Of a stretch of 31,046 nt of DNA, positions 1-31,046 are shown piece after piece. The stretch's first letter is position 1, and the number at the start of each line of letters is the position of its first letter. Both the position numbers and the translations under genes were made by a program. This stretch comes from a virus, in the IMG/VR virus record IMGVR_UViG_3300028809_000049, positions 1 through 31,046 of that record; one strand, written 5' to 3'. The notes beneath the pieces were generated by a model. That model ran no database searches and was not told where the DNA came from. It worked only from the letters and a program-made list of their open reading frames with translations.

Positions 1-1739
1 CCCCCGCCCTCACCGCCGCCGCACAACCCGTCACCAGCCCCCGCACCGAACTCATCCGCACCCCCGACACCTGGCAAGAAGAAGCCTGGGGCTACCACGA
101 CACCCTCGGCGAATTCCGCTACGCCGTCGACTGGGAAGCCAAGATGCTCTCCCGCGTCCGGCTGTACGCCGCCAAGCTGGAGCCCGGCGCCGACGAACCC
201 GTCCGCGCCAAGGCCGGCACCGCCGTCGACATCATGACCACCTTCGCCGGCGGTGCCGCCGGGCAGGCACAGATCATGGACGGGCTCGGCACCCAACTCG
301 CCGTCCCCGGCGAGGGCTACCTCATCGTCGAGGCCGTCAACGGCGTCGAGAAGTGGAGCGCCCGCTCCATCGACGAGGTGCGTGCCGGGCGCGGCGGGTA
401 CGAGGTCATCGACGAGACGAACCCGCGCTCGGGTGTGTCGTGGCGGCCCCTGTCGCGGGAGTCGCTGGCGCCGATCCGGGTGTGGCGGCCGAACAAGCGT
501 TACCACCACCTCGCCGACTCCCCGGCGCGGGCTGCGCGGTCGACGATGCGTGAGCTGGAGTTGGTGAACCGGCACATCACCGCCCAGTACCTCAGCAGGC
601 TGGCGTCGGCGGGGGTGGTGCTGTTCCCGGAAGAGATCACGTTCCCGGTGCGGGAGGAGTTCGCGGACGCCCCGGACCCGTTCATGGCGGAGTGGGTGGA
701 GATCGCGGCGGAGGCGATCCGGACGCCGGGGACGGCGGCGGGTGTGGTACCGATCCCGATCAAGGTGCCTGCGGAGTACGTCGACCGGATCAAGCATCTC
801 GACTTCACGCTGAAGATCGACGACAAGATCATCGAGAAGCGTGACAGTGCGATCAAACGCCTCGCGACCCAGCTCAACGTGCCGCCCGAGGTGCTGCTGG
901 GGATGGGGGACCTCAACCACTGGAACGCCTGGGCCGTCGACGAGACGTCCCTGAAGGTGAACATCGCGCCGGACGCGGAAACCATCTGCCAGGCCATCAC
1001 CTCCGGCTACCTCCAGCCCCGCCTCAAAGCCTCCGGCGTCGAGGACTGGGCATCCTGGGTCGTCTGGTACGACATGTCCGAACTCACCCTCCGGCCCGAC
1101 CGCTCCGACAACGCGATCAAGCTGTACGACCGCATGGAGATCGGCGGCGCGGCCCTGCGCCGCGAGACCGGCTTCGACGACACAGACAAGCCGACCCGCG
1201 AGGAACTCCGCGAGCAGGCCCTCAAGGTCATCATCAACACCCTGCCGTCCGGCGCGCCGTCCGCGCTGCCGCTTCTCACCGGCCAGCAGATCGACGTCAA
1301 CACGACCAACCCCGGCGCCCCACCGCCGCGCCCCGCAGGTCAGCAGCAGCCCCCACCCGAGGAGACGCGGGAGGCGCCCGGGGGCGGGGAGCCGCCACCA
1401 GAGCGCGGCGAGCAGGCACGGCAGGATGCGACCGACGCCCGGCAGGCCCGCCTCGCACGGCAGGCGCAAGCGCTGCACGCGGTCAGGTTCGCGGCGGGCC
1501 GGCCGCCGGAGTTGCTGCACCCGGGGCTGTGTTCGCAGCACGCCTACTCGTGCCCGTTCACGCACGCCGCCCTGAAGCTGCACTCGTTGCCGCGGCCGGG
1601 CACGTCCGGCGTGTACGAGGCCAGGTTGGATGCGTTCGGCCGGTTCACGATCGGACGGCACGCCCCACTGATGGACGTGTCCGGTTTCTTTTCGACGACG
1701 ACTCGGAGTTCGAATGGCCTCGCTCGTAGCCGCGGCTGA
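1..1739 (+). CDS. Phage portal protein (5' end outside window)
   Basis: The portal forms the dodecameric ring at the capsid vertex through which DNA is packaged and to which the tail attaches. The frame is open from base 3, upstream of the first ATG (144), so the gene starts outside the window; 578 residues are visible. Visible features typical of actinophage portals are the N-terminal stretch WEAKMLSRVRLYAAK, the central KRLATQLNVPPEVLLGMGD and NHWNAWAVDETS (about residues 275-310), and a Pro/Gln/Glu-rich linker before the C-terminus. The next gene, a head fusion protein, starts 26 bases before this stop, so the two are translationally linked. The last residues (GFFSTTTRSS) look less protein-like than the -1 frame over the same bases (see findings). 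Family assignment is strong; no catalytic activity is expected. Confidence 0.93.
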   Translation, partial: PALTAAAQPVTSPRTELIRTPDTWQEEAWGYHDTLGEFRYAVDWEAKMLSRVRLYAAKLEPGADEPVRAKAGTAVDIMTTFAGGAAGQAQIMDGLGTQLAVPGEGYLIVEAVNGVEKWSARSIDEVRAGRGGYEVIDETNPRSGVSWRPLSRESLAPIRVWRPNKRYHHLADSPARAARSTMRELELVNRHITAQYLSRLASAGVVLFPEEITFPVREEFADAPDPFMAEWVEIAAEAIRTPGTAAGVVPIPIKVPAEYVDRIKHLDFTLKIDDKIIEKRDSAIKRLATQLNVPPEVLLGMGDLNHWNAWAVDETSLKVNIAPDAETICQAITSGYLQPRLKASGVEDWASWVVWYDMSELTLRPDRSDNAIKLYDRMEIGGAALRRETGFDDTDKPTREELREQALKVIINTLPSGAPSALPLLTGQQIDVNTTNPGAPPPRPAGQQQPPPEETREAPGGGEPPPERGEQARQDATDARQARLARQAQALHAVRFAAGRPPELLHPGLCSQHAYSCPFTHAALKLHSLPRPGTSGVYEARLDAFGRFTIGRHAPLMDVSGFFSTTTRSSNGLARSRG

Positions 1740-4700
1740 CGGCTCGCACACGTCCGGCGCGATGATCGCGCTGATGCCCACGGCGGAGGACGGGGCCCGG
1801 CTGGCGATAGAGGGCGGCGAGGCTGCTGAGCAGTTGCACTGCACGCTCCGGTATCTGGGTAAGGGCGTCGACTTCGACGAGTCCGCGCGTACTGCGATCG
1901 TGGACTCGGTACGGCAGTTGGCCGAGGGGATGCCGCCGGTCAGGGCGAAGCTGTTCGGCGCCGCGCACTGGAACGGCAACGGTGACGAGCCGTCGTGGGT
2001 GTGGTCGGTCGGAGACGACCCGGAGCATGGCCCGTCATTGGATGCGGCACACGGCATGGCGGAAGAGGCGTTGCTGATGGCGCCGATGGACGTGGAGTTG
2101 CCCGCGCCGCATACGCCCTGGGTCGCGCACGTCTGTGCAGCGTATTCGTCCGAACTGGACTTGATCATCGCGTTGGAGGAGCGGCTTGGGCCGATCGTCT
2201 TCGACCGGGTGCGGGTGGCGTTCGCCGGGGACTACACGGACATCCCCCTCGGTGAACCCGTCACCGCGGCAGCCGGGCCGCTGCGCCGTCAGCTCACCGA
2301 CCTGGAGACCCGCTCCCGCGCCGACTTCGCAGAGCTTGACCGGGCCTGGCACGAGGCCGTCGACGGCACCCTCGCCGACTGGGCAGACATCCAGGCCGCG
2401 CAGCGCGCGCAGATCACCGCCGCCGTTCAGGCCGCCGCCGAAGCCGACAACCTGGCTGCGCTGGACGACCTCACCGTGGACACCGGTCTGGCCGCGGACC
2501 TGCTGACGGCGCGCATGATCCGCTACGCGCGGGAGGCGGGCGAGGCGCAGCAGGCGGAAGCCGAGGCGCAGGGCGTCACGGTGCCGGAGTGGTCCCTCGA
2601 CGACGAGGCGATCACCGCGGCGGCGTTCCGGGATCGGATCCGGCAGGTCGCCCGCACCACCGCCCGCCTCCTCGGCGCCAACCTCGTCGCCTCCGGCGTG
2701 AAACGGGCCATGCGCCTGTTCGGCTCCGGCAGCCCCGACCAGGTCGCGGCCCAGGTCGACGAGCACCTCACCAGCCTGTCCGACGCCAGCGTCCGCCAGG
2801 CCATCGGCGGCGCCATGTCCGCCGCGCAGAACGAGGGCCGCATGACCGTCCTCGCCGTCGCCCCCCGCGGCACCTACGTGAGCACCGAGGCCCTGGACAC
2901 CAACTCATGTCAGCCGTGCCGTCAGGTCGATGGCACCCGGTACGCCTCGCTCACGGAGGCGCGCGCCGCGTACCCGACGGGCGGCTACACCCACTGCGAG
3001 GGCGGCGACCGCTGCCGCGGGTTCGTGGTCGCGGTGTGGAACGAGGACGAAGACACCGAACAGGCAGCCGGAACGATCATGGCGTTGGCAGCGGCCACAA
3101 TCCCACCGACCGAACACGAGCAGGGAGGCACCGTGTACCGCACAGTGCAGGACCACCCGGACTGCGGTGCCGAAACGCCGTGGGCCGTCGTCGACGACGA
3201 AGGCGAACTCCAGGGCTGCTACGCCACCCAGGAGGAAGCCGACACGGCGTGCGCCGGGATGCGCGACGATGACACCGGCCAGCCCGGTGACGACGGCGAC
3301 GAGAGCATGGACTACGCGGGCGACACCGCCCCCTGGGAGGGCCCCCTCGCCCTCGAAGGGCAGGTCACCGGCGACGGACGCGAGTTCGCCCCCGGCGCCC
3401 TCACCTGGGCCGACCTGCCCGTCCCCCTCCGCTGGAACATCGAGGACTCCCACGGCGGGGAGGCCCGCACCAAGGCCGTCAACGTCGGCCGCATCGACCG
3501 GGTGTGGCGCGACGGCAACAAGATCATGGGGGCGGGTGTTCTCGACCTGTCCGACGACAACGGCCGCCGCGCGCACGCCAAGATCAAGGGCCAGTTCCTC
3601 CGCGGCGTGAGCATCGACGCCGACAGCATTGGCGACGCCGACGTGGAGTATGTGTTCCCCGACGACGTCAACGCCGGCACCGGCGAGGGCGAAGAGCCGG
3701 ACATGTTCGAGATGCTGTTCGCGCAGCCGGAGAAGGTGATTTTCCACGGCGGCCGCATCCGCGCGGCGACGCTGGTGGACATCCCCGCGTTCGCCGAGGC
3801 GTACATCGCCCTCCTCGACCAGGACGGCGCGGTCGTGGCCGGCGGGCAGCCGGTCACCGCGGCGGAGTTGGAGACGCTGCGGGTACAGGAGATGGGCGCG
3901 GTCGGCACCCACGACACCGCCACCACCGACGGCGACTGGGACGGCCCCGCGAACGAGAAGCGCCTCGATGGCCCGCTGACCGCGGACAAGGCGCGGGCCG
4001 CGTACGCCTGGTACGACGGCAGCGCGCTCACGGACGGCGAGATGCCGAAGTCCGCGGCGAAGTTCATCCACCACGAGATCGGCGAGGACGGCGCTGTCGG
4101 CGCGGCGAACCTCACCGCCTGCTCCGCGACGATCGCCGCCCTGCACGGCGCGCGCGGCGGCGCGAACATTCCGGAGGCGGACCGGCGCGGCGTGTACGAC
4201 CACGTCGCGGCCCACCTGCGGGACGCGGGCAAGGAGCCGGAGCCATTCCGGGCGCTGCACGCCGTCACCGCGGGCGCGGAGCTGTGGCGTCCTCCGGCGG
4301 GGTGGTTCGCCGACCCGAAGCTGTCCCTGCCGACGCCGATCACGGTGACGGACGAGGGCCGGATCTACGGGCACGCCGCGCAGTGGGGCTCCTGCCACAT
4401 CGGGCAGGACGAGGTGTGCGTGCAGCCCCCGCACGAGGACGACCACCCCTACTACCGCACCGGCGAGGTGGTGTGCGCGGACGGCAGCCGGGTGGCGGTC
4501 GGTCAGATCACCGTCGGGACGGGGCATGCGCCGCTGCACTACGGGGCGGTCCCGGCAGCCGAGCACTACGACAACACGGGTGCTGCGGTGGCGGATGTGG
4601 CGGTCGGCAACGACGAGAACGGGATCTGGGTGGCCGGTGTGGTGCGGCCGGGTGCGGATCCGCTGCGGGTGTACGAGTTGCAGGCGGCGGGCCAAGTCAG

Positions 4701-4959
4701 CGGTGACTGGCGGCGGATCGGCGGGCAGCTCCGGCTGGTGGGGCTCCTCGCCGTCAACGTGCCCGGCTTCCCGGTGCCGAAGATGCGGGCCCGGGTCGCG
4801 TCGGCTGCTCCCGATGGTGGCGAGAAGACGGTGCGGGCGCTGGTGGCGGCGGGTCGTCCGACGGTGGCGTGGGGCCGCTCGCAGTCGGATCTGGAGCGGG
4901 ATGCGGTGCGGATCGTGATGCGGATGCTGTCGCGTCGCGTACACCCCGGGGGGAGGTGA
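1714..4959 (+). CDS. Head fusion protein: 2H phosphoesterase-like, MuF-like and capsid maturation protease domains
   Basis: A 1081-residue protein starting at ATG 1714 behind GGAG (1705-1708). Residues about 15-180 resemble a 2H phosphoesterase (LigT / 2'-5' RNA ligase fold): motif HCTLRYLG (H42, T44), and a second motif WVAHVCAAY where the usual HxT/S is H139-V-C141. Residues about 200-445 resemble the MuF-like head-morphogenesis domain, ending in two Cys pairs (C399, C402, C428, C434). Residues about 540-700 look like a prohead-protease core (H580 in EDSHGG, S633 in LRGVSID). Residues 775-845 match a motif often attached to such proteases (HHEIGEDG, LHGARGG, YDHVAAHLRDAG). Residues 855-1030 match the C-terminal part of actinophage capsid maturation proteases (YGHAAQWGSCH, GQITVGTGHA, VSGDWRRIGG). 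It probably processes the capsid protein encoded at 5154. Protease assignment is strong; activity of the 2H domain is uncertain. Confidence 0.88.
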   Translation: MASLVAAADGSHTSGAMIALMPTAEDGARLAIEGGEAAEQLHCTLRYLGKGVDFDESARTAIVDSVRQLAEGMPPVRAKLFGAAHWNGNGDEPSWVWSVGDDPEHGPSLDAAHGMAEEALLMAPMDVELPAPHTPWVAHVCAAYSSELDLIIALEERLGPIVFDRVRVAFAGDYTDIPLGEPVTAAAGPLRRQLTDLETRSRADFAELDRAWHEAVDGTLADWADIQAAQRAQITAAVQAAAEADNLAALDDLTVDTGLAADLLTARMIRYAREAGEAQQAEAEAQGVTVPEWSLDDEAITAAAFRDRIRQVARTTARLLGANLVASGVKRAMRLFGSGSPDQVAAQVDEHLTSLSDASVRQAIGGAMSAAQNEGRMTVLAVAPRGTYVSTEALDTNSCQPCRQVDGTRYASLTEARAAYPTGGYTHCEGGDRCRGFVVAVWNEDEDTEQAAGTIMALAAATIPPTEHEQGGTVYRTVQDHPDCGAETPWAVVDDEGELQGCYATQEEADTACAGMRDDDTGQPGDDGDESMDYAGDTAPWEGPLALEGQVTGDGREFAPGALTWADLPVPLRWNIEDSHGGEARTKAVNVGRIDRVWRDGNKIMGAGVLDLSDDNGRRAHAKIKGQFLRGVSIDADSIGDADVEYVFPDDVNAGTGEGEEPDMFEMLFAQPEKVIFHGGRIRAATLVDIPAFAEAYIALLDQDGAVVAGGQPVTAAELETLRVQEMGAVGTHDTATTDGDWDGPANEKRLDGPLTADKARAAYAWYDGSALTDGEMPKSAAKFIHHEIGEDGAVGAANLTACSATIAALHGARGGANIPEADRRGVYDHVAAHLRDAGKEPEPFRALHAVTAGAELWRPPAGWFADPKLSLPTPITVTDEGRIYGHAAQWGSCHIGQDEVCVQPPHEDDHPYYRTGEVVCADGSRVAVGQITVGTGHAPLHYGAVPAAEHYDNTGAAVADVAVGNDENGIWVAGVVRPGADPLRVYELQAAGQVSGDWRRIGGQLRLVGLLAVNVPGFPVPKMRARVASAAPDGGEKTVRALVAAGRPTVAWGRSQSDLERDAVRIVMRMLSRRVHPGGR

Positions 4960-4965
4960 TCGGTT

Positions 4966-5028
4966 GTGTGCAGTTGCAACAAGAGGCGTAAGCCGACGAC
5001 TCCGCCGCCACCCCCTCCGGGCGCCTGA
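4966..5028 (+). CDS. 20-residue Cys/Lys/Pro-rich protein (MCSCNKRRKPTTPPPPPPGA)
   Basis: GTG 4966 sits 6-7 nt after a strong ribosome site (GGGGGGAGGTGA) that overlaps the stop of the preceding protease gene, and the frame closes with TGA at 5026-5028. The product has a CSC motif, a basic KRRK cluster and a run of six prolines. I recall similar very short Cys- and Pro-rich proteins at this position in actinophages, but none has a function I can name. The strong ribosome site, tight spacing and position before a terminator support real translation. It could be a virion or assembly peptide, or a translated leader for the hairpin that follows; neither is shown. Confidence 0.62.
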   Translation: MCSCNKRRKPTTPPPPPPGA

Positions 5029-5038
5029 CCTTTAGAAA

Positions 5039-5081
5039 CACCGGTCCGGCAAAGAGAATTGACTCTTTGCCGGACCGTGTG
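5039..5081 (+). terminator. Strong hairpin terminator after the portal/protease genes
   Basis: A perfect 15-bp stem (5042-5056 with 5063-5077) closes a 6-nt loop (AATTGA). Three more pairs at the base (5039-5041 with 5079-5081) form if T5078 bulges. No U-tract follows, as is common for actinobacterial terminators. It lies 10 nt after the 20-codon gene and before the capsid gene, so it could terminate or attenuate upstream transcription. Confidence 0.75.
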
Positions 5082-5095
5082 CTATGCGCTAACCT
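5067..5095 (+). promoter_or_regulatory. Candidate promoter for the capsid gene
   Basis: TTGCCG (5067-5072), a 17-bp spacer and TAACCT (5090-5095, matching TAnnnT) fit an actinobacterial housekeeping promoter. An alternative -35, TTGACT at 5059, pairs with TATGCG at 18 bp. In both readings the -35 lies inside the terminator hairpin. A start near 5102 would give a leader of about 50 nt to GTG 5154. This is a motif reading only. Confidence 0.4.
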
Positions 5096-5153
5096 CCGTG
5101 ATTAAAGGGGCGTTGATATGCCCACACCCACCCCTTCGATCACGGAGGACCCC

Positions 5154-6917
5154 GTGGCAGACGAGCTGTTCACCGCCCCGTCCGACCTCACCCTGGCGTC
5201 CGACACCGACCTCGCCGACCTGGAGACCCGCGCCGTCGGCGAGTTCGAACGCGTCTCCGCCATCGACAACGTCGACCCCGACACCCTCGCCTACGCGATG
5301 CGCCTCACCGACGACCTCGACCGCATCCGCGCAGAACTCCGCGTCCGCGAGGTCCGCGCCGAGCAGCAGGCCCAGATCCAGCAGGCCCGCGTCGCAGACC
5401 AGCTCTCCCAGCTCCAGGCCCGCGTCCACGGCGCCCCCAACGCCGCGCAGCCTGCCGAGCCCACCCCGGCCATCGACGCCGGAGCCATCGCCGAGGCCAC
5501 CGCCCAAGGCGTCACCGCCGCGCTCTCCGCGTTCATGATGGACCGCCGCGGCGGCACCGTCCGCCCCGAAGAGATCGCCCGCCGCGCCACCGCCAGCCTG
5601 GCCGAGACCGCGCAGCACGCCCCCAAGCCCCACGTCCCCACCCAGCGCCTCGCGATCACCGCCTCCGTCGACATCCCCGGCGTCGCCCACGGCGGCGACC
5701 TCGCCACCTTCGACTCCGTCGTCGACGTCGTCAGCCGCAAGGCCAAGAGCATGGCGGTCACCCGCGGCAACCCCAACTACCAGACCATCGCGTCGATCCG
5801 GAACGACTTCTCCCACGCCATCGACGACCGCACCAAGCCCGCCGAGGTACAGGAACTGTTCCGCTACCTCACCAACCGGGACGGCATGGACGCCGAGGCG
5901 CTCGTCGCCGCCGGCGGCTGGTGCGCCCCGTCCGAGACGCGCTACGACTTCTTCAACATCGCCGGCAGCTCAGGGCTGATCGACCTGCCCACGTTCGGCG
6001 TCACCCGCGGTGGTGTGCAGTTCCCCGTCTCCCCGTCCCTGGCCGACGCCATCGGCGGGGTCGCGTTCGCCCCGTTCGCCGCCGGAGCAATCGACGGCGA
6101 CACCGTGCCGTGGCTGTGGACCGAGGCCGACGACATCGCCGCCGCCACCGGCTCCCCCACCAAGCCGTGCGTGCGCGTGCCATGCCCCGACTTCGACGAG
6201 GAGCGGCTGGAGGCGTACGGCATCTGCCTCACCGCAGGCAACCTCGCCAACGACGCCTACCCCGAGGCCACGGCGAACATGATCCGCCTGCTGATGGCCG
6301 CCCACGACCACGCCATCAACGCCCGCCTCATCGCGCTCATGGTCGCCCGCTCCAGCGGCGCCACCACCATCGGCGGCCAGACCGACGACTCCGCCGCACC
6401 CCGCATCTTCAACGCCGCAGCCCTCGCCGCGACCGACTACCGGGCCCGCTACGGCATGGCCCTGGAAGACGTCCTGGAGATCGTCCTCCCGGCGTGGGTC
6501 CGCGAGGTCATCCGCGCCGACCTGGCGTGGAAGGGCGGCGTCGACCTCACCGAGGTGTCCAACGCCGACATCGACGCCAAGTTCACCGTCCGCAACGTCC
6601 GCCCGCAGTGGGTCGACGACTGGCAGGTCCGCGGGTCCTCCCAGTTCGGCCACAGCTCGAAGATGACCGTGTGGCCGACCACCGTGAACTTCATGCTGTA
6701 CGCGGCCGGCACGTTCCTCCACGGCAACGGCATGAGCCTGGACCTCGGTGTCGTCCGGGACAGCGTGCTGAACGAGACCAACGACCACACCGCGGCCTGG
6801 TCGGAGGAGGCGCACCTCGTCGCCCGCGTCGGTCACGAGTCCCGCCTGTACACGGTTCCGTTCACCGTGAAGGGCAACTCGGGTGCGGCGTCGCCCGAGG
6901 CCGAAGCCCGCGTGTAA
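5154..6917 (+). CDS. Major capsid protein, HK97 fold, with N-terminal coiled-coil (delta-like) region
   Basis: Main shell protein of the head, 587 residues. The C-terminal two thirds match actinophage major capsid proteins: FDSVVDVVSRKAK, YRARYGMALEDVLEIVLP, NVRPQWVDDWQVRG, LYAAGTFLHGNGMSLDLGVVRD. Residues about 15-90 are charged and helical (DDLDRIRAELRVREVRAEQQ), followed by an Ala/Pro linker. This fits a scaffold-like delta region removed by the protease encoded upstream; no separate scaffold gene is present. I chose GTG 5154 because GGAGG (5144-5148) lies 5 nt upstream and the product then begins MADELF. An in-frame ATG at 5118, behind a weaker AAAGGGG, would add 12 Pro/Thr-rich residues and cannot be excluded. 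Transcription may come from the promoter candidate at 5067-5095. Confidence 0.93.
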   Translation: MADELFTAPSDLTLASDTDLADLETRAVGEFERVSAIDNVDPDTLAYAMRLTDDLDRIRAELRVREVRAEQQAQIQQARVADQLSQLQARVHGAPNAAQPAEPTPAIDAGAIAEATAQGVTAALSAFMMDRRGGTVRPEEIARRATASLAETAQHAPKPHVPTQRLAITASVDIPGVAHGGDLATFDSVVDVVSRKAKSMAVTRGNPNYQTIASIRNDFSHAIDDRTKPAEVQELFRYLTNRDGMDAEALVAAGGWCAPSETRYDFFNIAGSSGLIDLPTFGVTRGGVQFPVSPSLADAIGGVAFAPFAAGAIDGDTVPWLWTEADDIAAATGSPTKPCVRVPCPDFDEERLEAYGICLTAGNLANDAYPEATANMIRLLMAAHDHAINARLIALMVARSSGATTIGGQTDDSAAPRIFNAAALAATDYRARYGMALEDVLEIVLPAWVREVIRADLAWKGGVDLTEVSNADIDAKFTVRNVRPQWVDDWQVRGSSQFGHSSKMTVWPTTVNFMLYAAGTFLHGNGMSLDLGVVRDSVLNETNDHTAAWSEEAHLVARVGHESRLYTVPFTVKGNSGAASPEAEARV

Positions 6918-6959
6918 CCCCCGCAACCGGTGCAATCTGACGAAGGGTGGTGAGCGCCG

Positions 6960-7844
6960 ATGGCACGCCAACTCATCGACCTGCCCACGGCGTTCACCCC
7001 CCAGCCGCACGGGCTGTGGGACACCGTGCAACACCCCGGCCCGGACAGTGTCCACTGGCAGAACGGCGTCACGTGGATCGAACGCTGCCCGACCGGCGGC
7101 GCCACGTACGACGAGTGCCTGTCGTTCTCCGTCACCGGCACCGGCCGGGCGCCGGAGCCTCCGGCGAAGACGCCGAACGTCACGCAGGAGTTGCGGGGGG
7201 CGACGCCGTTCACGGTGGTCGCGGAGTTCCAGTGCTCGCCGGTTGGGCTGGGTGACGCGCAGACGGTGGCGCAGGACGCTCTCGCCCGTGTCGAGCAGCA
7301 CCAACTGGAGCGCGCGTTCTGGACCGGGACGGTGGCCGGGGAGCCGATCGTGTACCCGCACCTGGCCGCAGATGCGGAGGCCGTGGACGGCGACGTGGTC
7401 ATGCAGACGACAGCGACTCCGGTCGTCACCGGTGCTGACGTGGCGACCGCGCTCGGCGCGCTGGAGCAGGACTTGGCCGACTGCTACAAGGGCCAGGGCC
7501 TCATCCACGTACCCAGGTCAGCTCTGCCGACCCTGACCGCGTGGAAGCTCGCCCGCCTCGACGACTCCGGGCGGCTGGTCACCCCGAGCGGGAACCTCAT
7601 CGTCGCCGGAGGCGGCTACCCCGGAACCGGCCCCGACGGCGCGGAACCCGCCGCGGGCACCACGTGGATCTACGCCACCGGCGCGGCTTTCGGCTACCGA
7701 TCCAACGTCTATTTCACCCAGGTCCGCGACTCCCTGGACCGATCCACCAACACGCTGCGCATGCAGGCGGAGCGGACGTACCTGATCGGGTTTGAGTGTT
7801 GTTTGCTGGCCGCGCACATCGTCCTGGGCGTGCCCACCGAATAG
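6960..7844 (+). CDS. Conserved actinophage virion protein of unknown function
   Basis: A 294-residue protein from ATG 6960 behind AAGGGTGGTGAG. I recognise the pattern as a conserved actinophage gene directly downstream of the capsid gene: N-terminal GLWDTVQHPGPDSVHWQNGVTW with paired cysteines (ERCPTGGATYDEC), a central helical part with HQLERAFWTGT and PHLA, then GALEQDLADCYKGQGLIHVPR and GYPGTGPDGAEPAAGTTWIY. No catalytic motif, signal peptide or membrane segment is visible. Its place between capsid and tube-like genes suggests a structural role in the head or neck. The exact function is not known to me. Confidence 0.8.
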   Translation: MARQLIDLPTAFTPQPHGLWDTVQHPGPDSVHWQNGVTWIERCPTGGATYDECLSFSVTGTGRAPEPPAKTPNVTQELRGATPFTVVAEFQCSPVGLGDAQTVAQDALARVEQHQLERAFWTGTVAGEPIVYPHLAADAEAVDGDVVMQTTATPVVTGADVATALGALEQDLADCYKGQGLIHVPRSALPTLTAWKLARLDDSGRLVTPSGNLIVAGGGYPGTGPDGAEPAAGTTWIYATGAAFGYRSNVYFTQVRDSLDRSTNTLRMQAERTYLIGFECCLLAAHIVLGVPTE

Positions 7845-7854
7845 GAGAGATCCC

Positions 7855-8532
7855 ATGGCCACAGTCTCCACGTGCGCGACGCCCATCAAGGGCACGCACA
7901 TGCGCATCATCGAACTCGACACGTGCGGCGTCCCCATCACCGGGGCGGGCGGGCTCGTCGTCGTCACCAAGGGCTTCGTGCAGGTCAACATGGAGCCGCA
8001 GTACGAGGACGGCACCGAGTTCTTCGAGCGGACCGCGGACGGCTCGCCGTGCGTGAACCAGAAGGACGACCCGACCCTGAAGCGCATCAACCTCACGAGC
8101 CAGTTCTGTGAGATCAATGTGTCCGGCGTCGCGCTCATGGTGTCCGCCCGGGAACTCACCACGGGCAACCCCACCACCGGCACCGGCTTCGCGGTCCGCG
8201 AGGGCAACCCCGACCGCCGCTACTCGCTGGAGGTGTGGCAGGAGGTCGCCGGGGCCGGGGCCTGCGACCCGTCCGGGCAGCAGCGGTTCATCTACAACGC
8301 CTGGCCGAACGTCGGCGCCACGCAGCTCGGCGCGTACATGGTCGAGAACGGCCGGTCGACGCTGGAGACCACCTCGGAGACGCGGGCGGCATCCCCACTG
8401 TGGCTGTCGCTGGTGGGCGACGACTACCTGCCATCGGGCGAGGCGATCGAGGACGACGAGCACTGGGTGTGGAACGTCACGACCACCGCTCCGCCGACGA
8501 TCGCCTGCAACCCGACCGCACTGGCCGCATAA
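7855..8532 (+). CDS. Tail-tube-like virion protein (candidate major tail protein)
   Basis: A 225-residue protein. ATG 7855 is preceded by AGGAGAG, which overlaps the stop of the previous gene. The sequence is beta-rich with no membrane segment and starts ATVSTCATPIKGTHMRIIELDTCGVPITG, followed by GFVQVNMEPQYEDGTEF and a C-terminal half with WPNVGATQLGAYMVENGR. I read it as the actinophage tail-tube type that begins with alternating strands and several cysteines. Size and composition suit a tube subunit. It lies before the head-tail adaptor genes rather than immediately before the chaperones and tape measure, so a decoration or neck role is an alternative. Confidence 0.65.
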   Translation: MATVSTCATPIKGTHMRIIELDTCGVPITGAGGLVVVTKGFVQVNMEPQYEDGTEFFERTADGSPCVNQKDDPTLKRINLTSQFCEINVSGVALMVSARELTTGNPTTGTGFAVREGNPDRRYSLEVWQEVAGAGACDPSGQQRFIYNAWPNVGATQLGAYMVENGRSTLETTSETRAASPLWLSLVGDDYLPSGEAIEDDEHWVWNVTTTAPPTIACNPTALAA

Positions 8533-8550
8533 CCCGGGGAAGGGGGAGCC

Positions 8551-9393
8551 GTGGCGCTTGCCCAGTACAGCGAGCTGTTCTGGTTCCCCTCCGGGGCCCT
8601 CGCCGCGGGCGTTCCGGCCAGGGTGTTCCAGCACCAGACGAACACCCTGGCCACCCTCTGGGCCGACTCGGGCGGGACGGTGCCGCTCACCAACCCGCTC
8701 CAGACGTCCGGCACGGGCCGCCTGGAGTTCTGGGCGGAGGAGGGCCGCTACTGGGTCCACATCGACTCGGAGGCATTCGAGATCGCCGTCGGCGCCGGAG
8801 CACAGCCCGCCACCCAGCAGGACATTGCCGACGAGGAGGCCCGCGCGGACGCCGCGTATGCGGCGCTCCTGCATGCGGCCCGGCACGCGGCGGCCGGCGC
8901 GGATCCGGTGACGCTGTCGCAGTCCCAGATCACCGGCCTCGCCACGGCCCTGGCTGCACTCGCTCCCCTGGCCGGAGCCACCTTCACCGGCGCGATCGTC
9001 ATCGACGGCGCGAACCTCACCGTCATCGACACCGGCACCAAGGGCTACCGGCTCCGGCAGGACGGCAGCGACCTCGACCTTGAAGCCACCGGCGCCGCCC
9101 TGTTCCTGTCCGTGTGGTCCGGCACCGCCTTCGACGGCACCCAGCACCACTACCTCCGCCTGGAGTCCGGCACCCACATCGCGCACGCCTCCGGCATCTG
9201 GCAGTTCGCCGCCGGACCGTTCGCCGGGGCGGTGCACACCCTCGACGGCGTCAACGACCGCCTCGGCTTCCACGGCGCTGACCCGGTGGGGCAGGCCACC
9301 ATCACCGGGTCCCGCGCGGACGGGACCGCGCTGGCGTCTCTGCTGACCGCCCTGGCCTTGCGCGGCGACATCATCGACAACACCGACCCGTGA
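8551..9393 (+). CDS. Fibre-like virion protein (head or minor tail fibre)
   Basis: A 280-residue protein from GTG 8551 behind GGGGAAGGGGGAG. The N-terminal 75 residues (ARVFQHQTNTLATLWADSGG, LTNPLQTSGTGRLEFWAEEG, YWVHI) form the small attachment domain often found at the start of actinophage fibre proteins. A short helical stretch (DIADEEARADAAYAALLHAA), a linker (ADPVTLSQSQITGLATALAA) and a beta-rich, Gly/Thr-rich shaft and tip follow. Such a layout usually belongs to trimeric fibres. Its position among head and neck genes, well upstream of the tape measure, makes a head fibre or neck whisker as likely as a tail fibre. Confidence 0.65.
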   Translation: MALAQYSELFWFPSGALAAGVPARVFQHQTNTLATLWADSGGTVPLTNPLQTSGTGRLEFWAEEGRYWVHIDSEAFEIAVGAGAQPATQQDIADEEARADAAYAALLHAARHAAAGADPVTLSQSQITGLATALAALAPLAGATFTGAIVIDGANLTVIDTGTKGYRLRQDGSDLDLEATGAALFLSVWSGTAFDGTQHHYLRLESGTHIAHASGIWQFAAGPFAGAVHTLDGVNDRLGFHGADPVGQATITGSRADGTALASLLTALALRGDIIDNTDP

Positions 9394-9406
9394 GCAGGGA
9401 GTCGCC

Positions 9407-10237
9407 GTGCCTGTCATCAACCCGATCATCGTCCAGCCGTCCGGCAGCGGGGTCATGTCCGGTCCGTGCGGGGACTGGCCGGTGCAGTGGGTGTGCGACC
9501 TGGAGACCCTGAACCCGGCCGTGACCGGGGTCGCGGTGTCGATGGCGACCGAGACCTTGTGGGCGCTGACGGGGATGCGGTTCGGGCTGTGCGAGATCAC
9601 GCTCCGCCCTTGCCGGGATGCTGGCGGCAGCGGCCGGTTCTACGACGACTTCGGGCCGCCGTGGACCGCCCGCCACTGGCCCATCCCCGCACTCATCGGC
9701 GGCCTGTGGTTCAACCTCACCTGCGGCTCGTGCTCGTCCGGCTGCGGCTGCTCGCGGCTGTCGGAGGTGCGGTTGCCTGCGCCGGTGTACGAGGTGACGG
9801 AGGTCGTCATCGACGGCGTCGTGCTTGCCTCGTCGGCGTACCGGCTGGACAACCACCGGGTCTTGGTGCGGACGGACGGCGGCCGGTGGCCGGACGGCAA
9901 TGACCTGTCGGTGGACTCCGGGACCGGGGCATGGTCGGTGACCGCGCGGTTCGGGGAGCCACTGCCGGACGGTGCGGCGCTGGCGATGGGCGAGCTGGCG
10001 TGCGAGATCGCGAAGGCCGCGGACGGCGGCGACTGCCGCCTGCCGGCCGGGGTGCAGCAACTGGTGCGGCAGGGCGTGACGATCTCGTACCCGGACGTCG
10101 GGGAGCTGTTCCGGAAGGGGCAAACGGGCTTGTATCTGGTGGACATGTTCGTGGCGACGTGGAATCCGTCCGGGCTGCGGCAGCGCTCCAGGGTGTACCG
10201 GGTGGATGCGCCGTCGGTACGGAGGCCGGGACCGTGA
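9407..10237 (+). CDS. Head-to-tail adaptor protein
   Basis: A 276-residue protein. GTG 9407 follows GGGAG (9397-9401) at 5 nt. The pattern matches the actinophage adaptor that docks on the portal ring: N-terminal CGDWPVQWVCDLETLNPAV and ETLWALTGMRFGLCEITLRPC, then a Cys-rich segment (CGSCSSGCGCSRLSEVRLP), and a C-terminal helical region (LACEIAKAADGGDCRLPAGVQ, GLYLVDMFVATWNP). The cysteine cluster may bind metal. The stop overlaps the next start (GTGA), so the following neck gene is translationally coupled. Confidence 0.8.
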   Translation: MPVINPIIVQPSGSGVMSGPCGDWPVQWVCDLETLNPAVTGVAVSMATETLWALTGMRFGLCEITLRPCRDAGGSGRFYDDFGPPWTARHWPIPALIGGLWFNLTCGSCSSGCGCSRLSEVRLPAPVYEVTEVVIDGVVLASSAYRLDNHRVLVRTDGGRWPDGNDLSVDSGTGAWSVTARFGEPLPDGAALAMGELACEIAKAADGGDCRLPAGVQQLVRQGVTISYPDVGELFRKGQTGLYLVDMFVATWNPSGLRQRSRVYRVDAPSVRRPGP

Positions 10238-10731
10238 TCAGCGGCGAGTTGAAGTGGTACACGGTGGCGTCGCGGCTGGAGCAGGCCGTGTACGTGGCAC
10301 TGACGGACAAGCCGGACCGGCACAGCGTAGTGCCGGGTGCGATCGCCTGGGATGCCTGCGACTGCGGCATGCTCGCCGTCAGCATCGCCCAGGTGTACCC
10401 GTCCGAGACGTTCCCCGCCCCGCAGGCAGCCCCGTTCGGCGCCTGCCAGGCACCGTACGAGGTAGCTGAGGTCGTCGTGCAGATCATCCGCTGCGCCCCG
10501 TCCGCGCAGGGCCAGGCACTGTGGCCCCCCGTGGCCGCTCTCGACGCCTCCGCCCGGCAGGTCGCCCGCGACGCCTACGAGACCCTGCACGCGGTCTCCG
10601 TGGAGCTGTGCGACATGAACGAGGCGCGGGACATCGCCGACTACCTGATCCGGCCGCAGGTCGCCCAGGGCCCGCAGGGCGGCTGTGTCGGCTCGGAGCT
10701 GCGCGCGCTCGTCTCCCTGCCGAGGAACTAG
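10234..10731 (+). CDS. Conserved neck/tail protein
   Basis: GTG 10234 overlaps the stop of the adaptor gene by 4 nt, giving 165 residues. The frame stays open upstream (to 9931), but that part is out-of-frame reading of the adaptor gene and was excluded. Recognisable parts are LKWYTVASRLEQAVYVAL, CDCGMLAVSIAQVYPSE, VAEVVVQIIRCAPS and a helical C-terminus with DAYETLHAVSVELCDM. The sequence resembles a conserved actinophage protein encoded between the adaptor and the gp10-like protein. By position it could be a head-closure or tail-completion protein. No enzymatic motif is visible. Confidence 0.72.
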   Translation: MISGELKWYTVASRLEQAVYVALTDKPDRHSVVPGAIAWDACDCGMLAVSIAQVYPSETFPAPQAAPFGACQAPYEVAEVVVQIIRCAPSAQGQALWPPVAALDASARQVARDAYETLHAVSVELCDMNEARDIADYLIRPQVAQGPQGGCVGSELRALVSLPRN

Positions 10732-10734
10732 GCG

Positions 10735-11112
10735 ATGGCTGTCATCCGGATCGACTGGGCGGCGGTGGACCGCATGCTCAACTCGCCGACGGGCATGGTC
10801 GGCCGGGACTGCCAGCAGCGCGCCGACCGCACCGCCGCACGCGCCCGGCAGTTCGCACCCGGCAGCATGAGCGAACGCATCGCACCGCCGGTCGTGCAGC
10901 CCGGTCCCGGGGGGCCGTCGGCGGACATCACTGTCAGGCATGAAGCCGTGGGTTACATCATCAACGGCACCCGCCCGCACCAGATCCGCCCCGTGCGCGC
11001 GAAGGCACTCCGCTTCACCGTGGGCGGCCGGGTCGTGTTCGCGAGGCTGGTGAACCATCCCGGCACGAAGCCAGATGACTTCCTGAACAAGAGCCTCCCC
11101 GCTGCCCTGTAG
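10735..11112 (+). CDS. HK97 gp10-like neck/tail completion protein
   Basis: A 125-residue protein; ATG 10735 lies 3 bases after the previous stop with GAGG upstream. The C-terminal half has the characteristic stretch VGYIINGTRPHQIRPVRAKA followed by LRFTVGGRVVFARLVNHPGT and KPDDFL, shared with HK97-gp10-like proteins that work at the head-tail interface or the tail terminus. The N-terminal half is helical and basic. It is the last gene before a promoter-like element and the tail assembly genes, closing the head/neck block. Confidence 0.78.
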   Translation: MAVIRIDWAAVDRMLNSPTGMVGRDCQQRADRTAARARQFAPGSMSERIAPPVVQPGPGGPSADITVRHEAVGYIINGTRPHQIRPVRAKALRFTVGGRVVFARLVNHPGTKPDDFLNKSLPAAL

Positions 11113-11114
11113 CT

Positions 11115-11154
11115 CCGGAATGATCAAGAACGGGGCGAACCTACCGTCACCCGC
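11115..11154 (+). promoter_or_regulatory. Promoter-like element, copy 1, apparently for a leaderless transcript
   Basis: The element consists of CCGGAATGATCA (11115-11126), 15 bp containing CGGGG, then TACCGTC (11142-11148), with the TAnnnT hexamer ending 7 nt before ATG 11155. The same arrangement with identical spacings recurs at 19133-19172. No usable ribosome site lies before ATG 11155. A -10 hexamer 7 nt upstream of a start codon is typical of leaderless actinobacterial transcripts. The -35 region does not match TTGACA, so an activator or non-standard recognition is possible. Confidence 0.6.
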
Positions 11155-11649
11155 ATGACCGACCTCCTCACACCCCCGACCACGGCCGCCGGCCCGCAGC
11201 CCGTCATGGCCGCCGCCCCGCCCGCCGCACGCGACTTCAGCAAGAAGCGCAAGCGCCTCACCTTCACCATCGAACCCGACACCTTCGAAGCCGCACCCGT
11301 GCTCCCCGGCGACGTCTTCGCCGAGTTCGTCACCCTCTACAACGACCGGGCCGACGTCGACACCTACCAGGAGCAGCACGACCTCCTGAAGCAGGCCCTC
11401 GCACTCGCCCTTCTCCCGGACTCCTGGCAGAGGTTCGCCGACCGGCTGAAGGACAAAGACAGCCCGATCGACGACGACCAGATGGCCGACGTCGTCCTCT
11501 GGCTGCTGGAGGAGTACGGGCTGCGCCCTACACAGCCGTCGCAGCCCTCATCGGATGGGCCTGCGAACCCGGCATCTGGCACGCCCTCGACGGAGAGTAC
11601 GCCAGCCGAGGAGTCGACTTCGCAGCCCTCCCAGCCGATCGCTTCCTGA
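11155..11649 (+). CDS. Tail assembly chaperone, short form (gpG-like)
   Basis: A 164-residue product read without frameshifting. Chaperones of this type bind the tape measure protein during tail assembly and are absent from the finished virion. Core features are KKRKRLTFTIEPDTFEAAPV, FAEFVTLYNDRADVDTYQEQ and LLPDSWQRFADRLKDKDSPI, followed by a Pro/Ser/Thr-rich tail (RPTQPSQPSSDGPANP onward) typical of the unshifted C-terminus. ATG 11155 has no convincing ribosome site, which fits leaderless translation from the element at 11115-11154. Position directly before the tape measure gene supports the call. Confidence 0.85.
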   Translation: MTDLLTPPTTAAGPQPVMAAAPPAARDFSKKRKRLTFTIEPDTFEAAPVLPGDVFAEFVTLYNDRADVDTYQEQHDLLKQALALALLPDSWQRFADRLKDKDSPIDDDQMADVVLWLLEEYGLRPTQPSQPSSDGPANPASGTPSTESTPAEESTSQPSQPIAS

Positions 11650-11879
11650 ACGCGATCTACTTCGAGATGCTCCAGCGGCTGATCGTCCACGACGGGCAAT
11701 CCGAGGAACACGCGCGCGCCAAGTTCGATGCGGACCTCGGTGTTTCGGCATGGGCCGTACCCGGACGTGAACGCCGCACACCAGAGCCCGTGGACGACGG
11801 CGCGCCCTGGTGGTGGCGAGGCGCCGAAGACGCCAGCCAGTCGTTCCTCGCATCGATGGGGGTGAGCCTCGGTGGCTGA
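11155..11879 (+). CDS. Tail assembly chaperone, -1 frameshift product (gpGT-like)
   Basis: The -1 frame downstream of the short form is open and clearly coding. From 11529 it reads YTAVAALIGWACEPGIWHAL, then DFAALPADRFLNAIYFEMLQ and APWWWRGAEDASQSFLASMG, stopping at 11877-11879 inside the start of the tape measure gene. The second half has no plausible start of its own near the junction. A -1 slip at the CCCT around 11526-11529 joins the frames as ...GLRP-YTAV..., giving about 241 residues. The G/GT frameshift is widely conserved in long-tailed phages. The exact slip codon is inferred. Confidence 0.8.
11524..11530 (+). other. Probable -1 ribosomal frameshift site
   Basis: In the zero frame the codons are CGC CCT ACA. 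The Pro-tRNA reading CCT (11527-11529) could slip back one base onto CCC (11526-11528), after which translation continues with TAC. No perfect X-XXY-YYZ heptamer is present, so slippage would rest on a single codon. Confidence 0.5.
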
Positions 11880-14800
11880 CCTGATCGGCACCGCAACCAT
11901 CCGCGTCGATATGCCCACCACGGCAGCGGTGCGGCAGGTCCGGCGGTTCGCCTCACAAAGTGACACCCAGCTCCGCGGCCTGCAGAACCGGATCAGCACG
12001 GTCGCGCGGGAGATGCGCAGCATCGGGGACCGGACGATCGGCGTGACGGTAGACGACCGCACCCGCCCCGGCGCGACGTCCGTACGCGCGGCCGTCACCG
12101 ACCTACAACGCCTCGGCCCGGTCCGGATCCCCGTCCAGATCACCGACGGCACCCGCCGCGGCGCCACCGCCGTGCAGACGACCGTTGCGCGTCTGCAACG
12201 GCTCGGCCCGGTCAAGATCCCCGTCACGATCGACGACCAGACCCGGGCCAGCGCAACCGCGACCACTACCGCCCTCGCACGGCTCCGCGCGCTCGGCCCG
12301 GTCCGGATCCCGGTCCAGGTCGTTGACGGAACCCGCCGCGGCGTCCGGGCCGTGCAGACCGCGGTGGCGCAGCTCCGGCGCCTCAGCCCCGTCCGGATCA
12401 GCGCGGACATCGACGTCGACGCAGCCGCCACCACCACGGCGTCCGCGGCCTTCCGCGACCTCCAGCAGGCTGCCCGCGGCACCGCCCGCGCGCTGGGCAC
12501 GCTGGCCACCCGGGCGACGACGGCGACCGCCGCGCTTGTCGCGCTGGGCGCCGCCGCCCGCACGCTGCGCGGCGACATGGACGACCTCGACGGCAGTATC
12601 CGCCGCACCGGCGCCGGCATGACCGGGCTCCGCGGCAGGCTCGGCACCGTCAGCACCTCCGCGTCCAGCGCGGGCAGCGCCATGGACAAGCTGAAGACAG
12701 CGGCGCTGCTGCTGTCGCCTGCGCTGGTGCCGATCGCGGCGCAGGCCATCCACATCCTGCCCCTCGCGGGGGCGTTCGGCGCCGCGGCGGGCGCGGTCGC
12801 GGCGTTCGGTGTGGCCGTGGCCGGGCAGATCGGCTCCCTGTCCGAGGCGGCCGACGCGGAGAAGAAGGCCGCCGACGCGGCGGACAAGTACGGGGCCCGC
12901 AGTAAGCAGGCGGCCGAGGCGCAGGCCGCGCACCAGAAGGTTCTCGCCGGGCTGCCTCCGGCGACGCGTAAGGCTGCCGCGGGGCTGACGATCCTGCGGG
13001 ACCAGTACCGGTCGTGGTCGGACGCGCTGGCGGCGGACACGATGCCGGTGGTCACCAAGAGTTTCGCGGTGTTCGGGGCGGTGCTGCCGAAGCTGACGCC
13101 GGTTGTGAAGGGCGCCAGTGGTGAGCTGAGCCGGTTCATGACGATCCTGGCCGGTGGGGTGCAGACCCGCGGCTTCGACCGGGTGATGGACCGGTTCGCA
13201 CAGTTCTCGTCGGGGGTCCTCAAGCGCGCGAACGACGGCCTGATCCACTTCATGCGGACCCTCGACACCGGCAAAGCGTCCGGGGCGTTCGCGCAGGTGA
13301 TGGAGTACGCGCGGGAGAACGGGCCCCTTGTGCGGGACGTCCTGTCGAACGTCAGCCAGGCGCTGGGGAACCTGCTGGAGGCAGCCTCGAACGTCGGGCC
13401 CGGCCTGCTGACGGTGGTCAACGCGCTGGCCGGTATCGTCGCCGCCCTCCCACCGGGCGCGATCACGGTGTTCCTCCAGGTCGCCATCGCGATCAAGGCG
13501 GTGCGACTGGCGGCGGCCGGGTTCGCTGCGGTGGGCCCGGCGGTCACCGCGTTCGCGACGGCGATCGGCGCGATGCGCGCCGCCGCGGCGGGCGCCTCGG
13601 GTGTCCTGCCGCGGCTGGCGGCGGGGTTCATGGCCCTGTCCCGCGCGGCCCGGATCGCGGTCGCGGGCACCGGCATCGGCCTGCTCGTGATCGCGCTCAC
13701 GGAGATGGCGCAGATGGGCCGCCAGGCCCCGCCCGACGTCGACAAGCTGACGGGGTCGCTGGCCCGGCTGGGCAAGACCGGAAAGGTCGCGGGCGAGGCG
13801 TCGAAGGCGTTCGGCGCGGACCTGGGTGGCTTGTACGGCAAGGTGCAGGCGCTGACGGACCCGGGCACCGCGGACAAGGTGCAGCAGTGGGTGGTCAGCC
13901 TGGGCGGGCTCGCCGACTGGGACTCCACCCCGGTGAAGGAGGCGAAGGAGAACCTCGACGCGATCGACGAGGCACTGGCGGGGCTGGTGAAGAACGGGCA
14001 GGCGGACCTTGCTGCGGCGGCGTTGAAGCGGCTGACTGCGGAGTACGGCAAGGGCGGCCGGGACACCAAGCAGTTCACGAAGGAACTCGACGGGTACAAG
14101 GCCGCGATCGAGGACGCCAAGTTCGAGCAGGAGCTGGCGGCCGAGGCGATGGGCCTGTTCGGTCAGCAGGCGCAGTCGACGTCGGCGAAGCTGGCGGAGC
14201 AGAAGGCCAGCGCGGATGGGCTGCGGCAGGCGATCCAGGCCCTCAACGACGTGAACCGATCTGCGCTCGGGGGGATGATCGGGTTCGAGGCGTCCGTCGA
14301 CGCCGCCGCGAAGGCAGCGAAGGAGAACGCCGGCTCTCTCCGCATGATCAACGGCGAGCTGGACCTGAACAGCCCGAAGGCGCAGGCTGCCGCGACCGCC
14401 CTGAACGATCTGGCGGCGAAGACAGACGAGGCCGCCGGCGCGGCGCGGGAGAGCGGCTCGTCCTGGGCCACGGTCAACGGCATCTACGACCGCGGTCGGC
14501 AGAAGCTCGTCGAGAGCGCCATGCAGATGGGCCTCACCCGCAAGGAGGCGAAGGCCCTCGCCGATCAGATCCTCAAAACGCCGGACAAGACGGCCCGCCT
14601 GAAGGGCGACATCCAGGACCTGGACAAGAAGGTCGACAAGGCGAAGAAGGACATCAAGTCCATCCCGCCGTCGAAGGTGTCCCAGATGAAGGGCACCATC
14701 TCCGACCTTGAGAAGAAGATCAAGGACGCCAAGGCGCGGATCAAGTCCGTGCCCGCCTCGAAGCGGTCCGATCTCCGCGCCAACATCAACGACCTGGAAC

Positions 14801-16350
14801 GCAAGGTCCGCTCGGCAAAGGCGGCGCTGTCCAGCATCCGCAGCCGGTCGGTCACGATCACTGCGTTCGTCCAGTACAAGGGCCAGTCGATCGCGAAGGT
14901 GTCCGCCGGGCGCCTCGCTGCCGGTGGCCGCGTGAAGCGGTACGCGGGCGGCGGGCCGATCCAGTCGTTCCCGGACGGCGGCTACGTGCAGGGGCCCGGC
15001 ACGCCGACGTCGGACAGTGTCCTCGCCCTTATGGGGTCGGGCGCGACCGCGCGTGTCGCGGACACCGAGTACGTCGTCCGCGGCGCCGCGGTCCGTCACT
15101 ACGGGGTGCGGCTGTTCGACGCGCTGAACGCGATGCAAGTGCCCGCGCCGAAGCTGGCCGGTGGGGGCATGGTCGGGGCGGGTGCAGATGCGGGTGCGGG
15201 TCTGGCGGCCGGTCTGGGTGGTGCGGCCCGCGGGGTGGAGGCTGCGGCCCGCGCGTTGGCCGGGGCGGTGACGCGGGGGGTGCGGGAGGAGCTGCAGATC
15301 TCCTCGCCGTCCCGGGCGATGAAGGCCCTGGCCAAGGACGTCGGGAAGGGATTCATCCAGGGGTTGACGGACTCCCGCGACAAGATCAAGGCGGTATCGA
15401 AGGATCTCGCCGCGGATGTGCGGGCCGCGTTCTCCGGCCGTAAAGAGTCCAACCTCATCAAGATGATCAACCGGGAGACGAGCGAACTCCTGACCGCGGC
15501 GAAGAAACGGGACGCCGTTGAGAAGAAGATCAGCGACGCGAAGAAGTTCGCCACCGACACCGCTGCCCGCGCCCGCGACACCGGCAGCCTCGCCCGCATC
15601 GTCAGCCCGGAGTTCGCTGCGCCGCGAATGGTGGAGCAGCGCATGAAGTCGGCGCTGTCGCAGATCAAAGCCTTCACGGCGAACGTGGAGAAGCTGCGGA
15701 AGAAGGGCGTCTCCAAGGCCCTCATGCGGCAGATTCTGGAGCTGGGCCCGGAGCAGGGCGGCGAGTTCGCCAAGGCCCTGGCCGGTGCGGACGCGGCCAC
15801 CATCAAGCGCTACAACAAGCTGCAATCGGACCTCGACAAGCAGTCGAAGAAGCTCGGCAACAAGGGCGCCGACATGCTCTACGACTCCGGGAAGAAGGCC
15901 GGGGAGGGCTTCCTCACCGGGCTGAAGGCGCAGCAGAAGCAGATCGAGAAGCTCATGTTGGACATCGCGAAGGGCATGCAGAAGGCCATCAGGAAGGCCC
16001 TCGGGATCAAGAGCCCCAGCCGGGTCATGTGGAACGTCGGCACCCTCAGCATGGACGGTCTGCGCGCCGGCCTCCTCCAGCAGGTGCCCGCCGTGCAGCG
16101 GGTGATGGACCGGGTGGCCGGGGCCGTTGCCACCGGCACGCCCGCCAGCCTCCCGCCGCCCGCCCACGGCGGAATGCCGAGGGGGCGGGGTCAGCAGCGG
16201 CCGGCGGGTGCTGGGGGGCCGCGTGAGCTGCACGTCCATGTCCACAACACCGGCGTGATCGGCTCGCAGTTCGAGGTGGAGAACTGGCTCGCCCGCTCCC
16301 TCGACCACCTCAGCCGCACCGGACGCCTCCCCGCCCCGAGGGCCGCCTGA
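11872..16350 (+). CDS. Tape measure protein
   Basis: This 1492-residue protein sets tail length and is injected with the genome. GTG 11872 overlaps the end of the frameshifted chaperone. Five roughly 30-residue repeats cover residues 54-203 (PVRIPVQITDGTRRG-type units). Hydrophobic segments lie at about 279-325, 515-577 and 594-608 and may insert into the membrane during injection. Lys/Asp-rich coiled-coil repeats span about 907-993. A Gly-rich hinge (GGGPIQSFPDGGYVQGPGTP) precedes EYVVRGAAVRHYGVRLFDAL near residue 1075. Two SPSR motifs (about 1146 and 1380) are typical of tape measures. At about 0.15 nm per residue the tail would be roughly 200 nm; that is an estimate. Confidence 0.93.
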   Translation: MADLIGTATIRVDMPTTAAVRQVRRFASQSDTQLRGLQNRISTVAREMRSIGDRTIGVTVDDRTRPGATSVRAAVTDLQRLGPVRIPVQITDGTRRGATAVQTTVARLQRLGPVKIPVTIDDQTRASATATTTALARLRALGPVRIPVQVVDGTRRGVRAVQTAVAQLRRLSPVRISADIDVDAAATTTASAAFRDLQQAARGTARALGTLATRATTATAALVALGAAARTLRGDMDDLDGSIRRTGAGMTGLRGRLGTVSTSASSAGSAMDKLKTAALLLSPALVPIAAQAIHILPLAGAFGAAAGAVAAFGVAVAGQIGSLSEAADAEKKAADAADKYGARSKQAAEAQAAHQKVLAGLPPATRKAAAGLTILRDQYRSWSDALAADTMPVVTKSFAVFGAVLPKLTPVVKGASGELSRFMTILAGGVQTRGFDRVMDRFAQFSSGVLKRANDGLIHFMRTLDTGKASGAFAQVMEYARENGPLVRDVLSNVSQALGNLLEAASNVGPGLLTVVNALAGIVAALPPGAITVFLQVAIAIKAVRLAAAGFAAVGPAVTAFATAIGAMRAAAAGASGVLPRLAAGFMALSRAARIAVAGTGIGLLVIALTEMAQMGRQAPPDVDKLTGSLARLGKTGKVAGEASKAFGADLGGLYGKVQALTDPGTADKVQQWVVSLGGLADWDSTPVKEAKENLDAIDEALAGLVKNGQADLAAAALKRLTAEYGKGGRDTKQFTKELDGYKAAIEDAKFEQELAAEAMGLFGQQAQSTSAKLAEQKASADGLRQAIQALNDVNRSALGGMIGFEASVDAAAKAAKENAGSLRMINGELDLNSPKAQAAATALNDLAAKTDEAAGAARESGSSWATVNGIYDRGRQKLVESAMQMGLTRKEAKALADQILKTPDKTARLKGDIQDLDKKVDKAKKDIKSIPPSKVSQMKGTISDLEKKIKDAKARIKSVPASKRSDLRANINDLERKVRSAKAALSSIRSRSVTITAFVQYKGQSIAKVSAGRLAAGGRVKRYAGGGPIQSFPDGGYVQGPGTPTSDSVLALMGSGATARVADTEYVVRGAAVRHYGVRLFDALNAMQVPAPKLAGGGMVGAGADAGAGLAAGLGGAARGVEAAARALAGAVTRGVREELQISSPSRAMKALAKDVGKGFIQGLTDSRDKIKAVSKDLAADVRAAFSGRKESNLIKMINRETSELLTAAKKRDAVEKKISDAKKFATDTAARARDTGSLARIVSPEFAAPRMVEQRMKSALSQIKAFTANVEKLRKKGVSKALMRQILELGPEQGGEFAKALAGADAATIKRYNKLQSDLDKQSKKLGNKGADMLYDSGKKAGEGFLTGLKAQQKQIEKLMLDIAKGMQKAIRKALGIKSPSRVMWNVGTLSMDGLRAGLLQQVPAVQRVMDRVAGAVATGTPASLPPPAHGGMPRGRGQQRPAGAGGPRELHVHVHNTGVIGSQFEVENWLARSLDHLSRTGRLPAPRAA
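12031..12480 (+). repeat. Five tandem 90-bp (30-residue) repeats in the tape measure gene
   Basis: Units begin at 12031, 12121, 12211, 12301 and 12391, exactly 90 bases apart. Units 2-4 share VRIPVQ/VKIPVT, a DGTRRG or DDQTRA turn and a closing RLxxLGP. Unit 1 begins RTIGVTVDDRTRPG and unit 5 (VRISADIDVDAAA) is degenerate. Each unit reads as a beta strand, turn and helix. Confidence 0.85.
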
Positions 16351-19127
16351 TGCCGCTGACAGAAGATCTCCAAGACGACTTCGACGACGGTGTCGTCGAC
16401 ACCGGCAAGTGGCCGTCGAACTACAACTCCGGCGGAGGCGGCGCCCCCAGTGAGGTCGGCGGCCGGGCCCGCGTGCCGTGCGACACCGGCTACGCCGCGT
16501 TCGCCAGCGACAACATCTACACCCTCGCAGACTCCCACGTCCTGGTGCAGATGTTCCCCCCGGCCGCGGGTGGCGCAGCATCGGAGGCGTGGGCGCAGCT
16601 CCTCGTCGCGTCGGCCACGGCAGGCACCGACCTGATCTTCGAGGTCGACGCCCTCGACGGACTGCTGACGATGGCGGTCCGGACCGGCTACTTCGACCCC
16701 GGCGCGGTCTCCATCGCCTACGACCCGGTCCAGCACGCGTGGCTGCGGGTCTCAGAGGCGGGCGGGACGCTGACGTGGGCGACGAGCCCGAACGGATCGA
16801 CGTGGACCACCCGCCGCACCACCACCTCCCCGGCGTGGGTGGCGGACACGGACCTGGAACTCCAGCTCATCACCCACCGCGACTCGGGGACACCCGACTA
16901 TGCGGAGTTCGACAACTTCAACGTCACCCCCTCCACCTCCGGCGCGGTGTTCGCCGACCTCACCGACACTTTCGATGACAGCGTGGTGGACCCGGTCAAG
17001 TGGCCCGACACCTACAACTCCGGGCCCGGCGGACTGCCCGTCGAGACCGGCGGACGCGCGCGGGTGCCGTGCGACACCGGGTTCGCGGCGCTGGCGTCGG
17101 CGGACATCTACCGCCTGGAGGGCTCGCACGCCCTCGTGCAGGCGTTCCCCCCGCCCGGCACCGGGATGCTGGACGCGTACTGCCAGCTCCTCATCCTGTC
17201 CAGTGTGGTCGGCACACAGATCGTCTTCGAGATCGACGCCATCACCCGCCTGCTGATGATGACCGTCCACGTCAACTACACCGACGAGGGCGGCCGCACC
17301 ATCCCCTACGACCCGGCCGCGCACGCCTGGCTCCGCGTCCGCGAGGACGCGGGCATCCTGTACTGGGAGACCTCACCGGACGGCCGGACCTGGACCGCCC
17401 AGCACTCCGACACCGCCCCCGCGTGGGTGTCCGACAACGACCTCCAGGTCCAGCTCCTCGCGCACGGCTCCCCCGTCGTCACCGGCTCGCCCACGGGTGT
17501 GTACGCGGAGTTCGACAACTTCAACATCCGGCCCGAACTGGCCGGCGGGTACACCGTCGCAGTGGACTGGAACGGTGACGGCGACTTCACCGGCCCGCAC
17601 GAGGACGTCACCCAGGATGTCCTGTCGAGCGGCCCGGTCACCTTCCAGTACGGCCGCGACCAGGCGCGCGCACTGTCCCCGCCCCGCGTGGGCTCGATCG
17701 GCTTCACCCTGTGCAACACCGACGGCGTGTTCTCCCCAGAAAACCCGGGCAGCCCCATCAGCGCGGACGTCTCCCCCGCCGCCCCCATCAAGGTGGAGGA
17801 GACGATCGGCGACACCCTCTATCCCCTCGTCCGCGGACGCATCGACACCCTGGAGGTCAGCACCGGCCGCGGCCGGCTCTCGGCGGCCATCACCGCCTTC
17901 GACGACCTGTCCCTGCTACGCGGCACGAACATCAGCACCGGCCTCTACCAGGCGCAGCGCACCGGCACTCTCATCGGGATCATCCTCGACGAGGTCGGCT
18001 GGACCGGGCCCCGCGACCTCGACCTCGGCGCCACCCACGTCCCGTGGTGGTGGGCCCACAACCAGGACGCCTTCACCCTCCTGGGCGAGCTGTTGCGGTC
18101 GGAGGGTCCGCCGGCCATCGCCTACGTCGCCCCTGACGGCACGTTCATCTTCCGCGACCGCCACCACCGCATCCAGGACGCGGCGTCCCTCACCAGCCAG
18201 GCGACGTTCGCCGCGGGGGGCCGGGACTGCGACGATCTGCCCGAGGGCGGGCTGACCTACCTCGACGGCCTCAGCTACGAGAGCGGCTGGCGCGACATCG
18301 TCAACAGCATCGTGTTCCCTGTGGAGGAGCGGCGACCGGAGGCGGATCTGTCGGTGGTGTGGGAGTCGGGCACGGTGATCTCCCTCGGGCTGGGCGAGTC
18401 GGCGACCGTGCAGGTGCAGGCGAGTGATCCGTTCCGGGATGCGCAGCCCCTCGTCGACGGCACGGACATCGTCTACACCGGCACCGGCCTCCCCATCCCG
18501 CAACTCTCGCGGACGTCCGGGCAGGCGGTCACCATCACCCTCACCGCAGCCGGAGGCACCGTCGACATCTCCCGGCTGCAACTGCGGGCGAGGTCGGTGC
18601 CGGTCGCGCGGACGGTGGATGTGGTGTCCGCGGACTCCACGTCGGTGGCCCGCCACGGCGAGCGCGCCTACCAGGACGACGCGCCGTGGGTGGGCCAGCA
18701 CGATGCGCTGGCGGTGGCGCGGATGCTGCTGGCGGCGTATGCGGAGCGGCGGCCGACGGTGCAGATGCGGATCGTGTCATCGGACCTGGCGCACCATCTT
18801 CAGATCGTGGGGCGCCGGATCTCCGACCTGATCAGGATCCGCAGCGGCGCGCTCGGCATGGACAGCACGTTCCACATCGAGACGATCGAGCACACGCTGG
18901 CGCGGATGGCGGGCGACGACACCTGCCCGGGACCCGTGCACTATGCGACGTTCGGGTGCGAGCGGGCGGGCGTGGTGGTCCCGGACAATCCGTTCACATT
19001 CGACAAGTCGGGGGCGGGGTTCGACGACGGCGTGTTCGACCCGACCGCGGCGGACAACCCGGACACCGTGTTCATCTTCGACCACGCCACCCAGGGGCAG
19101 TTCGACCTCGGCCAGTTCGGCACCTGA
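16350..19127 (+). CDS. Minor tail protein: duplicated lectin-like domain plus hub-like region
   Basis: A 925-residue protein; ATG 16350 overlaps the tape measure stop (TGATG). Residues about 3-195 and 198-395 are two copies of one beta-rich domain. Each starts with an FDD...VVD...KWP..YNSG stretch, contains GGRARVPCDTG(Y/F)AA and ends with YAEFDNFN(V/I). The pattern resembles LamG/concanavalin-like domains and may bind host-surface sugar. The remainder (YTVAVDWNGDGDFTGPHEDV, VGSIGFTLCNTDGVFSPENP, LVRGRIDTLEV) matches actinophage minor tail proteins of the hub/baseplate type. It lies where Dit/Tal proteins are encoded and may combine both roles; that is inference. Confidence 0.85.
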   Translation: MPLTEDLQDDFDDGVVDTGKWPSNYNSGGGGAPSEVGGRARVPCDTGYAAFASDNIYTLADSHVLVQMFPPAAGGAASEAWAQLLVASATAGTDLIFEVDALDGLLTMAVRTGYFDPGAVSIAYDPVQHAWLRVSEAGGTLTWATSPNGSTWTTRRTTTSPAWVADTDLELQLITHRDSGTPDYAEFDNFNVTPSTSGAVFADLTDTFDDSVVDPVKWPDTYNSGPGGLPVETGGRARVPCDTGFAALASADIYRLEGSHALVQAFPPPGTGMLDAYCQLLILSSVVGTQIVFEIDAITRLLMMTVHVNYTDEGGRTIPYDPAAHAWLRVREDAGILYWETSPDGRTWTAQHSDTAPAWVSDNDLQVQLLAHGSPVVTGSPTGVYAEFDNFNIRPELAGGYTVAVDWNGDGDFTGPHEDVTQDVLSSGPVTFQYGRDQARALSPPRVGSIGFTLCNTDGVFSPENPGSPISADVSPAAPIKVEETIGDTLYPLVRGRIDTLEVSTGRGRLSAAITAFDDLSLLRGTNISTGLYQAQRTGTLIGIILDEVGWTGPRDLDLGATHVPWWWAHNQDAFTLLGELLRSEGPPAIAYVAPDGTFIFRDRHHRIQDAASLTSQATFAAGGRDCDDLPEGGLTYLDGLSYESGWRDIVNSIVFPVEERRPEADLSVVWESGTVISLGLGESATVQVQASDPFRDAQPLVDGTDIVYTGTGLPIPQLSRTSGQAVTITLTAAGGTVDISRLQLRARSVPVARTVDVVSADSTSVARHGERAYQDDAPWVGQHDALAVARMLLAAYAERRPTVQMRIVSSDLAHHLQIVGRRISDLIRIRSGALGMDSTFHIETIEHTLARMAGDDTCPGPVHYATFGCERAGVVVPDNPFTFDKSGAGFDDGVFDPTAADNPDTVFIFDHATQGQFDLGQFGT

Positions 19128-19132
19128 CCACC

Positions 19133-19172
19133 CCGGAATGATCATGCGCGGGGGGTGCCTACCGTCCCTCTC
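19133..19172 (+). promoter_or_regulatory. Promoter-like element, copy 2, apparently for a leaderless transcript
   Basis: CCGGAATGATCA (19133-19144), 15 bp containing CGGGG, and TACCGTC (19160-19166) end 7 nt before ATG 19173, with the same spacings as copy 1 at 11115-11154. About 34 of 43 aligned bases including the ATG are identical, although the flanking genes are unrelated. No standard ribosome site precedes ATG 19173. Confidence 0.6.
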
Positions 19173-19514
19173 ATGGCCCAACTCCTCACCACCCGAGCAC
19201 GAGCCCGGGTCAACCACGGCAGGTGGATCGCCGACTGCCCCCGCCGCTACTGCGCCAACGCCGTCAAGCTCGCGCCGCGGCAGGGCACGTTCCACTGCGC
19301 CGGCGAGGGCGGCTGCCAGATGGTCGCCCCGGTGGAGTGGCCGACGGACGCGGAGGAGATCTGGGAGGTGCTGCTGCAGCGGCCGGTACCGTCCACCCGG
19401 AACTGGTACCCGCCCGGCCATGTCGAGGCGGTCCGCATGCGCCTGCCGCACGGACAGTCCCCCGCCGACCTGCTGGAGGAAGCTCGCCGCTACGAGGCCG
19501 AGGAGGCGGGGTAG
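19173..19514 (+). CDS. Small zinc-ribbon-like protein in the tail module
   Basis: A 113-residue protein from ATG 19173; upstream in-frame starts were rejected because the promoter-like element ends just before this ATG. Residues about 16-45 contain ADCPRRYC and HCAGEGGC, two Cys pairs that could hold one zinc. The C-terminal part has VEWPTDAEEIWEVLLQRPVP, STRNWYPPGH and LPHGQSPADLLEEA. I recognise this as a recurrent actinophage gene lying among tail genes, but its function is unknown to me. A DNA- or RNA-binding regulator or an assembly factor would both fit. Confidence 0.75.
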   Translation: MAQLLTTRARARVNHGRWIADCPRRYCANAVKLAPRQGTFHCAGEGGCQMVAPVEWPTDAEEIWEVLLQRPVPSTRNWYPPGHVEAVRMRLPHGQSPADLLEEARRYEAEEAG

Positions 19515-20057
19515 GTGGCCTGGTCCGCGCCCATGACTGCGGTCGCCAACAGCACGTTCACGGCCGCGCAGTTCAACCAGTACGTGCGGGACAACTTGAA
19601 CGAAACCGCACCCGCGAAGGCCACGAGCGCGGGCTCGTACTTCGTTGCCGACGGCGTCAACAGCATCGCCGAACGCTCCCCCCAAGCCACCTCGGTCCTC
19701 ACCTCCGAAACCACCACCTCCACCACCTTCACCAACCTGGCGACCGTCGGCCCAGCCGTCACCATCGACACCGGCCCCTACGCCCTGGTCCTCACCCACT
19801 GCCAGGTCAGCAACTCCGGCACCGGCTCCGCTTACGCCGGAGTCGAAGTCACCGGCGACTCCAGCATCGCCCCCGCCCTCAACCGGGCCGTGAACGTGAT
19901 CGGCGCAGCAGGCGCCACGGTCGGCGCCAGCACAGCAGTGCTGTACACCGACGGCCTCACCCTCACCCCTGGTTCCAACACCTTCACGATGAAGTACCGG
20001 GTGTCCAGCGGCACGGGCACGTTCGCTGACCGGCGCATCATCGTGCTGCCGCTCTGA
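19515..20057 (+). CDS. Tail protein (candidate fibre/receptor-binding), paralog 1
   Basis: GTG 19515 directly follows the previous stop, with GAGGAGGCGGGG upstream; 180 residues. The N-terminus (MAWSAPMTAVANSTFTAAQF, YVRDNLNETAPAKAT) is a short anchor often seen at the start of actinophage distal tail proteins. The rest is Ser/Thr/Gly-rich and beta-rich, and the C-terminus carries NTFTMKYRVSSGTGTF and RRIIVLPL. It is paralogous to the next gene, with conserved ends and a divergent middle. By position and composition it is likely part of the tail tip or a fibre. No enzymatic motif is visible. Confidence 0.75.
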   Translation: MAWSAPMTAVANSTFTAAQFNQYVRDNLNETAPAKATSAGSYFVADGVNSIAERSPQATSVLTSETTTSTTFTNLATVGPAVTIDTGPYALVLTHCQVSNSGTGSAYAGVEVTGDSSIAPALNRAVNVIGAAGATVGASTAVLYTDGLTLTPGSNTFTMKYRVSSGTGTFADRRIIVLPL

Positions 20058-20068
20058 GGGGGATGACC

Positions 20069-20602
20069 GTGGCCTGGACAGCACCCATGACCGCAGTGAG
20101 CGGCAGCGTCTTCACCGCCGCCCAGTTCAACCAGTTCGTCCGCGACAACCTCAACGAGACGGCACCCGCGAAAGCGACCACCTTGGGCGGGTACTTCGTG
20201 ACGACGTCCCTCAACGAGATCACCGAACGGGTCGGGGCGCGGCAGACCATCGCCACCTCCGAGACGACGACGTCGACCGCGTTCGATGACCTGACCACCG
20301 CGGGCCCGTCCGTCACCGTCACCACCGGAGCTCTGGCGCTGGTGATGTTCAGCGCGGAGATCTCCAACTCGGGGTCGGGGTCGTCTCGGGCCAGCGTGGA
20401 CGTGTCGGGTGCCTCGTCGTCTGCGGCGGCTGACATCCGGTCGCTGACGGTGTCCGGGTCTGCGGGTGTGCTCGTGCAGGCATCCCACGCCGTGTTCTAC
20501 GACGATCTCCTGCCCGGCTCGAACACGTTCACGATGAAGTACCGGGTGTCCTCGGGGACGGGCACGTTCCTCCGCCGCCGCATCATCGTGCTGCCCTACT
20601 GA
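20069..20602 (+). CDS. Tail protein (candidate fibre/receptor-binding), paralog 2
   Basis: A 177-residue protein, a tandem paralog of the preceding gene. The anchor (AWTAPMTAVSGSVFTAAQF, FVRDNLNETAPAKAT) and the C-terminus (NTFTMKYRVSSGTGTF, RRIIVLPY) are almost the same, while residues about 45-140 diverge. I chose GTG 20069 over ATG 20063 because the only ribosome site (GAGGGGG, 20056-20062) touches the ATG directly, and GTG also aligns with the start of paralog 1. The pair probably arose by gene duplication. Both may assemble into one tip complex or provide alternative receptor specificity. Confidence 0.75.
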   Translation: MAWTAPMTAVSGSVFTAAQFNQFVRDNLNETAPAKATTLGGYFVTTSLNEITERVGARQTIATSETTTSTAFDDLTTAGPSVTVTTGALALVMFSAEISNSGSGSSRASVDVSGASSSAAADIRSLTVSGSAGVLVQASHAVFYDDLLPGSNTFTMKYRVSSGTGTFLRRRIIVLPY

Positions 20603-20616
20603 GAGGACCGGTCCCG

Positions 20617-21045
20617 ATGGCCACCGTCTGCAAGCTGTACTGCGAAACCCCTCTCGTGATCCCGCCCAGCACGTGGACGCTGGTCACCTTCGACTCCGTG
20701 CTCCGCAACGACCACAGCATGGCCCAGGGGCTGTCGCTGATCACGCCTCCGCAGGACGGGGACTTCATCTGGGCCCGCAACCTGCGCTGGGAAGCGCTGA
20801 CGATCCCCGCGGGCGACACTCGGCCCCGGCAGTTCATGTCCCGGATCATCCGCGACCCGCACGGCATCCGTGACGACACCGGCGCCGACGACCGTGTTGC
20901 CACACCGGGCCGGTCGTGGCAGACGGTGGCGTGGCCGTTCAAGGGGAAGGCCGGGCAGCCCGTCGGCGTGGAGGTCTGGCACGACCACCACACCAACGCC
21001 ACCCTCGGCCACGCCCAGTTCGCCGCCCAGACCAACGACTACTAG
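20617..21045 (+). CDS. Small tail-module protein
   Basis: A 142-residue protein from ATG 20617 behind GAGAGGA. It is beta-rich with no membrane segment: CKLYCETPLVIPPSTWTLVT, FIWARNLRWEALTIPAGDTR, FMSRIIRDPHGI, VGVEVWHDHHTNATLGHAQF. The pattern of a jelly-roll-like strand series ending in aromatic and histidine residues suggests a small structural component of the tail tip or fibre. It sits between the paralogous tail genes and the endolysin. I do not recognise a named family. Confidence 0.68.
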   Translation: MATVCKLYCETPLVIPPSTWTLVTFDSVLRNDHSMAQGLSLITPPQDGDFIWARNLRWEALTIPAGDTRPRQFMSRIIRDPHGIRDDTGADDRVATPGRSWQTVAWPFKGKAGQPVGVEVWHDHHTNATLGHAQFAAQTNDY

Positions 21046-21059
21046 AAAAGGAGGCACCG

Positions 21060-21806
21060 ATGGCACCTCCCATGTCCGCGAGCCGGTTCCTCAGACTCCT
21101 CCGCGCGGAGGGCATCACCGTCGTCGAGGTCGGCGACTGGACCACCCACAACCGCAACCATCAGGGCCTGTGGGGGCCGGTGCACGGGGTGATGATCCAC
21201 CACACCGTCACCAAGGGCAGCACCAACACCGTGAAGATCTGCCGCGACGGCTACACCGGGCTGCCCGGCCCGCTGTGCCACGGCGTGATCACCAAGGACG
21301 GCCGGGTCCACCTCGTCGGCTACGGCCGCACCAACCACGCCGGCGGCGGCGACGACGACGTCCTCCGTGCGGTCATCGCGGAGAAGGCCCTGCCGCCGGC
21401 GAACGAGGCGAACACCGACGGCAACCGGCACTTCTACGGCTTCGAGTGCGAGAACCTCGGCAACGGCGAGGACCCGTGGCCCGAGGCGCAGCTGGACGCG
21501 ATCGCGCGGGTGTCGGCCGCGGTCTGCCGGCACCACGGCTGGAACGCCCGCTCGGTCATCGGCCACAAGGAGTGGCAGCCGGGCAAGGTCGACCCGCGCG
21601 GCTTCACCATGGCCTCCATGCGCCAGCGCGTCGATGCCCGGTTGAACGGCATCACCCACACCGTCGCCCGCGGCGACACCCTGTGGGCGCTGGCCACCCG
21701 CTACCTCGGCGCCGGTGCCCGCGCGCAGGAGATCGCAGACCTCAACAAGATCCAGCTCAACAGCGTGCTGACCATCGGGCAGCCGCTGAAGATCCCACCG
21801 AAGTAG
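21060..21806 (+). CDS. Endolysin: N-acetylmuramoyl-L-alanine amidase with LysM domain
   Basis: This 248-residue enzyme should cut the amide bond between N-acetylmuramic acid and the peptide stem in host peptidoglycan at lysis. Residues about 15-190 form an Amidase_2 / T7-lysozyme-type domain: VMIHHTV (H47 as first zinc ligand), VIGHKEW (H169) and PGKVDP (K176 and D178 at the usual catalytic/ligand positions). Residues 199-246 form one LysM repeat (THTVARGDTLWALATRYLG, IGQPLKIP) for cell-wall binding. No signal peptide is visible, so release should depend on the holin encoded next. ATG 21060 follows a strong AAAAGGAGG; in-frame starts further upstream lie inside the previous gene and were rejected. 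Confidence 0.93.
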   Translation: MAPPMSASRFLRLLRAEGITVVEVGDWTTHNRNHQGLWGPVHGVMIHHTVTKGSTNTVKICRDGYTGLPGPLCHGVITKDGRVHLVGYGRTNHAGGGDDDVLRAVIAEKALPPANEANTDGNRHFYGFECENLGNGEDPWPEAQLDAIARVSAAVCRHHGWNARSVIGHKEWQPGKVDPRGFTMASMRQRVDARLNGITHTVARGDTLWALATRYLGAGARAQEIADLNKIQLNSVLTIGQPLKIPPK

Positions 21807-21816
21807 GGAAACCGTC

Positions 21817-22011
21817 ATGCGCATCACGAGGTACGCCAAGGCCATCGTCGCCGCGCTCGCGGCCGGCGCCGGAACGCTGTCGGCTGCGGTCACCGACGAC
21901 ACTGTCACCGCCGCTGAGGGGTGGGCGGCGCTGATCGCTGTGCTGGGCGCGCTCGGGTTCACCTGGGCCGTCCCCAACAAGCCCGCCACCACCGGAAAGG
22001 AAGAGGCATGA
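21817..22011 (+). CDS. Holin-like small membrane protein
   Basis: A 64-residue protein from ATG 21817, 10 nt after the endolysin. It has a basic N-terminus (MRITRYAK), one hydrophobic segment (AIVAALAAGAGTLSAAV), a short acidic turn (TDDTVTAAEG), a second hydrophobic segment (WAALIAVLGALGFTWAV) and a charged tail. Two membrane spans, small size and the position directly after the amidase are what actinophage holins show. Holin function (timed membrane permeabilisation for endolysin release) is inferred from this; sequence alone cannot exclude another small membrane protein. Confidence 0.78.
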   Translation: MRITRYAKAIVAALAAGAGTLSAAVTDDTVTAAEGWAALIAVLGALGFTWAVPNKPATTGKEEA

Positions 22012-22220
22012 GCAGCCCCCTGGAGGGACGGATCCGTCACCTCGCCCGCGAGGAAGCCACCGCAGTCCTGGCCGAGCAGCCGGGCGCGGGCGGTGAGACG
22101 GCCGAGCTGAAGGCGCAGGTCGCCGCGCTGACGGCCCGGGTCGAGGAACTCGCGACGGCACTCGCCGCGGCGCCACCGCCGAAGCGGACCACCCGCAGGA
22201 GCGCGGAGACCGGGGAGTGA
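22008..22220 (+). CDS. Small coiled-coil protein after the holin
   Basis: ATG 22008 overlaps the holin stop (ATGA); 70 residues. The middle (ETAELKAQVAALTARVEELATAL) is a clear heptad coiled coil, flanked by a helical N-terminus and a basic C-terminal tail (PPKRTTRRS). No membrane segment or catalytic motif is present. Its position in the lysis cassette suggests a lysis modulator or second lysis protein; that is inference. Its stop overlaps the start of the glycosyltransferase gene, so all four genes from the endolysin onward form one coupled unit. Confidence 0.72.
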   Translation: MSSPLEGRIRHLAREEATAVLAEQPGAGGETAELKAQVAALTARVEELATALAAAPPPKRTTRRSAETGE

Positions 22221-23269
22221 AGGTCCACGTCTACCCCTCCGACAACTTCGGCTGCGGCTCCTTCCGGATGCGCTGGCCCGGCGAAGCGTGCGCCGCAGCC
22301 GGGCACGACGTCCAGGTCGTCGCGCCTGCGGACCGGCGGCTGAAGGCCATCGTCAAGCACGGCGACGTCGTCGACGTCCTCGGCGTCGACGACGTCGACG
22401 TGATCGTGCTGCAGCGGGTCACCCACATCAACATGGCCCAAGCCGTCGCGATCCTGCGCGCGAAGGGCATCACGGTCGTGGTGGACGTGGACGACGACCT
22501 CTCCTCCATCCACCCCTCCAACCCAGCCTGGTCCGTCCACCGGCCCGGGACCGGCCCGCACTCCTGGCACAACCTCGCGCTCGCGTGCCGGAACGCGTCG
22601 CTGGTGACGGTGTCCACCCCGGCACTGCTGGACGTGTACGCCCGCCACGGCCGCGGGCACGTGCTGCCGAACTACCTGCCGGACATGTACTACGGGCTGC
22701 CGCGTACGGACTCGGATGTGGTGGGCTGGCCCGGCAGCTTCCACTCCCATCCGAACGACCCGGAGGTGGTGGGCGGGGCGGTCGCGCGCCTCGTCGAGGA
22801 GGGCGCCCAGTTCGTGATGCGCGGCGACCCGACTGGCGCTGGCAGCGCGTTCGGCCTGCCGGGGGATCCGGTGGGCGGGGCGGTGTCGGTGGAGGAGTGG
22901 CCGGCGGCGGTGGCGGAACTGGGGGTGGGGATCGCGCCGCTGGCGGACACCCGCTTCAACGCGGCCAAGTCCTGGTTGAAGCCGTTGGAGATGTGTGCGG
23001 TGGGGGTGCCGTGGGTGGCGTCTCCGCGGGTGGAGTACCGGCGGCTGCACGCCCTGGGCGCGGGGGTGTTGGCGGACCGGCCGCGGACTTGGTACCGGGA
23101 GGTGAAGCGGCTGCGTGAGTCGCCGTCGTTGCGGGCGGAGTTGTCGGAGGCGGGGCGGGTGGTCGCGGACGGGCTGCGGCTGCGTGATCACGCGTGGAGG
23201 TGGATGGCTGCGTGGGAGCAGGCCGTGGAGGTGGACCGGGCCGGGCAACGGGCCGCGGTCCCGGCCTAG
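22217..23269 (+). CDS. Glycosyltransferase (GT-B type, group 1-like)
   Basis: A 350-residue protein from GTG 22217, overlapping the previous stop. It looks like a GT-B glycosyltransferase. The N-terminal Rossmann-like half opens KVHVYPSDNFGCGSFRMRWP and contains VIVLQRVTH, VVVDVDDDLSSIHP (about residues 89-100) and TVSTPALLDVYARHG. The C-terminal half has GIAPLADTRFNAAKSWLKPL, EMCAVGVPWVAS and a helical end, the usual donor-sugar-binding layout with the conserved K and E. Phage-encoded enzymes of this kind can glycosylate virion proteins or modify the host surface. Sitting with tail and lysis genes, it is more likely a virion-modifying enzyme, but the acceptor is unknown. Confidence 0.82.
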   Translation: MKVHVYPSDNFGCGSFRMRWPGEACAAAGHDVQVVAPADRRLKAIVKHGDVVDVLGVDDVDVIVLQRVTHINMAQAVAILRAKGITVVVDVDDDLSSIHPSNPAWSVHRPGTGPHSWHNLALACRNASLVTVSTPALLDVYARHGRGHVLPNYLPDMYYGLPRTDSDVVGWPGSFHSHPNDPEVVGGAVARLVEEGAQFVMRGDPTGAGSAFGLPGDPVGGAVSVEEWPAAVAELGVGIAPLADTRFNAAKSWLKPLEMCAVGVPWVASPRVEYRRLHALGAGVLADRPRTWYREVKRLRESPSLRAELSEAGRVVADGLRLRDHAWRWMAAWEQAVEVDRAGQRAAVPA

Positions 23270-23403
23270 TCGTACGGCTCGCAGCGGACGCCGCCGCACG
23301 GGGCCAGGTACATGCGTGCCTGGTCCATGTGGCGGGTGACGTCCCACCACTCGTCGTGGTCCTTGTGCAGACACCACGGGAACGGCATCGTCGTCTCGGG
23401 CAC
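23266..23403 (-). CDS. Small Cys/His-containing protein, 45 residues
   Basis: GTG (complement of 23401-23403) follows AAGGGAGAG on the minus strand, giving 45 residues: PFPWCLHKDHDEWWDVTRHM, then ARMYLAPCGGVRCEPYD. The Cys and His residues (WCLHKDH, CGGVRC) could bind a metal. Only the last 46 codons of the longer open frame (to 23817) are taken, because the ribosome site sits here and the upstream part overlaps the WhiB-like gene. Its stop overlaps the glycosyltransferase stop by three bases in convergent orientation. It is the last gene of a three-gene leftward cluster. Function unknown. Confidence 0.62.
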   Translation of the reverse strand: MPETTMPFPWCLHKDHDEWWDVTRHMDQARMYLAPCGGVRCEPYD

Positions 23404-23419
23404 CGGTCTCTCCCTTGGG

Positions 23420-23815
23420 TCAGGCCGCGGACTGGGGTAGCGGGGTGGCGGCGATCGGCTGCTCGCGCACGTCACGGATCCACGACATACCGCACGACAG
23501 GCACAGCTCGTGCGGGTCCGTGTACACCAGCTCGGTCGACGTGCACAGCGGGCACTTCGCACGCGTACGGACCCGACCGAGTTGCTTGCGCTGGTAGGTG
23601 GTGGTTCCGGCCCAGTAGCCCTCCGCGGTGTGGAGCATGGCCCAGGCGAGGCACTGGATACGGGACGGGCAGGTACGGCACCAGCGCTCAGCGGCGGTCG
23701 CGGCGTCCTGGTCGGTTTCGACGTCGGGGATGAAGTCGAAGTCCTGGGCGGTGGCACAGGGCGCATTCCGCTGCCAGGCGACGTCGTCGGCGGAGAAGAA
23801 GTCGATGGTCTCCAC
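23420..23815 (-). CDS. WhiB-like iron-sulfur protein with C-terminal zinc ribbon
   Basis: GTG (complement of 23813-23815), with GCGAGGG 5 nt upstream, gives 131 residues. The N-terminal half has the WhiB pattern: C20, then C46-x2-C49-x5-C55 (WCRTCPSRIQC), the four ligands expected for a [4Fe-4S] cluster, and the turn motif GYWAGTT (residues 67-73). WhiB-like proteins are actinobacterial regulators that bind the principal sigma factor. Unusually, residues 86-110 carry a second metal site, CPLC...CLSC (C88, C91, C105, C108), like a zinc ribbon, where cellular WhiB proteins usually have a short basic tail. It lies in a leftward cluster with an HTH gene 14 nt upstream. Family call is strong; the regulon is unknown. 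Confidence 0.85.
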   Translation of the reverse strand: METIDFFSADDVAWQRNAPCATAQDFDFIPDVETDQDAATAAERWCRTCPSRIQCLAWAMLHTAEGYWAGTTTYQRKQLGRVRTRAKCPLCTSTELVYTDPHELCLSCGMSWIRDVREQPIAATPLPQSAA

Positions 23816-23829
23816 AACAGCCCTCGCTT

Positions 23830-24081
23830 TCAGGGGCAGGGGGTGCCGTCGGCGACCGACCACACCACGCCGCCGTGCGCACCCAGACACCGCCGGATCC
23901 GGCCCGCCGCCTGCAGCCGCTTACACGACAGGAACACGGCGTCCCGCCCACACCCGGCAGCCTGCGCGAGATCGCTGCGGGACGCGACGCCTTGGCCGAT
24001 GAGCTGGTAAATCGCCTCGTCTCGGGCAGCGACTTCAGGGTCTCTGGGGCGGCCGGGACGGCGGGCAGTCGTCTGCTGCAT
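23830..24081 (-). CDS. Small HTH (winged-helix-like) DNA-binding protein
   Basis: ATG (complement of 24079-24081) with GCGAGGG upstream; 83 residues. The basic N-terminus (QQTTARRPGRPRDPEVAARD) is followed by a helix-turn-helix: AIYQLIGQGVASRSDLAQAA, CGRDAVFLSCKRLQAAGRI, then a short beta wing (VVWSVADGTPCP). The layout resembles small winged-helix regulators. It is the first gene of the leftward cluster that includes the WhiB-like gene, so it may control that operon and the divergent gene at 24217. Confidence 0.72.
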   Translation of the reverse strand: MQQTTARRPGRPRDPEVAARDEAIYQLIGQGVASRSDLAQAAGCGRDAVFLSCKRLQAAGRIRRCLGAHGGVVWSVADGTPCP

Positions 24082-24098
24082 GACACCCTCGCATTCAG

Positions 24099-24127
24099 TT
24101 GACCGGGCGGCTGAAATTCATTATGCA
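24099..24127. promoter_or_regulatory. Candidate divergent promoter region
   Basis: On the + strand, TTGACC (24099-24104) and TATGCA (24122-24127) are 17 bp apart. On the minus strand, CATAAT (complement of 24120-24125) is a good -10 for the HTH/WhiB-like cluster, though its -35 is weak. The two -10 sequences overlap in an AT-rich patch, so the two directions may compete. Confidence 0.38.
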
Positions 24128-24216
24128 CGCACGCCGTGCGACACCCCGGCCCGGAACGGAATATGCCAGGAGAGCGGGAGACTGCCCCACAAGAAGCACC
24201 CCCTCGGAGGCACCAC

Positions 24217-24504
24217 GTGAACCTGCTCATATGGCTCGGCGGCGGCGCCGCAGCACTCCTCACTCTCGGAGCCCTCGCCCGCGGACTGTGGCGCATCAAC
24301 CGCCGAGTCGTCATCATCGTCGACGCGGTGCAGGAACTCGCCCCCAACGGAGGCCGGTCCATCAAGGACGTCGTCACACGGACCGAACGCAAGGTCGATG
24401 ACACCGCATCCAAGGTCGACGAGACGGCAAGCAAAGTCGCCGAGACGACGCGGGAACTCTGCGAGCTGAAACGCCGCTTCGACGAACACATCGCCAACAG
24501 CTAG
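24217..24504 (+). CDS. Membrane-anchored coiled-coil protein
   Basis: GTG 24217 follows GGAGG (24206-24210) at 6 nt, giving 95 residues; in-frame starts further upstream lack a ribosome site. Residues 3-22 (LLIWLGGGAAALLTLGALAR) form one membrane segment. A basic patch (GLWRINRR) follows, then a coiled coil with repeated DDTASKVDETASKVAETTRE units. The likely topology is N-terminal anchor with a cytoplasmic coiled coil. I recognise the general type from Streptomyces phages and mobile elements but cannot name a function. It stands alone between two leftward clusters. Confidence 0.72.
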   Translation: MNLLIWLGGGAAALLTLGALARGLWRINRRVVIIVDAVQELAPNGGRSIKDVVTRTERKVDDTASKVDETASKVAETTRELCELKRRFDEHIANS

Positions 24505-24508
24505 CGCG

Positions 24509-24691
24509 TCAGGCAGCGACCACGCCGGGCGGCCGTCGCTCGGCCGCCGCCCACTCGTCCCGCAGCACCCGGTACCGGGCGCGTTCCTCGTCGGTGAGTG
24601 GCCGGCCCCACGCGCCGCGCATGAGTTCCCGGATCTCCGCGTTCACGAGGGCGGCGGGGCGTGCGGAACCAGGGGCCGGGTTGGGGGGCAT
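24509..24691 (-). CDS. Small hypothetical protein, 60 residues
   Basis: ATG (complement of 24689-24691); the ribosome site is weak. The product MPPNPAPGSARPAALVNAEI continues RELMRGAWGRPLTDEERARY and RVLRDEWAAAERR. The Pro/Ala-rich start and charged helical body with LTDEERARYRVLRDEWA resemble short helical proteins seen in Streptomyces mobile elements. Codon usage is G/C-ending and consistent with coding. It ends 5 nt from the stop of the convergent membrane protein gene. Function unknown. Confidence 0.55.
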   Translation of the reverse strand: MPPNPAPGSARPAALVNAEIRELMRGAWGRPLTDEERARYRVLRDEWAAAERRPPGVVAA

Positions 24692-24755
24692 GGTTCCAGC
24701 TTATCGATCACCCGGACGGGGGCCGGTCTCAGGGGCGCGCGCAGACACGACTGCG

Positions 24756-24782
24756 CCCCGCCCCGGGCAACCCGGGACGGGG
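24756..24782 (-). terminator. Hairpin terminator downstream of the gene at 24797-25159
   Basis: CCCGGG (24762-24767) pairs with 24771-24776 across a 3-nt loop. After a C-A mismatch, CCCCG (24756-24760) pairs with CGGGG (24778-24782). It lies between the leftward gene ending at 24797 and the next leftward gene starting at 24691. Confidence 0.55.
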
Positions 24783-24796
24783 GCGTTCGTGCAGGG

Positions 24797-25159
24797 TCAG
24801 CGCTTGTCGCGCCACTTGCGGACGGACATGCGGTCCACCGTCGCCACCCGCGCGAACCCGGCCTCGCTCAGCTGGCCCTCCGCGACGACGGTGCGCGCGG
24901 CCTGCTGGAGTGCGGCGGACGCGGCCGAAGCGGCGGCGCGGGCGTCGGAGCGCTGCTTGCCGTAGTCGGCGAGGACGTCCTCTACGGGCTCGGTCATGAG
25001 GCGGTACGCGGCGGTGAGGGCGGCGTCGCGTTCGGCCTGGTCGTCGGGGTCGGGGTGGCGGTCCTGGATCTCGTTGGCCTGGTCGAGGAGTTCGGCGAGT
25101 TCGTCGCTGTTGAGGCCGTGGTTGTCGCCGAGCCAGGCGGTGAGTTCGGTGAGCTGCAT
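24797..25159 (-). CDS. Helical protein with C-terminal HTH-like segment
   Basis: ATG (complement of 25157-25159) follows GGAGGGG by 7 nt; 120 residues. In-frame extension to 25192 was rejected because of this ribosome site. The N-terminal half is acidic and helical (MQLTELTAWLGDNHGLNSDE, LLDQANEIQDRHPDPDDQAE); the C-terminal part (VVAEGQLSEAGFARVATVDR, MSVRKWRDK) reads like a helix-turn-helix. It is probably transcribed from the twin-operator promoter at 25193-25233 and terminated by the hairpin at 24756-24782. It may be a regulator or DNA-binding accessory protein; family not recognised with certainty. Confidence 0.7.
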   Translation of the reverse strand: MQLTELTAWLGDNHGLNSDELAELLDQANEIQDRHPDPDDQAERDAALTAAYRLMTEPVEDVLADYGKQRSDARAAASAASAALQQAARTVVAEGQLSEAGFARVATVDRMSVRKWRDKR

Positions 25160-25192
25160 GGTGGTCCCCTCCTGGAGCGCCCCTCGCTCCAT

Positions 25193-25233
25193 CTGTAGAC
25201 CACACTACAGGCCCCCTGTAGTCCTGTCTACAG
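25193..25233 (-). promoter_or_regulatory. Promoter covered by two 18-bp palindromic operators
   Basis: Reading the minus strand, TAGACA (complement of 25225-25230), a 17-bp spacer and TAGTGT (complement of 25202-25207) make a good sigma-70-type promoter for the gene starting at 25159. Two copies of CTGTAG-N6-CTACAG (25193-25210 and 25216-25233), with centres 23 bp apart, overlap the -10 and -35. This is a classic repressor-binding layout. Confidence 0.68.
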
Positions 25234-25250
25234 GGCATCGCGGAGAACGC

Positions 25251-25550
25251 TCACCCCTCCGGCTTCTCCGGCAGCTCGGTGACGAAGGTGCCGATGCCCG
25301 GCTGCATCTGGGCGAGGCCCGCGTCGCGCAGCTCGGTGAGGACGCGGCGGGCCGTCATCTGCGCGATGCCGAACTCGGCCTGGATCGCGAGGACGCCGGG
25401 CAGCTGGCTCCCGGGCGGGTAGGTGCCGTCGGCGATCCGCCGCTCGATGATCTCGTACACCTGCCGCCACCGCGGTACGTCCGGCGCCCAATCCATGATC
25501 ACGACGCTAGGAGCGCTCGGCTCACCCGGCGAGACGAGATAGCCTGACAT
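25251..25550 (-). CDS. GntR-type winged-helix transcriptional regulator
   Basis: A 99-residue protein made almost entirely of a GntR DNA-binding domain: WRQVYEIIERRIADGTYPPG, SQLPGVLAIQAEFGIAQMTA, RRVLTELRDAGLAQMQPGIG, TFVTELPEKPEG. There is no C-terminal effector domain, as in many short Streptomyces phage and plasmid GntR proteins. I chose ATG 25550, 8 nt after AGGTG. GTG 25559 (immediately after a 16-bp palindrome) and ATG 25496 (at MDWAPDVP) are alternatives. Candidate binding sites are that palindrome at its own start (autoregulation) and the twin operator just beyond its 3' end. The regulator call is strong; the targets are inferred. Confidence 0.85.
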   Translation of the reverse strand: MSGYLVSPGEPSAPSVVIMDWAPDVPRWRQVYEIIERRIADGTYPPGSQLPGVLAIQAEFGIAQMTARRVLTELRDAGLAQMQPGIGTFVTELPEKPEG

Positions 25551-25599
25551 GCCTGGCACACCTAGCTAGCTAGGTCTACGCTTCAGGAACGAGATAGCC
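25534..25599. promoter_or_regulatory. Divergent control region: 16-bp palindrome flanked by 11-bp direct repeats
   Basis: ACCTAGCTAGCTAGGT at 25560-25575 is a perfect palindrome. ACGAGATAGCC occurs on both sides (25534-25544 and 25589-25599) in the same orientation. The palindrome lies between the start of the leftward GntR-type gene and the rightward gene at 25651, so it could control both. The left repeat lies inside the GntR coding region. Confidence 0.6.
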
Positions 25600-25624
25600 C
25601 CCGCGGCCTGGCCGGGCCCGGGGG
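25598..25624 (+). other. Leader hairpin before the gene at 25651
   Basis: CCCCCG (25598-25603) pairs with CGGGGG (25619-25624), and GGCC (25605-25608) pairs with GGCC (25615-25618) with one bulged base. It ends 26 nt before ATG 25651 and could act as an attenuator or stabilise the leader. It overlaps the right-hand 11-bp repeat by two bases. Confidence 0.4.
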
Positions 25625-25650
25625 TGTGGCCGACTGGTTGAGGAGTCGAC

Positions 25651-25865
25651 ATGACTGAGCCTACGCGCGCTCCGGACGCACCCGCCATTCCCGCCCCTGC
25701 GCAGCCCGCGTACTCCACCTACGCATGGTGCTCCTGGCACGAGGACTTCTCCGGGACATGCCGCCTGGTGCAGATCATCGAGCTGGGCAGCGCGTTCGGC
25801 GGCAGCCTGTTCGCCTGCGCCGCCTGCCGGGCCGAGCACGGGCTGGTGCCCGTGGCGGACCAGCC

Positions 25866-25869
<4 letters not shown>
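25651..25869 (+). CDS. Small Cys/His-rich protein, 72 residues
   Basis: ATG 25651 follows GAGGAG at 5-6 nt. A Pro/Ala-rich N-terminus leads to a possible zinc site: WCSWHEDFSGTC (C-x2-H...C) and FACAACRAEHGLVPV (C-x2-C...H). Such small treble-clef-like proteins are common beside GntR-type genes in Streptomyces phages and integrative elements, but no function is known to me. Its stop overlaps the next start (GTGA), so the two genes are coupled. Confidence 0.68.
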
Positions 25870-26015
<146 letters not shown>

Positions 26016-26017
26016 GC

Positions 26018-26054
26018 CCCCGCTGTCGGCTTCGCGCCGGCGCTGGCAGCGGGG
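26018..26054 (+). terminator. Hairpin after the gene at 25866-26015
   Basis: CCCCGCTG (26018-26025) pairs with CAGCGGGG (26047-26054); GGC-TTCGC-GCC inside adds an inner stem. It starts 3 nt after the rightward stop and precedes a second hairpin belonging to the convergent gene. Confidence 0.55.
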
Positions 26055-26058
26055 CCCC

Positions 26059-26096
26059 GGCCCGCCGACGTGTCTACCCCGCCTCGTCGGCGGGCC
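26059..26096 (-). terminator. Hairpin at the 3' end of the XRE gene
   Basis: GGCCCGCCGACG (26059-26070) pairs perfectly over 12 bp with 26085-26096. The right arm lies in the last codons of the leftward XRE gene and the left arm just beyond its stop (26074). It probably acts on both converging transcripts. Confidence 0.6.
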
Positions 26097-26334
26097 ACCT
26101 CACGAGGTCTTCCACCGACACACCCAGGGCATCAGCGGTGAGGAGCAAGTCAGCGAACCTCGGGTCCCGGGCGCCGGCCTCGTACCGCTGGATGCTGCGC
26201 CGGTCCATGCCCGTCCGCTCCGCGACCTTGTCCTGCGACAGGCCCGCCGCCCGGCGCAGGGTGGCGATCCTGTGACCGAGCCGCGTTCGGCGTTCAAGGA
26301 TCCACTCGGGGTACGGGTTGCGACGGTTCGGCAC
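26074..26334 (-). CDS. XRE/Cro-CI-type HTH protein
   Basis: An 86-residue protein from GTG (complement of 26332-26334). The centre is a clear XRE helix-turn-helix: RIATLRRAAGLSQDKVAERT, GMDRRSIQRYEAGARDPRFA, DLLLTADALGVSVEDLVRWP. The N-terminal 20 residues are basic (NRRNPYPEWILERRTRLG). No dimerisation or cleavage domain follows, so it is Cro-like in size. There is no clear ribosome site, so the start is uncertain. It faces away from the integrase and is separated from it by a long structured non-coding region, which it may help control. Confidence 0.82.
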   Translation of the reverse strand: MPNRRNPYPEWILERRTRLGHRIATLRRAAGLSQDKVAERTGMDRRSIQRYEAGARDPRFADLLLTADALGVSVEDLVRWPADEAG

Positions 26335-26508
26335 CGGCTAACGGTGGAACTACCTAGATCATCGGGGCAGTACCCAAACGGCAGCGAACTGAGATCTTCG
26401 TCCGCCGTAGGCGGGTGGCACGTGCCACTGCCCCCGTGAGCGGGGTTGAGGTAGGCGGCATCGCGCGAGGTGCGCCGTCCCGTCCAGACGACGGGGCCTC
26501 ACCCTGGA

Positions 26509-26542
26509 GCCGCCCTCTGGCCCCTTCGGGCTGGGGGGCGGT
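26509..26542 (+). terminator. Strong 15-bp hairpin upstream of attP
   Basis: Bases 26509-26523 pair with 26528-26542 over 15 bp, counting G-U pairs, around a CTTC loop. It would stop transcripts from the left before they run into attP and the integrase. A CATACT -10-like sequence follows directly at 26545. Confidence 0.65.
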
Positions 26543-26657
26543 GCCATACTGGCGTGGAGGCGTGGAACGGTATCGCGCCTGGCCGGAGAGGGAGTTGGAT
26601 AGGCCAAGCGCCTTCCATTAATTCGCTCAACACCGACCAGCAACAACGCAGGTCGGG

Positions 26658-26670
26658 ACATCGCTTAAAC
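26658..26670 (+). repeat. Candidate integrase arm-type site, left
   Basis: ACATCGCTTAAAC, 9 bp left of the tRNA core, matches ACATCGTTTATAC at 26776-26788 in 11 of 13 bases. Direct repeats flanking the core are typical of arm sites bound by the N-terminal domain of tyrosine integrases. Confidence 0.45.
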
Positions 26671-26678
26671 CCGAACAC

Positions 26679-26720
26679 CTTCTAAGCGCTTGGCCGCAGG
26701 TTCGAGTCCTGCCGGGGGCG
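26679..26720 (+). other. attP core: 3' half of a tRNA-Arg(UCU) gene
   Basis: The sequence reads as a tRNA from the anticodon loop to the discriminator: loop CTTCTAA (anticodon TCT), stem GCGCT, variable loop TGGCC, T-stem GCAGG / CCTGC around TTCGAGT, and acceptor strand CGGGGGC plus G. The bases to the left do not complete the anticodon stem, so this is not an intact tRNA gene. It would restore the host tRNA 3' end after integration, as is usual for tyrosine-integrase phages. Phage genes on both sides support attP rather than attL or attR. Confidence 0.82.
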
Positions 26721-26775
26721 CAAACACCCTCCCACCAGGAAAAACCTCGAAGAGGGTCACGGGCACCCACCAAGC

Positions 26776-26788
26776 ACATCGTTTATAC
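26776..26788 (+). repeat. Candidate integrase arm-type site, right
   Basis: ACATCGTTTATAC, 55 bp right of the tRNA core and about 65 bp before the integrase start, pairs as a direct repeat with 26658-26670. Its TTTATA core could also contribute to an integrase promoter, but no -35 partner is convincing. Confidence 0.45.
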
Positions 26789-26851
26789 GCCAAGCGCGTT
26801 CACATTCCGCTACCTTCTCTGTACCGGCCGCCGGAGAGAAGGAGCCCGCCC

Positions 26852-27793
26852 ATGGCTTACGACATCGGCCCCCTCGCCGCCTCCTGGGTCCGCTCACTGC
26901 GAGCCCGCAATCTCAGCCACAACACCGAACGGATCTACTCCCGCGCGGCCGAGCAGCTCCGCGCCTACCTCCTGGCGTATGAGCCCACCGAGGCAGACGG
27001 GCGGCCCGCACCGACAGCCCTCGAGGGAGCCCATGGCGTCCACCGGGAGCACATCGAGGCGTACATCGCGCACCTCATCGCCAAGACCAGCCCCGGCAAC
27101 GCGCACCAGCACTTCCGCAGCCTGAAGACCTTCTTCAACTGGCTCGTCGACGAGGAGGAGTTGGACCGGTCCCCCATGCGGACCATGAAGGCGCCGGCCC
27201 TCCCCGAGGTTGAGGTGCCGGTCATCCCCGGAGACGCGCTGAAGAAGCTCCTCTCCGCGTGCAAGGGGAAGGAATTCGAGGCCCGCCGGGATACGGCGAT
27301 CATCATGATGTTCCTCGACACCGGCGCCCGGTTGAGCGAGCTGACGGAGCGGACGCAGGACGCGCTCGACCTGGACCTGAACGTGCTGCACGTGATGGGC
27401 AAGGGCGGCCGGGAGCGGCCGGCCCCGTTCGGCCGGGCTTCCGCTCTGGCGATGGACCGCTACTTGCGGGCCGCGGTCAAGCACGTGGGGCGGGCTCTGG
27501 AGCCTGGGGACCCGCTGTGGTTCAGCGTGAAGCGCAAGGATGCGCTGACGATCTGGGGGGTGGGGACGATGATCGAACGGCGGTGCAAGGATGCCGGGTT
27601 GCCGCACATTCATCCGCACCAGTTCCGGCACACGTTCGCTCATCTGTGGAAGGTGAACGGCGGGAACGAGGATGCTCTGATGCGGATCATGGGGTGGCGG
27701 TCGCGGCAGATGCTGTCTCGGTATGGGGCGTCGGCCGGCGAGGAGCGGGCGCGGCAGCAGCATCGGGAGTTGTCGCCGGGGGACCGGCTGTAG
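26852..27793 (+). CDS. int: Tyrosine-type integrase
   Basis: A 313-residue recombinase that should catalyse attP x attB integration into a host tRNA-Arg gene. The N-terminal core-binding/SAM-like domain covers about residues 5-115 (SLRARNLSHNTERIYSRAAE, HQHFRSLKTFFNWLVDEEEL). The catalytic domain carries the complete set: R160 (TGARLSEL), K184 (MGKGGRERP), H256 and R259 (HPHQFRHTF), W282 in the second His/Trp position (MGWRS) and nucleophile Y291 (SRYGAS). It resembles XerC/D-like integrases. ATG 26852 follows AAGGAG (26839-26844) at 7 nt; the longer frame running back through attP was rejected. No excisionase is obvious nearby; small HTH proteins in the window are candidates. Confidence 0.95.
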   Translation: MAYDIGPLAASWVRSLRARNLSHNTERIYSRAAEQLRAYLLAYEPTEADGRPAPTALEGAHGVHREHIEAYIAHLIAKTSPGNAHQHFRSLKTFFNWLVDEEELDRSPMRTMKAPALPEVEVPVIPGDALKKLLSACKGKEFEARRDTAIIMMFLDTGARLSELTERTQDALDLDLNVLHVMGKGGRERPAPFGRASALAMDRYLRAAVKHVGRALEPGDPLWFSVKRKDALTIWGVGTMIERRCKDAGLPHIHPHQFRHTFAHLWKVNGGNEDALMRIMGWRSRQMLSRYGASAGEERARQQHRELSPGDRL

Positions 27794-27801
27794 GTCTGGG
27801 C

Positions 27802-27839
27802 GGAGAGGGGGCCCGGTCGGCGCTTCGGGCTCTCTCTCC
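27802..27839 (+). terminator. Hairpin terminator between the integrase and a convergent gene
   Basis: Bases 27802-27814 pair with 27827-27839 over 13 bp, including two G-U pairs, around a 12-nt loop. It begins 8 nt after the integrase stop and lies before the end of the leftward gene at 27859. Confidence 0.6.
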
Positions 27840-27858
27840 ATCCGGCGGGCGCTGTTCG

Positions 27859-28047
27859 TCAGGGCGTGGTGTGCAGGACGCGGAAGCCGCCGCGTACGAG
27901 CCGGGGTTCGCGGGTGCAGAGCCAGGCGAGTGCGGCGGCTTCTTCGATTTGCTGGGGGTCGTAGGCCGCTCGGACCTTGTCCCCCTGAACGGTGTGCATG
28001 ACGGGTACGCCGTCGGTGAGGTTGGCGCGTTCGAGATGCACTGTCAC
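27859..28047 (-). CDS. Small hypothetical protein, 62 residues
   Basis: GTG (complement of 28045-28047) behind AAGGGGGTCAC; 62 residues. The product MTVHLERANLTDGVPVMHTV continues DKVRAAYDPQQIEEAAALAW and LCTREPRLVRGGFRVLHTTP. It has no membrane segment or known motif; the mixed alpha/beta pattern is protein-like. It lies convergent to the integrase and downstream of the repressor candidate, in the same direction, so it may belong to the lysogeny-expressed genes. Function unknown. Confidence 0.62.
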   Translation of the reverse strand: MTVHLERANLTDGVPVMHTVQGDKVRAAYDPQQIEEAAALAWLCTREPRLVRGGFRVLHTTP

Positions 28048-28213
28048 GTGACCCCCTTATCCCGCTTGTGCTGCCCCGAGACATGCCGGATTAGCACGCA
28101 CGTTCGATATGCGCGAGGTCACGACACTCTATGTCGAAGAGTCATATTCACGCAGCATGCAGTCGAGGTTGACCACCCGATGTGCCGAACTGTGACGGCG
28201 TGTTCGAATGCAG

Positions 28214-28597
28214 CTACTCTCCGGACGTCTCCGCCCATCGGCGCGCAATCTCCCCTTCGGGGGTGCCTGGCCGGGCATCGAGCCGCAGCATCAGGGACGC
28301 CGGGGCATCACCCTCCAGCTCCTTCTCGGTGTACCCGATGAGCTGGAGGTGGGCCGCTGCGCCGACGACTTCGCGCGGAATCCCGAGGCCCGCAGCTATG
28401 GCACCCACCAGCTCGGGAGTGATGCTGTAGGTCTGGCCGGCCACGATTTTCCCGATCAGGCCCGTGCTCGGCTGATAGCGGCTCTCGGGGTCGACGGCCT
28501 TCTCTCGGAACGCGGCGACGGTCATCTTCTCTGGGCCGGTGTGCGTGCCGACATGCTGTTGCACGAGCTCGGTCAAGGCGTCGCGCTGCTGCGCCAT
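28214..28597 (-). CDS. Candidate immunity repressor (HTH protein)
   Basis: ATG (complement of 28595-28597) follows GGAAAGAGG by 6 nt; 127 residues. The extension to 28693 lacks a ribosome site. Residues about 26-82 form an XRE-like helix-turn-helix (VAAFREKAVDPESRYQPSTG, LIGKIVAGQTYSITPELVGA, IAAGLGIPREVVGAA). The C-terminal part (HLQLIGYTEKELEGDAPASL, PGTPEGEIARRWAE) is small and has no LexA-type peptidase motif. It is divergent from the rightward early genes and separated from them by a control region with two copies of a 22-bp operator motif. That layout is typical of a phage repressor gene; the role is inferred from it. Confidence 0.75.
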   Translation of the reverse strand: MAQQRDALTELVQQHVGTHTGPEKMTVAAFREKAVDPESRYQPSTGLIGKIVAGQTYSITPELVGAIAAGLGIPREVVGAAAHLQLIGYTEKELEGDAPASLMLRLDARPGTPEGEIARRWAETSGE

Positions 28598-28694
28598 TGT
28601 GTGCCTCTTTCCTCTGGTGTCCCAGGACGTGTGCCGGTCATCGCGGCAACGTCGCAGGTCAACCAGTACAACCTTCTGCCCGACGCGCATCATT

Positions 28695-28716
28695 GTCCAT
28701 GAATACGGATGTGGAT
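28695..28716 (-). promoter_or_regulatory. Operator candidate, site 2 (repressor side)
   Basis: Read on the minus strand this is ATCCACATCC-N8-GGAC, the same 22-bp plan as the sites at 28802 and 29071. A TATCAT -10-like hexamer on the minus strand (complement of 28715-28720) overlaps its edge, so binding here could control the leftward repressor gene. Confidence 0.65.
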
Positions 28717-28772
28717 GATACGGCGCTCAGGGGCTTGGCCGAATCTTCACCAATGCGCGGGCGCAAGAGAGA

Positions 28773-28802
28773 TGGACACCGCTCATGCCGTGTGCTTAGC
28801 TA
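28773..28802 (+). promoter_or_regulatory. Candidate rightward early promoter
   Basis: TGGACA (28773-28778), an 18-bp spacer and TAGCTA (28797-28802) precede the gene at 28841. The -10 abuts operator site 1, so a bound repressor would block it. The -10 is a weak match. Confidence 0.42.
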
Positions 28803-28823
28803 TCCACATCCACGAACGTGGAT
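28802..28823 (+). promoter_or_regulatory. Operator candidate, site 1 (early promoter)
   Basis: ATCCACATCC-N8-GGAT, with the inner dyad ATCCACG-AA-CGTGGAT (28808-28823). It overlaps the end of the candidate -10 and lies 17 nt before GTG 28841. Confidence 0.7.
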
Positions 28824-28840
28824 AACCCGCAAGGAGAGCC

Positions 28841-29287
28841 GTGCCCGAACAACGCCTTGAACTCACCGACAGCGACTTGCTCCGCAAGCTCATGCAACGA
28901 GCCCCCGGAGGCCCGCTCAGCGTGAGGGCACTGGCCAGGAAGGCCGGCATCTCCAAGACCCGGGTGGACGACCTCCTCCACGGCCGGTACGCCACGGTCG
29001 CTGAAGAGGTTGCGACGCGGATCGCGGAACTCCTCGGCGTCCACCGGGACGCTCTTTTCATGACCAGAGCATCCACGTCCATGGATGCGGATGAGGGAGG
29101 ATCTAGTGAACACGGACGAGCGGTCGATGCGGATGCGTATCGCCTCGTACAAGAGCTGGGCGAACACGGTGGACCGTCCCGCCCGCACGGCGGCCGCACG
29201 CAAGGCGTCGCACCACGACCGGTTCGTCAAGCAGGCCCGCGAGATGCACCCGAACGCCACCGACGCGCAGGTCGCGAAGGCGGCTGA
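28841..29287 (+). CDS. HTH protein, first gene of the rightward early operon
   Basis: GTG 28841 follows AAGGAGAG at 4-5 nt. Residues about 20-75 are an XRE-like helix-turn-helix: LSVRALARKAGISKTRVDDL, LHGRYATVAEEVATRIAELL, GVHRDALFMTRAS. The open frame runs to 29287 (148 residues), but after about residue 90 it becomes Gly/Pro/Arg/His-rich and overlaps the next gene (29106) by 182 nt in another frame. Either the protein has a disordered tail or the true stop is earlier and lost. Directly opposite the repressor candidate and under operator site 1, it is well placed to be a Cro-like regulator. Operator site 3 lies inside this frame. Confidence 0.7.
   Translation: MPEQRLELTDSDLLRKLMQRAPGGPLSVRALARKAGISKTRVDDLLHGRYATVAEEVATRIAELLGVHRDALFMTRASTSMDADEGGSSEHGRAVDADAYRLVQELGEHGGPSRPHGGRTQGVAPRPVRQAGPRDAPERHRRAGREGG
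29071..29092 (+). promoter_or_regulatory. Operator candidate, site 3
   Basis: ATCCACGTCC-N8-GGAT, nearly palindromic around the central CCATGG. It lies inside the HTH gene's frame and 2 nt before the GAGGGAGGA ribosome site of the gene at 29106, so it could act on a second start point or as an intragenic operator. Confidence 0.62.
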
Positions 29288-29426
29288 GGCGCTGAAGAAG
29301 GCGCACTACACCGAGTTGGCCGCGCGGTCGGCGGCGACGCGCCGCATCAAGAGCCGGCTGAAGGCGGAGGCGAAGGCGGAGCGGATCGCCCGCGAGCTCG
29401 CCGAGGCCGACGACTCGGCCGCCTGA
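29106..29426 (+). CDS. Basic helical early protein, 106 residues
   Basis: GTG 29106 follows GGGAGGA. The protein is strongly basic and helical: RSMRMRIASYKSWANTVDRP, ARTAAARKASHHDRFVKQAR, HPNATDAQVAKAAEALKKAH, then a Lys/Arg/Glu-rich helix (SRLKAEAKAERIARELAEAD). It is probably a nucleic-acid-binding early protein, but I do not recognise the family. It overlaps the long end of the HTH frame at 28841. Confidence 0.75.
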   Translation: MNTDERSMRMRIASYKSWANTVDRPARTAAARKASHHDRFVKQAREMHPNATDAQVAKAAEALKKAHYTELAARSAATRRIKSRLKAEAKAERIARELAEADDSAA

Positions 29427-29524
29427 CTCCCCTCTGAACGCGCCGAGGGGCCGCCCGACTTGCCCGTCCCGGCGACCCCCGACTCGGCGACACCCCACCC
29501 AACACAGAAAGCGAGGCGTTCGCC

Positions 29525-29920
29525 TTGAGTACGAATCCTAGTGGCCTCCCCGGCCCGTCCTTCCCCGTCCTGACGCTGCCGGAGGCGCCTCTGCCCGACG
29601 CGGCGGCGGGGCCGTCGGTTCAGCTCCGTAGCTACATGGCGGCTGTGTCCGCGCTGGAGCACATGTTGAGCACCGCGCCCGTGCTGCCGGGGTCGGTGGA
29701 GGTCCGCGTGTACGGCTTCGCGCCGGGCCGTCCGAGTCTGCACCTGCACTGCGACTCGGTCGCGGATGTGGAGGCGTTCGGTCGGCACTTCGGCGCGTAT
29801 GTGACGTCGCGTCCGCATCGGGATGAGCCGGGTAGCGACGTGTACACGTCGGCGGTGGGTGAGTTCCGTGGTGTGCCGTTCACGGCGTGGATGCTGACGG
29901 CTGCGCAGGTGGCGGCGTGA
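29525..29920 (+). CDS. Hypothetical early protein, 131 residues
   Basis: TTG 29525 behind GCGAGGCG. After a Pro-rich start (SGLPGPSFPVLTLPEAPLPD) comes an alpha/beta body: LRSYMAAVSALEHMLSTAPV, PGSVEVRVYGFAPGRPSLHL, ADVEAFGRHFGAYVTSRPHR, VPFTAWMLTAAQVA. It has no known motif or membrane segment. I have the impression of similar small proteins in Streptomyces phage early regions, without a function. Its stop overlaps the next GTG (GTGA), which begins a tightly coupled run of genes to the window end. Confidence 0.75.
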   Translation: MSTNPSGLPGPSFPVLTLPEAPLPDAAAGPSVQLRSYMAAVSALEHMLSTAPVLPGSVEVRVYGFAPGRPSLHLHCDSVADVEAFGRHFGAYVTSRPHRDEPGSDVYTSAVGEFRGVPFTAWMLTAAQVAA

Positions 29921-30540
29921 GCGAGCAGCCGATCACGGATCTGTCGGAGGCGGTGCGCGCGTTGGGTGCGCTGCCGGTGCCGGTCGGGCCGGAGCCGCAG
30001 GCGCCGGGTGCGACCGACGAACTGGCCGCGTTCCGGGCGTTGGAGCTGGGTGCCCTTGACGGCCGGGTGTCGGCGTCGTGCGGGCAGCCGCACCACCCGA
30101 CGTGGCTCCGGCACAAGGACGACTCCCGGGGCTGCCCGTGGTGTGCGGTGGACGGGGCGCACGAGGACGCTATCGGCGCGAACCTGGCTCGCTGGGAGGA
30201 GGAGCAGGAGAACCGGCGCCTGTTTCTGGCGTGGGGTTCCGCGCGGATGCGTTCGCGTCGGAAGAACGAGGCGCTGAAGAAGCTGCGGGCTCGGATCACC
30301 GAGTTGGAGGCGGAGCGGCACTCGACGAACGAGGCACTGGACGACGCCGTGCAGGAGCTGCGGGCGCGCGGGCGGGAGTCGCGCAAGGTGTTCGCCGAGC
30401 GGGCCCGTGAGGGTTCGTCGGGTGCCCGGACCGTGTACCGGATGCTCGCCGAGGACGTGGCGGACGGGGAGCACTACCCGGCCGTGCACCACGACTACCG
30501 CGCGGGCCGGGACCTGCCCGAGACGGGCGGTGCCCGATGA
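29917..30540 (+). CDS. Early protein with CxxC motif and coiled coil
   Basis: GTG 29917 overlaps the previous stop; 207 residues. A Pro/Ala-rich N-terminus precedes a possible zinc site with SCGQPHHPTWLRHKDDSRGC and PWCAVDG (C, HH, H, CxxC). Then come a charged helical region (ARWEEEQENRRLFLAWGSAR), a long coiled coil (KNEALKKLRARITELEAERH, EALDDAVQELRARGRESRKV) and a His/Tyr-rich end (DGEHYPAVHHDYRAG). It may be a nucleic-acid-binding or scaffold protein of the early region. Function unknown. The next gene begins inside its stop codon. Confidence 0.75.
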   Translation: MSEQPITDLSEAVRALGALPVPVGPEPQAPGATDELAAFRALELGALDGRVSASCGQPHHPTWLRHKDDSRGCPWCAVDGAHEDAIGANLARWEEEQENRRLFLAWGSARMRSRRKNEALKKLRARITELEAERHSTNEALDDAVQELRARGRESRKVFAERAREGSSGARTVYRMLAEDVADGEHYPAVHHDYRAGRDLPETGGAR

Positions 30541-30809
30541 GCGTCCGCTTCGAGGAGCCCGCGCACCACGCCCTCCGCTCCGCTGAATCCCTCACCGAGT
30601 TCACCACCGCGCTGCGGGCCCGCCCCGGCCGGTGGGCGCTCCTCGGCCAGTACGGCACACCGGGCGTCGCCTCGACGGTGGCCTACGACATCCGTAAGGG
30701 CCTCATGCCCGCCTTCGCGGGCGGCGGGTTCGAGGCGGAGGCGCGGTCGATGCTCGGCGAGTACCGGGTGTACGTCCGGTACGTCGGCCAGGCGGGCGGT
30801 GCCCGATGA
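30537..30809 (+). CDS. Small early protein, 90 residues
   Basis: ATG 30537 overlaps the previous stop (ATGA). The product reads as a compact alpha/beta protein: MSVRFEEPAHHALRSAESLT, FTTALRARPGRWALLGQYGT, VASTVAYDIRKGLMPAFAGG, YRVYVRYVGQAG. I recognise the pattern (RPGRWA...A..IRKG...F...R...YVRYVG) as a recurrent short protein in Streptomyces phages and integrative elements, possibly a small DNA-associated protein. No function is established that I know of. Confidence 0.75.
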   Translation: MSVRFEEPAHHALRSAESLTEFTTALRARPGRWALLGQYGTPGVASTVAYDIRKGLMPAFAGGGFEAEARSMLGEYRVYVRYVGQAGGAR

Positions 30810-31046
30810 CCGCCCTGGACTGCGTGTTCTGCGGGCTGCTGCTGCTCGCCCTGGCGCTCGTCCTGAGCTGGCTGGACGTGCCGGTCCTGGCCGCGCGGGT
30901 CCTCGCCCGGGTGCGTCGGCCGCGGCTGCCGCACTGGGCGCGGCACGGGCACCTGCCGGACGACGATCCCGGCCCGGTGTCGGTGGGTGCGGCGATCCGG
31001 CACCCCTCCCACGCCGCCACCCGCCGACACCGGGCCGGGATCGTCG
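30806..31046 (+). CDS. Membrane protein, start only (3' end outside window)
   Basis: ATG 30806 overlaps the previous stop (ATGA), and the frame stays open to the end of the window (80 codons). Residues 5-24 (DCVFCGLLLLALALVLSWLD) form a membrane segment with two cysteines near its start. An Arg-rich stretch (RVLARVRRPRLPHWARHGHL) and a polar region (PDDDPGPVSVGAAIRHPSHA) follow. The overlap with the previous gene and the strong hydrophobic segment support a real gene. Function unknown. Confidence 0.65.
   Translation, partial: MTALDCVFCGLLLLALALVLSWLDVPVLAARVLARVRRPRLPHWARHGHLPDDDPGPVSVGAAIRHPSHAATRRHRAGIV

Follow-up and report, generated by a model that had tools for sequence, protein, structure and literature searches.

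Within a 31,046-nucleotide stretch of viral DNA (IMG/VR record IMGVR_UViG_3300028809_000049, hereafter the window), the same short element stands immediately before the start codons of two genes of the tail region, and the question is what this element does there and what reads it. A first-pass annotation, made without database searches, had described two copies with fixed spacings ahead of the ATGs at 11155 and 19173, and this held exactly as described: CCGGAATGATCA-N15-TACCGTC-N6-ATG occurs at 11115, before a tail chaperone gene, and at 19133, before a zinc-ribbon gene. Its claim that the genes downstream are unrelated also held, the downstream gene families being mutually unrelated. The element was drawn slightly too narrowly, as CC at −40/−39, ATG or TTC at −29 to −27 and C at −1 are also part of it. 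Its components in the window are as follows.

11115-11128, + strand: upstream box of P3 (−35 region), CCGGAATGATCAAG, at −40 to −27 of the predicted start (sequence, IMG/VR conservation)
11142-11148, + strand: −10 element of P3, TACCGTC (sequence, conservation profile)
11155-11649, + strand: tail assembly chaperone gene (ORF list), with a predicted leaderless mRNA starting at 11155
19133-19146, + strand: upstream box of P4, CCGGAATGATCATG (sequence, IMG/VR conservation)
19160-19166, + strand: −10 element of P4, TACCGTC (sequence, conservation)
19173-19514, + strand: zinc-ribbon-like gene of unknown function (translation, alignment), with a predicted leaderless mRNA starting at 19173

The name of the chaperone rests on its position before the tape-measure gene and on weak tblastn homology to annotated tail assembly chaperones, and that of the zinc-ribbon gene on sequence inspection only; its product has no Pfam or PHROG match. 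At up to three mismatches P3 and P4 are the sole two-part matches in the window, and the reversed pattern gives 0 matches there. Searched alone with two mismatches, the ten-base box is uninformative (11 matches in the window against 11.4 expected), and it is the two-part pattern with its fixed spacing that constitutes the informative unit. The window begins inside the portal gene, and two further promoters, P1 and P2, therefore fall outside it.

Conservation in uncultured Streptomyces phages

The first-pass annotation proposed a search of related phages for the motif with fixed spacing; this was run, and the motif proved to be conserved in uncultured Streptomyces phages. In IMG/VR, 38 stretches contain an exact match to the 17-base pattern, with an ATG 5–6 nt past TACCGTC in 36 of the 38, and overall about 30 uncultured phages and prophages of Streptomyces share the motif at its fixed spacing, without exception on the late strand. 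The refined consensus reads CCGGAAYGATC(ATG/TTC)-N13-TACCGTC-N5/6-ATG, and allowing the gap to vary from 8 to 19 added one clear member, L050, with a gap longer by one base and its ATG one base nearer. Since the IMG/VR set had been chosen by the motif itself, a second set was assembled by protein similarity to the chaperone and zinc-ribbon proteins, independently of the motif. In the closer relatives selected in this manner the first base of the motif lies 40 (sometimes 39) bases before the ATG, and the result is therefore independent of the search pattern.

Among closer relatives the two boxes are separated by 13 bases (14 in L050 and L076), the accepted variants being T/C at −34 and ATG/TTC at −29 to −27, and the 35 distinct upstream regions give a mean of 1.39 bits per position for the core versus 0.34 for the flank, six sequences offset by one base notwithstanding. 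The motif is mostly lost in more distant relatives, with single degenerate copies in G031 and G032. A scan of 24 phage records at up to three mismatches found 2–4 sites in each, all on one strand, and the reversed-pattern control on the same 24 records returned 0 matches. In cultured phages blastn gave no convincing match to the motif, only chance ones of 17–20 bases, nor were close relatives of the chaperone or zinc-ribbon protein found.

Host chromosomes were searched likewise. At up to one mismatch the motif is present in only five of 394 Streptomyces genomes (G024, G025, G066, G150 and G302), in each case within prophages or satellite-like elements, G302 and G024 holding prophages of this phage type; the ordinary host genes of the 394 genomes contain no copies, and the reversed pattern is found in none of them. 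A general Streptomyces promoter class was rejected on these counts.

Conservation also extends past the ATG into the codons of both unrelated gene families (window 11155-11170 and 19173-19188, and related loci), with C at +6, A at +8, C at +10 and T at +11 in 33–34 of 35 regions, posing the question of whether a downstream promoter signal or a leaderless translation signal resides there.

Probable late promoters and their predicted start sites

Whole records reveal a late map running from a TerS-like gene through P1 (NAD-epimerase and sugar genes), TerL, P2 (portal, protease, capsid), P3 (chaperone, tape measure) and P4 (zinc ribbon, minor tail proteins) to, in some phages, P5 (a glycosyltransferase with a GTG start). 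Many P1 copies are weaker variants that end in CACCCTG, and the head operon has TACCCTC/TACCCTG variants. The first-pass assignment of a TAnnnT −10 held but was too loose, the −10 at leaderless tail genes being a nearly invariant TACCGTC, and its restriction to tail messages needs widening, as sugar-gene cassettes and the head operon, whose message has a leader with a Shine-Dalgarno, are also under the promoter. In some phages an inverted repeat lies directly upstream of the motif, in the arrangement of a terminator followed by a promoter.

Two features of this region deserve separate mention. The cassette of epimerase, nucleotidyltransferase, glycosyltransferase and methyltransferase-like genes under the late promoter, between the TerS-like gene and TerL (L251 1637-6714 in G007, with an equivalent in all relatives; also window 22217-23269), raises the possibility of virion or host-surface glycosylation; a copy of the epimerase considered as a host gene was rejected as such, since it belongs to the phage cassette. 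The TerS-like family has had its N-terminal DNA-binding part swapped, a cysteine-rich domain versus HTH (L288 7439-7906 versus L238 14589-15128), with the C-terminal part kept.

Streptomyces promoters carry TANNNT at −10 (PMC4895711), and in S. coelicolor leaderless starts make up about 21% of the primary sites (PMC4895711). The criterion for a leaderless promoter, a TANNNT −10 that places +1 at the A of ATG or GTG, is met, with TACCGT ending 7 (sometimes 6) nt before the ATG. Not met is that of a standard HrdB/sigma70 −35 (TTGACA-like, NTGACC, about 17 bp from the −10), AATGAT/GGAAYGATC occupying its place, and the earlier claim that the −35 is not TTGACA-like held in all sites. The ECF sigma criterion (GGAAC, 16–18 nt to a CGTC-type −10) is not met either, GGAAY and CGTC being 23 nt apart.

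The P2 sites offer an indirect view of the start site. They have the same boxes and spacing, but the portal start codon lies 21–34 nt further down behind a Shine-Dalgarno. At the position matching the leaderless A there is no start codon, and nevertheless A is found in 12 of 16 sites and G in 2 (A/G in 14/16), with C at −1 in 15 of 16. Such a CA initiator (C at −1, A at +1), kept where it has no coding role as a start codon, is therefore conserved for its own sake, and coincides with the ATG in P3 and P4. It indirectly supports the view that transcripts of the leaderless genes begin at the ATG, which remains an inference from sequence alone, with no transcript data.

The first-pass proposal of a phage-specific late promoter class for leaderless messages is thus supported, with the corrections given above, by comparative evidence, because the position is conserved, only the late strand is used, the downstream genes are unrelated and ordinary host genes lack the motif. 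That the motif is the late promoter of these phages is very likely, with start sites inferred and no 5' ends measured. In the mechanism that we propose, the element would serve a clade of temperate Streptomyces phages as their late promoter, at which host RNA polymerase would use TACCGTC as its −10, and the box CCGGAAYGATCWTS at −40 to −27 would stand in for the normal −35 and be read by a phage-encoded activator. Transcription would start at the CA step just past the −10, seven bases after TACCGT, so that in the epimerase, chaperone and zinc-ribbon genes +1 would fall on the A of the start codon, yielding leaderless mRNAs, and the same +1 at the head operon would yield a 21–34 nt leader with a Shine-Dalgarno. 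One activator would in this way switch on the head, tail and sugar-modification operons together. A late promoter class is hereby defined in phages for which no close cultured relative was found, and it offers a tight system for studying leaderless translation of virion genes.

A candidate activator

For the upstream box, the first-pass annotation had left a choice between a phage activator and a modified polymerase. The former is more likely: the viral records yielded no Sigma70_r2 or Sigma70_r4 protein present family-wide, and a search for a single-subunit RNA polymerase found none, albeit without a positive control. A phage sigma factor as regulator was rejected for lack of a family-wide candidate. 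The likeliest activator would be a conserved two-gene operon, located in the window as follows.

23420-23815, − strand: WhiB-like protein with an added C-terminal zinc ribbon (PF02467 1.6e-10, cluster cysteines, predicted fold); inferred candidate late activator
23830-24081, − strand: small putative winged-helix protein with an AT-hook-like RRPGRPRDP (family HMM); inferred candidate DNA-reading partner

The two genes are 14 nt apart in the window and usually 9–14 nt apart across genomes. The first product meets the criteria of the WhiB family (PF02467, four cluster cysteines, a G[VI]WGG-like turn), with a PF02467 match above cut-off, invariant C20, C46, C49 and C55, and a GYW(G/A)GT turn; the added zinc ribbon is CxxC..CxxC, and the predicted fold matches that of WhiB bound to sigma region 4 (Foldseek, with modest E-values, best 0.009). 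In all examined motif-bearing phage genomes that cover the region, its gene converges on the end of the late region. The winged-helix protein matches its family HMM in 16/16 motif-bearing phage genomes examined, with diverged homologs elsewhere in relatives; its assignment was made by eye, with only sub-threshold Pfam matches. In relatives G027, G028 and G030 a WhiB-like gene occupies the same position, and the motif is missing. WhiB presence alone was rejected as a predictor of the motif, as motif-less relatives have the gene too.

In the proposed scheme the AT-hook winged-helix and WhiB-like proteins would act as WhiA and WhiB do jointly on the main sigma factor. WhiA/WhiB- and WhiB7-dependent actinobacterial promoters share with the present case a WhiB-like protein with sigma region 4, a TANNNT −10, a box overlapping the −35 and a candidate DNA-binding partner; they differ in that here the phage encodes the proteins, a zinc ribbon has been added and the place of WhiA is taken by a small winged-helix partner. 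The phage motif itself differs from the WhiA or WhiB7 motif. PafBC-dependent promoters (sigma adaptation, PMC11804915) likewise combine an activator and the housekeeping polymerase with a good −10 and a special upstream box replacing the −35, but with another box and protein family, and in DNA repair rather than phage late genes. We regard the identification of the pair as the activator as a proposition that could fall either way, its identity being inferred and neither the interaction nor sigma region 4 binding shown. Functions of phage WhiB proteins are described as largely enigmatic in a survey (PMC8612146), and no paper linking phage WhiB to late promoters was found in the literature searched; the proposed role, if true, would give one phage WhiB protein a concrete, testable job. 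The early region of many of these phages encodes another WhiB-like protein, which is very diverse and in some cases has a long C-terminal extension (G006 70031-70717; G004 44719-46001, joined, late strand up).

Satellite-like elements and rival readings

All five motif-bearing host genomes hold another kind of element bearing the motif. It contains integrase, excisionase-like and replication genes and an HTH-type TerS-like gene, and a zero-mismatch motif precedes a leaderless gene for an HTH protein of about 270–300 aa, followed in G024, G066 and G150 by a tape-measure gene. The tape measures are 45–57% identical to those of the phages over about 740–1170 residues; for the TerS-like gene, G066 and G025 show about 50% identity to phage G026. 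Portal, capsid and TerL searches in the elements gave no match; a capsid homolog is absent from G025, G066 and G150, whose only WhiB proteins are distant ones of the host. No close WhiB-like homolog was found in the satellites, and the winged-helix protein was not convincingly found in any of them by family HMM. Both a satellite and a helper-type prophage are present only in G024 and G302. One strain with both is Streptomyces sp. A012304, whose prophage, on contig NZ_BQUN01000038, has three sites and the two candidate activator genes. The criterion for a PICI-like satellite (integrase, replication and terS genes; no portal, capsid or TerL) is met, with the TerS name weakly supported by weak fold matches and gene order.

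We infer that these elements are satellites using the late promoter of a helper, with mobilisation not shown and ends not delimited. As they carry the motif without the activator, a helper-supplied activator is predicted: their late genes stand behind this promoter too, and expression of the elements would be confined to the lytic growth of a helper phage. P2 Ogr and the delta protein of satellite P4 provide a parallel, in which a phage activator serves several late operons and satellite promoters answer to the activator of the helper; there the host phylum, promoter and proteins are other, and no activator belonging to the satellites here has been recognised. PICIs and SaPIs that encode a TerS of their own (PMC10690885) are alike in integrase, replication genes, a TerS-like gene and absence of capsid genes; what sets the present elements apart is a tape-measure gene and often also one for FtsK-like transfer. 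The satellites described from Streptomyces supply their capsids themselves (PMC10690885); among these phage satellites, MulchRoom and MiniFlayer (PMC10690885) encode terminase, portal and capsid, whereas the present elements lack portal, capsid and TerL.

Of the rival readings, the first holds that the motif is recognised by a regulator or alternative sigma factor of the host, and that phages and satellites merely exploit this. In its favor, the satellites of G025, G066 and G150 keep a perfect motif with no helper in the same genome, and the upstream box starts like an ECF −35 (GGAAC/T). It is unlikely, however, as the lack of ordinary-host-gene copies in 394 genomes would leave such a regulator without host targets, and the 23 bases from GGAAY to CGTC are beyond ECF spacing, ordinarily about 16–18. 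A second reading, also unlikely, makes the TerS-like gene just upstream of P1 the activator. It is the sole gene family common to all phages and satellites, and its HTH form resembles Mor and sigma region 4, with weak Mor and Sigma70_r4 matches; against this, the DNA motif stays unchanged across a swap of the protein's N-terminal domain, which is cysteine-rich in most phages but an HTH in G026 and the satellites, and fold and gene order favor a small terminase. The last, that the element is a packaging, recombination or repressor site which happens to precede genes, can appeal to its very high conservation and its presence in satellites that are presumably packaged, but is very unlikely given the exact start-codon phasing in at least four unrelated gene families, the initiator retained where the start codon is absent, the several copies per genome across late operons (which do not fit packaging) and the upstream inverted repeat that in some phages fits a terminator followed by a promoter.

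The preferred reading, joining a late promoter, a phage activator and its use by satellites, is likely as a whole: motif, spacing, position, strand, regulon and satellite copies are shown, and start sites, activator identity and helper dependence are inferred. A bolder single claim, which we lean slightly against, is that the winged-helix/WhiB pair steers the RNA polymerase of the host to a dedicated class of late promoters, most of them leaderless, and that an undescribed satellite family (TerS-like plus tape measure) captured the promoter to time its late genes to the lytic cycle of the helper. The motif provides a sequence tag by which helper-satellite pairs in Streptomyces may be found.

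Why a satellite should carry its own tape measure is an open puzzle; such loci lie beside the TerS-like gene in L313 (14127-16925, minus strand), L315 (21383 onward into L316) and G024 C88 (65778-68477). No paper on an AICE with a tape measure was found in the literature searched. Genes typically found on conjugative elements of actinomycetes, one for FtsK/SpoIIIE-like transfer and others SpdB/GntR-like, occur with or within the elements of L313, L315/L316, L291 and L292 (G066, G150, G025 and G024), and with such a transfer gene in several of them it is possible that the elements are mixed.
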